A DNA stretch of 64,000 nt from Lachnospiraceae bacterium (GCA_949383255.1 CASJPF010000011.1:1-64000), one strand, 5' to 3'. Shown: positions 1 through 64,000, counted from the stretch's first letter. The notes: generated by a model from the letters alone, not told the origin. Program-made: numbers and translations.

Positions 1-1289
1 CCGGATATGGGGTGATCAACGGCAATCTTGTGTATGTGTACAGCCAAGATGTATCCGTGCTAAATGGATCTGTCGGCGAAATGCATGCAAAAAAAATCAC
101 GAACCTCTACAATCTTGCGATGAAGACAGGGGCACCTGTGATCGGTCTGATTGACTCGGCAGGACTTCGGCTTCAGGAGGCGACAGATGCATTGAATGCT
201 TTTGGCGAGATTTATTTAAAACAGACGCTTGCGTCGGGCGTGATTCCTCAGATCACAGCAATATTTGGCAGTTGCGGAGGCGGTCTTGCACTGATTCCGA
301 CACTGACAGATTTCACATTTATGGAGAAATCAAAAGCAAAATTATTTGTAAATTCCCCCAATGCATTAGATGGAAATAATGTTTCTAAGTGCGATTCCTC
401 AACAGCGGAATTTCAGAGCAAGGAGAGCGGCATTGTGGATGTTGTGGCGGATGAGGATGCGATTTTTGTTAAGATTAGAGAACTGGTGTCCATGCTTCCT
501 GGCAACAATGAAGATGATGCTTCCTATGAGGACTGCACGGATGATTTGAATAGGGTTTGTGATGGTCTTGAGAACTGTGTGGGTGACACTGCGATTGCTC
601 TCTCTACCATTGCAGATAATCGTGTGTTTTTTGAACTGAAGGAAGATTATGCAAAAGATATGGTGACCGGTTTTATCAAATTAAATGGCATGACAGTGGG
701 ATGCGTAGCAAACCGCACAGAGGTTTACAGCGCAGAAGGTGAGGTCACAGACAAGTATGATGCTGTTCTGTCAGCAAATGGATGCGAGAAGGCGGCAGAT
801 TTTATTCATTTTTGTGATGCGTTTGATATTCCAGTGTTGTCTCTGACTAACGTCAAGGGTTATGAGGCGACCATGTGCAGTGAGAAACGTATTGCAAAGG
901 CAGTGGCGAAGCTTACATACGCGTTCGCAAATGCCACAGTTCCAAAGGTAAATGTGGTGATTGGAAAAGCATATGGAAGCGCATATATAGCGATGAATTC
1001 AAAGGCGATTGGCGCAGATGTCACAATTGCATGGCCAAGTGCTGAGATTGGCTCTATGGATGCAAATCTTGCAGCAAAGATTATGTATGAAGGACAGGGC
1101 GCGGATGTCATCAAGGAGAAAGCAGCAGAGTATGCGGCACTACAGACCAGTGCAGCCGGCGCGGCGAGAAGAGGATATGTAGATCAGATCATTGAGGCGG
1201 CAGATACAAGAAAATATGTAATTGGTGCCTTTGAGATGTTATTTACAAAGAGAGAGGATCGTCCTTCCAAAAAACATGGAACGATCTAA
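1..1289 (+). CDS. Carboxyl transferase (acyl-CoA carboxyltransferase / methylmalonyl-CoA decarboxylase alpha-like, 12S-like), 5' end outside window
   Basis: Reading frame open to the window edge (GYGVINGNLVYVYSQD...); crotonase-fold carboxyltransferase motifs (GSCGGGLALIP, GKAYGSAYIAMNSKAIGAD); adjacent to OadG, biotin carrier and OadB genes. Confidence 0.9.
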   Translation, partial: GYGVINGNLVYVYSQDVSVLNGSVGEMHAKKITNLYNLAMKTGAPVIGLIDSAGLRLQEATDALNAFGEIYLKQTLASGVIPQITAIFGSCGGGLALIPTLTDFTFMEKSKAKLFVNSPNALDGNNVSKCDSSTAEFQSKESGIVDVVADEDAIFVKIRELVSMLPGNNEDDASYEDCTDDLNRVCDGLENCVGDTAIALSTIADNRVFFELKEDYAKDMVTGFIKLNGMTVGCVANRTEVYSAEGEVTDKYDAVLSANGCEKAADFIHFCDAFDIPVLSLTNVKGYEATMCSEKRIAKAVAKLTYAFANATVPKVNVVIGKAYGSAYIAMNSKAIGADVTIAWPSAEIGSMDANLAAKIMYEGQGADVIKEKAAEYAALQTSAAGAARRGYVDQIIEAADTRKYVIGAFEMLFTKREDRPSKKHGTI

Positions 1290-1307
1290 GAAAGGGTGAA
1301 CGTTAAT

Positions 1308-2129
1308 ATGAAAAAAATTGCGAGAGTATTATTAATGCTTACCTGCGTTTTTGTTTTAACAGCATGTGGAGCGGTGGAAACTTCCAGCGAATTTCAGCAG
1401 AGCAAGGAAAGTGCAGCAAGAGCCAGAGCAGATCAGGTGGTTCGGCTTACGGCGACATTGGTCTCATCGGACAATGTTGACGAAATGCTTGCAAACTATA
1501 GCAATGTAGAGCTGGGAGATCTGTATGCTTCAACCTTTGCACAGTATTATAGTGATGGTTCTTTTATATGTGATGGAAAGGCTGTCAGCGGTGCGCTCAC
1601 TTCATTTCAGACAGGGATTCAGACAATGGGCAGCATTGTAGATTTTGGTGAATCGACATCGGTTGTTGATGATGACACGATCGTTGTCATGGTTCCAGTC
1701 ACAGGCGAGAACAAAAACGCTTCGGTAGAATTAATTTTTACAAATGATATCTATCTGAAGATGACCTCCTGTACTTTAAATCTTAATGAGACAAAAGGAG
1801 AGCTGATGACAAGGGCGGCGCTCAATACCCTGCTTGGTATGGGAACCGTGTTTGTGGTATTGATTTTAATCAGTCTCATTATCTCAGCGTTTGGTGTGAT
1901 ACCAAAGATTCAGGCTTCTTTCGCTCCAAAGAAAGAGGAGCCAGCACCAGTGCCTGCGGCGCCAGTGGCAGAGCCAGTTGTGGAAGAGGAGGAAGAAGAC
2001 CTCTCAGATGATATGGAACTTGTGGCTGTCATTGCAGCGGCAATTGCGGCATATGAGGGAACAAGTGTGGAAGGCTTCCAGGTAAGAAGTATAAGGAGAG
2101 CCAATACAAATAAATGGAGAAAAAACTAA
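1308..2129 (+). CDS. OadG-family sodium pump decarboxylase gamma subunit, lipoprotein-like N-terminus
   Basis: Signal/lipobox (VLTAC), one TM segment, acidic/proline linker and C-terminal EDLSDDMELVAVIAAAIAAYEG motif typical of OadG-like proteins. Confidence 0.75.
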   Translation: MKKIARVLLMLTCVFVLTACGAVETSSEFQQSKESAARARADQVVRLTATLVSSDNVDEMLANYSNVELGDLYASTFAQYYSDGSFICDGKAVSGALTSFQTGIQTMGSIVDFGESTSVVDDDTIVVMVPVTGENKNASVELIFTNDIYLKMTSCTLNLNETKGELMTRAALNTLLGMGTVFVVLILISLIISAFGVIPKIQASFAPKKEEPAPVPAAPVAEPVVEEEEEDLSDDMELVAVIAAAIAAYEGTSVEGFQVRSIRRANTNKWRKN

Positions 2130-2158
2130 TTAAATCTATATTTTAGGAGGATTTGAAA

Positions 2159-2536
2159 ATGAAAAATTATACAATTACCGTGAACGGCAACGTATATGAT
2201 GTCGTAGTAGAAGAAGGTGCAGGTTCCGGTGCAGCTCCAGTGCAGACAGCAGCGCCCAAGGCAATGCCAAAAGCGGCACCCAAAGCAGCTCCAGCACCAA
2301 AGGCAAGTGCGGGTGCGGCAGGCAGCATAAGAATTGAGGCAGGTGCAGCAGGCAAGGTATTTAAGTTAGAGAAGAGCGTAGGACAGGCTGTGAAGAGGGG
2401 CGACGCTGTTGTTATCCTCGAGGCGATGAAGATGGAGATTCCTGTGGTAGCGCCTCAGGATGGCACTGTGGCAAGTGTTGATGTGGCAGTTGGCGATTCT
2501 GTTGAAGCAGGCGCTTTGCTTGCAACTTTGAACTAA
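2159..2536 (+). CDS. Biotin carboxyl carrier protein (1.3S-like)
   Basis: Ala/Pro-rich linker then biotinyl domain with EAMKMEIPV. Confidence 0.93.
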   Translation: MKNYTITVNGNVYDVVVEEGAGSGAAPVQTAAPKAMPKAAPKAAPAPKASAGAAGSIRIEAGAAGKVFKLEKSVGQAVKRGDAVVILEAMKMEIPVVAPQDGTVASVDVAVGDSVEAGALLATLN

Positions 2537-2601
2537 TCACTGTATAACGCGGTGAGAGCAGGACAAATATGTCCTGAAAAATAAAATAGGAGGTCAACAA
2601 A

Positions 2602-3750
2602 ATGTCATATATAGCAGATACATTGAATAATCTGATCCATCAGACTGCATTTTTTAACATCACTGGCGGAAATGTGATCATGATTCTTGTTGCTTGTATA
2701 TTTCTTTATCTTGCTATCGCAAAGCAATATGAGCCATTGCTTTTGACACCGATAGCGTTTGGTATGCTGCTGGTGAATATTTATCCGGACATTATTGCGC
2801 CGATTGGTGCAGACGGTACACCCGGCGGCTTGCTGTATTATTTCTATCTATTAGATGAGTGGGCAATCCTTCCTTCTCTAATATTCCTTGGAGTGGGAGC
2901 TATGACTGACTTTGGTCCACTGATTGCCAATCCTAAAAGCTTTCTGCTTGGCGCAGCAGCGCAGTTTGGTATTTTTGCGGCATATTTTGGCGCAATTGCA
3001 CTTGGATTTAATGACAAGGCAGCAGCGGCAGTTTCCATTATCGGTGGCGCCGATGGTCCTACATCTATTTTCCTTGCTGGTAAGCTTGGCCAAACTGGTC
3101 TGCTTGGACCTATCGCGGTGGCAGCGTATTCGTACATGTCACTGGTACCCATTATCCAGCCGCCTATTATGAAACTGTTGACAACAGAGGAAGAGAGAAA
3201 AATTAAGATGGCGCAGTTGCGTCCGGTATCAAAGCTTGAGAAAATTCTATTCCCGATTATCGTTACAATTGTTGTCTGCCTGATTCTTCCGACAACAGCG
3301 CCACTTGTTGGTATGTTGATGTTAGGAAATCTGTTTAGAGAATCTGGTGTGGTAAGACAGCTTCAGGAAACGGCTTCCAATGCGCTGATGTACATCGTTG
3401 TTATCTTGCTTGGCACTTCTGTTGGTGCTACAACAAGCGCAGAGGCATTTTTAAATATGGATACAATTAAGATTGTTATTTTAGGACTTATTGCATTTAT
3501 GTTTGGTACAGCGGCGGGAGTCCTTTTTGGAAAATTAATGTGCATCGCCACAAAGGGCAAGGTAAATCCACTGATTGGTTCAGCGGGTGTTTCAGCAGTT
3601 CCTATGGCTGCGCGTGTTTCTCAGAAAGTTGGTGCAGAGGCAGACCCAACAAACTTCCTGTTAATGCACGCTATGGGACCAAATGTTGCAGGTGTTATTG
3701 GTACTGCGGTGGCTGCTGGTACATTTATGGCAATCTTCGGGGTATTTTAA
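2602..3750 (+). CDS. oadB: Sodium ion-translocating decarboxylase subunit beta (OadB family)
   Basis: Polytopic protein with [12 protein letters not shown] motif of OadB/GcdB/MmdB. Confidence 0.93.
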
Positions 3751-3754
3751 AGCT

Positions 3755-3794
3755 GTTATACTGAGCATCAGATAAATCTGCCGCTCAGTATAAC
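3755..3794. repeat. Perfect 12-bp inverted repeat hairpin downstream of oadB (possible terminator)
   Basis: GTTATACTGAGC ... GCTCAGTATAAC with an inner CAGAT-AA-ATCTG helix; no clear U-tract. Confidence 0.6.
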
Positions 3795-3816
3795 AAGATG
3801 CGCACAGCCGCATATA

Positions 3817-3968
3817 GAAACTTGGTAACAGTTCAGACAGGTCTGCGCATTTACTGCGCTGACCGTATTGAAACTTAAAATAGGGAAGCATCCAGCCCCT
3901 CGCCGAAGGCGATTTTCAATGGGCTGGATGCCGTAACAGTGAAGGTATCTGAACTGTTACGAAACTTG
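3817..3968. mobile_element. MITE-like element: 13-bp perfect terminal inverted repeats flanked by 8-bp direct repeats
   Basis: GAAACTTG | GTAACAGTTCAGA ... TCTGAACTGTTAC | GAAACTTG; element body 3825-3960. Confidence 0.75.
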
Positions 3969-4027
3969 CCGCTTTGCGGCTGCGGCTGGCGCCAAATATA
4001 TTGATTATTGATATAGGAGGAATTGAA

Positions 4028-5464
4028 ATGTCTGATAAAGTAAAAAAGCCTATCAAGATTACTGAGACAGTCCTTCGTGACTCACATCAGTCTTTGATAG
4101 CGACAAGAATGCCGACGGAATTTATGCTCCCTATCCTTGAAACAATGGATCAGGTGGGGTACCATTCCTTAGAGTGCTGGGGCGGTGCGACATTTGATGC
4201 ATCTCTTCGTTTCCTAAAGGAAGATCCGTGGGAAAGACTTAGGAAAATTAGAGATGGTGTAAAGAATACAAAACTCCAGATGCTTTTCCGCGGACAGAAT
4301 ATTCTAGGATACCGTCATTATGCAGATGATGTTGTTACAGAGTTTGTGGAAAAGTCAATTGCAAATGGTATTGATATTATTCGTATTTTTGACTGTTTCA
4401 ACGATCTTAGAAATTTACAGTGTGCAGTGAATGCGGCAAATGCAGTTAAGAAGCGGGAGGGCCGCGGTGAGGCACAGATTGCGCTTTCCTATACATTGGG
4501 TGATGCGTATACGCTTGAGTATTGGATGAAGATGGCAAAAGATATTGAGGAGATGGGCGCTGATTCTATCTGTATTAAGGATATGGCAGGTCTGTTAGTA
4601 CCTTATAAGGCAGAGGAATTAATCAAGGCAATGAAGTCTGCGACAAAACTTCCCATTCAGTTGCATACACATTATACATCTGGTGTTGCTTCTATGACCT
4701 ATTTAAAGGCAGTAGAGGCAGGCGTTGATGTCATTGACTGTGCGATTTCGCCGTTTGCGCTTGGCACTTCACAGCCAGCGACAGAAGTTATGGTAGAGAC
4801 GTTTAAGGGCACTCCTTATGATACTGGATATGATCAGAATCTTCTTGCAAAGATTGCAGAGCATTTCAGACCATACAGAGAAGAGTGCTTAAAGAGCGGA
4901 TTGCTGAATCCGAAGGTACTTGGCGTAGATATTAAGACATTGATGTATCAGGTGCCAGGTGGTATGTTGTCCAATATGGTAAGCCAGTTAAAAGAGCAGA
5001 ACGCAGAGGATAAGTATTATGACGTGCTTCAGGAAATTCCAAGAGTGCGTAAAGACTTGGGTGAGCCTCCTCTTGTTACCCCTTCTTCACAGATTGTCGG
5101 CACACAGGCTGTATTTAATGTGCTGATGGGTGAGCGGTACAAGATGGCAACCAAGGAGACAAAGGCAGTTCTTCGCGGTGAGTATGGTCAGACAGTGAAA
5201 CCATTTAACAAAGAAGTACAGGACAAAGTGCTCTCAGCAGAAGAGAAGGAAAACATTATTACATGCCGGCCGGCTGACAGACTTCCAAACGAGTTAAAGA
5301 AGATTGAGGAAGAGATGAAGGAATGGAAACAGCAAGATGAAGATGTGCTTTCCTATGCATTATTCCCTCAGGTTGCTACAGATTTCTTTAAATATCGTCA
5401 GGCACAGCAGGAAAAAGTTGATATGACGCAGGCTGATACAAAAAACGGTGCATATCCCGTATAA
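4028..5464 (+). CDS. Pyruvate carboxylase subunit B / oxaloacetate decarboxylase alpha / transcarboxylase 5S-like
   Basis: ITETVLRDSHQSLIATRM N-terminus and QLHTHYTSG metal-binding motif; no C-terminal biotin domain. Confidence 0.9.
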   Translation: MSDKVKKPIKITETVLRDSHQSLIATRMPTEFMLPILETMDQVGYHSLECWGGATFDASLRFLKEDPWERLRKIRDGVKNTKLQMLFRGQNILGYRHYADDVVTEFVEKSIANGIDIIRIFDCFNDLRNLQCAVNAANAVKKREGRGEAQIALSYTLGDAYTLEYWMKMAKDIEEMGADSICIKDMAGLLVPYKAEELIKAMKSATKLPIQLHTHYTSGVASMTYLKAVEAGVDVIDCAISPFALGTSQPATEVMVETFKGTPYDTGYDQNLLAKIAEHFRPYREECLKSGLLNPKVLGVDIKTLMYQVPGGMLSNMVSQLKEQNAEDKYYDVLQEIPRVRKDLGEPPLVTPSSQIVGTQAVFNVLMGERYKMATKETKAVLRGEYGQTVKPFNKEVQDKVLSAEEKENIITCRPADRLPNELKKIEEEMKEWKQQDEDVLSYALFPQVATDFFKYRQAQQEKVDMTQADTKNGAYPV

Positions 5465-5486
5465 ATTTGTGTCAGTAAACTGTTCG

Positions 5487-5524
5487 CAGTATCGGGTTAA
5501 AATGCTTTAGCCCGATACTGTTTT
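5487..5524 (+). terminator. Rho-independent terminator
   Basis: CAGTATCGGGTTAAA ... TTTAGCCCGATACTG followed by TTTT. Confidence 0.85.
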
Positions 5525-5617
5525 GACGCACAGGCTTGAGTATAAAAAACTTGTGTAAAACTGTGCTGCAAAAGTGGCGCACAGAATGCGTGACTTAAGA
5601 AAGGCATGGATGGTGAG

Positions 5618-6163
5618 ATGGCAAGGAAAGAATTGATTACAAAAGACAAAATAGGAGAGACCGCTTTCGCTTTGGCAAAGAAGGAAGGCATAGAAAATGT
5701 AACAGCTAGAAAATTGGCTGCACAAATCGGATGTTCCACGCAGCCTATATTCAGAGTTTACGCAAATATGAGTGAACTTTATGCGGAAATTTACCAGAAG
5801 GCGATCAGCAATTTTGGAGATTACTATGAAAATTACAAGTCGGAGGTGGACACACCGTTTTTACACCTAGGACTTGCCTATATAAATTATGCAAAGGATG
5901 AGAGCAAACTGTTTCAGCTTCTTTTTCAATCAGAATATCGCGGTGACAGAGGGCTTTTTGAACTTTTAAATGGGAGAACTGCGGCTGTCAGCAGAGAAAT
6001 TAACAGGGCTTCTGCTGCTGGCTGTCAGAATCCAAGTAGTCTGTTTATGAAACTATGGATTTTTATACATGGATGTGCATGTATGGTGCTCACCGGAGAC
6101 TATGATCTCACAGAGGAGGAAACGATAGAGTTACTAGAGGATATATACAAAAATTGTTCCTGA
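5618..6163 (+). CDS. TetR/AcrR family transcriptional regulator
   Basis: N-terminal HTH (AFALAKKEGIENVTARKLAAQIGCSTQPIFRVYANMSELYAEIY). Confidence 0.85.
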   Translation: MARKELITKDKIGETAFALAKKEGIENVTARKLAAQIGCSTQPIFRVYANMSELYAEIYQKAISNFGDYYENYKSEVDTPFLHLGLAYINYAKDESKLFQLLFQSEYRGDRGLFELLNGRTAAVSREINRASAAGCQNPSSLFMKLWIFIHGCACMVLTGDYDLTEEETIELLEDIYKNCS

Positions 6164-6194
6164 TGGATGGCAGGTCTGGGGTTGAGGAATTTTA

Positions 6195-7130
6195 ATGGAC
6201 GAAACATATGATACCATATCAAGAATAAATGAGAAATTTAATAAGATGAGCAAGAGCCATAAAAAATTGGCTACTTTTGTGATTGACCACTATGAGCAGG
6301 CGGCTTTTATGACAGCGGCGAAGATGGCAAAGACAGTGGGGATTAGTGAGGCGACAGTAGTGCGGTTTGCGTATGCGCTGGAATATGAAGGTTATCCAGA
6401 ATTTCAGGCGTCGTTAGCTGATTGGGTCAAAAAAAAGTTAAATTCTGTGCAGTCAATCGGCGCGAAATATGGGTCAAGCACACAGGCTGAAATATTGACT
6501 TCTGTGCTGAGCGCTGACATTGAAAAAATAGAGGACACGATGGAACATATTGATGCACAGGTATTTGAGGCTGCCGTTGACATTATACTTGGAGCAAAAC
6601 ATGTGTATATTATTGGACTTCGCAGCTGTAAGCCAATGGCGCAGTTTCTTCACTTTTACCTCAATATAATTCGAGGAGATGTCCATCTAATTGATTCCAC
6701 AAGTACCTCAGAGACATTTGAACAGATGCTTCGGATTAATGAGAAAGATGTTGTGATTGGAATTAGTTTTCCGCGATATTCTATGCGTACTCTAAAAGCG
6801 ATGGAGATGGCAAACGATAAAAATGCAAAGGTAATCACAATTACAGATACAATTCATTCGCCGATGTGCCTTTATTCTTCTTGCAATTTATTGGCGAGAA
6901 GTGATATGGTGTCTATTGTGGATTCTCTTGTTGCACCCCTTAGCGTGATGAATGCATTGGTGGTTGCCATGTGTCTAAAAAAACCAGATGATGTGCGCAA
7001 GAATTTAGAATCTCTCGAATATGCATGGGATAATTATCAGGTTTATCTAAAGGATGAGATTGATTTTATAGATGAGGAGATGCTCAATGTGCCGCTACAT
7101 GCGCAGATGGCGCGGCGCAGGAAGCGATGA
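6195..7130 (+). CDS. MurR/RpiR family transcriptional regulator
   Basis: N-terminal RpiR HTH (KTVGISEATVVRFAYALEYEGYPEFQ) plus SIS domain. Confidence 0.9.
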   Translation: MDETYDTISRINEKFNKMSKSHKKLATFVIDHYEQAAFMTAAKMAKTVGISEATVVRFAYALEYEGYPEFQASLADWVKKKLNSVQSIGAKYGSSTQAEILTSVLSADIEKIEDTMEHIDAQVFEAAVDIILGAKHVYIIGLRSCKPMAQFLHFYLNIIRGDVHLIDSTSTSETFEQMLRINEKDVVIGISFPRYSMRTLKAMEMANDKNAKVITITDTIHSPMCLYSSCNLLARSDMVSIVDSLVAPLSVMNALVVAMCLKKPDDVRKNLESLEYAWDNYQVYLKDEIDFIDEEMLNVPLHAQMARRRKR

Positions 7131-7139
7131 AAGGCGGAT

Positions 7140-8447
7140 ATGGCAGAGATTGTGATTATAGGCGGTGGCGCGGCGGGAATGATGGCTGCGATTGCCGCAT
7201 CAGATGCAGGGCATCATATTACACTGATTGAAAAAAATGAAAAGTTAGGGAAAAAATTGTTTATTACAGGCAAAGGCAGATGTAATGTGACAAATGCCTG
7301 TGAAACGGTGGATTTTTTTTCAAATGTGTTGGAACATGATAAATTTTTGTACAGTGCAGTGTATGGGTTCGACCATAATGCTGTGATGGATTTTTTTGAG
7401 CGTGCAGGCTGTCCGCTCAAAGTGGAACGGGGGCAGCGTGTATTCCCAAAATCGGATCACAGTTCGGATATTATTAAAGCACTTGAGTTGACCTTGAGAG
7501 AAAAAAAGGTAGAAATCCTTTTGAACACAGAAGTGAAAAAGATAATAACCGAGCCATTTGAAATAGAGAATCAAACAAAGAAAAAGCATTTTTGTGCAAA
7601 AATTTCTCGGATTATCACCTTTGATAAGATGACAAAAAAAAGCTCTGAGATACTTGCCAATAAACTGATTATAGCAACTGGAGGGTGTTCTTATGTACTT
7701 ACAGGTTCGACAGGAGATGGGTATCGATTTGCAAAAGAATGTGGTCACAGCTTGGTTCCAACAATGCCAGCTTTGGTGCCATTTGTGATAGAGGAGACTT
7801 GGTCCCACCAGTTACAAGGACTTTCCTTAAAGAATGTTCAGGCGGTTGTGGAGGTCGATGGAAAGCAGATTTATTCTGATTTTGGAGAGTTGCTTTTCAC
7901 ACATTATGGTGTCAGTGGACCATTGATTTTGAGCGCGAGCAGTTATTATGTTCACAAAGTATGCAAGGAAGAGAAACAGTATCCAAAGGCAAAACTTTTT
8001 ATTGACTTGAAGCCTGCACTTACCAAGGAACAGTTGGACAAGCGAATTCTCAGAGAATTTGATGAGAATAAAAATAAACAGTTTAAAAATGTAATAAGCA
8101 GTCTTTTTCCAGCAAAACTAACCCCAATTATGCCAATGTTGGCTAATATCGATCCAGATAAGAGGATCAATGAGGTTACAAAAAAAGAACGGCAGCATTT
8201 TGTACAGACAATGAAACATATGGAACTTACTGTTGCAGGACTGCGAGATTATAATGAGGCAGTGATTACAAAAGGCGGGGTGGCGACAAAGGAAGTTTCA
8301 CCTTCCACAATGGAGTCGAAACTGATTAAAGGACTCTATTTTGCGGGGGAAGTGCTTGACTTAGATGCGCTCACAGGCGGTTTCAATCTTCAAATTGCGT
8401 GGTCTACTGGATTCTTGGCAGGCAGAAGTGCTGCTTCTAGCGCATAA
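7140..8447 (+). CDS. NAD(P)/FAD-dependent oxidoreductase (HI0933/BaiN-like family)
   Basis: IIGGGAAGMMAAIAA, KLGKKLFITGKGRCNVTN and GGFNLQIAWSTGFLAG motifs. Confidence 0.9.
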   Translation: MAEIVIIGGGAAGMMAAIAASDAGHHITLIEKNEKLGKKLFITGKGRCNVTNACETVDFFSNVLEHDKFLYSAVYGFDHNAVMDFFERAGCPLKVERGQRVFPKSDHSSDIIKALELTLREKKVEILLNTEVKKIITEPFEIENQTKKKHFCAKISRIITFDKMTKKSSEILANKLIIATGGCSYVLTGSTGDGYRFAKECGHSLVPTMPALVPFVIEETWSHQLQGLSLKNVQAVVEVDGKQIYSDFGELLFTHYGVSGPLILSASSYYVHKVCKEEKQYPKAKLFIDLKPALTKEQLDKRILREFDENKNKQFKNVISSLFPAKLTPIMPMLANIDPDKRINEVTKKERQHFVQTMKHMELTVAGLRDYNEAVITKGGVATKEVSPSTMESKLIKGLYFAGEVLDLDALTGGFNLQIAWSTGFLAGRSAASSA

Positions 8448-8498
8448 AAGCCAATGGAATCATTACATATTTTATGAAGGATAGGAGAAACTAATAAA

Positions 8499-9167
8499 AT
8501 GAGTTATAGTATTGCAATTGACGGACCTGCAGGGGCAGGAAAAAGTACTATCGCAAAGTTAATCGCGAAAAGAAAAGGCTATATTTATGTTGATACAGGC
8601 GCGATGTACCGCGCGATAGCGTTGTATTTTATTGAACAGGGAATTCAAGCGAGTGAACAGGATAAAATGAGTGAGGCAGTTGTAAATGCAAATGTGACAA
8701 TATCCTATGAAAATGAGGAACAGATTGTATGGCTCAACGGCAGAAACGTAAATGGGTTGATTCGCACGGAGGAGGTTGGAAAGATGGCTTCCTTGAGCAG
8801 TACAAACAAAGATGTGAGGAAAAAATTGGTGGAGTTACAACAGGCTCTTGCAAAGAAAGAGAATGTTGTTATGGATGGCAGAGATATTGGAACGTGCGTT
8901 CTCCCTAACGCCAATGTGAAAGTTTATTTGACTGCGGATAGTTATATAAGAGCGCTGCGGCGTTATGAGGAGTTGAAGGCAAAGGGACAGGAATGCGAAC
9001 TGGATGTGATTGAGAAGGATATTATCGCCCGGGATTTTCAGGATATGCATCGGGAACTTTCGCCTTTAAAACAAGCCGAGGATGCAGTTCTTCTTGACTC
9101 GTCTGATATGAGTATTGAACAGGTTGCGGATGCGATAATCCATCTGTGTGATAAAGGAGCCAAGTAA
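8499..9167 (+). CDS. cmk: Cytidylate kinase
   Basis: IAIDGPAGAGKSTIAK, VDTGAMYRAIAL, MDGRDIGT motifs. Confidence 0.96.
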   Translation: MSYSIAIDGPAGAGKSTIAKLIAKRKGYIYVDTGAMYRAIALYFIEQGIQASEQDKMSEAVVNANVTISYENEEQIVWLNGRNVNGLIRTEEVGKMASLSSTNKDVRKKLVELQQALAKKENVVMDGRDIGTCVLPNANVKVYLTADSYIRALRRYEELKAKGQECELDVIEKDIIARDFQDMHRELSPLKQAEDAVLLDSSDMSIEQVADAIIHLCDKGAK

Positions 9168-10036
9168 TGGAAGTGGTAGTTGCAAAATCCGCAGGATTTT
9201 GTTTTGGCGTCAAAAGAGCAGTTGACGCGGTATATGAGCAGTTAGAGACAGGAAAGACAATCTATACATACGGTCCAATCGTTCACAATGAGGAAGTTGT
9301 GAAAACCTTAGAAAAGAAGGGTGTAAGGGTGATTGAGAATGAGGATGAGCTTCGCCGTATGGAACAGGAACATCTTGGCTCGCAGAAAGGTACAGTGATT
9401 GTACGTGCGCATGGGGTTCCTCAGACAACGTATGAACTTATTAGGAAAATGGGATTGGAATGTATTGATGCAACCTGCCCTTTTGTCAGTCATATTCATC
9501 AGCTTATCAACGGAGATTCTGCAAAGGGACGGCACGTTGTTATTATTGGAAATGAGCAGCATCCTGAGGTTGTGGGCATTAAGGGGTGGGCATCTGGACC
9601 TGTAACAGTGATTGAAACGAGAGAACAGGCAGAGCGTTTTTGTGCAAAAAAAGACGAAAAATTATATATTGTGTCCCAAACGACATTTAACTACAAGAAA
9701 TTTAAAGATTTAGTTGAAATTTTTCGGAAAAAAGGTTATGATATAAGTGTTGTGAATACAATATGCAACGCAACAGAAGAACGTCAGAAGGAAGCCGTTG
9801 AATTGGCAGCGAAAGCTGACGTTATGATTGTGATAGGTGGTACTCACAGTTCCAACACACGGAAGCTATATGAATTATGCCAAAGTGAATGTGAGAATAC
9901 TTACTATATACAAACACTGGACGACCTGCAATTAGATTTACCTAATTCTGTAGAACTGGTGGGCATCACAGCGGGGGCTTCTACCCCAAACAAAATAATT
10001 GAGGAGGTTCAAAATTATGTCAGAATTAACTTTTGA
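9167..10036 (+). CDS. ispH: 4-hydroxy-3-methylbut-2-enyl diphosphate reductase
   Basis: VVAKSAGFCFGVKRAVD, VRAHGVPQ, conserved Cys residues, GITAGASTPNKIIEEV. Confidence 0.96.
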   Translation: MEVVVAKSAGFCFGVKRAVDAVYEQLETGKTIYTYGPIVHNEEVVKTLEKKGVRVIENEDELRRMEQEHLGSQKGTVIVRAHGVPQTTYELIRKMGLECIDATCPFVSHIHQLINGDSAKGRHVVIIGNEQHPEVVGIKGWASGPVTVIETREQAERFCAKKDEKLYIVSQTTFNYKKFKDLVEIFRKKGYDISVVNTICNATEERQKEAVELAAKADVMIVIGGTHSSNTRKLYELCQSECENTYYIQTLDDLQLDLPNSVELVGITAGASTPNKIIEEVQNYVRINF

Positions 10037-11177
10037 ACAAATGTTAGAAGAATCATTAAAAACTATTCATACAGGAGAGGTAATTGAAGGTACAGTCATC
10101 GATGTTAAACCCGATGAAGCAATCCTTAACATCGGTTACAAGTCAGATGGTATTCTTACACGTAACGAGTACACCAATGAGCCGAACGTTGACCTTACAA
10201 CAATCCTAAATCCTGGTGATAAGATGGAGGTTAAAGTTCTTAAAGTAAATGATGGTGAGGGACAGGTCCTTTTAACTTACAAGCGGCTTGCTGCGGACAG
10301 GGGCAATAAGCGGATTGAAGAGGCGTACAACAACAAAGAGGTATTGACGGCGAAAGTATCACAGGTGTTGGATGGTGGTCTGAGTGTCGTGGTAGATGAG
10401 GTGCGAATTTTTATTCCTGCAAGTCTTGTATCAGATGTATATGAAAAAGATCTGAATAAATATGCTGGTCAGGACATAGAATTTGTCATCAGTGAATATA
10501 ATCCTAAGAGAAGAAGATATATCGGTGATCGCAAACAGTTAATCGTTGCCAAGAAAGCTGAAATGCAAAAGGAGTTGTTTGCGAAGATCAGCGTAGGTGA
10601 CGTGATTGAAGGTACTGTTAAGAATGTCACAGATTTTGGTGCTTTTATTGATCTTGGCGGAGTGGATGGTCTGCTCCATATTTCTGAAATGTCATGGGGA
10701 CGTGTCGAGAATCCCAAGAAAGTATTTAAAGTTGGTGAGACACTAAAAGTTTTGATCAAGGATATTGATGGAACAAAGGTTGCGCTCTCATTGAAGTTTG
10801 ATGATTCTAATCCTTGGAGGAATGCATCGACAAAGTATGCTGTTGGCAATGAAGTGACAGGCAAAGTTGCAAGAATGACTGACTTTGGCGCATTTGTAGA
10901 ACTTGAGCCGGGGATTGATGCATTGCTGCATGTTTCACAGATTGCGAAGGAGCATATTGAAAAGCCTTCAGATGTCTTGTCAGTGGGACAGGAAGTAACG
11001 GCAAAGGTTGTTGACTTTAATGAGGAAGGTAAAAAGATTAGTCTTAGTATCAAGGCATTGATGATACCTGAGGCAGTGAAGGAAACAGCGCCGGCAGCGC
11101 CGGAAGAAGACTCCGATGTTGTATCCGTAGATATTGATGCAGTGATTGCAAAGCAGGAAGCAGAAGATGCAGAATAA
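10017..11177 (+). CDS. rpsA: 30S ribosomal protein S1 (multi-S1-domain protein)
   Basis: Repeated S1 motifs (GTVKNVTDFGAFIDLGGVDGLLHISEMSW; GKVARMTDFGAFVELEPGIDALLHVSQIA); GAGGAGG about 9 nt before ATG 10017. Confidence 0.93.
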   Translation: MSELTFEQMLEESLKTIHTGEVIEGTVIDVKPDEAILNIGYKSDGILTRNEYTNEPNVDLTTILNPGDKMEVKVLKVNDGEGQVLLTYKRLAADRGNKRIEEAYNNKEVLTAKVSQVLDGGLSVVVDEVRIFIPASLVSDVYEKDLNKYAGQDIEFVISEYNPKRRRYIGDRKQLIVAKKAEMQKELFAKISVGDVIEGTVKNVTDFGAFIDLGGVDGLLHISEMSWGRVENPKKVFKVGETLKVLIKDIDGTKVALSLKFDDSNPWRNASTKYAVGNEVTGKVARMTDFGAFVELEPGIDALLHVSQIAKEHIEKPSDVLSVGQEVTAKVVDFNEEGKKISLSIKALMIPEAVKETAPAAPEEDSDVVSVDIDAVIAKQEAEDAE

Positions 11178-11194
11178 TAATATGAGCAAATAGA

Positions 11195-11232
11195 GATATG
11201 ATATCGGAGTTTTGACTCTGATATCATATTCG
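11195..11232 (+). terminator. Stem-loop downstream of rpsA
   Basis: ATATGATATCGGAGT-TTTG-ACTCTGATATCATAT. Confidence 0.7.
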
Positions 11233-11349
11233 TTTATAATCAAAAACTTATGCGATAGGCATTGCGATGAGTCAGTTTTTATAGTTCACTAAGAGCATAA
11301 GTTATTTTTTAAATATGCAGGGGTAATGAAATAGAGAAAGGGGAAACTC

Positions 11350-12129
11350 ATGGCATTTGATTATGAATATTTCAAAAAAGAAGTTTATACGCTGACCAAG
11401 ATTGACTTAAATGCATATAAAGAAAAACAGATGAAGCGTCGTATTGATACATTAATCGCAAAACATAAAGTGACAGGCTACGATAAGTTTGTTGCAAAGC
11501 TGCGGGATGATAAGGTGGTCTTTGATGATTTTGTGAATTATTTAACAATTAATGTGTCAGAGTTCTATAGAAATCCAGAACAATGGAGATTGATGGACAA
11601 GGAAATTATACCCGAGTTGGTTGGAAGATTTGGTAAAAATTTGAAAGTTTGGAGCGCGGCGTGTTCCACAGGAGATGAGCCATACTCTCTTGTAATGGCA
11701 TTCTCCAAACATATACCACTTAATCAGATTAACATTATTGCTACGGACATTGATAAGCAGGTGATAGAAAAGGCAAAAGTAGGGTTGTATAACGAGAAGA
11801 GTATTGCGGCAGTTCCAGATGAGTTTAAGAAGAAATATTTTACAAAAGTAGGACCTTCTTATCAGATTTCTAATGATATTAAATCAAGAGTGCAGTTCAA
11901 ACAGCACAATCTGTTAAAGGATACCTATCCGGATAGATGTGACTTGATTGTATGCCGTAATGTATTGATTTATTTTACGGAGGAAGCCAAAGATGAAGTG
12001 TTCCGCAAGTTTAATACTGCACTGAAACCAGAAGGAATCCTATTTATTGGAAGTACAGAGCAGATTATGAACTACAAGGAAATTAATTACGACAGAAAGA
12101 ATTCTTTTTTCTATATCAAGAATAAATAA
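11350..12129 (+). CDS. cheR: CheR-type MCP protein-glutamate methyltransferase
   Basis: SEFYRNPEQW, WSAACSTGDEPYSLVM, DLIVCRNVLIYF motifs. Confidence 0.93.
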   Translation: MAFDYEYFKKEVYTLTKIDLNAYKEKQMKRRIDTLIAKHKVTGYDKFVAKLRDDKVVFDDFVNYLTINVSEFYRNPEQWRLMDKEIIPELVGRFGKNLKVWSAACSTGDEPYSLVMAFSKHIPLNQINIIATDIDKQVIEKAKVGLYNEKSIAAVPDEFKKKYFTKVGPSYQISNDIKSRVQFKQHNLLKDTYPDRCDLIVCRNVLIYFTEEAKDEVFRKFNTALKPEGILFIGSTEQIMNYKEINYDRKNSFFYIKNK

Positions 12130-12130
12130 A

Positions 12131-12164
12131 CCCAAAAACGACTATTTTATATAGTCGTTTTTGG
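12131..12164. terminator. Bidirectional terminator between convergent genes
   Basis: CCAAAAACGACTATTTTATATAGTCGTTTTTGG. Confidence 0.88.
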
Positions 12165-12175
12165 ATTATGTGCAA

Positions 12176-13318
12176 TTATTCCATTCGATGTGCTGCCATC
12201 ATCTCGAGAATATGGTGTGCATATCGATTAAATGCATCACGTTTTGTTTTTAATTCATTGGTTAGTTCAAAAAATAGGTTTTTATCATCATACTCTTTTT
12301 TGAAAAACGGAGTAAAAAGAGTATCCCATTGAGGAAGATAGGAGGATATTTTTCGCGTGCAACAATTTCTGGCAGTCGCTTGTTGACGGTAATTTTTATC
12401 AACAAAGGAGGCTACAGATTTATGGATTGCAATATCTTCTTTTGGAAGATAATAATAATCTTTATAGTTAGAATAAAAGTATTTTAATTCACCCTCATAA
12501 ATTGGAACGCGCAGTTTGCCATCATCGCCATAACCAGTAAAATAGCATCCATTAACGCCGTAAGATAATTCTGTAGGCAGTGCGGTCGGAAGTTTTAAAT
12601 TCATAAGAATCTCTGAACTCTGGTTTTGTTTTATGTCCTGATAATGGTTCGCCTGAACTTTTGTAACTTTGACTGGAAGATGGAATAGGTCAGGAATTGC
12701 AAGAGCAGCAACAATCTCAAGCATTCCTTTGAGGTCTTCTTCGTTGTGAAGCAAAAGAAAATACTCTTTTTCCTTGTCATGATTTAGAACATATTCATGA
12801 TAAATGTCAATTAGTTCTCCGCCTGTATAATGGTCTTTGCGAATGGTGTCGCTAATAAAGCTTTCGATAGTCTTTTGCTTGCAGTTTGGGAGTTTTAGAA
12901 AGGTTTTGTAGGGCGACAGCCGTCTGTAGATATCAATGCCTTCCAGATTATCAAAACTGAATGGGATATTGTATTGTTGCAATTTGTTTTGCAAATAGGG
13001 AATATCAAACCGATTGCCATTAAAATGAATTAGATAACGGTATGATTTTGCAAAATTTACAAAAGCGTTCAATACATTTTGTTCCTCTTCATAATTGGAG
13101 GCAAGCCATTGAATGGTGTTCCAGCAGGAAGGTTTGTCAGCAGGTTCATCGAGATAGGCACAACCAATCATGTAGAGACTGGAACTGCGCACATATAATC
13201 CAGTTGTTTCTATATCAATAAATAATGTTTGCTTTGGCACACAAAAATTTTCAATTGGGTATTTTGGGGACAGAATTCCCAAGCTTTTTTGAATACATTT
13301 CATAATGTTGATTTGCAC
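12176..13318 (-). CDS. Ribonuclease H-like/DnaQ-like exonuclease domain protein (YprB-like)
   Basis: FIDIETTGLYVRSSSLYMIGCAY and HFNGNRFDIPYLQNKL exonuclease motifs. Confidence 0.8.
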   Translation of the reverse strand: MQINIMKCIQKSLGILSPKYPIENFCVPKQTLFIDIETTGLYVRSSSLYMIGCAYLDEPADKPSCWNTIQWLASNYEEEQNVLNAFVNFAKSYRYLIHFNGNRFDIPYLQNKLQQYNIPFSFDNLEGIDIYRRLSPYKTFLKLPNCKQKTIESFISDTIRKDHYTGGELIDIYHEYVLNHDKEKEYFLLLHNEEDLKGMLEIVAALAIPDLFHLPVKVTKVQANHYQDIKQNQSSEILMNLKLPTALPTELSYGVNGCYFTGYGDDGKLRVPIYEGELKYFYSNYKDYYYLPKEDIAIHKSVASFVDKNYRQQATARNCCTRKISSYLPQWDTLFTPFFKKEYDDKNLFFELTNELKTKRDAFNRYAHHILEMMAAHRME

Positions 13319-13657
13319 AGTCCTTTCTTATGTAAAATTCAAGGAAAGAGTTCCCTATTCGTCGCGGCGGCCGTAAAGTGGTCGTGTGCATTGGTATAGT
13401 AGATAGCAAATGTTTTTGTCGTTTATTATAACTTATCACATGTGGTACTTTGTGTCAAATAAATCAGGGGGTGCTAGTACTGGGATAAACGATACAACCC
13501 ACGGCTCTAATTTCTGATTGAATGAAGTACTAGTGGTCAGTATACTAGATGTTTTTCAAAATATTTATATTGTAAAGTAATAGGAATAGTGCAATAAAAA
13601 ATGAATGGAAAATAATATATTTTTGTAAATATTAGTGAAATTTTAAGAAAGAAATAG

Positions 13658-13663
13658 TATAAT
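13658..13663 (+). promoter_or_regulatory. Candidate -10 box upstream of the rnf operon
   Basis: TATAAT at 13658; -35 region is weak. Confidence 0.4.
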
Positions 13664-13705
13664 GTATGTATAAAGTTTTAAATAAAAGGAAAGAAGGAGC
13701 AAAAG

Positions 13706-15022
13706 ATGGCAAAACTCACATTTCGGGGCGGCGTACATCCTTATGATGGCAAGGATTTGTCAAAGGATAAGCCCATAAAAACAATTGTGCCAAAGGGTGA
13801 GATGGTATATCCCCTCAGTCAGCATATTGGTGCGCCGGCTGTTCCGGTAGTAAAAAAAGGTGACAAGGTGCTTGCTGGTCAAAAAATTGCGGAGGCAGGC
13901 GGATTTGTGTCCGCTCCAATCTATGCGACGGTTTCTGGAACAGTGAAGACAATAGAGCCTAGACGTGTTGTCACAGGAGATATGGTAAATTCCATTATTA
14001 TTGACAATGATGGATTATTTGAGGAGGTTGCATATACAGCACACAATCCTGAGAAGCTGAGCAAAAAAGAAATCTTGGACTTAATCAAAGAGGCAGGTGT
14101 AGTCGGGATGGGCGGTGCAGGTTTTCCAACGCATGTAAAACTGTCGCCAAAAGAGCCGGACAAGATTACTTATGTAATTGCAAATTGTGCAGAGTGCGAA
14201 CCTTATCTGACTTCCGATTATCGCAGAATGTTGGAGGAACCACAAAAATTAATTGATGGCATGAAGATTATTTTGCGTCTGTTTGACAATGCACAGGGAA
14301 TTTTAGCGGTGGAGGACAATAAACCAGATTGTGTTGAACGGCTTACAGAACTTACACAGAATGAAAGCCGAATTATGGTAGCATCGCTTAAAACAAAGTA
14401 TCCGCAAGGTGCAGAACGGCAGTTGATTTACGCGACAACTGGCAGAGAAATCAACTCTTCCATGCTTCCAGCAGATGCGGGGTGTGTGGTTGACAATGTG
14501 GATACAATTGTGGCAGTTTATCATGCAGTAGCAGAGGGAAAGCCGCTGATGAATCGGATTGTCACAGTTACGGGTGATGCAGTGAATGATCCGCGAAATT
14601 TTTATGTGCGAATTGGAATGAATTATCATGATTTAATAGAGGAGGCAGGCGGATTTAAGACTGAGCCAGAGAAAGTAGTGTCAGGTGGGCCAATGATGGG
14701 GTTTGCATTGTTTGATTTGGATGTACCTACAACAAAAACGGCGTCAGCACTTTTGTGTCTGACAAAAGATGAAGTGTCAGCGATGGAGCCAAGTCCTTGT
14801 ATTAACTGTGGGCGTTGTGTGGATGTGTGCCCGGGGAGAGTGGTTCCCAGAAAGCTTGCTGTACTTGCAGAACATGGCGATGAGGAGGCATTTGTTGCAA
14901 ATGATGGAATGGAGTGCTGCGAGTGTGGATGCTGTAGTTTTGTCTGCCCCGCAAAACGTCAGTTGACACAATATATTAAGTCCATGCGGAAAACAATTTT
15001 AGGCAAAAAGAAAAAAGCGTGA
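13706..15022 (+). CDS. rnfC: Electron transport complex subunit RnfC
   Basis: FRGGVHPYDGKDLSKDKPI, GLGGAGFPT-like VGMGGAGFPTHVKL, two Fe-S motifs (CINCGRCVDVCP, CCECGCCSFVCP). Confidence 0.95.
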   Translation: MAKLTFRGGVHPYDGKDLSKDKPIKTIVPKGEMVYPLSQHIGAPAVPVVKKGDKVLAGQKIAEAGGFVSAPIYATVSGTVKTIEPRRVVTGDMVNSIIIDNDGLFEEVAYTAHNPEKLSKKEILDLIKEAGVVGMGGAGFPTHVKLSPKEPDKITYVIANCAECEPYLTSDYRRMLEEPQKLIDGMKIILRLFDNAQGILAVEDNKPDCVERLTELTQNESRIMVASLKTKYPQGAERQLIYATTGREINSSMLPADAGCVVDNVDTIVAVYHAVAEGKPLMNRIVTVTGDAVNDPRNFYVRIGMNYHDLIEEAGGFKTEPEKVVSGGPMMGFALFDLDVPTTKTASALLCLTKDEVSAMEPSPCINCGRCVDVCPGRVVPRKLAVLAEHGDEEAFVANDGMECCECGCCSFVCPAKRQLTQYIKSMRKTILGKKKKA

Positions 15023-15072
15023 AAAAGTATATTAAAGTTTCATGCTGAAATAAGAAGTAAGGAGATAAAGAT

Positions 15073-16008
15073 ATGTTTAAGGTATCATCAAACCCGCATA
15101 TACGATCAAAGGATACAACAGCCCGCATTATGCAGTATGTGGTGATTGCTTTGCTTCCAACGACGGTATTCGGAGTATTTCATTTTGGTCTGCATGCGTT
15201 GCTTCAGGTGTTGATTACTGTGGCAACAACTGTGCTGACTGAGTACATATATGACAGATGTATGCATAAAAAAATATCAATTGGTGATTTTTCTGCTGTT
15301 GTTACAGGGCTGTTATTGGCACTCAACCTGCCACCTAGTGCACCATTGTGGATTGGTGTGATTGGCGGTGTCTTCGCAATCATTGTCGTGAAAATGCTTT
15401 TTGGTGGTCTCGGCCAGAATTTTATGAATCCTGCACTTGGAGCGAGATGTTTTTTGATAATTTCGTTTACCTCCATCATGACAAACTTTGACTGTGATGC
15501 CTATACAGGCGCGACTCCACTTGCAGCAATCAAGACAGGGGAGAGTGCGCCGGACCTTTTAGATATGATTATTGGACGTACCGCAGGTACAATTGGAGAG
15601 ACAAGTATGATTGCGCTATTGATTGGCGCAGTATTCCTTTTGTTAATGAAAGTTATAGATTTGCGTGTCCCGGGAACATATATTCTTAGTTTTGTTATAT
15701 TTATTATATTGTTTAGCGGGCATGGATTGGATATAAATTATATTTTGTCACAACTTGCCGGAGGCGGTCTAATGTTGGGCGCATTTTTTATGGCGACAGA
15801 TTATGTGACAAGACCTGTCACAAAGAATGGACAGTATGTGTTTGGTATGTTTTTGGGGATTATGACAGGTATTTTTAGAATATTTGGACCGTCTGCAGAA
15901 GGTGTTTCCTATGCGATTATTCTTGGAAATCTGTTAGTACCTTTGATAGAACAGTTTACGAAGCCGACTGCATTTGGCAAAAAGAAAGTAAAGAAGGAGG
16001 CAGTGTGA
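15073..16008 (+). CDS. rnfD: Electron transport complex subunit RnfD
   Basis: SSNPHIRSKDTTARIM, flavinylation-type region DAYTGATPLAAIKTGE; rnf gene order. Confidence 0.95.
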   Translation: MFKVSSNPHIRSKDTTARIMQYVVIALLPTTVFGVFHFGLHALLQVLITVATTVLTEYIYDRCMHKKISIGDFSAVVTGLLLALNLPPSAPLWIGVIGGVFAIIVVKMLFGGLGQNFMNPALGARCFLIISFTSIMTNFDCDAYTGATPLAAIKTGESAPDLLDMIIGRTAGTIGETSMIALLIGAVFLLLMKVIDLRVPGTYILSFVIFIILFSGHGLDINYILSQLAGGGLMLGAFFMATDYVTRPVTKNGQYVFGMFLGIMTGIFRIFGPSAEGVSYAIILGNLLVPLIEQFTKPTAFGKKKVKKEAV

Positions 16009-16009
16009 T

Positions 16010-16642
16010 ATGGACAACGAGCAAAAATCAATGATAAAAGACGCGCTTATTCTCTTTGCAATCACACTTGCAGCGGGGTTGTTGCTAGGATTCGTATATA
16101 ATGTCACAAAGGAACCAATTGCACAGCAGAAGGCAAAAGCGAAGGCTGAGGCATGTAAAAATGTATTTGCTGCAGCAGAAACTTTTGAGCCTGTGATGAG
16201 TGAAGATGGTCCAACTGCATTTTTTATGGCTGGAGAGGACTCCAATGTGGATATTAATGAGGTGATGCAAGCGCTCGATGCGTCAGGGCAATTGATAGGT
16301 TATGTAATTACAGTGACCGATCATGAAGGATATGGCGGTGACATTCAATTTTCTATGGGTGTGACGCTTGATGGGATATTGAATGGAATATCATTGTTAA
16401 GTATTTCGGAGACCGCTGGACTTGGCATGAAGGCAGGAGATGTGCTTGTGCCACAATTTGCGGATAAAAAGGTTGAAAGTTTTACTTACACAAAATCAGG
16501 TTCTACAAATGACAGTGAGATCGATGCGATTAGTGGCGCGACAATCACAACAAATGCGATTGTAAATGGTGTGAATGGCGGCTTGCTGTTTTTCAATAGT
16601 GTACTTGCAGGAAATGAAGGGGGAGGTGGCATCAATGAGTGA
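16010..16642 (+). CDS. rnfG: Electron transport complex subunit RnfG
   Basis: FMN-binding motif SEIDAISGATITTNAIVNGV. Confidence 0.94.
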   Translation: MDNEQKSMIKDALILFAITLAAGLLLGFVYNVTKEPIAQQKAKAKAEACKNVFAAAETFEPVMSEDGPTAFFMAGEDSNVDINEVMQALDASGQLIGYVITVTDHEGYGGDIQFSMGVTLDGILNGISLLSISETAGLGMKAGDVLVPQFADKKVESFTYTKSGSTNDSEIDAISGATITTNAIVNGVNGGLLFFNSVLAGNEGGGGINE

Positions 16643-17441
16643 TAGAAAGGATGAAGCAAAGCAAAGTTCTATGGAAGTATTTTTTAATGGGCTTGTGAAA
16701 GAAAATCCTACCTTTGTGTTGACACTTGGAATGTGCCCAACACTTGCGGTGACAACCTCAGCGATCAATGGTCTTGGAATGGGATTGACTACAACGGCAG
16801 TGCTTGTGCTCAGCAATGCTATCATTTCTCTGTTGAGATACATTATTCCAAACAGAGTCCGAATTCCAGCATTTATCGTTATTGTGGCGTCTTTTGTCAC
16901 AATGGTTGAGTTGCTGCTTGAGGGATTTATACCAAGTCTTTATGCAGCGTTAGGATTATATATTCCTTTGATTGTTGTAAACTGCATTATTCTTGGACGT
17001 GCAGAGTCTTTTGCGTCGAAAAATTCTGTGATCCCATCCATATTTGACGGTCTTGGAATGGGACTTGGATTTACTGTGGCGCTCACTGCAATTGGTATGG
17101 TGAGAGAAGTTTTAGGGGCAGGAGAAATTTTTGGAGTACCTGTAATCAACAAAGCGCTAGGGGGAATTTCTTCTTTGCTGGGAAGACAGGAACCAATTGA
17201 GTATATACCAATCAGTATTTTTGTGCTTGCGCCAGGTGCATTTTTCGTGCTTGCTGCACTTACTGCACTTCAAAACCGTGTCAAGAGGAAGATGCAGGAG
17301 AGAGGGCAGAATGTCGATAAAATTCAGTCAGGTTGCAATTCTGACTGCGCAAGTTGTTCTGACAGTGGATGTGCACATCGTTTTGTTGATGTAAATGCGG
17401 CATCAGGTTCTGTCGCAAACGCAAAAAATGATTCACTATAG
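16635..17441 (+). CDS. rnfE: Electron transport complex subunit RnfE with Cys-rich C-terminal extension
   Basis: FFNGLVKENPTFVLTLGMCPTLAVT; overlaps the rnfG stop; C-terminal CNSDCASCSDSGC. Confidence 0.94.
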   Translation: MSDRKDEAKQSSMEVFFNGLVKENPTFVLTLGMCPTLAVTTSAINGLGMGLTTTAVLVLSNAIISLLRYIIPNRVRIPAFIVIVASFVTMVELLLEGFIPSLYAALGLYIPLIVVNCIILGRAESFASKNSVIPSIFDGLGMGLGFTVALTAIGMVREVLGAGEIFGVPVINKALGGISSLLGRQEPIEYIPISIFVLAPGAFFVLAALTALQNRVKRKMQERGQNVDKIQSGCNSDCASCSDSGCAHRFVDVNAASGSVANAKNDSL

Positions 17442-17503
17442 TGTGTTTGCAGATTTTTTAGGTGTACGAGAAAGGCGCATATGGGCGTAGAAAGGAATTA
17501 GAG

Positions 17504-18091
17504 ATGCTTGATGTAGTAAAGGATTTATTAATTTTAATGATTAGTTCCTCACTGATAAGCAATGTTGTGTTAAGTCAGTTTTTAGGGCTTTGCCCATTCC
17601 TTGGCGTGTCCAAAAAGGTTGACACAGCAGTTGGCATGGGGGGAGCGGTTATTTTCGTCATAACCATTGCATCTGGTGTGGCGGCTGTTATATATAAGGG
17701 AATTTTGGAACGGTTGGATATCACCTACTTGCAGACAATTGTATTTATTTTAGTAATTGCTGCTTTAGTACAATTTGTGGAAATGTTTTTAAAAAAGTAT
17801 GTGCCATCACTGTATCAGGCACTTGGCGTATATCTGCCGCTGATTACAACAAACTGCGCAGTACTTGGCATCGCGCTCACAAATGTGCAGAAAAATTATG
17901 GAATTGGTTTTAGCATTGCAAGTGGATTATTTACAGCGGTTGGATTTTTGATTGCGATTGTAATTCTTGCTGGAATCCGTGAAAAGATAGAATACAATGA
18001 CATACCAGAATCTTTTCAGGGAATGCCAATTGTATTGATAACAGCAGGTTTGATGGCGATTGCGTTCTGTGGATTTTCTGGATTGTTATAA
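17504..18091 (+). CDS. rnfA: Electron transport complex subunit RnfA
   Basis: SSSLISNVVLSQFLGLCPFLGVSKKVDTAVGMG; operon context. Confidence 0.94.
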   Translation: MLDVVKDLLILMISSSLISNVVLSQFLGLCPFLGVSKKVDTAVGMGGAVIFVITIASGVAAVIYKGILERLDITYLQTIVFILVIAALVQFVEMFLKKYVPSLYQALGVYLPLITTNCAVLGIALTNVQKNYGIGFSIASGLFTAVGFLIAIVILAGIREKIEYNDIPESFQGMPIVLITAGLMAIAFCGFSGLL

Positions 18092-18105
18092 GGGGAGGTT
18101 AAAGT

Positions 18106-18897
18106 ATGAACATAACAGCAATATTGACAGCCGTTACTGTCGTGGGCGGAGTTGGTTTATTCTTGGGTATCTTCCTTGGGATTGCAAGTATTGTATTTAA
18201 GGTAGAGGTAGATGAAAAAGAGGAGGCAGTACTAGGAGTGCTTCCCGGGAATAACTGTGGAGGTTGTGGATATCCCGGTTGTTCGGGATTGGCTGCGGCG
18301 ATTGCAAAGGGCGAGGCACCTGTCAATGCTTGTCCTGTCGGCGGTGAATCAGTCGGAAAAAGGGTTGCCGCTATTATGGGTGTGGAGGCAGGTGATACTG
18401 TCCGAATGACTGCTTTTGTAAAGTGTGCAGGCGACTGTGAGAGGACAACAAAAATTTATGAGTACTCTGGTGTAGAGGATTGCGGTGTTGTTCGGTATGT
18501 GCCAGATGGTGGTGCAAAATCTTGTGACTATGGCTGCCTTGGATATGGAAACTGTGTGAAGGCGTGCCCATTTGATGCGATTCATATTGTGAATGGCATT
18601 GCAAAAGTGGATAAAGAGAAGTGCAAGGCATGTGGGAAGTGTGTGGCTGCATGTCCAAAACAGTTGATTGAATTGATACCATATGATGCGAAAGCGGTGG
18701 TGTCATGCAGTTCAAAAGATAAAGGACCAGTTACGATGAAGGCTTGTCAGACAGGGTGCATTGGGTGTAGTCTCTGTGTGAAGGTATGTCCATCAGGTGC
18801 AGTTACTGTGACTGATTTCCATGCGCATATTGATCAGAACAAGTGTACTGGCTGCGGAGCGTGCAAAGAAAAGTGTCCAAAAAAAGCGATTGTATAG
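18106..18897 (+). CDS. rnfB: Electron transport complex subunit RnfB
   Basis: LPGNNCGGCGYPGCSGLAAAI plus multiple CxxCxxCxxxC ferredoxin motifs. Confidence 0.95.
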   Translation: MNITAILTAVTVVGGVGLFLGIFLGIASIVFKVEVDEKEEAVLGVLPGNNCGGCGYPGCSGLAAAIAKGEAPVNACPVGGESVGKRVAAIMGVEAGDTVRMTAFVKCAGDCERTTKIYEYSGVEDCGVVRYVPDGGAKSCDYGCLGYGNCVKACPFDAIHIVNGIAKVDKEKCKACGKCVAACPKQLIELIPYDAKAVVSCSSKDKGPVTMKACQTGCIGCSLCVKVCPSGAVTVTDFHAHIDQNKCTGCGACKEKCPKKAIV

Positions 18898-18927
18898 TTT
18901 TTACTTTGCAGGCAGGGGATAATTACA

Positions 18928-19875
18928 ATGAAGAAAAAAATAATTTTAGTATATCTATTGTTGATGTTATCCTGTTTTTGTACAAGTTGTGTTCAGATTA
19001 GCGTTACGAATCCATCTGATACAAAATCGGAAAAAAGTGATGATGTCAATACAGAACTTTTCGTGCCAGAAGCGGTCACTTCAGAAAATTGGTTTGACTC
19101 TGTTCCTGAATATCGTGGAACACCATATATTGAGGTCAACAATGACATTCCATTCTTTTCGGCAACAGATAAACAAAATAGAGAGGCGTTTGAAATTTAT
19201 AGTGACTTAGACGCGTTAGGGCGCTGTCAAGTTGCATATGCAAATATTTGTGAGGAAATAATGCCAACAGAAGATAGAGAAGGGTCATTAAATTCAGTGA
19301 CCCCTACAGGTTGGCATCAAAATCAATACAATGGTAAGTGGATATATAATCGCTGCCATTTGATTGGCTATCAGCTCGCAGGAGAAAATGCAAACGAGAA
19401 AAATTTAATTACTGGCACAAGATATTTTAATGTTGAAGGGATGCTTCCTTTTGAAAATACAGTTGCTGATTATATAGATGACAACCCTAGCAATCATGTT
19501 TTATATCGTGTGACGCCAGTCTACAAAGAGGAAAATGACCTTGTTGCCTATGGGGTATTGATGGAAGCTTGGTCGGTGGAAGATAATGGATATGGATGTC
19601 AATTCTGTGTGTTTGTCTACAATGTGCAACAAGGTATAGAGATTGATTATGCCACTGGCGAGAACTGCGAAGTGACACAAGATTTATCAAATGTGGATTC
19701 TTCTCAGAACAAAACTGGTGATACATATATATTAAATACCAACAGTAAAAAGTTTCATAAAGAGGATTGTTCTAGTGGCAAGAGAATTGGTGATAAGAAT
19801 AAATCTATTTATACAGGACAAAGAGATGAGCTGATATCACAAGATTATACACCTGCTGAGTGTTGTAATCCATAG
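18928..19875 (+). CDS. Secreted/lipoprotein-like DNA/RNA non-specific endonuclease
   Basis: Signal peptide; EndA-like core GWHQNQYNGKWIYNRCHLIGYQLAGENANEKNLITGTRYFNVEGM; C-terminal Cys motif FHKEDCSSGKRIGDKN..YTPAECCNP. Confidence 0.85.
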   Translation: MKKKIILVYLLLMLSCFCTSCVQISVTNPSDTKSEKSDDVNTELFVPEAVTSENWFDSVPEYRGTPYIEVNNDIPFFSATDKQNREAFEIYSDLDALGRCQVAYANICEEIMPTEDREGSLNSVTPTGWHQNQYNGKWIYNRCHLIGYQLAGENANEKNLITGTRYFNVEGMLPFENTVADYIDDNPSNHVLYRVTPVYKEENDLVAYGVLMEAWSVEDNGYGCQFCVFVYNVQQGIEIDYATGENCEVTQDLSNVDSSQNKTGDTYILNTNSKKFHKEDCSSGKRIGDKNKSIYTGQRDELISQDYTPAECCNP

Positions 19876-20026
19876 GTTTATTAAACTGTTGTTCTAAAAA
19901 TAAAGATTTACATTTGCCTTGCAAGCGTGTATACTGATACTATTATGCCACTAACTTATAGATAATCAATCATTATAATTTAAACAAGAAAATAGACGAA
20001 AAAGTCTACAGATTCTATTCAAGGAA

Positions 20027-20635
20027 ATGGAGGGCACGAAGGTGGGAGAATTTTTGCAAGTAGCAATTATGCAAGGAGGTAAGGAAGAAGAAGCAAGGTC
20101 GATTGTAAGGACTGTGGCGGAAAAGTATTGCTGTACATTGTATGACAGCCATGCAGAGAGTGCTAGGAAGTATGACATTACAGACTTGTATGCAGAGGAA
20201 TGTAAATACAAAGAATTTCCAAATGGGGTAAGTATTTTAATGAACAATGAGTGTATGGGATATGGAGATATTGCAGGGGCGATATCGGAGATGTTCAGCA
20301 ATGCTGTTTTATTACTTTACATATATGATGGGGATTACTGGGCATATGAACTGTATCATCATGGAGAAAAGATAGACCAGTTTGACCCGTGGCCAGACTA
20401 TTTTGGTGGTGCTTCAGAGGAATTAATACAAGAATTAAAGGGGAATGCAGAACTGATTGCAAAATATTTTTCTGTAGACAAAGCAGAGATTGAAAAGTAT
20501 TTGGTTCGATGGGCGGATAAAAAACACGGTGAGAAAGCATATGAAGATGACGAGTTTGAGTACTGGTCAGATTGGCAGATGCTTGATTTTATGCGCAAAT
20601 TGGGATATTCATATGAATTTGGAGAGGAAGGGTGA
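20027..20635 (+). CDS. Hypothetical protein, 202 aa
   Basis: Uninterrupted ORF with plausible composition; family not recognised. Confidence 0.65.
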   Translation: MEGTKVGEFLQVAIMQGGKEEEARSIVRTVAEKYCCTLYDSHAESARKYDITDLYAEECKYKEFPNGVSILMNNECMGYGDIAGAISEMFSNAVLLLYIYDGDYWAYELYHHGEKIDQFDPWPDYFGGASEELIQELKGNAELIAKYFSVDKAEIEKYLVRWADKKHGEKAYEDDEFEYWSDWQMLDFMRKLGYSYEFGEEG

Positions 20636-20739
20636 AAGAAAAAAAGAGAAAGGGATAAAATGCAAACACATATCTTTCACCCTTTGTGTTTGCGCCTCAA
20701 ATGAAAATGCAAGCATTTTCGATTGAGGCTTGGTGCAAA
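20628..20739 (+). repeat. ~112-nt structured interspersed element, copy 1 (candidate RNA element)
   Basis: About 97% identical to 32005-32115; stems AAGGGTGAAAGA/TCTTTCACCCTT, TGCAAACACA/TGTGTTTGCG and a terminal GCCTCA...TGAGGC hairpin. Confidence 0.8.
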
Positions 20740-20741
20740 TA

Positions 20742-22148
20742 ATGAAAAGAGAAAAAAATAGAAATTCGTTTTCGGGCTCGATTGGTTTTGTGCTCACTGC
20801 GGCAGGAAGTGCTGTCGGTCTGGGAAATATCTGGCGGTTTCCATATCTGGCGGCAAAAGATGGCGGTGGATTGTTTCTAGTAATTTATTTAATTTTGGCG
20901 CTTACATTTGGATTTACACTACTTACAACAGAAATCGCGATTGGAAGAAAGACAAAGCAGAGTCCATTGACTGCATATGCGAAGTTAAATTCTAAGTGGG
21001 GCTTTCTAGGTGTGATTGCATGTCTTGTGCCAGTGATTATTATGCCGTACTACTGCGTGATTGGCGGATGGGTGGTAAAGTATTTTCTTGCTTATTTGAC
21101 AGGAAATGGTGCTGCGGCAGCAGAAGATGGCTATTTTACAGGATTTATCACTGGAGAATGGCAACCGATTGCGCTGTTATTTGTCTTTTTGTTAATGGTG
21201 GCGTTTATTGTATTTCGCGGGATTAACAAGGGGATTGAGTCATCTTCAAAGATATTGATGCCATTGTTGCTGTTGCTGGTTGTGGGGATTGCATTTTTTT
21301 CCTTGACAATTCACTATGAAGATGAGACAGGTGTGGCAAGAACAGGAATGCAGGGATTTTTGATTTATGTGGTTCCTGATTTTAGTGAAATGACAGTAAA
21401 GGGATTCTTTACAGTGCTGCTAGACGCAATGGGACAATTGTTTTTTAGCTTGAGTGTGGCGATGGGAATTATGGTTGCATATGGATCTTATGTCAAAGAT
21501 GATGCCAATTTGGTAAGATCAATTAATCAGATTGAAATATTTGACACGGCAGTTGCATTTTTAGCAGGTGTTATGATTATTCCAGCAGTTTATACCTTTA
21601 TGGGTAGAGAGGGCATGGCGGCGTCAGGACCAAGCTTGATGTTTGTATCGCTGCCAAAAGTGTTTGCGTCTATGGGAAAAATTGGAAATTTAGTAGGATG
21701 TCTCTTTTTTGCTATGGTGCTGTTTGCGGCGATTACAAGTGCTGTGTCTGTTATGGAGGCAGTGGTTTCTAGCTTTATGGACAAATTTCATATGACGCGC
21801 ACAAAAGCGGCAACAGTTGAGACAATCATTGCCATTGTTGGCGGTGTGATTGTATGTCTTGGGTACAATAAGTTGTATTTTGAACTGAAATTGCCAAATG
21901 GCGCAATTGCACAGATTTTGGATATTATGGACTATATTAGCAATAACTTGCTAATGCCACTGGTTGCAATTGGAACATGTGTTTTGATTGGCTGGATATT
22001 AAAGCCGAAGGCTGTGATTGATGAGGTGGAGAAATCCGGCAGTAGATTTGGCAGAAAGCGTTTGTATGTTGTAATGATTCAATATATTGCGCCGATCTTA
22101 TTGGTAATCTTATTGTTGAAATCAGTGGAAATATTGACCATTATATAG
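20742..22148 (+). CDS. Sodium-dependent transporter, neurotransmitter:sodium symporter (SNF) family
   Basis: SGSIGFVLTAAGSAVGLGNIWRFPYLAAKDGGGLFLVIYLI signature. Confidence 0.95.
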   Translation: MKREKNRNSFSGSIGFVLTAAGSAVGLGNIWRFPYLAAKDGGGLFLVIYLILALTFGFTLLTTEIAIGRKTKQSPLTAYAKLNSKWGFLGVIACLVPVIIMPYYCVIGGWVVKYFLAYLTGNGAAAAEDGYFTGFITGEWQPIALLFVFLLMVAFIVFRGINKGIESSSKILMPLLLLLVVGIAFFSLTIHYEDETGVARTGMQGFLIYVVPDFSEMTVKGFFTVLLDAMGQLFFSLSVAMGIMVAYGSYVKDDANLVRSINQIEIFDTAVAFLAGVMIIPAVYTFMGREGMAASGPSLMFVSLPKVFASMGKIGNLVGCLFFAMVLFAAITSAVSVMEAVVSSFMDKFHMTRTKAATVETIIAIVGGVIVCLGYNKLYFELKLPNGAIAQILDIMDYISNNLLMPLVAIGTCVLIGWILKPKAVIDEVEKSGSRFGRKRLYVVMIQYIAPILLVILLLKSVEILTII

Positions 22149-22166
22149 ATAGATAAGGGAGTTGTG

Positions 22167-22772
22167 TTACTCCCTTATTTTTCTGTCTTTAAAATAATAT
22201 TCTTTGTCATGGTCATTAATTTCACGCATTATTCGACAAGGATTTCCGACAGCGACAACATTTGCCGGCATATCCTTTGTCACAATGCTGCCAGCGCCGA
22301 TTACAGTGTTATCCCCAATTGTAACGCCTGGCATAATGATAGCTCCTGCGCCAATCCAGCAGTTTCTGCCAATATGGACAGGGATATTATATTGATACTG
22401 CTGTTCGCGTAGTTCTGGAAGGATTGGATGTGCTGCGGTGACAATGGTCACGTTCGGTCCAATCATAGTGTAATCTCCAATATAAATATGGGTGTCGTCT
22501 ACGCAGGTAAGATGATAGTTGGCGTAGACCATATTTCCAAAATGACAGTGATGACCGCCAAAATTTGCATAGAAAGGTGATTCAATATAGACGCCTTCCC
22601 CACAGTCGCCAAGCATTTCTTTAAGCAGTGCAGCTCTTTTTTCGAACTCAGAAGGTTTGGTCAGGTTGTATTCGCACAGCTTGTCCTGATAGGAAACCTG
22701 CTCTTTTATAATTTCTCCGTCACCCGGGAGATAAAGTTCTCTAGTGTGTAATTTCTCTTTCATTTCATGCAT
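22167..22772 (-). CDS. Sugar O-acetyltransferase (maltose acetyltransferase-like, hexapeptide repeat)
   Basis: Left-handed beta-helix repeats (IGRNCWIGAGAIIMPGVTIGDNTVIGAGSIVTKDMPANVVAVGNPCRI); GGAGG before ATG. Confidence 0.93.
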   Translation of the reverse strand: MHEMKEKLHTRELYLPGDGEIIKEQVSYQDKLCEYNLTKPSEFEKRAALLKEMLGDCGEGVYIESPFYANFGGHHCHFGNMVYANYHLTCVDDTHIYIGDYTMIGPNVTIVTAAHPILPELREQQYQYNIPVHIGRNCWIGAGAIIMPGVTIGDNTVIGAGSIVTKDMPANVVAVGNPCRIMREINDHDKEYYFKDRKIRE

Positions 22773-22947
22773 TTTGCATACCTCCATTTTTGAAATCTTG
22801 TTTATAAATAACAATATCATATTTTGCGGAAAAAAGCACTTAAATTTTGTGTGTAATAAAATATTTGCAAGACAAGTGTTCATATTTTAAAATTTAGGAC
22901 ATATATTGAGATATGGACAGTGGGACAAACAAAAGGAGGCGTGTACA

Positions 22948-23886
22948 ATGACAGTGGATAATCGGATTTTACAGTTTTTTCCACAGGGACTTCGAGGGGA
23001 TTGGGAGCGAGGCAGTGTGAATTTCCAAAAGATACAGGAAATTAGACTGCGTGTCAATCAACCAGTGCGCGTGCTGACGGAGCGGGAACATAGACTTCCT
23101 ATTATATATGGTGAGCAGGAGCTGGAAGAAATTTTTCGTTATCTGTGTCACGATTCCGTTTATGCATATGAGGAGGAGCGAAAGCAAGGATATATCACTG
23201 TTGAGGGAGGACATAGAATTGGAATTACAGGAGAGCTTACAACAGCGGGAAATGGTCGATTTATTGCAAAATATATTCGTTATATGAATATCAGGCTGGC
23301 GCATGAACACAAAGATATTGCGAAGAAAATGATACGATATCTCTATCATACAAAGCGGGGGACTCCGTTTAATACGCTGATTATCTCGCCGCCAGGAGTT
23401 GGCAAGACAACCTTGCTTCGAGATATGATTCGTCTTTTTTCAAATGGTGCAGAAGGATATCGTGGATGCAATGTAGGTGTGATTGATGAGAGAGGTGAGA
23501 TTGCAGGGGCATACAGGGGCAGTGCCATGCTCGATTGCGGCGAACGGACAGATATTGTTACAGGTGGGGATAAGCAGCAGGGGATTTCTATCTTGGTGAG
23601 AACTTTTGCGCCGCGGGTAATTGCAATTGATGAAATTGGAAAAAGTGCAGATGCCGAGGCAATTTTTTATGCGGGAGTGTGTGGGTGTAATATATTGGCG
23701 ACAATACACGGCAGTTCTATGGAAGAGATTCAGCATAAATCTGAGATGGAGAGAATCTTCCAGTCTGAGTTGATTGACCGTTTTGTTGTGTTATCAATGG
23801 ATGAAAACATGGTTCGATATTTTGAGATTTATGACAGAAAGGGGAATCAAATATGTGGCAGAAATTTATTGCAGGTGCCTGCGTAA
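22948..23886 (+). CDS. spoIIIAA: Stage III sporulation protein AA
   Basis: Walker A ISPPGVGKTTLLRDMIR; first gene of a spoIIIA-type operon. Confidence 0.95.
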   Translation: MTVDNRILQFFPQGLRGDWERGSVNFQKIQEIRLRVNQPVRVLTEREHRLPIIYGEQELEEIFRYLCHDSVYAYEEERKQGYITVEGGHRIGITGELTTAGNGRFIAKYIRYMNIRLAHEHKDIAKKMIRYLYHTKRGTPFNTLIISPPGVGKTTLLRDMIRLFSNGAEGYRGCNVGVIDERGEIAGAYRGSAMLDCGERTDIVTGGDKQQGISILVRTFAPRVIAIDEIGKSADAEAIFYAGVCGCNILATIHGSSMEEIQHKSEMERIFQSELIDRFVVLSMDENMVRYFEIYDRKGNQICGRNLLQVPA

Positions 23887-24365
23887 TGACAGGGGCACTT
23901 GGATTTGGCTGGTCGCTTTGCGGTGAGATGAACAGTCAGATTTGGCATCTAAAACAACAGAAACAGATATTGTTGTATATTGCCGGTGAGATTACCTATC
24001 TTCATAGACCGATGGAAGAAATTTTTGATATGATTTCCACGAAGGCAGAGTCTCCATATGACCAGTTTCTAAGAGAAGTTTCTAAGAGAATGAAAGAGCG
24101 CAACGGGAAATCGCTAATTGCTATTTGGAATGAGGCTGTTCAAGACAGAGCAGAATTTATACAGACGGGAAAGGATTATTTATTAAAAATGGGAGATTGC
24201 TTTGCGTATGAAGGAGAGCAGCTTCAGGTGGAGGCGTTAGGATTATTTGGGACTGAGCTGGATAGTGAGATAGACAGGCTCACAGAGAAAAAGAATGAAA
24301 ACAGCCGGCTTATCAAGGCGCTTAGCACATTGACGGGAATTTTGTGTATCATTTTGTTTTTGTAG
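23853..24365 (+). CDS. spoIIIAB: Stage III sporulation protein AB
   Basis: Size, topology and operon position. Confidence 0.88.
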   Translation: MWQKFIAGACVMTGALGFGWSLCGEMNSQIWHLKQQKQILLYIAGEITYLHRPMEEIFDMISTKAESPYDQFLREVSKRMKERNGKSLIAIWNEAVQDRAEFIQTGKDYLLKMGDCFAYEGEQLQVEALGLFGTELDSEIDRLTEKKNENSRLIKALSTLTGILCIILFL

Positions 24366-24398
24366 GAAATAACAATTTGTGTACAGAATCGTTGTGAA

Positions 24399-24605
24399 AT
24401 GGGGATGAAAATGGAAGTCAGTCTGATATTTAAGATAGCAGCAGTTGGTATATTGATAACGATACTCGGACAGGTATTGAAGCATAGCGGCAGAGAAGAA
24501 CATGCGTTTCTTATTAGTCTTGCCGGACTGGTGCTGGTGCTTTCATGGATTGTCCCATATATATATCAACTTTTTGAGATGATACAAGATTTATTTGCTT
24601 TATAG
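24399..24605 (+). CDS. spoIIIAC: Stage III sporulation protein AC
   Basis: Small two-TM protein, VSLIFKIAAVGILITILGQVLKHSGREE; operon position. Confidence 0.9.
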   Translation: MGMKMEVSLIFKIAAVGILITILGQVLKHSGREEHAFLISLAGLVLVLSWIVPYIYQLFEMIQDLFAL

Positions 24606-24632
24606 TAAGCGTGTTGACAATGGAGGCGTAGT

Positions 24633-24782
24633 ATGAAAAAAGAATCACAGGCAACAGCTCTGCGCACTTGCTGCGCTGAGCGTACACGTGCCATGCGACT
24701 TGTTCGCATGTGTGCATTCTGTACTTGCATCGTATTTTTTCATAGACATTTGTGTCTGGAAAGATATGAGGTGCAAGTATGA
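24633..24782 (+). CDS. Putative 49-aa Cys-rich small protein/coupling ORF between spoIIIAC and spoIIIAD
   Basis: GGAGG at 24622-24626, ATG 24633, open to TGA 24780-24782 that overlaps the spoIIIAD ATG (24779); MKKESQATALRTCCAERTRAMRLVRMCAFCTCIVFFHRHLCLERYEVQV. Confidence 0.4.
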   Translation: MKKESQATALRTCCAERTRAMRLVRMCAFCTCIVFFHRHLCLERYEVQV

Positions 24783-25159
24783 TTCAGATTTGTGTGCTTG
24801 CCATAGCAGGAGTTTTTGCAGCGCTAGTTATCAAAAAAGACAAACCAGAATTTGCGACGCTAATTATTATGCTTGTAAGCTTTTTTATTGCAATTAGAGT
24901 GCTCACAGTGCTAAAAACTGCCATTGGAGAGTTTGAGAACTGGGAGTCAATATTGGGGGGGAATATTGCGTATATATCACTTCTTTTAAAGATTATAGGA
25001 ATTACTTATGTGTGCGATTTTGCTTCTAACTTGTGTAAGGATTCTGGATATTCAGCACTCAGCAGCCATATAGAGTTATTTGGCAAGGTTGCGATTATGG
25101 TGGCAGGATTTCCAATCATTAGAATTATGATTGATATGCTTGAAGGAATGATAAGATGA
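24779..25159 (+). CDS. spoIIIAD: Stage III sporulation protein AD
   Basis: Operon position and hydrophobic profile; GITYVCDFASNLCKDSGYSALSSHIELFGKVAI. Confidence 0.92.
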   Translation: MIQICVLAIAGVFAALVIKKDKPEFATLIIMLVSFFIAIRVLTVLKTAIGEFENWESILGGNIAYISLLLKIIGITYVCDFASNLCKDSGYSALSSHIELFGKVAIMVAGFPIIRIMIDMLEGMIR

Positions 25160-26220
25160 GTCAGGATATGAACTTGTGGCAAGAACTAGATATCCTTCCA
25201 GATTTAAGTATTCTAGATAAATTGTTACAAGAATTGTTGCCGGGAAAAAATACAAATTCCATGAATTTTATCAAGGATGTATTGATGGGAAACTGGGCGT
25301 TGGACCCAGGATTATTTTGGCGCTATCTTGCAGGAACAATAACGGGTGTTTTTGATGGATGGAAAAGGCTTTTTATATCTGTGCTTGTGCTGTTTATTCT
25401 GGTAGCGTTAGTCAGCAATCTGATGTCTGCTCTAAAAAATGAGGGCGCGGCAAAAGCGGCGAAAACTTTTTTTATTCTCTGTCAGCTTGTAGTTCTAATT
25501 AATGCGTTTCATGAAGTGCTCGACATTGTTGAGGAGGCAATGACGCGGATGCTTGAATTTTTAAAAGTGATGATTCCTGCATATATGATTTGTATCGCTG
25601 CTGCGGGCTCTGGGCTGACAGCTTTGATTTTTTATAAGTTATTGTTAGGTTTTTTGTGCTTGATAGAAGGAATTGTTGCAGCCTCACTGACAACTGTAGT
25701 TGAGGGATATGTAATGCTTGGCGTGGTGGAGAGTATTTGGGGAGAAGAGCGCTTTAAGGGATTGATGGAGATTATTAAAAAAGGGCTGCAATGGGTTTTA
25801 AAAATGATGATTGTAGTGATGTCAGGAAGCGGAATCCTTCAGATTATAATAACGCCTGTGATTGATAAGGCAAACAATACCGTAATCCAAAAAACTGCGG
25901 GTGCAATTCCAGGAATTGGGGATCTTGTAGAATCTGTGTCAAGCGTGACCCTTGCCTCAGCCATTGCAGTAAAAAACAGTTTGGGTGTGTTGATATTGGT
26001 GGTGCTTGTTTTGATGATTGCAGCGCCTGTTTTAAAAGCGTTTATGATTCTTTTTATTATTAAGGTGAGTGGTGCGCTGGGAAGTATTTGCGGAGAACGT
26101 CAGATGATGAAATGCGTCGAGTACATATCTGAGGCAGGATTTATGCTATTAAGAATATTAATAACAGTTACAACTCTATTTTTTATAACAATAGCCGTTG
26201 TGACAAACGCAACAAGTTAG
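25156..26220 (+). CDS. spoIIIAE: Stage III sporulation protein AE
   Basis: Multi-TM protein, operon position, 4-nt overlap with spoIIIAD. Confidence 0.92.
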   Translation: MSQDMNLWQELDILPDLSILDKLLQELLPGKNTNSMNFIKDVLMGNWALDPGLFWRYLAGTITGVFDGWKRLFISVLVLFILVALVSNLMSALKNEGAAKAAKTFFILCQLVVLINAFHEVLDIVEEAMTRMLEFLKVMIPAYMICIAAAGSGLTALIFYKLLLGFLCLIEGIVAASLTTVVEGYVMLGVVESIWGEERFKGLMEIIKKGLQWVLKMMIVVMSGSGILQIIITPVIDKANNTVIQKTAGAIPGIGDLVESVSSVTLASAIAVKNSLGVLILVVLVLMIAAPVLKAFMILFIIKVSGALGSICGERQMMKCVEYISEAGFMLLRILITVTTLFFITIAVVTNATS

Positions 26221-26233
26221 ACGAAACTAATAT

Positions 26234-26638
26234 ATGGCAGAGGGAGAATTTATGGAGTATCTGGCAGTTGAGGTTAGACGACTTGTATACACTGTAATCT
26301 GTTTTCAATGTCTTATTCAGTTGACGGAAGGCAGCGGTTATCAGAAATATCTAAAACTTTTTTCCTATTTATTGACAATGTGCATCTGTTTTAATGTGAT
26401 TTTTTCTTTTGTGGGGCAAGTTGAAAATAGTTTTTCCGAGGCGGATAAACTGTATGAGCGATGGGAGCAGGAATGGAAGAAAATGACAGAGTTAGACCAA
26501 ATTTATGAGGGGGAGGCATACTATGAGCAGATGTGGGAGGAAAAGATTATAGGTGGGGCACATGCGGAGTATGACAGCAGAAATGGAGGTGAATCGGATG
26601 CTGGAGAGAGTCCGGGACAGGATTCGGTTGGCGATTAA
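26234..26638 (+). CDS. spoIIIAF: Stage III sporulation protein AF
   Basis: Operon position, two N-terminal TM segments. Confidence 0.85.
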   Translation: MAEGEFMEYLAVEVRRLVYTVICFQCLIQLTEGSGYQKYLKLFSYLLTMCICFNVIFSFVGQVENSFSEADKLYERWEQEWKKMTELDQIYEGEAYYEQMWEEKIIGGAHAEYDSRNGGESDAGESPGQDSVGD

Positions 26639-27230
26639 CGGCGGAAATGGAGGAAGAGGAAGACCGACCAAGGAGACGATGTTGATTATTTTTCTGAGCG
26701 GAATATTAATTTTTGTTATTCTGCTGCCAACAGGAGATGGCAACAGCAGCTTTACCGCAAAGAAAAGCCAGAAAAATGTAGAGCATCCGAGCAGTGCAGA
26801 AGATTCACAGAACAATCTAAAAGATGGAAAGAATGAGACAATAGAGGATTATAAAAGGGGACTTGAGCAAGAACTTGAAGAATTTTTGTCTAGCGTGGCA
26901 GGTGTGGGGACAGTGAAGGTACTTATTTATATTAAGGAATCGCCAGAATATGTTGTGGAGAAGGACATTCCTACATCAAATACCATCAATGGAGAAAACA
27001 GTGAGGTTAAAAAGGAGGAGACAACAGTTTATACTGTAAATGGGAATGGCGAGCAAGTGCCTTTTATTGCGCAGACAAAAAGCCCACAGATTGACGGTGT
27101 AGTCATCTCCGCGGAAGGAGCTTATGACGAGGCGATACGACTTCAGATCGTAAAGCTCGTGATGGCGTTGTATGGTGTGGAGGCAAATAAAGTGGAAGTG
27201 CTAAAAATGGGGCAGACAATACAGAATTAA
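26598..27230 (+). CDS. spoIIIAG: Stage III sporulation protein AG
   Basis: GGAGGTG ahead of ATG 26598; single TM then the conserved region VAGVGTVKVLIYIKESPEYV; overlaps spoIIIAF. Confidence 0.88.
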   Translation: MLERVRDRIRLAINGGNGGRGRPTKETMLIIFLSGILIFVILLPTGDGNSSFTAKKSQKNVEHPSSAEDSQNNLKDGKNETIEDYKRGLEQELEEFLSSVAGVGTVKVLIYIKESPEYVVEKDIPTSNTINGENSEVKKEETTVYTVNGNGEQVPFIAQTKSPQIDGVVISAEGAYDEAIRLQIVKLVMALYGVEANKVEVLKMGQTIQN

Positions 27231-27316
27231 AAAAACAAAAAATAATAAGTCTAAGTAAAGCACGCCCTGAATAAGATAGAAGTAGCAAAGAGAAGCAATA
27301 GGAAGGATATGGTTTG

Positions 27317-28132
27317 GTGAAAAAAATATTAAGAAAAAACCAGATTATGATTACGGCATTGGCGGTGATGATTGCGGTAGCAGGTTATCTCAACTTTGCC
27401 GGCACCAAGATTGGAGAAGAAGATTTTATCTCTGTAGACGGAAGCAGCAGTGAACTTACGTATGAAATCTCTGATGAAGATATGTATGCCATATCGCTTA
27501 GGGAAGATACTGATGGAACAATAACAGACTATGCGTCTGCGGCGGGAGCAGGCCAGGATATTCCAAGTCTTGATACAGATGATGTGACAATCACAGAAAA
27601 TTATCTAAACAGTGATATGGATGCTGCGGCAAACAGCACATTGACTGCGACGTCAACAGACCTTCAGCCAACCGACGAGGCAGCAGATGGAACACTTGCC
27701 TCCAACACAGAGGAATCTGGCGCGACGGTCATTGAACAGGAAGTGCCAGGAGAAGCGATATTTACCAGCGCTTCTGGGGTATCTACCCTTGCGGGTGCAA
27801 AACTGTTAAAAGAGCAGACAAGGGCACAGAATAAGGAATCCTTAATGGAGATTATTCAGAATGCAGATTTGACAGAGGAGGCAAAAAAGGAAGCCGTAAG
27901 CAGTATGATTACACTTACAGAGACTGCACAGAAAGAATCGGATGCACAGATGCTCTTGGAAGCAAAAGGATTTACCCAGACGGTTGTAAGCATCAGTGGT
28001 GATTCTGCGGATGTTATGGTGGGGGCAGCGGATCTCACCGAGGCACAGACTGCACAAATTATAGATATCGTACAACGCAAGACCAATATCTCCGCGGAAA
28101 ATATTATAATTACGGTTTCTGGCACGGAATAA
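27317..28132 (+). CDS. spoIIIAH: Stage III sporulation protein AH
   Basis: N-terminal TM, C-terminal ring-forming domain, end of operon; GTG (27317) or TTG (27314) start. Confidence 0.9.
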   Translation: MKKILRKNQIMITALAVMIAVAGYLNFAGTKIGEEDFISVDGSSSELTYEISDEDMYAISLREDTDGTITDYASAAGAGQDIPSLDTDDVTITENYLNSDMDAAANSTLTATSTDLQPTDEAADGTLASNTEESGATVIEQEVPGEAIFTSASGVSTLAGAKLLKEQTRAQNKESLMEIIQNADLTEEAKKEAVSSMITLTETAQKESDAQMLLEAKGFTQTVVSISGDSADVMVGAADLTEAQTAQIIDIVQRKTNISAENIIITVSGTE

Positions 28133-28281
28133 AATCGATTGCAGTTTAGGCAGGTCTGCGCATTTACTGCGCTGACTGTATCAAAACGTAGAGCATGGAA
28201 GCATCTAGCCCCTCGCCGAAGGCGACCTTCAATGGGCTAGATGCCGTAACAGTGAAGGTATCTGAACTGTTGCTAAAACGA
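28131..28281. mobile_element. MITE-like element, decayed second copy of the 3825-3960 family
   Basis: Shares TCTGCGCATTTACTGCGCTGA, GCATC(T)AGCCCCTCGCCGAAGGCGA and GCCGTAACAGTGAAGGTATCTGAACTGTT with 3825-3960; flanks AAAATCGA/TAAAACGA (6/8 match). Confidence 0.65.
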
Positions 28282-28348
28282 AAAAATAAGATGTGGAATT
28301 AATTGGATAAATGTGATATACTTAGATGCAATATGTCAGGGCAGCAGC

Positions 28349-28380
28349 CTGTAACAGAAAGACGAAGGTTGAATTGTTCG
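28349..28380. repeat. Truncated 3'-end fragment of the 31405-31556 element family
   Basis: CTGTAACAGAAAGACGAAGGTTGAATTGTTCG resembles the ends at 31526-31556, 42634-42664 and 48718-48749. Confidence 0.5.
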
Positions 28381-28443
28381 TGTTAGTGCCATAGGCTCTG
28401 CCTTGATAAAAGAGAATGAAATAGATAGACGGAGGATAGACCA

Positions 28444-30039
28444 GTGAGTAATATTGCAGAGGAAATCAATAAAAGAAGGACGTTTGCCATTATATCGCAT
28501 CCAGATGCTGGCAAGACAACTCTGACTGAGAAGTTTTTGCTGTATGGAGGTGCTATCAATCTCGCAGGGAGCGTTAAAGGCAAGGCTACCGCTAGACATG
28601 CAGTATCAGATTGGATGGAGATTGAGAAGGAGAGAGGTATCTCGGTTACTTCCTCCGTTTTGCAATTTAACTATGACGGTTATTGCATTAATATTCTTGA
28701 CACGCCAGGGCATCAGGACTTTTCAGAAGATACTTATAGAACCCTTATGGCGGCAGATTCGGCAGTGATGGTGATTGACGCGTCAAAGGGTGTTGAGGCA
28801 CAGACAAGAAAATTATTTAAGGTGTGCGGTATGAGAGGCATACCGATTTTTACTTTTATCAATAAATTGGACAGGGATGCAAATGACACGTTTGCGTTGC
28901 TTGATGAGATTGAGAAAGAGCTTGGCATTGCCACTTGTCCTGTAAACTGGCCAATTGGTTCCGGAAAGCGGTTTAAGGGAGTTTACGACAGACATGGAAA
29001 TCATGTACTTACTTTCTCAGATACGCAAAAGGGTACTAGAGAAGGAGAGACAACAGTGATTCCAATGGATGATGAAGCACTGTTACTAAAGAATATTGGT
29101 GACGAGGCCCTCACTACGCTCCGCGATGAAATTGAATTGCTGGATGGAGCAAGCGCGGAATTTGACTTGGAGCAAGTGCGAAATGGAAAGCTAACCCCTG
29201 TATTTTTTGGCTCTGCACTTACGAATTTTGGCGTCGAAGTATTTTTGCAAAATTTTCTAAAAATGGCAACAACGCCGCTTCCAAGAGTTTCACAGGGAGA
29301 GATCATTGACCCTGTTGAGAATGATTTTTCTGCGTTTGTCTTTAAGATACAGGCAAATATGAACAAAGCACACCGGGACAGAGTGGCATTTATGCGCATC
29401 TGTTCCGGCAAATTTGATGCGGGCGCGGAAGTCAAGCATGTGCAAGGCGGAAAAGTGATGCGGCTTTCCCAGCCACAGCAGATTATGGCTGATGAGCGCA
29501 AGATTTTGAGTGAGGCGTATGCGGGGGATATTATCGGTGTGTTTGATCCGGGCATTTTTTCAATAGGGGATACTGTCTGCGCGCCTAAAAATAATATCTG
29601 CTATGAGGGCATACCAACTTTTGCACCGGAGCATTTTGCGCGGGTTCGTCAGATCGACACTATGAAGAGAAAACAGTTTATCAAAGGAGTCAATCAGATT
29701 GCACAGGAAGGCGCGATTCAGATATTTCAAGAATTTAATACTGGTATGGAGGAAATTATTGTAGGAGTTGTGGGTGTTCTGCAATTTGATGTGCTCAAGT
29801 ATCGTTTGGAGAATGAATACAATGTAGAAATTAAACTGGAACCGCTTCCATATGAATATATTCGCTGGATAGAAAACAAAGATGAGGTGGATTTGAACAA
29901 GCTTTCCGGCACATCAGATATGAAGAAAATTCAGGATTTAAAAGGAAATCCGCTTCTTTTGTTTATTAACCAGTGGAGTATTGGTATGACGCTTGATAGA
30001 AACAAAGGGCTAGTGCTCTCCGAGTTTGGCAAAAATTAA
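28444..30039 (+). CDS. prfC: Peptide chain release factor 3
   Basis: GTPase motifs SHPDAGKTTLTEKFLLYGGAI, DTPGHQDFSEDTYRTL; RF3-type C-terminus. Confidence 0.96.
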   Translation: MSNIAEEINKRRTFAIISHPDAGKTTLTEKFLLYGGAINLAGSVKGKATARHAVSDWMEIEKERGISVTSSVLQFNYDGYCINILDTPGHQDFSEDTYRTLMAADSAVMVIDASKGVEAQTRKLFKVCGMRGIPIFTFINKLDRDANDTFALLDEIEKELGIATCPVNWPIGSGKRFKGVYDRHGNHVLTFSDTQKGTREGETTVIPMDDEALLLKNIGDEALTTLRDEIELLDGASAEFDLEQVRNGKLTPVFFGSALTNFGVEVFLQNFLKMATTPLPRVSQGEIIDPVENDFSAFVFKIQANMNKAHRDRVAFMRICSGKFDAGAEVKHVQGGKVMRLSQPQQIMADERKILSEAYAGDIIGVFDPGIFSIGDTVCAPKNNICYEGIPTFAPEHFARVRQIDTMKRKQFIKGVNQIAQEGAIQIFQEFNTGMEEIIVGVVGVLQFDVLKYRLENEYNVEIKLEPLPYEYIRWIENKDEVDLNKLSGTSDMKKIQDLKGNPLLLFINQWSIGMTLDRNKGLVLSEFGKN

Positions 30040-30063
30040 ATAGGAAAAATGGGGCATTAATAA

Positions 30064-31281
30064 ATGAAAAGTAGAATAGTGTTGTTGACAGCGCTGGCTA
30101 GTTGTATCATGCTGCTGATACAGGGGTGTGCAGTGCAAGATAATCAACAAAACGCAACTCTGGAGAAAAAGGGAACAGAGGAGACATGCACGTATGAGCC
30201 GGAACAGCCGGATATGGTACAAACAACAGAGGAGACAACACAGACAGAGGAACCACAAAAATTGCGGGAAGTGTCAGAACTGTATTATGCCTATCATTGT
30301 CTTGACAGAGAAAAACAACAGATTTATCTTGAAATGTTAGATGCGCTTACGGGTATCGAAAGTGGAGTGCATTTATCGACGGTGGACAAGTCCATCTTAG
30401 AGGTTGTGTTTTCCTGCGTGATGAATGATCACCCAGAACTGTTTTATGTGGAGGGGTATCAATATACAGAATATATGACAAACGCTGTTGTCACAGAGAT
30501 AACGTTTAGCGGCACATACTCTATGACAGCGGAAGAGATAGGACAAGTACAACTTTCGATTGTGCAGCGTTTGAGAGATTGTTTTGCGCAGATTCCGTTA
30601 AATGAAGACGAATACAATACTGTCAAATATTTGTATGAATGGCTAATTAACAACACAGAGTATGACAAGTCTGTGGAAAACAATCAGAATATAAGTTCCG
30701 TATTCTTGCAGGGAAAATCTGTGTGTCAGGGATATGCAAAAGCAATGCAATATATGTTGCAGCAAGCAGGCATTCAATGTCTGTTGGTTACAGGGTTTAC
30801 CAATGGTGAGCGGCATGGTTGGAATCTCGTGCGGGTGAATGGCAATTACTATTATCTTGACCCTACTTGGGGAGATGCCTCGTACACTTCAAGTGGGACA
30901 GACACCGCATCGCAGGCGTATGTCCCATCAATTAACTATGATTATTTTCTGGTGACAACAGACGAGATTACAAGGACACACTCGATAGAAAAAGTGGTTC
31001 CGCTTCCTGTTTGCAGTGCACTTGCGGATAACTATTTTGTGCGGGAAGGATTGTATTTTGACAGTTATGATGAGGCAAAGCTTGCACTTATTTTTGACAG
31101 CGATGCAGTAAAATCAGTGGGTAGTGTAACGCTTAAGTGTGACAGTGATGAGACTTATGCATCTCTAGTACAGAATCTAATTACAGAACAAAATATTTTT
31201 GATTTTATAGATAAGCGTGGGGCAAGCATTGCATATACCTTCAATGAAACGCAGCGCACAATTAGTTTGTGGGATTTGTGA
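30064..31281 (+). CDS. Transglutaminase-like domain lipoprotein
   Basis: Lipobox LIQGC; Cys/His/Asp triad context GKSVCQGYAKAMQYML ... GERHGWNLVRVNGNYYYLDPTWGD. Confidence 0.88.
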   Translation: MKSRIVLLTALASCIMLLIQGCAVQDNQQNATLEKKGTEETCTYEPEQPDMVQTTEETTQTEEPQKLREVSELYYAYHCLDREKQQIYLEMLDALTGIESGVHLSTVDKSILEVVFSCVMNDHPELFYVEGYQYTEYMTNAVVTEITFSGTYSMTAEEIGQVQLSIVQRLRDCFAQIPLNEDEYNTVKYLYEWLINNTEYDKSVENNQNISSVFLQGKSVCQGYAKAMQYMLQQAGIQCLLVTGFTNGERHGWNLVRVNGNYYYLDPTWGDASYTSSGTDTASQAYVPSINYDYFLVTTDEITRTHSIEKVVPLPVCSALADNYFVREGLYFDSYDEAKLALIFDSDAVKSVGSVTLKCDSDETYASLVQNLITEQNIFDFIDKRGASIAYTFNETQRTISLWDL

Positions 31282-31364
31282 AAAGTAGGAATCGCACAGC
31301 TTGTTACTTCTGAATGGAATAGTAAATTTTGGGAAAAGATATGTAGTATATCACGAATTTTTTC

Positions 31365-31393
31365 TTTGCAAAGCCAAGGGATTTTGATATAAT
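31365..31393 (+). promoter_or_regulatory. Sigma-A-type promoter upstream of the Asp23 gene
   Basis: TTTGCA - 17 bp - TATAAT. Confidence 0.7.
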
Positions 31394-31396
31394 GTA

Positions 31397-31564
31397 ATAA
31401 AATTGTTACAGTTCAGCATAGGATTTTGCACTAACTGTAAATTATGGTTTTATAAGCCACGTAAAATAGTTATGAAGTTGAGACATATCAAGCTACAACG
31501 AAGTGGTTTTGCATGGTTTGATGCTCGTAACAGGAAGTCAAAGGCTGAATTGTTGTATAAAATT
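31397..31564. mobile_element. MITE-like element with perfect 8-bp flanking direct repeats (ATAAAATT)
   Basis: ATAAAATT | GTTACAGTTCAGC ... GCTGAATTGTTGT | ATAAAATT; body 31405-31556. Confidence 0.75.
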
Positions 31565-31619
31565 ACTTGCTGCAGGGGATTGCAGAAGTGTGCAAGGAAT
31601 GGATACAGGAGGGAAAGAC

Positions 31620-32006
31620 ATGGAAAAAGAAACGAAAACAGATAAAAATGGATACGCGGTAAATGAGGAGTTTGGCACAGTGAAGATAGCCAATGATGTT
31701 GTTGCCATGATTGCGGGACTCGCTGCCACAGAAGTGGAAGGTGTGGGAGCTATGGCTGGCAATATCACAAATGAGCTGATGGGCAAGGTCGGTATGAAAA
31801 AGCAGACCAAAGGAGTCAAAGTCGATATTTTGGATGGAAATGTATCTGTGGAACTTGCAGTTACATTGGAGTATGGTTATAATATTCCGACTACTTGCAA
31901 TAAAGTCCAGGAGAAGGTAAAGAATGCAATTGAGACAATGACTGGATTTAACGTATCCGATGTAAATATTAGGATTGTAGGAATTAAGATGGCATCAGAC
32001 AAATAA
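31620..32006 (+). CDS. Asp23/Gls24 family envelope stress response protein
   Basis: GTVKIANDVVAMIAGLAATEVEGVGAMAG motif; GGAGGG upstream of ATG. Confidence 0.92.
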   Translation: MEKETKTDKNGYAVNEEFGTVKIANDVVAMIAGLAATEVEGVGAMAGNITNELMGKVGMKKQTKGVKVDILDGNVSVELAVTLEYGYNIPTTCNKVQEKVKNAIETMTGFNVSDVNIRIVGIKMASDK

Positions 32007-32115
32007 GGGTGAAAGAAAAAAGAGAAAGGGATAAAATGCAAACACATATCTTTCACCCTTTGTGTTTGCGCCTCAAATGAAAATGCAAGCATTTTCGCCT
32101 GAGGCTTGGTGCAAA
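32005..32115 (+). repeat. ~111-nt structured interspersed element, copy 2
   Basis: Near-identical to 20628-20739; the 2 substitutions lie at or beside the internal loop of the terminal hairpin and there is 1 A-tract indel. Confidence 0.8.
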
Positions 32116-32137
32116 ATATGAATTAGGGAAAAGACAA

Positions 32138-32569
32138 ATGGGCAGAAGAGAGCTTAGAGAACAAATATTTAAGTTTATATTCAGAGTTGAGTTTAACGAC
32201 AGGGAGGAAATGCCGGAACAAGAGCAATTCTTTTTTGAGAACTTGAAGGCGGAGGCACAGGAAAAAGAGTTGCCGCCAATCAGTGAAACGGACACGGCAT
32301 ACATCTCGGACAAGGGCAATCGGATATTGGAAAAGTTGGATGAAATTGATGCGATGATTAATGAGCGGACAAAAGGCTGGACGACACAGAGAATGGGGAA
32401 AGTGGATCTTACAATTCTGCGCCTTGCAGTATATGAGATTATTTTTGACGAGGATGTTCCAACGAGTGTCGCAATCAATGAGGCGGTGGAGCTTGCAAAA
32501 CAATTTGGTCAAGATGAGTCATCGGGCTTTGTCAATGGTGTTCTTGCAAAATTTGCTACAAAAAAATAA
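32138..32569 (+). CDS. nusB: Transcription antitermination factor NusB
   Basis: GRRELREQIFKFIFRVEF ... AVYEIIFDEDVPTSVAINEAVELAKQFG. Confidence 0.95.
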   Translation: MGRRELREQIFKFIFRVEFNDREEMPEQEQFFFENLKAEAQEKELPPISETDTAYISDKGNRILEKLDEIDAMINERTKGWTTQRMGKVDLTILRLAVYEIIFDEDVPTSVAINEAVELAKQFGQDESSGFVNGVLAKFATKK

Positions 32570-32595
32570 TTGCTGTATGACAGGGAGGCATTTTT

Positions 32596-33885
32596 GTGAG
32601 GCAAAGTGTTTATACGGTTGCACAGGTTAATTCCTACATTAAAAATATGTTTACACAGGATTATATGCTGAGATACCTTTTGGTTAAGGGGGAGATTAGC
32701 AATTGTAAGTATCATTCTTCGGGGCATATCTATTTTACGTTGAAGGATGCAAAAGGAGTGATTGCCTGTGTTATGTTTGCCGGCAATCGCACCGGACTTT
32801 CTTTTCGTTTGGAAGAAGGGCAAATGGTTGTGGTTGGCGGTACAATTGACGTATATGAGAGAGATGGCAGATACCAACTGTATGCGAAGCAAATTGCACT
32901 TGACGGTGCAGGTGTATTATATGAAAAGTTTGACCGCATGAAGCGCAGGTTAGAAGAAATGGGTATGTTTGCAGCGGAGTACAAACAGTCTATACCAGAG
33001 TATATTCAGACGCTAGGAGTTGTGACAGCACCTACAGGGGCAGCAGTTCGGGATATTATCACTATAGCGACAAGACGAAATCCTTATATACAGATTATTT
33101 TGTACCCTGCGATTGTTCAGGGAGATCAGGCTGTGGCGAGCATTGTAAGTGGAATTCGTGCATTGGATCACCTTGGTGTAGATGTGATGATTGTCGGAAG
33201 AGGAGGCGGCTCTATTGAAGATTTGTGGGCATTTAATGAGGAGGCAGTCGCGCAGGCAATTTTTAATTGTAGTGTGCCTGTAATATCGGCAGTAGGGCAT
33301 GAGACGGACACTACAATAGCAGATTTTGTGGCTGATTTGAGAGCGCCAACTCCCTCGGCGGCGGCAGAACTTGCAGTTTTTGATTTTAGGCAATTGATGG
33401 ACAAGTTAACAGTTTATCAATCTACCCTCACACATGCGTTGCAGGTGCAGCTTGAAAGACAACAGAATCGTTTGAGCCAGCTTTGGTTAAAATTAAAATT
33501 TCTAAGTCCAGTCAATCAGATTCAGCAGAAGCGAACATATTGTATGGATTTGGAAGGAAAGCTGGTAGGGTTTATGGAAAATATATTGGTACAACAGAGA
33601 CATAGATTGGCAATTTATGCGGAGCAGTTAAAGGGACTTTCTCCGCTTGACAAACTTAGTCAAGGGTATGCATATGTTGAGGACATGCAGCACAGAGTTG
33701 TCAATGATGTGCACTGTGTGCGACCAGAAGATACTGTTTGTATTTATGTGAGAAATGGTATTGTACAGGCAAAAGTGAAAAGCTGTAGAGAAATAGCGAA
33801 TACAGTTCCTAAAGAAATTTCGATAGACTGTTTTGAGAGAGAGGTAAAGTATGGCGAAGGAGCTGACATTGGAACAGACATTTGA
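32596..33885 (+). CDS. xseA: Exodeoxyribonuclease VII large subunit
   Basis: VKGEISNCKYHSSGHIYFTLKD, GRGGGSIEDLWAFNEE, AVGHETDTTIADFVADLRAPTPSAAAE. Confidence 0.96.
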   Translation: MRQSVYTVAQVNSYIKNMFTQDYMLRYLLVKGEISNCKYHSSGHIYFTLKDAKGVIACVMFAGNRTGLSFRLEEGQMVVVGGTIDVYERDGRYQLYAKQIALDGAGVLYEKFDRMKRRLEEMGMFAAEYKQSIPEYIQTLGVVTAPTGAAVRDIITIATRRNPYIQIILYPAIVQGDQAVASIVSGIRALDHLGVDVMIVGRGGGSIEDLWAFNEEAVAQAIFNCSVPVISAVGHETDTTIADFVADLRAPTPSAAAELAVFDFRQLMDKLTVYQSTLTHALQVQLERQQNRLSQLWLKLKFLSPVNQIQQKRTYCMDLEGKLVGFMENILVQQRHRLAIYAEQLKGLSPLDKLSQGYAYVEDMQHRVVNDVHCVRPEDTVCIYVRNGIVQAKVKSCREIANTVPKEISIDCFEREVKYGEGADIGTDI

Positions 33886-34057
33886 CAAATTGGAAGATAC
33901 AATTGGCAGATTGCAGCAGGAAGATATTTCGCTGGAAGAATCCTTTCAATTGTACAAGGAGGGCATGAAGCTGATTCAGTCTTGTAATGACAGGATTGAC
34001 AGAGTGGAGAAGGAAGTCCTCAAATTAAATAAAAATGGAGAGTTAGATGAATTTTGA
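33851..34057 (+). CDS. xseB: Exodeoxyribonuclease VII small subunit
   Basis: LTLEQTFDKLEDTIGRLQQEDISLEESFQLYKEGMKL; overlaps xseA. Confidence 0.95.
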   Translation: MAKELTLEQTFDKLEDTIGRLQQEDISLEESFQLYKEGMKLIQSCNDRIDRVEKEVLKLNKNGELDEF

Positions 34058-34964
34058 GCAGGAACTAAAAAATAAAGTAGAGAAAATAGAACAAATTATA
34101 AAGGCGTATCTCCCACAATGCACGTCCGAGAAAAAAGACTGGGCAAAGACTGTGATAGAGGCGATGAATTACAGTGTGAATGTAGGCGGAAAGAGATTAC
34201 GTCCTTTGTTAATGGCGGAAACATATAGTCTTTTTGGCGGTGCAGACAAAGTGATAGAACCATTTATGGCAGCGATCGAAATGATACATACGTATTCGCT
34301 TGTACATGACGATTTGCCTGCTATGGATAATGACCTTTACCGCAGAGGTAAGAAGACAACTTGGGCAGTTTATGGAGAAGCAATGGCAATCCTTGCGGGA
34401 GATGGTCTTTTAAACTATGCATTTGAGACTGCATTGAAAGCATTTGCATTGTCAGAAGACGACGCAAATAGAACGGCGAGAGCACTTTCAATTCTTGCGC
34501 AGAAGGCGGGAATTTATGGAATGATTGGGGGACAGACTGCGGACATTGAGGCGGAAAATCTTGGAGAAATGGTCACAGAGGAACATTTGTTGTTCATTCA
34601 TGCACACAAGACTGCGGCACTGATACAAGCTGCAATGATGGTTGGAGCAGTCCTTGCGGGGGCAGACGAAGAGCAGATTACTCTTGTGGAGAGGGCAGCT
34701 TATGAGATAGGCATTGCATTTCAAATACAAGATGATATTCTTGATGTGACAAGCACACTTGAGACTTTGGGGAAACCTGTCGGAAGTGATGCGAAGAATC
34801 TAAAGAGAACTTATGTCACACTGAAAGGGATTACGGAGGCATCACAAGAACAAAAGGAATTTTCAAACCATGCGATAAAACTTCTGAATTCTTTGGAGGA
34901 AAAAGGCATTCAGAATGAGTTTTTGGTGAAATTGATACGCAGTCTGATAACACGTGTGAAGTAA
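34047..34964 (+). CDS. ispA: Polyprenyl (farnesyl) diphosphate synthase
   Basis: GGKRLRPLL, DDLPAMDND and QDDILD motifs. Confidence 0.94.
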   Translation: MNFEQELKNKVEKIEQIIKAYLPQCTSEKKDWAKTVIEAMNYSVNVGGKRLRPLLMAETYSLFGGADKVIEPFMAAIEMIHTYSLVHDDLPAMDNDLYRRGKKTTWAVYGEAMAILAGDGLLNYAFETALKAFALSEDDANRTARALSILAQKAGIYGMIGGQTADIEAENLGEMVTEEHLLFIHAHKTAALIQAAMMVGAVLAGADEEQITLVERAAYEIGIAFQIQDDILDVTSTLETLGKPVGSDAKNLKRTYVTLKGITEASQEQKEFSNHAIKLLNSLEEKGIQNEFLVKLIRSLITRVK

Positions 34965-34989
34965 AACCTTGTGGTGAAAGGTGCTGAGT

Positions 34990-36843
34990 ATGATATTAGA
35001 GACGATAGAGAAAGAAAATGATATAAAAAATGTGCCGCCAGAGGATTGGAATTTACTGGCAGAGGAGATTCGGGAATTTTTAATCAATAAAATCAGTGTT
35101 ACAGGAGGGCATCTTGGTTCTAATCTCGGTGCAGTCGAGTTGACAATGGCGCTGCATTTAAGTCTAAACTTACCGCAGGATAAGATTGTGTGGGATGTAG
35201 GACATCAGTCTTATACACATAAACTACTTACTGGCAGGCGATCAGGCTTTGAACATTTAAGGAAGTATGGCGGCATGAGTGGTTTTCCTAAGAGAAAGGA
35301 GAGTGAGTGTGACTGTTTTGACACGGGACACAGTTCCACCTCCATATCTGCAGGCTTGGGGTTGGTAAAAGCACGAGATTTGCGCAATGAAGACCACACA
35401 ATTGTCTCAGTTATCGGAGATGGTTCGCTCACAGGTGGAATGGCATATGAGGCATTGAATAATGCTTCGCGTCTTAAGAAAAATTTTATTATTGTTTTAA
35501 ATGACAATAATATGTCCATTTCAGAAAATGTGGGTGGAATGTCAAAGTATCTAAATAATATTAGAACAGCGGACAAATACCTTGATATGAAAGAGGGAAT
35601 CTATAATTCTCTTATGGAATCCAAATTGGGAGAACCGATTGTAACAAGTATACGGCGCGCAAAAAGCTCAGTAAAACAATTGGTGATTCCGGGTATGTTT
35701 TTTGAGGATATGGGAATCACTTATCTAGGACCAGTCGACGGGCACAATATCAGTGCTATGATGAAAGTATTTCGTGAGGCAAAGCGCTGTAAGTCTGCTG
35801 TACTGATTCATGTGATCACACAAAAGGGCAAGGGATTTGCACCTGCGGAGAAGCATCCAGCAAGGTTTCATGGTGCGGAGCCATTTGATGTGAATACAGG
35901 GCTTCCACTAACGCCAAAAACAAAGTCGAGCTACACAGATGTATTTTCTACTGTGATGTGCAAAATGGGAGAACGATATGATGATGTTGTGGCAATTACA
36001 GCTGCAATGCCAGATGGAACAGGATTAAAGCGGTTTCGCAATCTGTATCCCGAGCGCTTTTTTGATGTGGGGATTGCGGAGGAACATGCTGTTACTTTTG
36101 CGGCAGGGTTGGCAGCAGGTGGATTAAAACCAGTAGTTGCAATCTACTCTTCTTTTTTGCAAAGAGCATATGATCAGATTCTGCATGATGTCTGCATTCA
36201 GAATTTGCCAGTGGTCTTTGCGATAGACCGTGCTGGGCTTGTTGGCAGCGATGGAGAGACACATCAGGGGATTTTTGATTTGTCATATCTATCATCAATA
36301 CCAAATATGCATATCATGGCACCCAAAAATAAGTGGGAACTTTCGGATATGCTTAAATTTGCGGTGGCATTTGCGGGACCGATTGCGCTCCGATATCCGC
36401 GCGGTGAAGCGTATGACGGTTTGCGGGAGTACCGCGAACCCATTTGTTTTGGAAAGGCGGAATGGATCTACCACGGTTGTAACATTGCCTTGATAGCAGT
36501 GGGAAGCATGGTAAAAACAGCACTTACAGTGCGTGAGATGCTGATACAGAAAGGTTATTCTTGCAGTGTTATCAATGCCCGCTTTGTGAAGCCAATTGAT
36601 ACAGAAATTTTGGATGAGGTAGTCAAGGAGCATCATTTGATTGTGACAATGGAGGAAAATGTAGCAAGTGGCGGATTTGGCGAGAAGGTAAGAAATTATT
36701 TGGATGAAAATGCACCAAATGTAAAGCTGATAACAATTCATATTCCAGATGAGTATGTAGAACATGGAAATGTGGAAATCTTACGTCATGAAGTGGGAAT
36801 TGATGCAGAGACAATTGAGTACAGAATACTTAGGAACAACTAA
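34990..36843 (+). CDS. dxs: 1-deoxy-D-xylulose-5-phosphate synthase
   Basis: VTGGHLGSNLGAVELTMALH, GDGSLTGGMAYEALNN, DRAGLVGSDGETHQGIFD. Confidence 0.96.
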   Translation: MILETIEKENDIKNVPPEDWNLLAEEIREFLINKISVTGGHLGSNLGAVELTMALHLSLNLPQDKIVWDVGHQSYTHKLLTGRRSGFEHLRKYGGMSGFPKRKESECDCFDTGHSSTSISAGLGLVKARDLRNEDHTIVSVIGDGSLTGGMAYEALNNASRLKKNFIIVLNDNNMSISENVGGMSKYLNNIRTADKYLDMKEGIYNSLMESKLGEPIVTSIRRAKSSVKQLVIPGMFFEDMGITYLGPVDGHNISAMMKVFREAKRCKSAVLIHVITQKGKGFAPAEKHPARFHGAEPFDVNTGLPLTPKTKSSYTDVFSTVMCKMGERYDDVVAITAAMPDGTGLKRFRNLYPERFFDVGIAEEHAVTFAAGLAAGGLKPVVAIYSSFLQRAYDQILHDVCIQNLPVVFAIDRAGLVGSDGETHQGIFDLSYLSSIPNMHIMAPKNKWELSDMLKFAVAFAGPIALRYPRGEAYDGLREYREPICFGKAEWIYHGCNIALIAVGSMVKTALTVREMLIQKGYSCSVINARFVKPIDTEILDEVVKEHHLIVTMEENVASGGFGEKVRNYLDENAPNVKLITIHIPDEYVEHGNVEILRHEVGIDAETIEYRILRNN

Positions 36844-36873
36844 CCGAGGGAATTTTAGAAAGGATTCGGGAAC

Positions 36874-37692
36874 ATGAAGGAACGTCTGGATATACTGTTG
36901 GTGCATAGGGGGCTTGTGGAGTCTCGGGAAAAAGCAAAAGCAGTGATTATGGCAGGTTGTGTGTATGTCAATGACCAGAAGGAGGATAAGGCGGGAACGA
37001 TGTTTGACGAAGCCAAGGTCCAAATTGAGGTTAGAGGAAACTCTCTACGCTATGTCAGCCGTGGTGGATTAAAGCTTGAAAAGGCGATTGCACAATTTGG
37101 TGTTAAACTAGATAATAAAATTTGTATGGATATTGGTGCATCGACAGGTGGTTTTACAGATTGTATGCTTCAGAATGGGGCAAAAAAAGTATACTCTGTT
37201 GATGTAGGGCACGGGCAACTTGCGTGGAAGCTTAGAAATGATGAGCGCGTTGTCTGCATGGAAAAGACGAATTTCCGATATATGACACCCGAAGACATTG
37301 TGGATAAGCTTGATTTTGCATCGGTTGATGTGTCTTTTATCTCGTTGGATAAGATATTGGGACCTGCGTATATGTTGTTGAAGCCGTGCGCTGAGATGGT
37401 GTGTCTTATTAAGCCACAGTTTGAGGCAGGAAAAGAGAAGGTTGGAAAAAAAGGAGTTGTGCGGGACCCACAGATTCATAAAGAAGTGATTGAGAGAGTG
37501 TTTACCTTTGCGTTAATAGAAGGATTTGAGATTTTAAATCTCGATTTTTCTCCAATTAGAGGACCCGAGGGAAATATAGAATATTTGATGTATTTGAGGC
37601 GCACAGAGCAGGCTGGCAATACACTACAACAGAAGTTTTCTGACATGATAGCAGAGATCGTTGCCCAGGCACACAATACATTGGACGTTTGA
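36874..37692 (+). CDS. TlyA family RNA methyltransferase
   Basis: S4 domain start ERLDILLVHRGLVESREKAKAVIMAG plus FtsJ-like MDIGASTGGFTDCMLQ. Confidence 0.93.
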   Translation: MKERLDILLVHRGLVESREKAKAVIMAGCVYVNDQKEDKAGTMFDEAKVQIEVRGNSLRYVSRGGLKLEKAIAQFGVKLDNKICMDIGASTGGFTDCMLQNGAKKVYSVDVGHGQLAWKLRNDERVVCMEKTNFRYMTPEDIVDKLDFASVDVSFISLDKILGPAYMLLKPCAEMVCLIKPQFEAGKEKVGKKGVVRDPQIHKEVIERVFTFALIEGFEILNLDFSPIRGPEGNIEYLMYLRRTEQAGNTLQQKFSDMIAEIVAQAHNTLDV

Positions 37693-37709
37693 TAGTTAAT
37701 GGAGTATGA

Positions 37710-38519
37710 ATGAGAACATTTTATATATATACAAATCAGACAAAAGACGGAAATGGTGAGATTACGCATTATATAAGAGATTACCTGAATCTGAAAGGAT
37801 GTTTTTGTAGCGACAGCGTTGACGAGCATGTGGAAGGAATGATTGTGTTAGGCGGTGATGGCACTATGCTTCGAGCGGCAAGGGAGTATGTCAACTATCA
37901 TATTCCAATGATTGGCGTAAATCTTGGAACCTTGGGGTATCTTGCGGAGGTTGACCGAGAGGAGATTGAGCCGGCGCTCGACAGTTTGATTGAAAACCAA
38001 TATGAAATTGAGTCTCGCATGATGTTGTGTGGAACTGCAGTCGTATCTGGTGCGAGCAGGAAGCCACAGACCGCGTTGAATGATATTGTAATCAACAGAA
38101 AAGGGGCGCTGCACGTTATTAATTTTAATATTTATGTCAATGGACGCCTTTTAAGTACATACAATGCAGATGGTATGATTGTCTCCACCCCGACAGGGTC
38201 CACTGCGTATAACCTGTCGGCGGGAGGACCGATTGTGGAACCGCGTGCGCGGTTAATTTTAATGACGCCAGTTTGCTCTCATACATTGGTCAATAACAGA
38301 ACAATTATACTTGCGGAAGATGATGTGATTGATATCGAGATTGATCGATACAAATCCAGTGAGAAGCGCGGGGTAGAAGTCAGTTTTGACGGGCGGTGTC
38401 CTGTGAGTCTCAATGAGGGCGACAGGGTACGGATCATACGTTCGGATAAAGTGGTAAAGATTATCAAACTCAGCGAGGGAAGCTTTCTGGATACGTTGCG
38501 CAAAAAAATGCGGATATAA
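37710..38519 (+). CDS. nadK: NAD(+)/NADH kinase
   Basis: VLGGDGTMLRAAR, NLGTLGYLAEVD, STPTGSTAYNLSAGGPIV. Confidence 0.95.
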   Translation: MRTFYIYTNQTKDGNGEITHYIRDYLNLKGCFCSDSVDEHVEGMIVLGGDGTMLRAAREYVNYHIPMIGVNLGTLGYLAEVDREEIEPALDSLIENQYEIESRMMLCGTAVVSGASRKPQTALNDIVINRKGALHVINFNIYVNGRLLSTYNADGMIVSTPTGSTAYNLSAGGPIVEPRARLILMTPVCSHTLVNNRTIILAEDDVIDIEIDRYKSSEKRGVEVSFDGRCPVSLNEGDRVRIIRSDKVVKIIKLSEGSFLDTLRKKMRI

Positions 38520-38543
38520 ACAGTGTGAAAGGCAAGATATCCA

Positions 38544-38999
38544 ATGAAAAGACAAAGACATGAGGTCGTAGTAGATCTAATAAATAAATACGAAATTGAG
38601 ACGCAGGAAGAACTGGCGGAATATCTTCGCAGGGAAGGTTTTGATGTGACGCAGGCAACGGTTTCAAGGGATATCCGAGAACTGCATTTGTCAAAAGTAG
38701 TGGTTGGAAACGGCAGGCAGAAGTATATCATTTTGCAGCAAGGAGAAGATAATAATCTGGGAGATAAATATATTCGTGTGCTGCGGGAAGGCTTTCTTTC
38801 TGTGCAGATGGCGCAGAATATATTGGTGATTAAGACAGAACAAGGAATGGCGATGGCAGTTGCAGCGGCACTGGATGCAATGCGGTTTTCAGAGATTGTA
38901 GGTTGTATAGCAGGGGATGACACAATCTTTGCTGCTGTGAGGTCCGTCAAGGAAACAAAGGCTGTGATGGATAAGCTGAATATGATTATAAAAGGTTAG
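38544..38999 (+). CDS. argR: Arginine repressor
   Basis: KRQRHEVVVDLINKYEIETQEELAEYLRREGFDVTQATVSRDIRELHL. Confidence 0.95.
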   Translation: MKRQRHEVVVDLINKYEIETQEELAEYLRREGFDVTQATVSRDIRELHLSKVVVGNGRQKYIILQQGEDNNLGDKYIRVLREGFLSVQMAQNILVIKTEQGMAMAVAAALDAMRFSEIVGCIAGDDTIFAAVRSVKETKAVMDKLNMIIKG

Positions 39000-39009
39000 G
39001 GACTTATAG

Positions 39010-40716
39010 ATGTTGATTAGTTTGCATGTAAAGAATCTGGCTCTAATAGCAGAGACAGAGGTAAATTTTGGAGAAGGGCTTAACATATTGAGCGGAGAGA
39101 CAGGAGCCGGCAAATCAATTTTGATTGGCTCCATTAATCTTGCTCTGGGTGCGCGGGCAGATAAGGATATGATTCGGACAGGGGCTGATTATGCGCTTGT
39201 GGAGCTTGTGTTTCAAGTATCTGATGATGTGTTAAAAAAGGAGATTGAAGCCCTTGAGATTCCCATTGAAGAAGAGGGAATTATCATTATCCAGCGCAAA
39301 ATACAACCTAGTCGAAATGTGTTTAAAATATGCGGGGAGACGGTTACTGCAAAGCAAATCAAAGCATTATCTGAACGTTTGATTGATATTCATGGCCAAC
39401 ACGAACACCAATCCCTATTGTACAAAAAAAATCATATGGAGATTTTGGACTCTTTTGCAGGGGAAGCACTTGCTGTTGTCAAAGTTGCATTGAAGGAGCG
39501 CTATCACCAATATGCAGCACTAAAAAAGGAACTTGTGGAGTTCTGCATTGATGATGGGACAAAGGCAAAGGAATTATCCCTTGCAGAATTTGAGTTTCAG
39601 GAGATTGAGGAAGCAGGATTGACAGACGGGGAAGATGAAACTCTTGAGCGGGAATATCGGCGGATGGCAAACAGTCGTCAGATTGTGGAGGCGGCGGATA
39701 AGTCCTATCAGCTTACTGGAAATAGTGACCAGTCTGCGGCGGATGCAGTTGGTTATGCTGTGCGGGAACTGCGAGGTGTCGAAAGTTATGATGACAAGGC
39801 GCGTGAACTTGCGGACGCACTTGAAAATATTGATGCGTTGTTGAATGATTTTAATCGAGAGCTTGCCGAGTATATGGCAGATATGGAATTTGACAGCGAA
39901 CAATTTCAGCAGATGGAGGAGCGTCTAAATCTGATAAATCATCTAAAACTCAAATATGGTAGTAGTATTAAAGCTGTTTTGCAATATCAGGAGGAACTTG
40001 GAGAGAAAATTGCGCGGTTAAACAATGCAGATGCCTATAAAACACAGCTTGAGACAAAGTTAACACAAGTGCAAGAGGAATTAAAAAAATTGTGTCAGAA
40101 GGCATCAAAAATCCGCAGCAAGGAGGCAGAAAAGCTGCAGAAGGATATGATAGCAGCACTCACAGACTTAAACTTTCTTGATGTAAAGTTTGAGATACAG
40201 GTGCGAGAGAAAGAAGAGATGACAGCGTGGGGATTTGATGATGTGGAGTTTATGATTTCCACCAATCCAGGGGCACCACTAAGAAGTTTGGGAAATGTGG
40301 CAAGTGGGGGTGAGCTTTCTCGTATTATGTTGGCGATTAAAACCGTGCTCGCATCGCGGGATAAAATTCCGACAATGATTTTTGATGAGATTGATACCGG
40401 TATCAGTGGGAAGACTGCATGGAAAGTTTCTGAGAAATTAGGGCAGTTGTCACAAAGCCATCAGATTCTTTGTATTACACATTTACCGCAGATTGCAGCG
40501 ATGGCTGATAATCATTATAAGATAGCAAAACAGGCAGTGAATAATAAGACGATCACAGATATTATACAGCTTGGGGAGACTGAGGCGGTGGACGAGCTTG
40601 CAAGAATGCTGGGAAGTGATGAAATTACAGATACTGTGAGAGAAAACGCAAAGGAACTGATTACTACTGCTAGTACAACGAAAATAACGAATTGCTACAA
40701 AAAAATAGTAAAATAG
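39010..40716 (+). CDS. recN: DNA repair protein RecN
   Basis: LNILSGETGAGKSILIGSINLALGARA and FDEIDTGISGKTAWKVSEKL. Confidence 0.96.
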   Translation: MLISLHVKNLALIAETEVNFGEGLNILSGETGAGKSILIGSINLALGARADKDMIRTGADYALVELVFQVSDDVLKKEIEALEIPIEEEGIIIIQRKIQPSRNVFKICGETVTAKQIKALSERLIDIHGQHEHQSLLYKKNHMEILDSFAGEALAVVKVALKERYHQYAALKKELVEFCIDDGTKAKELSLAEFEFQEIEEAGLTDGEDETLEREYRRMANSRQIVEAADKSYQLTGNSDQSAADAVGYAVRELRGVESYDDKARELADALENIDALLNDFNRELAEYMADMEFDSEQFQQMEERLNLINHLKLKYGSSIKAVLQYQEELGEKIARLNNADAYKTQLETKLTQVQEELKKLCQKASKIRSKEAEKLQKDMIAALTDLNFLDVKFEIQVREKEEMTAWGFDDVEFMISTNPGAPLRSLGNVASGGELSRIMLAIKTVLASRDKIPTMIFDEIDTGISGKTAWKVSEKLGQLSQSHQILCITHLPQIAAMADNHYKIAKQAVNNKTITDIIQLGETEAVDELARMLGSDEITDTVRENAKELITTASTTKITNCYKKIVK

Positions 40717-40791
40717 GCGGATAAATATTGAAAATGTCTGAAAATAACGGTATACTGTATATATGTCGAACCGCGGAATGGAGGATAATAT

Positions 40792-41373
40792 ATGGTATTA
40801 AAAGATTACATTGATTCTAACAAATTACAAGCTTTACAGCGGTCTTATGCGGATGTGGCTGGTCTTGACGCCGTTGTACTTGGCTTAGATGGAGAGTATC
40901 TTGCAGGCAGAAAAGGATTTCAGGAGGAGGAGACAGAGTCTTTTGACATTATTGTAAATGGAGACAAGTTAGGTTCTGTTATTATTGCGAAGTCTTCGGA
41001 CAAGAACGCGAGGACTGCCGCGGAGTTACTTAGTACACAGATAGGCCAGACTGCAACGCTAGAGCTTCTAAACAATATTAATTCGGGCAGATTTGATTCC
41101 ATCAAGAGTGATATCAAAAAGTCGGGTGAATTGGTCCAAATGATTAACGAAAAGACAGGGCATCTAAAAGGAATTGCAAAGAAACAGACAATATTATCCC
41201 TCAACGCTACAATAGAGGCTGCAAGAAGTGGTGAGGCAGGTGTTGGCTTTGCAGTAGTTGCAAAGAGTATGCAGGACTTATCTAGTCAGTCAGCTGGCAT
41301 TTACACAGATATTGAAACGTCAGTTGAGGAGATTACCAATTTGATTAATTCAATTATCGAAGCCTTTAAATAA
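40792..41373 (+). CDS. Short soluble MCP-like signalling protein
   Basis: QTILSLNATIEAARSGEAGVGFAVVAKSMQDLSSQSA matches the MCP hairpin-tip region; 193 aa, no TM segment. Confidence 0.8.
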   Translation: MVLKDYIDSNKLQALQRSYADVAGLDAVVLGLDGEYLAGRKGFQEEETESFDIIVNGDKLGSVIIAKSSDKNARTAAELLSTQIGQTATLELLNNINSGRFDSIKSDIKKSGELVQMINEKTGHLKGIAKKQTILSLNATIEAARSGEAGVGFAVVAKSMQDLSSQSAGIYTDIETSVEEITNLINSIIEAFK

Positions 41374-41460
41374 AAGGGTGAATTGAGTAGGGAAGGTTTA
41401 TTTTTCGTACTTGTCGCATGACTTGTGTGCCGCCATAGCGGATTATGTCCTCTGCATGGA

Positions 41461-41517
41461 TCTGCGCATAAAAAAGACGCTGTAAGGTGAAAACAGCGTT
41501 TTTTTTATGCGCGCAGA
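41461..41517. terminator. Long terminator hairpin between convergent genes
   Basis: TCTGCGCATAAAAAAGACGCTGT ... ACAGCGTTTTTTTTATGCGCGCAGA. Confidence 0.8.
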
Positions 41518-41595
41518 CGTCCAGATGAAATAGGTCAGCAAACCGATGGACGCCTGCGAGAGAGTAGAGAAGATGAGACTTTCCTACTTGATTGC
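41513..41595 (-). repeat. Two-hairpin motif (copy C) adjacent to a terminator
   Basis: Shares architecture with 47401-47480 and 52022-52104. Confidence 0.5.
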
Positions 41596-41610
41596 ATATA
41601 GATAATTTTT

Positions 41611-42312
41611 TTAAGAAAAACTTTCAATGGAAAACCGCACTGCGTTGATAGGAACATTAAATTCACTGTGATAAATTCGTCCTTTTGACAGCGAGCTGGC
41701 ATAAAGGTGGACTTTTGATAATACGTTTCCTGCCGCATCATAGAAATATCCATAACAGCCCCAGCGATTATAGTCATCATCCTTGTAAGAGACACATTGA
41801 TATTTTAGATTTAGTGTGCATTTATAGTCTTGAAAATTTGTATAAGAAAAATCGTAAGGTACAAATTCATAACTGACAAGAGAACAGTAATTGTCACGAT
41901 TGGTACCAAGCTTTGAAGGGATATCCATAATAACCGGTGTTGCATTAATGGTAACATATGCAACAACTGCTGGATTGTCAATATTGTAAACTGCTGCAAC
42001 CGTTGTGCCCGCGCTTTGGTAGGTTACTTGAAATGCCGCTGCGTTCAGTGCATAGGTGCCTAGTGACACATTGGCGACAGCAGGGTCTGCGACAACACAG
42101 GCAAGGCGGGATGCATCAAAGCCTTCCTCCATCAATGCAGTAAAGGCAACAGTGCTATTTTCTGTGATGCTTATCATATCTGTGGAGAGAATTAGACCGT
42201 TTCCAATACTTTCCTTTGCGGAGACAGGCAGTACAGGCGTGGCAATATTAATAGAAGCTACCATAAATAATGTTATTATGGAACAGAGTAATTTTTTGAA
42301 ATTCGTTTTCAT
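41611..42312 (-). CDS. Secreted hypothetical protein
   Basis: Signal peptide (MKTNFKKLLCSIITLFMVASINIATPVLPVSA), uncharacterised C-terminal beta-rich domain. Confidence 0.75.
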   Translation of the reverse strand: MKTNFKKLLCSIITLFMVASINIATPVLPVSAKESIGNGLILSTDMISITENSTVAFTALMEEGFDASRLACVVADPAVANVSLGTYALNAAAFQVTYQSAGTTVAAVYNIDNPAVVAYVTINATPVIMDIPSKLGTNRDNYCSLVSYEFVPYDFSYTNFQDYKCTLNLKYQCVSYKDDDYNRWGCYGYFYDAAGNVLSKVHLYASSLSKGRIYHSEFNVPINAVRFSIESFS

Positions 42313-42335
42313 AAATCTTCTCCTTGTGAAATAAA

Positions 42336-42380
42336 AATTAGTAGTAACAGTTTAGACAAGTTGAACTGTTGCAATTAGCA
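42336..42380. mobile_element. Minimal MITE remnant: terminal repeats almost back-to-back, near-perfect 8-bp flanking repeats
   Basis: AATTAGTA | GTAACAGTTTAGA-CAAG-TTGAACTGTTGC | AATTAGCA (7/8). Confidence 0.6.
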
Positions 42381-42520
42381 TTTGTCAAATGATATGCTAT
42401 CTATCCTATATTATAATAAAAAAAGTACCAAAATAACAAGTAACAATTTATAAAAAATTACAATAAAAAATTAAACTTAGATTAAAAATGTCAGATACTC
42501 TTTCATTTTGCAAAAAGATT

Positions 42521-42664
42521 GTTTAAAATAGCAGATAGGTAAAAAAACGTCATGAAATAGCGTCGTAGTTGAGATGCATCAAGTCATGTACATGACTTTG
42601 ACATCGCAAAGCGGTTATGCATGACTTAATGTCTGTAACAAGAAGCCAAAGGCTGAATTGTTAC
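42521..42664. repeat. Degenerate copy of the 31405-31556 element family
   Basis: Conserved 3' end CTGTAACAAGAAGCCAAAGGCTGAATTGTTAC and GTTGAGAtgcATCAAG; contains the palindrome AAGTCATGTACATGACTT. Confidence 0.55.
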
Positions 42665-42704
42665 AAAAAATGAAAGTGGCAAATAATAATAGGAGAAGCA
42701 GAAT

Positions 42705-44273
42705 ATGAAAAGCAGACAGAGGAAAGTGACAGCATTATTGTGTGTGATGTTGTCGTCAATGGCTCTATGGGGATGTGGGCAGGCGCCTGAGGAAAAAACC
42801 GTTGAGGACGTGGCGATTGTAGAGACAGCAAAACCAGAGCTGGGAGATTTAAAGTTGAGTGGTCAATATATCGCTACAATTAGTCCAGACGAATCCGTCT
42901 ATGTGATTCCTAAGGCGACAGCGGAAGTTCTTGAAGTAAAAGTTGCCGCAGGAGATATTGTGGAGGAAGGTGATGTGCTGGCAGTGCTTGATGACACAAT
43001 GGCACAATTTACAGTGCGAAATGCACAGACTGCCGCGCAAAATGCACAGACTGCTGTGCAAAATGCACAGATTGGATTGGAGAGTGCTAAACTTTCCTAT
43101 GAACTTCAATATGGTGAAGGCGCGTCAACTTTAAATGATATGCAGTCGGATAAAACCATTTCACAGGCAGAAGACGGCGTTAGTAAGTTGCAGGAAAGCT
43201 ATGTAGATGCAATGGATAATTTGCAGAAAGCAAAGGATAATTTAAAGGAGAAAGAGCAGGAATTAGAAGATTTAAAAGTGGAGTATGATTTTCGAGAAGA
43301 TGTGGATGAGATTAAGGATTATGCAGATTCCATTGATAGAGATACCCCACAAGGAGCAGCACAGTATGCCGCTATTATGCAGCGGTATCAAGCGGCAGCA
43401 ACCGAAGTGAAAACAGTTGAGGGAACAATTACACAGTATAAATCAACGATTGACCAATTAGAGGGAACTATAGAAGAACTGCAAGACAATATTAACAGCA
43501 CATATGACTCTTATAGTCAAGCGGTGACAGCGGACAACATTACAAATGGAGAAATTTTGGAAGGTAAGAAGCAAGCGTCACAGAATAGTATTTCACAGGC
43601 AGAGCTTGGTATCTCACAGGCACAAATTGGCATTGAACAGGCGCAGATTGGTGTTGAGCAGGCACAGGAAAATCTGGATATGTACACCATTACCGCAACG
43701 ATTTCCGGTGTGATTGAGACTGTAAATTTAAAAGAACATGATTTTGCCACATCAAGCAATCCGGCATTTGTTATCTCCAATAAAAATACAATGACAGCAA
43801 CATACTATGTCAGCGAAGATGTACGCAATACATTTTCCCTTGGACAAAAGATTGTGTTGGAGAAGGATAACAAACTTTATGACGGTGAAGTGATAGAGAT
43901 TGGCAGTGCACTTGACAACACGACAGGACTTTTTAAGATAAAAGCAGCAGTGAAGGGAGATACCTCAGCATTGCTTTCTGGCACAAAAGCGACTGTTACA
44001 ACAGATACATATCATGAGCAAAATGTAGTGATTGTTCCATACGATTCTGTCTACTATGATGGTGCGCAGGCATATGTGTATACTGTTGTGGATGGAAAAG
44101 CCAAAAAGACAAATGTAACCACAGGACTTTATGACATAGAACAGATTGTGATCACAGAAGGACTTACAAAAGAAGATACAATTATAACAACATGGTCTGC
44201 CCAATTGCGCGACGGCGTTGAAATTTCTGTGCCTGAAAGCGAAGCGGACACAGACAATCCCACACAGGAATAG
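42705..44273 (+). CDS. Efflux RND transporter periplasmic adaptor subunit (HlyD/AcrA-like), lipoprotein-like
   Basis: Lipobox LWGC; coiled-coil and biotinyl-lipoyl hybrid motifs; precedes an RND permease gene. Confidence 0.92.
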   Translation: MKSRQRKVTALLCVMLSSMALWGCGQAPEEKTVEDVAIVETAKPELGDLKLSGQYIATISPDESVYVIPKATAEVLEVKVAAGDIVEEGDVLAVLDDTMAQFTVRNAQTAAQNAQTAVQNAQIGLESAKLSYELQYGEGASTLNDMQSDKTISQAEDGVSKLQESYVDAMDNLQKAKDNLKEKEQELEDLKVEYDFREDVDEIKDYADSIDRDTPQGAAQYAAIMQRYQAAATEVKTVEGTITQYKSTIDQLEGTIEELQDNINSTYDSYSQAVTADNITNGEILEGKKQASQNSISQAELGISQAQIGIEQAQIGVEQAQENLDMYTITATISGVIETVNLKEHDFATSSNPAFVISNKNTMTATYYVSEDVRNTFSLGQKIVLEKDNKLYDGEVIEIGSALDNTTGLFKIKAAVKGDTSALLSGTKATVTTDTYHEQNVVIVPYDSVYYDGAQAYVYTVVDGKAKKTNVTTGLYDIEQIVITEGLTKEDTIITTWSAQLRDGVEISVPESEADTDNPTQE

Positions 44274-44286
44274 GAGGGCTTAAGCG

Positions 44287-47200
44287 ATGAGTTCCTTGAC
44301 CAAGCTGGCCCTTAAGCGGCCTGTTTCGGCACTGTTGATTGTGTTGGCACTGTTTGTATTTGGTATTGGTTCTGTATTTGGATTTCAGATGGAACTAACG
44401 CCAGATATGGAGATGCCTATGCTGTTTGTCAGCACAATCTATCAGGGCGGTGATCCAGCGACCACAGAGGAGCTGGTGACAAAAATTATAGAGGAAGCCG
44501 GAAAGACGCTTTCCGGCGTGGATTCTGTGACAACACAGACCACAGAAAACATTTCGTTTGTTATTTTTTCTTATGAGTATGGCACAGATATTGATGAGGC
44601 ATATGCTGATCTTAGAAGTGCCGTCGATACAGCCTCCCTTCGTCTTCCAGAGGATGCGATGGACCCTGTTATTGTTGAGATGGATATTAATGCACAGGAT
44701 ATGATGACGTTATCAATTACTTCAACAGGGGATACCGATGTGCTGGCATTTGTGGAAGACGAGCTAAAACCAGAGTTAGAGCGACTTTCTGATGTTGCAC
44801 AGATTGATGTGTCCGGCGGTGAGGAAGATTATATTCGCATACAGCTTCATCGAGATAAGATGCAGCAGTATGGCGTGACAATGGCGAACATAAAAACATA
44901 TATTACCACAACAGATTTTACAATACCAATTGGAAGTGTGGAACAAGGCGCACAGAATATTAGTACATCTGCATCATCAAAGCCAGCGAACTTAATGGAT
45001 TTGCAAAATGTGCCAATTATTACAAACCGTGGGACAACGATTGCACTTTCTGACATTGCTATAGTGGCGATGTCCTCAAAAGCGAATAACAGTATCAGCC
45101 GCTTTAATGGGCAGGAAAGCATTAGTGTTGGGATTAAGAAAGTTCAAAGTGAAGGAACTGTTGATGTATCCAATCATGTAAAGTCTTTGTTAAAACGAGT
45201 GGGCGCAAAAAACTCTGCGATTCAGATTTCCGTGGCATATGATGCGGCAGACAGCATTAAGTCGTCTTTAAGTTCTGTGGCACAGACATTAGTGCTCGGT
45301 GTGTTATTTTCCATGCTGGTATTATTTATCTTTTTTGGAGATATTAAAGCGAGTTTAATCGTGGGTAGTTCCATGCCGATTTCCCTTCTTGCAACATTGA
45401 TTTTTATGAGTTTTGCAGGATTTTCATTGAATGTTGTCACAATGGGGGCACTTGTTATTGCAATTGGTATGATGGTTGACTCTTCGATTGTTGTGCTAGA
45501 AAGTTGTTTTCGATTGAAAGATGAACGACCGGATTTTAAAGATGCAGCGCTAATTGGTACAAAGATTGTTGCTTCTTCTGTATCTGCTTCAACGCTCACC
45601 ACAGTTGTAGTTTATTTGCCGCTTGCCACGATGAAGGGTTTGGCAGGACAATTATTCTCACAACTTGGATTTACCATTATCTTTGCAATGTTGTCCTCAT
45701 TAATCGTTGCAATTACACTGATTCCTATTTTCTTTTGGAAATATAGACCCAAAGAAAAGAAAGATACATTGGCAAACCGTATTGTGGGGCATATCGGAAA
45801 TGGATATAAAACACTTTTAAAACATATTATGCTCAAGAAAAAGACAGTGATGCTTGTGTCAATCGGACTTCTTGTGCTCTCTTATGTGTTGGTAATGCAA
45901 TTAGACACGGAATTGATGTCTGCAACTGGTCTTGACAATGTTAGTATTTCTATTGAGCAAAGAGCAGGCACTCGCATTGAGGTTATGGATGAAAACATAC
46001 AGTTTATTGAGCAGATGATTATAGATGACCCTGATTTTTCAGGGTGTAACCTGACAATTAGCAACTCCTCAGCAACTATCACCGCATATCCTTCAGAGGA
46101 GTGCACCAAGAGTATCAATGAGCTTGTAGATGCGTATAATCAGAAATTGATGAATACAACCAATATGAGTATTATTGTTTCAGCAGCAGGCAGTGGTATG
46201 TCTTCTATGATGAGTGTGACGGCTAGCGCAGAAGTTGATTTGAGCGGTGATAATATAGAAGATTTGAAAATTGCTGCAAGTAAGGTCGATTCTATTTTGA
46301 TGGATATTCCGGGGGTTATTAAAACCTCAAGCAACCTGACTTCAGATGCATCTCAGGCAAAGATAAAAATTAATCCGTTAAAGTGTATGAATGTAGGGCT
46401 TACCGCGGTTCAGGTGGCAAGTGAAATGTACAATGCCAGCAGTGGAATAGAAGTTATGGATATGACAATTGGAACAGATGAATATACTGTGAGAATGGAA
46501 TATCCAGAAGACAGTTATGTGGATATGAATCAGTTGCTAAGCCTTGAGATTGCAACGCCAACCGGTGGAATGATTACAGTGGGAGATGTGGCGGAGGCTG
46601 TGTATTCTGACGTGCCAAATACACTTGTTCGAGAGGACGGCAAATATCAGGTTGCAATTATGGCGTACACAACAGATGAGACAAAATATACAGTGCCTAA
46701 ACTGATTGACGAAGCTGTGAGCAAGGCGGAATTGAGCGGAGAATTTCCTGCAGGTGTAGGGCGGACACAAAACATGATGGATGAGATGATGATTGAGGAG
46801 TTTACAGCGATTATCAAGGCCATTATCACAGCAATTTTCCTAATTTTTCTAGTGATGGCAATGCAGTTTGAGTCTCCGATTTTTTCTCTAATGGTAATGT
46901 TAAGTATTCCATTTAGTTTAATTGGTTCCTTTTTCTTGCTGTTTATCTCAGGTTCAACACTCAATATGACTTCCCTGATGGGTGTGCTTATGCTGGTGGG
47001 AATTGTGGTTAACAATGGTATTTTGTATGTTGACACAACCAATCAGCTCAAGGAGACAATGTCATTAAATGATGCGTTGATGGAGAGTGGTCGGCTTCGT
47101 TTAAGACCGATTCTTATGACAACATTGACGACGATTTTGTCCATGCTGCCAATGATTTTTACCAATAATGAAAATGCTGCCATGATGAAGGGAATGTCTC

Positions 47201-47352
47201 TGATTATTATTGGAGGTCTAATCACTTCAACTTTGTTAATCTTACTTTTGCTGCCTAGTTTCTATCTGCTGATGAGCAAGCAGGGGAGAAAAGAGGCGAA
47301 GGAGCGTCGGCGACTGAAACGACAGAAACGCCAAGAAGCAAAAAATAAATAA
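44287..47352 (+). CDS. Efflux RND transporter permease subunit
   Basis: 1021 aa; duplicated RND topology; LALKRPVSALLIVLALFVFG and GVLMLVGIVVNNGILYVDTTNQ. Confidence 0.95.
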   Translation: MSSLTKLALKRPVSALLIVLALFVFGIGSVFGFQMELTPDMEMPMLFVSTIYQGGDPATTEELVTKIIEEAGKTLSGVDSVTTQTTENISFVIFSYEYGTDIDEAYADLRSAVDTASLRLPEDAMDPVIVEMDINAQDMMTLSITSTGDTDVLAFVEDELKPELERLSDVAQIDVSGGEEDYIRIQLHRDKMQQYGVTMANIKTYITTTDFTIPIGSVEQGAQNISTSASSKPANLMDLQNVPIITNRGTTIALSDIAIVAMSSKANNSISRFNGQESISVGIKKVQSEGTVDVSNHVKSLLKRVGAKNSAIQISVAYDAADSIKSSLSSVAQTLVLGVLFSMLVLFIFFGDIKASLIVGSSMPISLLATLIFMSFAGFSLNVVTMGALVIAIGMMVDSSIVVLESCFRLKDERPDFKDAALIGTKIVASSVSASTLTTVVVYLPLATMKGLAGQLFSQLGFTIIFAMLSSLIVAITLIPIFFWKYRPKEKKDTLANRIVGHIGNGYKTLLKHIMLKKKTVMLVSIGLLVLSYVLVMQLDTELMSATGLDNVSISIEQRAGTRIEVMDENIQFIEQMIIDDPDFSGCNLTISNSSATITAYPSEECTKSINELVDAYNQKLMNTTNMSIIVSAAGSGMSSMMSVTASAEVDLSGDNIEDLKIAASKVDSILMDIPGVIKTSSNLTSDASQAKIKINPLKCMNVGLTAVQVASEMYNASSGIEVMDMTIGTDEYTVRMEYPEDSYVDMNQLLSLEIATPTGGMITVGDVAEAVYSDVPNTLVREDGKYQVAIMAYTTDETKYTVPKLIDEAVSKAELSGEFPAGVGRTQNMMDEMMIEEFTAIIKAIITAIFLIFLVMAMQFESPIFSLMVMLSIPFSLIGSFFLLFISGSTLNMTSLMGVLMLVGIVVNNGILYVDTTNQLKETMSLNDALMESGRLRLRPILMTTLTTILSMLPMIFTNNENAAMMKGMSLIIIGGLITSTLLILLLLPSFYLLMSKQGRKEAKERRRLKRQKRQEAKNK

Positions 47353-47359
47353 AAAATAC

Positions 47360-47396
47360 AAAAATCCACGCGTAGTCTTGATTGCGTGGATTTTTA
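47360..47396. terminator. Bidirectional terminator
   Basis: AAAAATCCACGC-GTAGTCTTGATT-GCGTGGATTTTT. Confidence 0.88.
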
Positions 47397-47400
47397 TATG

Positions 47401-47480
47401 CAGACCTGTATAGAGGAAATATGTCACTAAAGTGGCACACAGGTCGCGCGGCGAGTAGGGGAAAATTTTTCCCTGCTTGA
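47401..47480 (-). repeat. Two-hairpin motif (copy B) adjacent to a terminator
   Basis: GACCTGT/ACAGGTC stem with inner GTCAC/GTGGC hairpin, followed by a CGAGTAGGG/CCCTGCTTG stem. Confidence 0.5.
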
Positions 47481-47503
47481 TTATGCGAAAACATAATAAG
47501 GAA

Positions 47504-48514
47504 TTACAAAAGATGGATTCCATTTTCTTGGCAAGCTGTAACAATTTCTTCTGGCCACAAGGAAGACTGAACTTCACCAATATGCGCTTTTCTTAAGAAA
47601 AACATACAAATGCGTGACTGACCAATGCCACCGCCAATTGTAAAAGGAAGTGTTTCATTGATGACTGCTTTCTGATAGGGAAGCGCCGCGCGTTCGGGGC
47701 AGCCTGCCTTTTCTAACTGTGAAAGCAGAGCGTCTTTATCCACACGGATACCCATGCTGGAAAGTTCGAGTGCAATGTCAAGTACAGGATAGTAGACAAC
47801 AATGTCTGCGTTTAATGCCCAGTCATCATAGTCTGGCGCGCGTCCGTCATGTGGTTTTCCGTTTTCCATCTTGTCACCAATTTTCATAATGCACACAGCA
47901 CCTTTTGCTTTTGCTATGTAGTATTCACGCTCCTTTGGCGTGTTGTCAGGAAAGATTTCTGCCAGTTCCTGTGTGGTGATAAAATAAATTTCATCGGGCA
48001 GAATTTCATCAATATAATCGTATTGGATTGCCATATATTTCTCTGTATTTTGCAGACATTTATATACTTTCCGAACAACTGCCTTGAGCGTGTCAAGAGT
48101 TCTGTCGTCGCGCGCAATAATTTTTTCCCAATCCCACTGGTCCACAAAGATAGAGTGAATATTATCGGTGTCCTCGTCGCGGCGGATAGCATTCATGTCT
48201 GTATAGATGCCTTCTCCTATAGAGAAACCATATTTTTGCAGCGCATATCGTTTCCACTTGGCAAGTGACTGAACAACCTCTGCAATGCGTCCGTCCTGTT
48301 CTTTGATATCAAAACTAACAGGGCGTTCTATACCATTTAGGTTGTCATTTAGACCAGACAAGGGGTCTACAAAAAGCGGTGCGGACACGCGTGCGAGATT
48401 GAGCCGCTGCGCAATCTGGTTTTGAAAAAAGTCTTTTACAGTTTTAATGGCAATTTGCGTATCGTGCAGATTTAATGCTGAATGATAATTTTTTGGAATT
48501 TTCAGGTGTTCCAT
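47504..48514 (-). CDS. asnA: Aspartate--ammonia ligase
   Basis: LNLARVSAPLFVDPLSGLNDNLNGIERPVSFDI; GGGIGQSRICMFFL. Confidence 0.96.
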   Translation of the reverse strand: MEHLKIPKNYHSALNLHDTQIAIKTVKDFFQNQIAQRLNLARVSAPLFVDPLSGLNDNLNGIERPVSFDIKEQDGRIAEVVQSLAKWKRYALQKYGFSIGEGIYTDMNAIRRDEDTDNIHSIFVDQWDWEKIIARDDRTLDTLKAVVRKVYKCLQNTEKYMAIQYDYIDEILPDEIYFITTQELAEIFPDNTPKEREYYIAKAKGAVCIMKIGDKMENGKPHDGRAPDYDDWALNADIVVYYPVLDIALELSSMGIRVDKDALLSQLEKAGCPERAALPYQKAVINETLPFTIGGGIGQSRICMFFLRKAHIGEVQSSLWPEEIVTACQENGIHLL

Positions 48515-48612
48515 TACCGGTTTTCCTCCTCATATTGATATAAAACGATAGTTTTAGTATGGCACTTTATTTGGGGAAAATCAATGATTATTTTATAATT
48601 TATGAAAGACAT

Positions 48613-48749
48613 ATTACAGTTCAATGTAGGATTTTGCATTATATTGTAAAGTCCGTAAGAAAAAACATAGTGGCAAAGATATATCAAGCCACGAAGTGGT
48701 TTTACATACCTTGATGCTTGTAATAGAAAGGCGAAGGATAAATTGTTAT
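48613..48749. repeat. Copy of the 31405-31556 element family
   Basis: ATTACAGTTCAATGTAGGATTTTGCA...ATCAAGCCACGAAGTGG...CTTGATGCTTGTAATAGAAAGGCGAAGGATAAATTGTTAT; no clear TSD. Confidence 0.6.
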
Positions 48750-48759
48750 AAAAAGAAGC

Positions 48760-48786
48760 TTGACAATTACCGTACCGGGGTATAAT
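48760..48786 (+). promoter_or_regulatory. csoR promoter with candidate CsoR operator in the spacer
   Basis: TTGACA - attaccgtaccgggg (15 bp) - TATAAT; TACCGTACCGGGGTA pseudo-palindrome. Confidence 0.6.
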
Positions 48787-48838
48787 ATAATAAAAGCAGT
48801 AAAAAACAATATTGATTTGGGAAAGGTAGGGAATCACT

Positions 48839-49144
48839 ATGGAAAATGAGACAGTAAGCGTAAGTGACAAGACAAAAGACCGTTCAGAGAAAGAGTACAA
48901 GGATATGATTAATCGGCTGAGCCGCATTGAAGGACAGGTGCGGGGAATTAAGGGAATGGTCGAAAAAAATGCCTATTGTACAGATATTCTGGTTCAAGTA
49001 GCTGCAGTGAATGCAGCGCTTAACAGCTTTAACAGAGTGTTGCTTGCGAATCACATTAAAACTTGTGTGACACAAGATATTAAGGATGGTAAGGAGGAGA
49101 CAGTGGATGAGTTGATACAGACGCTGAAAAAGTTAATGAAGTAA
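48839..49144 (+). CDS. csoR: Copper-sensing transcriptional repressor CsoR family
   Basis: RLSRIEGQVRGIKGMVEKNAYCTDILVQ ... NHIKTCV (Cys-His-Cys ligand pattern). Confidence 0.9.
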   Translation: MENETVSVSDKTKDRSEKEYKDMINRLSRIEGQVRGIKGMVEKNAYCTDILVQVAAVNAALNSFNRVLLANHIKTCVTQDIKDGKEETVDELIQTLKKLMK

Positions 49145-49167
49145 AAAGTAAGGATTTGGACATGATA

Positions 49168-49324
49168 AGGAACTGTTAAGAAATTATTCATCAATTTGAC
49201 TTGTCTAAATGTCCATCTTCGGCATCAGATAATCTTGACGTAGCCCGCTACGCCTGTGATTACCTTCTTTGCAGCTGAACATTTATACGGCGTCAAATTA
49301 ACGAGTTATTTCTTAACAGTTCCT
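49168..49324. mobile_element. MITE-like long inverted repeat between csoR and copA
   Basis: AGGAACTGTTAAGAAATTATTCATCAATTTGAC ... GTCAAATTAACGAGTTATTTCTTAACAGTTCCT; inner CGTAGCCCGCTACG hairpin. Confidence 0.7.
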
Positions 49325-49358
49325 GAAATAAAATGTATCTGAGAAGGAGTATATCGAA

Positions 49359-51950
49359 ATGGAACAGTATACAGTAACTGGCATGAGTTGTGCTGCTTGT
49401 AGCGCCAGAGTGGAAAAAGCAGTGTCAAAGCTGGAAGGTGTCAGCGCTTGTTCTGTAAGTCTGCTCACAAACTCGATGGGAGTGGAGGGAAGTGTGTCGG
49501 CTGTGGAGGTAATCAGAGCGGTCGAAGAGGCAGGATATGGTGCGTCATTAAAGGGAAAAAGCAATATCCAAAGCAACACTCGCGCAGAACAAGAAGAAAT
49601 GTTTAAAGATAAAGAAACGCCAGTGTTAAAGCGCAGATTATGGTATTCTATTGGATTTCTGGTTGTTTTGATGTATTTTTCGATGGGACATATGATGTGG
49701 GGATTTCCGGTTCCTAAATTTTTACAAGAGAATCATGTTGCAATGGGGCTGATACAGCTTTTGCTTACAATTGCAGTGATGGTCATTAACCAGAAATTTT
49801 TTATCAGCGGTTTTAAAAGCCTTTGGCACAGAGCACCCAATATGGATACACTTGTTGCACTTGGATCGACAGCGGCATTTGTCTATAGTCTTTATGCGTT
49901 GTTTGTCATGACTGATGCCCAGCTAAAGGGTGACAGCATGGCGGTAATAGAGTATATGCACGAATTTTATTTTGAGTCGGCAGCGATGATATTGACCTTA
50001 ATCACTGTGGGGAAGATGTTGGAAGCGCGCTCGAAAGGGCGCACAACAGATGCGCTGAAAGGTTTGATGAAAATATCGCCAAAGACCGCAGTTTTGGTGC
50101 GAGATGGCATTGAGACAGAAGTTCCCATTGAGGCGGTGGCAGTGAATGATATTTTTGTAGTGCGTCCAGGGGAGAATATTCCTGTGGATGGAGTAGTGCT
50201 GGAAGGAACTAGTGCGGTCAATGAGGCAGCGCTTACCGGGGAGAGTATTCCTGTGGATAAGCAGGCGGGAGATTTGGTATCTGCGGCTACAGTTAATCAG
50301 TCAGGTTTTATTAAATGCAGAGCGTCGAGAGTTGGAGAAGATACCACACTATCACAGATTATTCGTATGGTAAGTGACGCGGCAGCAACAAAGGCACCGA
50401 TTGCAAAGGTGGCTGACCGCGTGTCTGGTGTGTTTGTACCAGCGGTGATTGTAATTGCACTGATAACCATTTTTATTTGGCTTTTGGTAGGTCAGACACT
50501 TGGATTTGCACTTGCTAGGGGAATTTCAGTGCTTGTTATTAGCTGTCCTTGTGCGTTGGGGCTTGCCACGCCAGTAGCAATTATGGTTGGAAATGGTATG
50601 GGGGCTAAAAATGGCATTATGTTTAAGACTGCAGTGTCTCTTGAGGAGGCGGGAAAGGTTTCTATTGTAGCACTTGACAAAACCGGAACCATTACAAGAG
50701 GAGAGCCGAAAGTGACAGATATTGTTCCTGCTGCGGGTGTATCAGAACAAGAACTAATTTGTATGGCATATGCACTAGAACAGAAGAGTGAGCATCCATT
50801 AGCACACGCTGTCAATATATACGCGGAGGCGTATTTTGCCGACCATCCAGAGTGTGCCAAAGAGCAAATGATAGAAGGTTCTGATTTTAAAGCATTGCCT
50901 GGCAATGGATTGACAATCGTTGTCAACGGCAGAGAGTTGTATGGTGGAAGCGCAAAATTTATTGGAGAGAAGATAAAGATTCCACAGGAGTTTATACAGC
51001 AGTCTGAAAAGCTTGCAGAGGAAGGAAAAACACCACTGTTTTTTGCAGATGACAAGTTACTTGGTATGATAGCAGTCGCAGATGTGATAAAAGAGGACAG
51101 CAGGCAAGCTGTAGAAGAATTGCAAGGTATGGGAATCCATGTTGTAATGTTGACTGGTGATAATGAACGTACTGCAAAGGCTATTGGAAAGCAAGTTGGT
51201 GTTGATGAAGTGATTGCGGGTGTGCTTCCTGACGGGAAGGAGAGCGTGATACGAAGCTTAATGAAAAAGGGAAAAACTGCCATGGTAGGAGATGGTATTA
51301 ATGACGCGCCGGCATTGACAAGGGCAGACATTGGTATTGCGATTGGTGCTGGAACAGATATTGCGATTGATGCCGCGGATGTAGTGTTGATGAAAAGTCA
51401 GTTAAGAGATGTTCCGGCAGCGATTCGGTTGAGTCGAAGGACATTGACCAATATTCATGAAAATCTTTTCTGGGCGTTTTTTTACAATGTAATAGGGATT
51501 CCGCTGGCAGCAGGTGTATGGATACCACTTTTGGGGTGGCAGCTTAACCCAATGTTTGGTGCTGCTGCGATGAGTTTGTCTAGTTTTTGTGTGGTGACAA
51601 ATGCACTGCGGTTAAATTTGATAGATGTATATAGTACAAAACATGACAAGACATATATCAGTGGCAAAAAGGAGCATATACAGTCACAGACTGTCTATGA
51701 ATATAAAAATCAAGAAGTCGAAAAAGGAGAGATGACTATGACAAAGACAATGAAAATTGAAGGAATGATGTGTGGGCATTGTGAGGCGAGAATAAAGAAA
51801 TGTTTAGAGGCGCTTAATGGTGTGTCAGAGGCAGTGGTCAATCATGAGGCAGGGACAGCAGTGTTGACCCTAAGCGCAGAAGTCAGCAACGAGACTTTGA
51901 AAAAGGTAGTAGAAGAACAGGATTATAAAGTAGTATCTGTGGAATCGTGA
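49359..51950 (+). CDS. copA: Copper-translocating P1B-type ATPase with N- and C-terminal heavy-metal-associated domains (CopA-CopZ fusion)
   Basis: [50 protein letters not shown]-terminal [18 protein letters not shown] domain. Confidence 0.95.
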
Positions 51951-51962
51951 TAAGATAAAAAA

Positions 51963-52012
51963 AACACAGAAGAATGCATCTTAACACAGAAAAATGCATC
52001 TTCTGTGTTTTT
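51963..52012. terminator. Terminator hairpin downstream of copA
   Basis: ACACAGAAGAATGCATC ... ATGCATCTTCTGTGTTTTTTT. Confidence 0.8.
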
Positions 52013-52021
52013 TTATGCACA

Positions 52022-52104
52022 TGAGCGCCCAAAGGAATATTGTCAGCGAAGCTGACGGGTGCCTAGCGCACGGGTAGGGAAGTCTTATCTTCCCTACTCG
52101 ATTG
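52022..52104 (-). repeat. Two-hairpin motif (copy A) adjacent to a terminator
   Basis: GCGCCC...GTCAGCGAAGCTGAC...GGGTGC followed by a GGGTAGGGAAG/CTTCCCTAC stem. Confidence 0.5.
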
Positions 52105-52135
52105 AAATAAATCGAACATTTTTTTGCTTTTGCGC

Positions 52136-52164
52136 TTGAAAAAATGTAAAATAATGTTTATAAT
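52136..52164 (+). promoter_or_regulatory. Sigma-A-type promoter of the lipoprotein-subtilase pair
   Basis: TTGAAA - 17 bp - TATAAT. Confidence 0.7.
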
Positions 52165-52286
52165 AAAAATTGTTTAAATACAATATACTTATTCGTTAAA
52201 ATTGCTTATAAAAAAGACGCAGAAAACTTTAAGGGTAGTGTTGTTAAGAACAAGGGCAAAATAAAAAATGGAAAGTAGGTGAGAGT

Positions 52287-52676
52287 GTGCGCAGAATAGG
52301 TGGATTTCTATTTGGAGTCCTATGTATTGGTATGTTTGGCAGTTTGTTAGTGGCTTGTAACGACAGACGAAAAATGGATGAAAGTTCTATTCCAAAAATT
52401 TCACAATTTATTGAGACGGAAAACGCTTCTGAGATCGAGAAAAAGCAGACGGAGTTGATTGCGTTGGCAGAAGATCAGACAGAGGCAGAAAAGACAGCAA
52501 AACTTTACGGAATAGAATTGATTTCATTTTCAGATGGCGTGGCAGTTTATACGACAGACAAAGATTTACAAGAATTAATGGAGTTGGGGGATAACAATGG
52601 ATATCCAACATTGACAGTGAACAGCAATCACTATCAGTTGGAAAGATTGAGTGAAGTTGCTGATGACGTGCAGTAA
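52287..52676 (+). CDS. Small lipoprotein resembling a subtilase propeptide
   Basis: Lipobox LLVAC; GIELISFSDGVAVYTT ... YPTLTVNSNHYQL parallels the propeptide region of the adjacent protease; GTG start. Confidence 0.75.
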   Translation: MRRIGGFLFGVLCIGMFGSLLVACNDRRKMDESSIPKISQFIETENASEIEKKQTELIALAEDQTEAEKTAKLYGIELISFSDGVAVYTTDKDLQELMELGDNNGYPTLTVNSNHYQLERLSEVADDVQ

Positions 52677-52760
52677 ATACTTTTAACTGTGTGGTTGTAA
52701 ATAATAGTGTGAAAGCTTTAGCGCATGTTTGAAATACACTTTAGGAAAGGGGAAAGGAAA

Positions 52761-55700
52761 ATGAAATTAAAGAGAACAAAGATCGTTTCTGCCATATTAG
52801 CTGTGTCTATGGTTCTCAATACAACAGGGATAACCGTTTTGGCAGAATCGAACGATAAGGCAGATGCTATTGCGTCTGAAACAGAAACAAATTTGGAAAC
52901 GCTGATAGATGCTATGGAATCTGAAGAGGAGACGATAACAGAAACCGCAGAGGAATCAGATTCTTTCGAGGAGACAATAGAGTCCTCTTCCTCTGAGGAG
53001 ATAGTGACAGAAACAGTTTCCATTGAAGAAGTAACAACGGAAGCCATTTCAACGGAAGAAACAACAATGGAGATTGTTTCTTCTGATATAGAAGAAACAA
53101 CAGAATTAGAAGCAACAGAAACAGAGTCAACAGAAGAGACAACGATAGAAGAAACAGAGACAGAAGAGACGACGATAGAAGAAACAACGATAGAAGAAAC
53201 AGAGACAGAAGAGACAACGACAGAAGAAACAATGATAGAAGAAACAGTGACGGAAGAGACAACGATAGAAGAAACAGAGACAGAAGAGACAACATTGACT
53301 TTAGAGGAGATAGAAACAGAGACAGCTGAAAAAACAGATGCTCTATTTTCGGGGCTTCCAGAAGATTATACACTTTCGTCAAAACAGCAGAAAGATAAAT
53401 CCACATTAGCAGCGTTTGCGGATGAGATATTAGAACTTGAGGAGGAATCCGATGATTCTGAGGCTTATGTAAAAGGAGAAGTGGTATATTTGACAGACAG
53501 CCAAGAAGATGCGCTGGCTGTTGCAGAAGGCTTTGACGGTGAGCTTAAGAGTTTTGGAGATGGCGTGGCTGTTATTTTACTTAGTGAAAAACGGACTGTA
53601 GGGCAAGCAGTAAAAGCAGCGTCAAGTAAATCTTATAATCTTCCAGCGGTTTGGCCTAATTATTATTATCGACTTTTTGAAGAATATAATGATCCTGCGT
53701 TAAAAGAGAACAGTGAATACTATCAGTGGGCACATGAGTACATTGGCGATCAGTATGCGTGGGAGAACGGTTATAAAGGGGAGGGTGTTAAAATTGGTAT
53801 TATTGACACCGGAGTACATAGCACACATGAAGATTTAAAAGAGAATGTAGCACAGAATCTGACAATGGTTTCAGAAGGTGGAGCTGCGACAACAACAGAC
53901 CCAGAAGGACATGGAACACATGTTGCGGGTATTGCTGCCGCCGTTGCAAACAATGGAAAAGGAGGGGCAGGTATTGCTCCAGATGCACAGATATATGCAT
54001 ACAGCGTTATGGATTCGAATGGTAATATGCTAGATGAGTATATTCTAAGAGCGATTAATAGGGCAATTGATGATGGCGTGGAAGTTGTCAACATGAGTCT
54101 AGGAAGCGGTTACTATAATGGAAATGAAGAGAGTATAATAGAGAAAGCATATCAAAATGGTGTTGCCATATTTGCAGCGGCTGGAAATGAAGCTACAAAT
54201 GGGTATGAATATCCCGCCTCTTATGATAATGTGTGTTCTATTGCCGCGATTATGCAAGATGGAAGCAAAGCAGGATTTACCAATTACGGAGATATGATTG
54301 ACCTTGCTTTTCCCGGTGTGGAGATATATTCTACGATTAATGATTCTGATGATCAGTCCTATGATTTTATGCAGGGTACTAGTATGGCATGCCCTGTTGC
54401 GGCAGGGACTGCGGCGGTGATTTTGTCTGCATCAAATGAGATAGACGCACTTAAGGGAAAGAGCGGATCACAGAAAGTTGACGCGCTGTTTTCTATTATG
54501 AAGAAAAATGTTGTGAAATCTTCTTCCTCCAAAATAGGTGCAGGTACTACTTATTTGCCGAAAGTATTAGGAATCAAAATTGCGGCGGTAGATGAGGCTC
54601 CTCAAGCGCCAGTAATTAAAAATACAGAAAATACGACTACATTTAAAAAAGAATGGGAGGATATATCCATTGAGTGTAGTTCGCCGGATACGGAGATTTA
54701 TTATTCTATCAATGGTAAAAAACCTGCATTTAAAAATGGTATTGTGACAAATGGTGAGCCATTGATAGAAGGAAAAGCGCGCGTCGGTGGTGCAAAGCAG
54801 GTTACTTTGAGTGTGATTGCAGTAAACCATATTACAGGCAAGGCAAGCAAAGTGGTTTCACAGAAATATAGTTTTGAGCCAGAACCTTCCAGTGTGACGA
54901 TCACTGCCGCAGACTCTGTAAACAAAATTGCTAAAGGGAAGAGTTTAACGCTATATGCAGCAGTTGAGCCTTCTTATGCAAAATTTGGAAATGGTAAAGT
55001 TGTCTGGGAAGTAGCGGATAATTACAGTGGGGTTAAGGTAAACAATAATGGTAAAGTAACAATAGAGAAAACTGCGTCTGCGGGTGAGTGTAAAATTCTT
55101 GCAAAAGCAGGTGCAGTACAAGACGAATTTTATCTGACGATTTTAGATTCGGTAAAAATTAAAAAGATTACTTTTGTTACGAAAAAGTATACAATCTATA
55201 CAGGAGATTCGATCAATATTCTTAAAAAAGAAGATGACAGCAATAATCTTACAATAGACGGCGGAGAAATCACAGATATTGTATGGAGCAGTAATAATCA
55301 GAAGGTTGCAGTTGTAGATGCAAATGGAATGGTTACTGCATTGGGTCCGGGAAAAGCAGTTATCAAAGCAACTGCCAATGATGGAAGCAAAAAAGCTGCA
55401 AGTTGTACCATTACTGTAAAACAGCTTGCAGATAGCATTGTATTAAAAGGTCCAGAAAAGATAGCAGCTGGCAAAAGCGCAGTGATTCAGGCGAGTATAT
55501 TGCCAATCAATGTATCGAGCAAAAAATTGAACTGGGCTGTTAAACCAATTGAAAATGCGAGTGGTATTGTAACAGTCAATGCAAGTGGAAAGGTTTCTGT
55601 CAAGAAGGGTGCAAGTGGAAAATTTGAGGTGACCGCAACGGAGAAAGGCGTTCCGGAAGGAAAAGAGCCTAAGATGGCAAGCACCTCATTTGAAGTTGTA

Positions 55701-56645
55701 ACAAGTCCAATTACAAAGATTGGAATACCAAAAACAGTGAATTTATTTACTGTATCGGGAAATTACAATGCCCCGACACAATTTCAGCTAAAACCAGAAG
55801 TGGAAGGCGGTGATGGCAAAGGGATTCAATTTATAAGCAGTGCACCGGGAATCGCATCGGTTGATTCCAGTGGATTGATTGTGGCACATTCCAGTGGAAA
55901 AGCAACAATTACTTGCAGTGCGACAGATGGAAGTAATAAAAAGGCAAAGTGTAATGTTGTGGTAAGTGTTCCTATGTCAAGAATTGCTATTGTGCCCAAA
56001 AATGGTAATGAAGGGATTGTCTCTGTAGGTTCAAAGATTACACTTTCTGCAAAAATAAGCAACAATTTTGGAAAAGCAGCAAACCAGAAGGTGAAATGGA
56101 GCATTATGTCCGGCGGAGAGCAGTATGCTGAGATCGATGAAAATAAAGGGATTATAAAGGGAATCACATCGGTTATTACATCAAATCGATATCCGCAGAT
56201 TTATGTTAAGGCGGAGGCAGCAGATGGAAGCGGCGTAAGCGCTGTTTATCCAGTGATTGTGATTCCAAAAGTTGATAAGTTAAATTTTGAGTGGGATGGA
56301 TTTAGTAATAATATTAATAGTAAAGGGATATATTTTTCCCTCTCTATGTCTATGAAGGGATATCCGAATGAGGTTTTTGTACCTTCCTATAATGTTGATA
56401 TTAGTGGTGGAAAGGGAATTGGTTATCATACAATAAAGGGAGGATTTATCTTGGTCCCAACAAAACCAACAACAGATAAAACGTATTCGCAGTTAGTCAT
56501 ATCTGAAAATATGGTGCGGTGCAAAGACAGCGATATTCAATCTGTGACTGTGACCGTAACATTGAAAGATGGCTCAAACAAGAAAGCTGTACAAAAACTC
56601 AATTTAATTTATACAAAAGACCAGCAAATAATCCTTTTGGAATAA
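52761..56645 (+). CDS. Secreted S8 subtilisin-like serine protease with Thr/Glu-rich region, chitobiase-like and Big2-like domains
   Basis: Asp (GIIDTGVHSTHED), His (GHGTHVAGIAA), Ser (GTSMACPVAAG) triad; signal peptide; C-terminal Ig-like repeats. Confidence 0.94.
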   Translation: MKLKRTKIVSAILAVSMVLNTTGITVLAESNDKADAIASETETNLETLIDAMESEEETITETAEESDSFEETIESSSSEEIVTETVSIEEVTTEAISTEETTMEIVSSDIEETTELEATETESTEETTIEETETEETTIEETTIEETETEETTTEETMIEETVTEETTIEETETEETTLTLEEIETETAEKTDALFSGLPEDYTLSSKQQKDKSTLAAFADEILELEEESDDSEAYVKGEVVYLTDSQEDALAVAEGFDGELKSFGDGVAVILLSEKRTVGQAVKAASSKSYNLPAVWPNYYYRLFEEYNDPALKENSEYYQWAHEYIGDQYAWENGYKGEGVKIGIIDTGVHSTHEDLKENVAQNLTMVSEGGAATTTDPEGHGTHVAGIAAAVANNGKGGAGIAPDAQIYAYSVMDSNGNMLDEYILRAINRAIDDGVEVVNMSLGSGYYNGNEESIIEKAYQNGVAIFAAAGNEATNGYEYPASYDNVCSIAAIMQDGSKAGFTNYGDMIDLAFPGVEIYSTINDSDDQSYDFMQGTSMACPVAAGTAAVILSASNEIDALKGKSGSQKVDALFSIMKKNVVKSSSSKIGAGTTYLPKVLGIKIAAVDEAPQAPVIKNTENTTTFKKEWEDISIECSSPDTEIYYSINGKKPAFKNGIVTNGEPLIEGKARVGGAKQVTLSVIAVNHITGKASKVVSQKYSFEPEPSSVTITAADSVNKIAKGKSLTLYAAVEPSYAKFGNGKVVWEVADNYSGVKVNNNGKVTIEKTASAGECKILAKAGAVQDEFYLTILDSVKIKKITFVTKKYTIYTGDSINILKKEDDSNNLTIDGGEITDIVWSSNNQKVAVVDANGMVTALGPGKAVIKATANDGSKKAASCTITVKQLADSIVLKGPEKIAAGKSAVIQASILPINVSSKKLNWAVKPIENASGIVTVNASGKVSVKKGASGKFEVTATEKGVPEGKEPKMASTSFEVVTSPITKIGIPKTVNLFTVSGNYNAPTQFQLKPEVEGGDGKGIQFISSAPGIASVDSSGLIVAHSSGKATITCSATDGSNKKAKCNVVVSVPMSRIAIVPKNGNEGIVSVGSKITLSAKISNNFGKAANQKVKWSIMSGGEQYAEIDENKGIIKGITSVITSNRYPQIYVKAEAADGSGVSAVYPVIVIPKVDKLNFEWDGFSNNINSKGIYFSLSMSMKGYPNEVFVPSYNVDISGGKGIGYHTIKGGFILVPTKPTTDKTYSQLVISENMVRCKDSDIQSVTVTVTLKDGSNKKAVQKLNLIYTKDQQIILLE
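53130..53292 (+). repeat. Imperfect tandem repeat tract encoding TIEETETEET-type repeats
   Basis: Repeated ACGATAGAAGAAACAGAGACAGAAGAGACA units and variants within the protease CDS. Confidence 0.85.
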
Positions 56646-56672
56646 GATGTATTACATTATCCGAATTTTTTC

Positions 56673-56701
56673 TTGACAAATAATAGACATGCGTTTATAA
56701 T
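56673..56701 (+). promoter_or_regulatory. Consensus sigma-A promoter for the tyrS leader
   Basis: TTGACA - 17 bp - TATAAT. Confidence 0.9.
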
Positions 56702-56707
56702 CATGAA

Positions 56708-57040
56708 TATCGAAAAAGCTGTGAAAAGAATAAGTAGCTTTCATGGGAACTTACAGAAAGTTGCCGGTTGATGAGAGGCGCAAGGGAAAATGAGAGGGAA
56801 TACATCTTGGAGCTGCACACCGAAATTGATAGATAAGATTTGTAAAAGTAGGCTGTGACGGAGTTCTTGAACGTTATATCAAGAAGAGTATCGGAGAATG
56901 ATTTTAATTTGTTTTCCCGTACTTGCTGAGGCATAGAATGTGAGTTCTGTGTAAAAAAAGGTGGTAACACGTGGTATATTGATAAAAAGTACCTCGTCCT
57001 TTGAGTAATTAATATTCATGGGGCGAGGTTTTTGCGTTTC
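56708..57040 (+). promoter_or_regulatory. T-box leader (tyrosine), with terminator
   Basis: Stem I-like region with GAATACATC (UAC specifier candidate), T-box-like AAGGTGGTAACACG at 56958-56971 (UGGU would pair with tRNA ACCA), terminator CCTCGTCC...GGGGCGAGGTTTTT; upstream of tyrS. Confidence 0.88.
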
Positions 57041-57084
57041 TTTAAAATCTTTCCCCTACGCAGTATGAAAAGGAGAGAAAAAAG

Positions 57085-58305
57085 ATGCAATTGTATGAGG
57101 AATTGGTGGCAAGAGGTTTAATTGCTCAAGTAACAAATGAAAACGAGATTAAAGAGATGATTAACAATGGAAAAGCTGTCTTTTATATTGGGTTTGACCC
57201 AACAGCAGACAGCCTTCATGTAGGGCATTTTATGGCGCTTTGTTTGATGAAACGTCTTCAGATGGCGGGGAACAGACCAATTGCTCTAATTGGCGGCGGA
57301 ACAGCGATGATTGGAGACCCTTCGGGTAAGACAGACATGCGCAAGATGATGACAACAGAGACCATACGGCACAATGTAGAATGTTTTCAGAAGCAGATGA
57401 GCAAATTTATTGAATTTGGCGAAGGTAAGGCGATGATGGTTAACAATGCGGACTGGTTGCTGGATTTGAATTATATGGATCTGTTGCGCGAGGTAGGACC
57501 ACATTTTTCTGTGAATCGTATGTTGGCAGCAGAGTGCTACAAACAACGTATGGAGAAAGGACTGACTTTCTTAGAGTTTAATTACATGATTATGCAGAGC
57601 TTTGACTTTTACACATTGTTCCAGAAATATAACTGCAATATGCAGTTTGGTGGTGATGATCAGTGGAGCAATATGCTTGGCGGTACAGAGCTAATACGCC
57701 GCAAACTTGGCAAGGACGCACACGCAATGACAATCAATCTGCTGTTGAACTCAGAGGGAAAGAAGATGGGAAAAACTGAGTCTGGCGCTGTTTGGCTTGA
57801 CGCAGAAAAAACGTCACCTTATGAATTTTTCCAGTACTGGAGAAATGTATCAGATGCAGACGTAATCAAATGCTTAAAAATGTTGACATTCCTTCCGCTA
57901 GAAGAAATTGAAGCGATGGAGAAGTGGGAAGGCAGTGCGCTAAATCAGGCAAAAGAAATTCTTGCATTTGAATTGACACAGTTGGTACATGGCACAGAGG
58001 CGGCACAAAAGGCAAAGGAGGCAGCGGCAGCACTTTTTGCAGGCGGTGCCAACTCAGAGAATATACCAACAACCGTACTTTCAGAGGAACATTTTACAGA
58101 TGGAACAGTTGATATTTTAACGTTGCTTGTGACAGCAGGAATGACTGCCTCCAAGTCAGAGGCAAGACGCGCAGTAGAACAAGGTGGAGTCTCCGTAAAT
58201 GGAAATAAGGTTATCGATGCCAAGACAGTGTATGCAAAGGAAGCTTTTGCAGAAGAGTTTATTATAAAAAAGGGAAAAAAGAGTTTTCACAAAATATGTT
58301 GCTAA
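57085..58305 (+). CDS. tyrS: Tyrosine--tRNA ligase
   Basis: [33 protein letters not shown]-terminal S4 domain. Confidence 0.97.
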
Positions 58306-58370
58306 AAGGTCGTTTGTGAGGGGCTGTATTACTTCATAGCCCCATTCTAACTCTGATTCGGATTGAACGA

Positions 58371-58400
58371 AAAAGATGAGCGCCAACACGCTCATCTTTT
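58371..58400. terminator. Bidirectional terminator
   Basis: AAAAGATGAGCG-CCAACA-CGCTCATCTTTT. Confidence 0.87.
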
Positions 58401-58442
58401 GGTCTGTTCTGTCGCAATTTCCTATAAAGTGAAAAACAAATA

Positions 58443-59030
58443 TCAATTCAATATCGTACCTACTCCTACAACACCAACGAACTCAGATTCTGTCTTCGTT
58501 AGAATCGCATTCAGGAATGTCCCTTCCTGTTCCCATTTATAAATTTCCAGTGTGGTGAAATATTTCGTTGCGTTTTCCCCCTCATGTGTATCAGCTTCGC
58601 CATACTGTGAAACAAGCTGTTGGACAATCTGGTCAAACATTTCTCCATTCTTCGAGTCGTTGAATTGAGCCTTCACTACGTCTAATCGGTCATCGCTAAA
58701 ATCCAAATACAGTACTGCTTTTTCCCCGTAAAATTCAATCGATGCACAGTACGTTGCAACCGAAGGACTGCTTTCGGATTCCATTTTTGTGAATGTCAGC
58801 GGTATCTTTTTCGCAGCCTCTTCATAAGAGCTGCCAAAAGGAATATCTTGATATTGGAATGTTCCATCTTCATTTTCCAACTGCGCAACGTCAAAAACTT
58901 TCGTATCGTCACTGCGCGCATAACATCCTGTCAGGCAAAAAGACACCAGACTTGCGACAAGAATTTGTAGCAGCAAAAACCGTTGTGTAATTTTTCTTTT
59001 TTTAAGATACCTGCATTGGATAAACATCAT
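58443..59030 (-). CDS. Hypothetical lipoprotein
   Basis: Lipobox CLTGC after a hydrophobic N-terminus; soluble domain not recognised. Confidence 0.75.
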   Translation of the reverse strand: MMFIQCRYLKKRKITQRFLLLQILVASLVSFCLTGCYARSDDTKVFDVAQLENEDGTFQYQDIPFGSSYEEAAKKIPLTFTKMESESSPSVATYCASIEFYGEKAVLYLDFSDDRLDVVKAQFNDSKNGEMFDQIVQQLVSQYGEADTHEGENATKYFTTLEIYKWEQEGTFLNAILTKTESEFVGVVGVGTILN

Positions 59031-59106
59031 ATGCTCCTATTCCTTTATGAAACCGTTTTGAGAATATTGACGGGATTATAGGCTGTATTATTTCACAGTT
59101 CCTTGT

Positions 59107-60297
59107 TTATATTTTAAAGATTTCTCCGCCATTCTGATAAAGTTTGATAAGACGTCGAATTTTTTCCGTTGGAGTGGACACTGGCTCGATAGATAAGTCA
59201 TGATTTAAAAAATCAATGATGGAGGCAAGGAATTTGCTCATATCTGCCTCAAGATAATAGGGTTTTGTCAAGAGTTCAGGCGGACGGTAGCAAAGATTCG
59301 TTGTGATAACCCTATCAAATATGCCATCTGCATAAGCTTGGTCGAAAGCGGCAAGACCATTGGTAAACAAACCAAAAGTAGTGCAGATAAACACATGTTT
59401 GGCGTTCATAGATTTCAGTTGTCTTGCTGTGTCAATCATACTTTCGCCAGAAGATATCATATCGTCAATAATAATAATGTCTTTGCCTTCAATATCATTT
59501 CCCAGAAATTCATGTGCAACAATTGGATTTTTGCCATTAACAATCGTTGAGTAGTCGCGCCGCTTGTAGAACATGCCTGTGTCAGCGCCAATCACTGTTG
59601 AAAAATAGATGGCTCTATCTAGTGCACCCTCATCAGGAGAGATGACAATAATATGGTCCTTGTCCAATTTTAAGTCTTTTTCCGAGTGCAAGAGCGCTCT
59701 TAAAAATTGGTAGTGCGCTGTAAAGTTATCGAAACCGCTCAACGGGGAAGCGTTTTGTATTCTGGGGTCATGGGCATCAAATGTAATAAAATTGCTCACA
59801 CCCATTTTTGTAAGTTCTTTGAATGCGTATGCACAGTCAAGGGATTCTCTGCCAGTTCGTCTGTGTTGTCTGCCTTCATATAAAAAAGGCATAATAACAT
59901 TGATGCGATGTGCTTTTCCGTTTGTTGCAGCGATAACGCGCTTCAAATCTTGATAGTGGTCGTCGGGAGACATATGATTAACATATCCATTCATAGTGTA
60001 AGTCAGACTGTGATTACACACATCTACAAGGATAAAAACATCCTTTCCACGCACAGTCTCGTCTAGAACAGCCTTACCCTCACCGCTATAAAAGCGGGGA
60101 GTGCTAAAGTGAAACAGATAGTTTTTTTCTGCATAGCCCTGAAAAGCAGGGTCATTGTTATATACATTGTCCGCTCTGCTGCGAAAGTTAACTAAATAAT
60201 TATTGATTTCATTGCCAAGATTTGCGGCCCCGTTTAAGACCATCAGTTTTAAAGGCGCTACAGGCATGGCGTTTTTAAGTTGTTTTAAATAAGACAT
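59107..60297 (-). CDS. Ribose-phosphate pyrophosphokinase family protein
   Basis: PRPP-binding-like DIIIIDDMISSGESMIDTARQL; PRTase fold context. Confidence 0.88.
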   Translation of the reverse strand: MSYLKQLKNAMPVAPLKLMVLNGAANLGNEINNYLVNFRSRADNVYNNDPAFQGYAEKNYLFHFSTPRFYSGEGKAVLDETVRGKDVFILVDVCNHSLTYTMNGYVNHMSPDDHYQDLKRVIAATNGKAHRINVIMPFLYEGRQHRRTGRESLDCAYAFKELTKMGVSNFITFDAHDPRIQNASPLSGFDNFTAHYQFLRALLHSEKDLKLDKDHIIVISPDEGALDRAIYFSTVIGADTGMFYKRRDYSTIVNGKNPIVAHEFLGNDIEGKDIIIIDDMISSGESMIDTARQLKSMNAKHVFICTTFGLFTNGLAAFDQAYADGIFDRVITTNLCYRPPELLTKPYYLEADMSKFLASIIDFLNHDLSIEPVSTPTEKIRRLIKLYQNGGEIFKI

Positions 60298-60435
60298 TGG
60301 GATTCATTCCTTTCTCAATGGTATTTAATTATCTATTATATTTTATACCATTCAGGTAGTGACACGTCAAGAAATTTCTAGTATTATTAAAAGAGGTTAA
60401 AACTTAAAAAAATAATTATAATAAGGAATAATAAG

Positions 60436-61761
60436 ATGAAGAAAGAACATTTGCACATTGTGAAGTGTGTAGCGTCGGGCAGTATTGCCGAGGAACTTGA
60501 GATTGCGGCGGGCGATGCGCTTGTGGAGATTAATGGAAATAAAATAGAAGATATATTTGATTATCAATATTTTACGCAGGATGAATATATTGAGGTGTTA
60601 ATTCGAAAACCATCAGGTGAAGAGTGGTTGCTAGAGATAGACAAAGAATATGACGAGGATTTGGGAATCACTTTTGAAAATGGTCTGATGGATGCGTATC
60701 GTTCCTGCCATAATAAGTGTATTTTTTGTTTTATTGACCAGATGCCGCCACGAATGCGAGATACATTGTATTTTAAAGATGATGATTCCAGACTTTCCTT
60801 TTTGCAGGGAAATTATGTGACTTTGACAAATATGTCTGATGAGGATATTGACCGTGTTATCAACTATCATCTTTCACCGATTAATGTATCTTTTCAGACG
60901 ACAAATCCTGCGCTGCGCTGCAAAATGTTGAACAATCGTTTTGCGGGACAGGCGCTTGAAAAGGCATGGAGACTTGCTAAGGCAGGGATTGTTATGAATG
61001 GACAGATTGTACTGTGCAAAGGCGTGAATGATGGCGAGGAGTTAGAGCGGAGTATCGCAGATTTGTCAAAGTATCTGCCCAATTTGCAAAGTGTATCGGT
61101 TGTTCCGGTGGGATTATCCAAATATCGGGAGGGATTGTTTCCGTTAGAACCATTTACAAAAGAAGATGCAAAGCAGGTACTTTCAATGATACATCAGTGG
61201 CAGGACAAGCTTTTTCCAGAATATGGTTTACACTTTATCCATGCGAGTGATGAGTGGTATATTCTTGCGGATGAAAAGTTACCTGATGCGGGGCGTTATG
61301 ACGGTTATCTACAGCTTGAGAATGGTGTTGGTATGCTGCGTCTTTTTATGGATGAGTTTAAGGAGGCAATTACCGCGTTTCGTCGTACAAAATATGACAC
61401 AGTACCACCAAAAGAATTGTCAATTGCGACGGGGAAACTTGCCTACCATTTTATATCCGAGATGGCAGCCCAAGTCACAGCATTGTGCCCGCAGATTACA
61501 GTGCATGTCTATGCGATACGAAATGACTTTTTTGGGGAGATGATTACGGTTTCTGGACTACTGACAGGACAGGATTTGCTTGCGCAACTCAAAGAACAGC
61601 GGTTGGGAGAGAAACTGCTGTTGCCACAAAATATCCTAAAAAGCGATGAGGCGGTATTTTTAGATGATATGACGCTTGCGGAACTCGAAAAGGCTTTACA
61701 AGTGCCAATAGATATTGTAAAATCAAGCGGGCAGGATTTTCTGGATGCAATTCTCTTGTAA
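60436..61761 (+). CDS. DUF512 domain protein with PDZ-like N-terminus and radical-SAM-like CxxxCxxC
   Basis: VASGSIAEELEIAAGDALVEINGNKI; CHNKCIFCFIDQMPP; upstream of der. Confidence 0.9.
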   Translation: MKKEHLHIVKCVASGSIAEELEIAAGDALVEINGNKIEDIFDYQYFTQDEYIEVLIRKPSGEEWLLEIDKEYDEDLGITFENGLMDAYRSCHNKCIFCFIDQMPPRMRDTLYFKDDDSRLSFLQGNYVTLTNMSDEDIDRVINYHLSPINVSFQTTNPALRCKMLNNRFAGQALEKAWRLAKAGIVMNGQIVLCKGVNDGEELERSIADLSKYLPNLQSVSVVPVGLSKYREGLFPLEPFTKEDAKQVLSMIHQWQDKLFPEYGLHFIHASDEWYILADEKLPDAGRYDGYLQLENGVGMLRLFMDEFKEAITAFRRTKYDTVPPKELSIATGKLAYHFISEMAAQVTALCPQITVHVYAIRNDFFGEMITVSGLLTGQDLLAQLKEQRLGEKLLLPQNILKSDEAVFLDDMTLAELEKALQVPIDIVKSSGQDFLDAILL

Positions 61762-61839
61762 AACCAAGATTGCAGGCGTGCGAGAATCCTTTATCAAGAG
61801 GTTATAAAAGGAACGAAAAGAAATGGAGATATAGAGAAA

Positions 61840-63177
61840 ATGGAGAATAGAACCAAGAAACCCATTGTGGCGATTGTGGGAAGACCAAACGTAGGAAAAT
61901 CGACGTTGTTTAATGCGCTTGCTGGCGAGAGAATTTCAATTGTAAAGGATACACCGGGTATTACGAGAGACCGTATTTATGCGGATGTGAACTGGCTAAA
62001 CTGGAATTTTACCATGATTGATACTGGCGGAATTGAGCCGGACAGCAAGGATATTATTTTGTCGCAGATGCGGGAACAAGCGCAGATTGCCATTGACACA
62101 GCAGATGTTATTATCTTTCTGGTTGATGTGCGGCAGGGATTGGTTGACGCGGATTCCAAGGTGGCAGATATGCTTAGGAGAAGTCGCAAGCCAGTGGTGC
62201 TTGTTGTGAACAAAGTGGACAGCTTTGCAAAGATGGAGGCAGATGTCTATGAGTTTTATAATCTTGGCATTGGTGAGCCATATCCAATTTCATCGGTTAA
62301 TAAGCTTGGATTTGGTGAGATGCTTGACGCGGTAGTAGCGCTGTTTGAAAAGGACGCACAGACAGAAGCGGAGGATGATCGACCAAGAATTGCGATTGTG
62401 GGCAAACCCAATGTTGGAAAATCTTCTATTATTAATAAAATTGCTGGAGAGAATCGCGTGATTGTATCGGATATTGCCGGGACAACGCGAGATGCGATTG
62501 ACACAGAAATTGTGTACAATAATAGGGAGTATGTATTGATTGACACAGCCGGATTGCGCCGTAAAAATAAGATTAAAGAAGAACTAGAGCGGTTTATGAT
62601 TATTCGCACTGTGAGTGCAGTGGAGCGCGCAGATGTAGTGGTGCTTGTGATTGATGCGGTGGAAGGTGTTACAGAACAGGATGCCAAGATTGCTGGAATT
62701 GCGCATGATAGAGGAAAAGGCATTGTTATTGCGGTAAATAAGTGGGATGCGATTGAAAAGGACGACAAGACCATCTACCGTTTTGCAGAGCGCGTGCGCA
62801 ATACACTTTCCTTTATGCTTTATGCAGAGATTGTGTTTATTTCTGCGGTTACAGGGCAGCGGTTAAACAAGCTTTTTGATACAATTGACATGGTGATTGA
62901 AAATCAGTCTTTGCGCATTTCTACAGGAGTTGTCAACGAGATTGTCACAGAGGCAGTGGCGCTCCAGCAGCCTCCTTCAGACAAGGGAAAGCGTCTGAAA
63001 ATTTTTTACACGACACAAGCAGGCGTGAAGCCGCCAACTTTTGTGGTATTTGTCAATGACAAGGAGCTAATGCATTTTTCATACATCAGATACCTTGAAA
63101 ATAAAATTAGGGAAGCATTTGGTTTTAAAGGAACACCGCTAAAATTTGTTATTAGGGAACGCAAAGAGGATAAATAA
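61840..63177 (+). CDS. der: Ribosome biogenesis GTPase Der
   Basis: Two GTPase domains ([30 protein letters not shown]) and KH-like C-terminus. Confidence 0.97.
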
Positions 63178-63195
63178 CTGATTTAGGAAAGGACT

Positions 63196-63846
63196 TTGTG
63201 TAAAATGATTCGTTTTGTATGTTTATTGATAGGGTATATCTTTGGTTGTTTTCAGACTTCCTATATTTATGGCAGATTGCATGGCATTGATATTAGGAAA
63301 TACGGGAGTGGAAATGCAGGCACAACAAATTCCCTTCGTGTTCTTGGAAAAAAAGCAGGTGCAATTGTCTTATTTTGTGATATTATTAAGACAGGACTTG
63401 CAATGACAATTGTTCGATTGTTGTTTCGGGAACAGTATGGTGATATTTTGTATCTGTTAGTGATTTATGCGGCAGCAGGTGCAATTTTAGGGCATAATTT
63501 CCCTTTTTATCTTGGATTTAAAGGAGGAAAGGGAATTGCCTGTACAGCGGGACTTGTAATTTTTTTTCACCCATATATGCTTATCCCACAGGTTATTACC
63601 TTCTTTGGAATCTTTTTTGCGACGCATTATGTGTCGTTGGGTTCGCTGGTGGTGGAGATTGTATTGATTGCAGAGATGGTCATATTTGGCCAGATGGGTG
63701 TGTGGGACATGGAACAAGCAGCATTAAATGAGCTTTATCTTGTTACTGTTCTCTTGGCAGCACTTGCATTTTGGGGGCATCGGGCAAACATTAAACGGCT
63801 GTTACATAAGGAGGAAAGAAAAACGTATTTAAATAAGAAGAATTAG
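63196..63846 (+). CDS. plsY: Glycerol-3-phosphate acyltransferase PlsY
   Basis: DIRKYGSGNAGTTNSLRVLGKKAG, GHNFPFYLGFKGGKGIACTAG. Confidence 0.96.
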   Translation: MCKMIRFVCLLIGYIFGCFQTSYIYGRLHGIDIRKYGSGNAGTTNSLRVLGKKAGAIVLFCDIIKTGLAMTIVRLLFREQYGDILYLLVIYAAAGAILGHNFPFYLGFKGGKGIACTAGLVIFFHPYMLIPQVITFFGIFFATHYVSLGSLVVEIVLIAEMVIFGQMGVWDMEQAALNELYLVTVLLAALAFWGHRANIKRLLHKEERKTYLNKKN

Positions 63847-63856
63847 GGGGTTCGTT

Positions 63857-64000
63857 ATGGCAAAGATAGGAATGATTGGAGCAGGAAGTTGGGGAATTGC
63901 ATTGTCGGTGCTTTTGCACAACAATGGACATGATGTTATGGTGTGGTCGGCATTGAAAGATGAGATTGAGATGCTCAACAGGGAACATGAACACAAAGAA
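63857..64000 (+). CDS. gpsA: NAD(P)H-dependent glycerol-3-phosphate dehydrogenase, 3' end outside window
   Basis: MAKIGMIGAGSWGIALSVLLHNNGHDVMVWSALKDEIEMLNREHEHKE; follows plsY. Confidence 0.93.
   Translation, partial: MAKIGMIGAGSWGIALSVLLHNNGHDVMVWSALKDEIEMLNREHEHKE

Follow-up and report, generated by a model that had tools for sequence, protein, structure and literature searches.

A predicted membrane-anchored, propeptide-like lipoprotein encoded beside its partner subtilase in Lachnospiraceae

Introduction

What purpose would a second propeptide serve for a secreted subtilase that already carries one of its own? The question is posed by two adjacent genes in a 64,000-nucleotide stretch of a Lachnospiraceae genome (GCA_949383255.1, CASJPF010000011.1:1-64000; hereafter the window), and it is a clean one; about 50 natural pairs are available for addressing it, and the residues concerned can be named (hairpin 81-85, tail 112-118). 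The S8 propeptide fold has a known chaperone role; to our knowledge, the stand-alone mimics of subtilase propeptides described so far come chiefly from a few eukaryotes, the other example being ORF2, which occurs in Aeromonas and certain further Gram-negatives together with a propeptide-less enzyme. We found no earlier description of trans-acting subtilase propeptides in Lachnospiraceae in the open-access library consulted. A reading made from the window's sequence alone had proposed that a small lipoprotein is a separately encoded copy of the propeptide of the subtilase next to it, and the analysis reported here follows up that proposal.

Organization of the locus

Two + strand genes sit between a copA-type P-ATPase gene and tyrS, and a 129-residue lipoprotein at 52287-52676 next to a subtilase is indeed what the window encodes. 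The features referred to below are the following.

52136-52164, + strand, sigma-70-type promoter-like site (TTGAAA-17 nt-TATAAT) upstream of the lipoprotein gene, with 11 of 12 consensus bases
52287-52676, + strand, lipoprotein gene for a stand-alone propeptide-like protein of 129 aa, predicted to be membrane-anchored, with a start backed by a conserved ribosome-binding site
52287-52358, + strand, lipoprotein signal peptide as read off the sequence, with lipobox L-V-A-C (LLVAC) and Cys24 at 52356-52358
52428-52652, + strand, propeptide-like module (residues 48-122) with a predicted beta-alpha-beta-beta-alpha core, from prodomain homology and AlphaFold2 (core pLDDT about 72-90)
52527-52541, + strand, beta2-beta3 hairpin F81-S82-D83-G84-V85, with F81, S82, D83 and V85 partner-matched (z 3.5, 5.2, 8.0 and 4.3 within clusters)
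52620-52640, + strand, C-terminal strand and tail N112-L118, with positions 115 and 117 partner-matched (z 4.7 and 5.6)
52761-56645, + strand, gene for a secreted S8 protease of 1294 aa (Peptidase_S8, E 1e-50; Big_2, E 7e-24; Fn3_assoc)
52880-53330, + strand, Thr/Glu-rich repeat linker ahead of the prodomain, with tandem repeats at 53093-53293
53454-53690, + strand, cis prodomain module (residues 232-310), homologous to the lipoprotein module by BLASTP and profiles, with a weak PF22148 Fervidolysin_NPro-like match (E 0.013)
53553-53567, + strand, cis prodomain hairpin F265-G266-D267-G268-V269, counterpart of lipoprotein F81-V85
53778-54440, + strand, S8 catalytic domain (residues 340-560), with Asp (IIDTG), His (HGTHV) and Ser (GTSMACP) motifs intact

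The lipoprotein starts with GTG, a choice supported by an AGGTGA-type ribosome site (AGGAGGTGA in one relative) that is kept ahead of the GTG in relatives. Its layout is simple: a lipobox with Cys24, which is invariant among five distinct genus relatives, a low-confidence linker and a single module some 70 residues long. The 129-residue protein matches nothing in Pfam or NCBIfam, and a parvulin (peptidyl-prolyl isomerase) domain is absent from it in the same databases. The protease begins with an ATG 84 bases beyond the end of the lipoprotein gene, with a second possible in-frame ATG at 52725, and comprises in order a signal peptide, Thr/Glu-rich repeats, the prodomain, the S8 catalytic domain, a Fn3_assoc stretch and Big_2 repeats. 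The tandem repeats within the Thr/Glu-rich region are built from 15-, 30- and 45-base units, and their length varies among relatives.

The promoter that had been suggested for both genes is present, and it is the only strong promoter-like site ahead of either gene, although it is its strength alone that is notable, the scan having returned 4 sites against 2.6 in shuffles. Since this single strong site lies upstream and the stretch separating the lipoprotein and protease genes showed nothing terminator-like, co-transcription of the two is plausible.

The closest named genus relatives of the window genome are 'Lachnospiraceae bacterium' A4, IMSAGC_011, UBA7205 and two bins; A4, which is culturable, has the pair too (L019). 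We note that JAAZZQ010000075.1 (G037; L012/L017) encodes a lipoprotein 99% identical to that of the window together with a near-identical protease, and that G037 is nominally a different species, both genomes having been entered as separate species representatives.

Homology of the lipoprotein module and the cis prodomain

The likeness between the lipoprotein and the region ahead of the protease catalytic domain, noticed by eye in the sequence-only reading, is above chance. BLASTP aligns the two proteins with an E-value of 7e-4 (29% over 63 aa), and the 'Y-x-P-x-x-x-N-x-Y-x-L' pattern at the end of the module is real, albeit with a one-residue offset between lipoprotein and protease. When the single lipoprotein was searched against all six frames of the 4.4-Mb genome, the sole non-self match was the adjacent prodomain (E 0.03), and in each of the six carrier genomes a profile built from five relatives picked out at E<=0.01, besides the lipoprotein, the adjacent prodomain alone (E 2.4e-5 to 4.0e-4); across the 38 genomes of the genus this profile found nothing further at E 0.01 beyond the lipoproteins and their adjacent prodomains. 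Profile-profile scores climb as more diverse members join, from 95.6% (E 1.2e-8) with five sequences per side, through 98.5% (E 3.3e-15), to 99.2% (E 3e-19, 68 columns) when 26 and 22 diverse sequences are compared. We take the homology of the two modules as established.

PF22148 (Fervidolysin_NPro-like) matches 16 of 22 cis prodomains weakly (best 2.1e-5) and none of the stand-alone modules, while PF18492 (ORF_2_N) matches 8 of 26 lipoprotein relatives weakly (best E 0.0012); the window lipoprotein itself falls below every Pfam threshold, that of ORF_2_N included. Pfam I9 (PF05922) finds no match in the lipoprotein, the prodomain or their relatives, and sequence searches of the PDB with stand-alone and prodomain profiles gave chance matches only.

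Predicted fold of the stand-alone module

AlphaFold2 prediction from five aligned lipoproteins gives a beta-alpha-beta-beta-alpha core over mature residues 31-90 with disordered ends; the element order is E-H-E-E-H, the last strand being short, and the mean pLDDT of the model is moderate at 65. Foldseek ranks two structures of Aeromonas sobria ORF2 first and second, 3wqb_B (in which it is bound to the protease ASP) with probability 1.00 and 2mk4 with probability 0.99, and these matches to the mean-pLDDT-65 model have E-values of 0.02-0.05 and TM-scores of 0.34-0.44. Fervidolysin (0.90) and a lanthipeptide protease (0.82) follow, within an overall E-value range of 0.02-0.2, and no match to the lipoprotein model was found at E<0.001. 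With modest E-values and a moderate model the Foldseek result is weak by itself, but ORF_2_N, an independent approach from sequence, adds the weak matches in relatives given above. Structure prediction had been chosen beforehand as a point at which the proposal could fail through unrelated folds; it yielded a propeptide-like core with ORF2 as the top solved-structure match. The model of prodomain plus catalytic domain, at pLDDT 43, is too poor for judging docking.

Pairing across Lachnospiraceae genomes

Within the genus the lipoprotein occurs in 6 of 38 genomes and the protease prodomain in the same six, and since all six pairs share the copA neighbourhood this pairing alone could reflect shared ancestry of one locus. 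A survey of the family (397 genomes, 334 genera) revealed distant stand-alone modules in G135, G139, G307, G309, G347, G392, G418 and G444, each adjoining an S8 protease, in neighbourhoods that elsewhere include the rplL/rpoB region (G139, G347) and the dnaK/dnaJ region (G444). In the genus of G135 there are matches in 38 of 77 genomes; retrieval of all its short-frame matches at E<=0.001, added to the earlier loci, gave 55 stand-alone modules. All 55, from at least nine Lachnospiraceae genera, adjoin an S8 protease on the same strand, with gaps that are mostly within 60 bases and at most 407. Lack of conservation in related genomes had likewise been named in advance as counting against the proposal, and the pairing proved to be conserved across genera and in differing neighbourhoods. 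The module/protease pair is thus a family and not a local curiosity.

A cis prodomain was found in every paired protease except that of L124, a partial reading frame at a contig end (54 of 55). Tandem-array partners at L137 and L148 were reassigned ahead of the final statistics. In the 54 usable pairs the stand-alone gene comes first in 45 and the protease in nine. A lipobox or hydrophobic N-terminal segment precedes nearly all modules, the exact type of anchor varying, and the G418 module has no visible anchor. In this last case (L087:7326-7565) neither a signal peptide nor a membrane segment was seen and a TTG start follows GGAGGAG; it may be either a cytoplasmic version or one that has lost its export signal.

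Proteases with the same type of prodomain also occur without a companion, in G454, G439 and at other loci of G307, and this type of enzyme can therefore do without the companion. Companion-less subtilases with this prodomain at L093, L089, L094 and L095, some of them in tandem, are useful natural controls. In genus g95 (L122, L127, L128, L131, L137) there are tandem arrays of at least two subtilase genes with stand-alone propeptide genes interspersed, which look as if protease/partner units duplicate and diversify jointly.

Outside the family, no match at E<=0.001 was found in 391 genomes of the class, and the 246 genomes examined at order level gave only two weak matches, G472 and G061 (E 0.007). 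Short frames in G375 (351 aa, E 0.007) and G472 (156 aa, E 0.003) were rejected as chance matches with no adjoining protease; a 254-residue frame in G429 is really the start of a protease truncated by a contig end.

Origin of the stand-alone modules

In a module tree built on 79 columns, such that deep branches are uncertain, twelve stand-alone modules ('type A'), most of which end in NGYP-x-L-x-x-N, form one clade with support of 99/95, and the duplication that gave rise to them is therefore old. The G347 module and the downstream-type module of G444 branch among prodomains, pointing to a second origin of stand-alone modules. A second type of module, with an LPxVYPNY end and QVAVIQI, lies downstream of the protease at L086, L154, L155, L157 and L158; the only one of these placed in the tree, that of L086, branches among cis prodomains, and the type is apparently an independent origin of the same arrangement.

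Partner-specific residue matching

Across the 54 pairs a stand-alone module is on average closer to the prodomain of its own partner than to those of other partners, with an excess of 0.025 in identity that was reached in 0 of 20,000 shuffles. The same was so (0/20,000) when shuffling was confined to clusters 50 or 60% alike, with p 0.03-0.07 for 70% clusters, and permutation of a set reduced to a single pair for each genus or type gave p 0.004-0.007. The excess lies in a few columns, in the beta2-beta3 hairpin and at the module end, the latter corresponding to T110, H115 and Q117 of the window lipoprotein (z 3.5, 4.7 and 5.6). At the D83 column (column 37) the partners agree in 28 of 54 pairs, where 10.3 would be expected (z 8), and inside 70% clusters the 28 matches compare with 22.8 expected (p 0.004); the matched switches include D/N/E within the window's genus, Y/S within g95 and K in G309. 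The N112 column is almost invariant among 26 diverse members.

Codon identity at the matched residues is 0.438, near the 0.407 expected from codon use, so that the similarity between partners is not mainly due to gene conversion or recent copying; recent duplication was likewise judged minor on the same figures and on the support for the type-A clade.

The columns were chosen blind to published interface sites, the literature having been consulted afterwards. In Plasmodium SUB1 and pernisine a residue at the hairpin turn, linked to cognate selectivity, plugs a pocket of the catalytic domain, and the propeptide's C-terminal tail lies substrate-like in the active site (PMC6993865, PMC10580911); the matched residues correspond to exactly these published contact sites between propeptide and subtilase. 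This partner-specific matching extends the sequence-only proposal. Covariation of the hairpin residue with columns of the catalytic domain is dominated by shared ancestry; several of the highest-ranking columns fall within the two helices that should make up the pocket, but not convincingly above chance.

Discussion

The proposal that the lipoprotein is a separately encoded propeptide copy of the adjacent subtilase is borne out by homology, a propeptide-like predicted fold and conserved pairing; in the manner of a propeptide, the module most likely binds to the catalytic domain of the protease encoded beside it. We consider it probable, at about 0.58, that the lipoprotein is a trans-acting, membrane-tethered propeptide that inhibits its own protease near the producer's membrane, in the manner of an inhibitor or immunity protein. 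Anchoring, binding, inhibition and a protective role are what we infer from a homology, a pairing, a predicted fold and a covariation that were computed. In the mechanism that we propose, a separate lipid-anchored copy of the I9/ORF2-type prodomain fold would bind the catalytic domain of the adjacent subtilase, with the module beta-sheet packing on the enzyme, the hairpin tip F81-S82-D83 acting as the plug and the tail N112-L118 occupying the active-site cleft like a substrate; we note that the tail of the window lipoprotein runs beyond the likely P1 position, unlike that of a perfect product-like inhibitor. The protease would fold with its own cis prodomain, and because it has this prodomain for folding, the likeliest job of the second copy is capture: the tethered module would seize and inhibit enzyme that matures near, or returns to, the producer's membrane, shielding the secretion machinery and envelope.

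The closest parallel is ORF2, which inhibits ASP with an IC50 of 84 nM and places its C-terminal tail at the active site (PMC5638518). There, too, a separately encoded propeptide-like protein has its gene directly beside that of an S8 protease, but ASP has no propeptide of its own, as the title of the structure paper cited in that source puts it, whereas the protease described here retains a homologous cis prodomain; furthermore, the ORF2 gene lies downstream of the protease gene whereas the stand-alone gene here is usually upstream, and unlike ORF2 the module carries a lipobox or membrane segment. Small separate proteins of propeptide fold that act on a subtilase are also found among the eukaryotic I9-type mimics, including POIA1, yeast proteinase B inhibitor, Arabidopsis SPI-1, Toxoplasma MIC5 and Plasmodium SUB1-ProM, the last of which has its gene beside that of SUB1 and retains both the hairpin plug and the capping residues (PMC6993865). 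These mimics are not described as membrane-anchored in that source and some have no sequence similarity to the propeptide of their target, whereas here homology to the partner's prodomain is detectable and covarying. Since the partner has a propeptide and no I9 model matches, we do not file the lipoprotein family under ASP/ORF2 or I9; by analogy it would work like both without membership in either. The protease prodomain resembles, through weak matches, the fervidolysin-like type (PF22148), and fervidolysin is among the Foldseek matches of the lipoprotein, but fervidolysin-like prodomains are N-terminal parts of enzymes and not separate proteins. What appears to be new is a Lachnospiraceae family of predicted membrane-anchored modules, with partner enzymes that keep a homologous cis prodomain and with covariation at contact sites.

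Lipoproteins and inhibitors of other kinds are encoded with proteases elsewhere. PrcB, a lipoprotein of Treponema denticola, shares an operon with a subtilisin-family protease, its gene lying upstream; it binds this protease, which needs it (PMC8167434). Compared by description only, it differs in its size (23 kDa), in being described as without homologues outside oral Treponema and in that no propeptide homology is reported for it. The lipoprotein of the window is unlike the PrsA/PrtM foldase lipoproteins in lacking the parvulin domain. In the operons for SpeB and Spi (a propeptide analogue), for staphopain and staphostatin and for Bacteroides C10 proteases with lipoprotein-type inhibitors, a dedicated small inhibitor is thought to protect the producer and some of the Bacteroides inhibitors bear lipoprotein signals (PMC2873492), but these are cysteine proteases and the folds are unrelated.

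Inhibition is not the only role that a tethered propeptide could play. The anchored module might be a trans-chaperone, ORF2-like or PrtM-like, that aids folding or activation of the long multi-domain protease on the outer face of the membrane after secretion, besides or in place of the cis prodomain and with inhibition as a by-product. ORF2, the nearest structural neighbour and strongest single analogue, is needed by ASP as a chaperone, chaperoning is a known property of the S8 propeptide fold, and a lipoprotein gene that usually comes first (45/54) and an anchor that would place its product at the folding site fit such a role; yet a cis prodomain is found in all but one of the paired proteases whereas ASP has none, relatives with the same prodomain and no companion indicate that the companion is not essential for the enzyme type, and type-B pairs (for example L086 and L154-L158) mostly have the stand-alone gene after the protease, so that we regard chaperoning as the main role as rather unlikely. 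Less likely again, and in our view improbable, is a lipoprotein that serves mainly to hold the processed and otherwise unanchored protease at the cell surface, with neither inhibition nor folding as its chief task. Neither an LPXTG motif nor a C-terminal membrane segment is visible in the protease sequence, anchors are kept in nearly all modules though their type varies, and PrcB, an acylated subunit from the same operon, has been proposed to anchor and stabilize its subtilase complex (PMC8167434), but a tether has no need to keep an active-site tail or to match the tail residues of its partner's prodomain, and binding of the propeptide type would block the active site.

It is also conceivable, though we think it very improbable, that the modules are diverged by-products of prodomain duplication, drifting neutrally or put to an unrelated use, with their neighbourhood reflecting ancestry alone. 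One or two tandem duplications could yield all pairs, and in the window's genus the entire copA neighbourhood is shared; against this, the modules stay open and anchored in at least nine genera, the pair occurs in several unrelated neighbourhoods, the type-A clade (99/95) implies an old duplication, the codon identity given above (0.438 against 0.407) speaks against a main part for gene conversion or a recent renewed duplication, and matching to the own partner at contact sites is unexpected without selection.

Inhibition by a tethered propeptide, with a role in immunity, is favoured because the protease has its own prodomain, relatives without a companion exist, the tail is both kept and matched, and separate propeptide mimics (ORF2, SUB1-ProM and others) inhibit.

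A broader and more tentative suggestion is that Lachnospiraceae hold diversifying pairs of protease and immunity protein, in which each Big_2-type subtilase of this kind would travel with its own tethered trans-propeptide, the hairpin plug and tail of which track the cis prodomain. If so, a cell would be protected from its own version of the protease only, as with toxin-matched immunity proteins. The analysis assigns a likely function to small lipoproteins that lie outside every Pfam and NCBIfam family, and offers a handle on how gut Lachnospiraceae may restrain large secreted proteases at their own surface.

A further observation concerns the gene upstream. The copA-type P-ATPase frame (49359-51950) continues into an additional HMA (CopZ-like) domain, and the ribosome-site-like AAAGGAGAG lies within the frame just 5' of an in-frame ATG near 51737; a separate CopZ might therefore also be produced from within copA.
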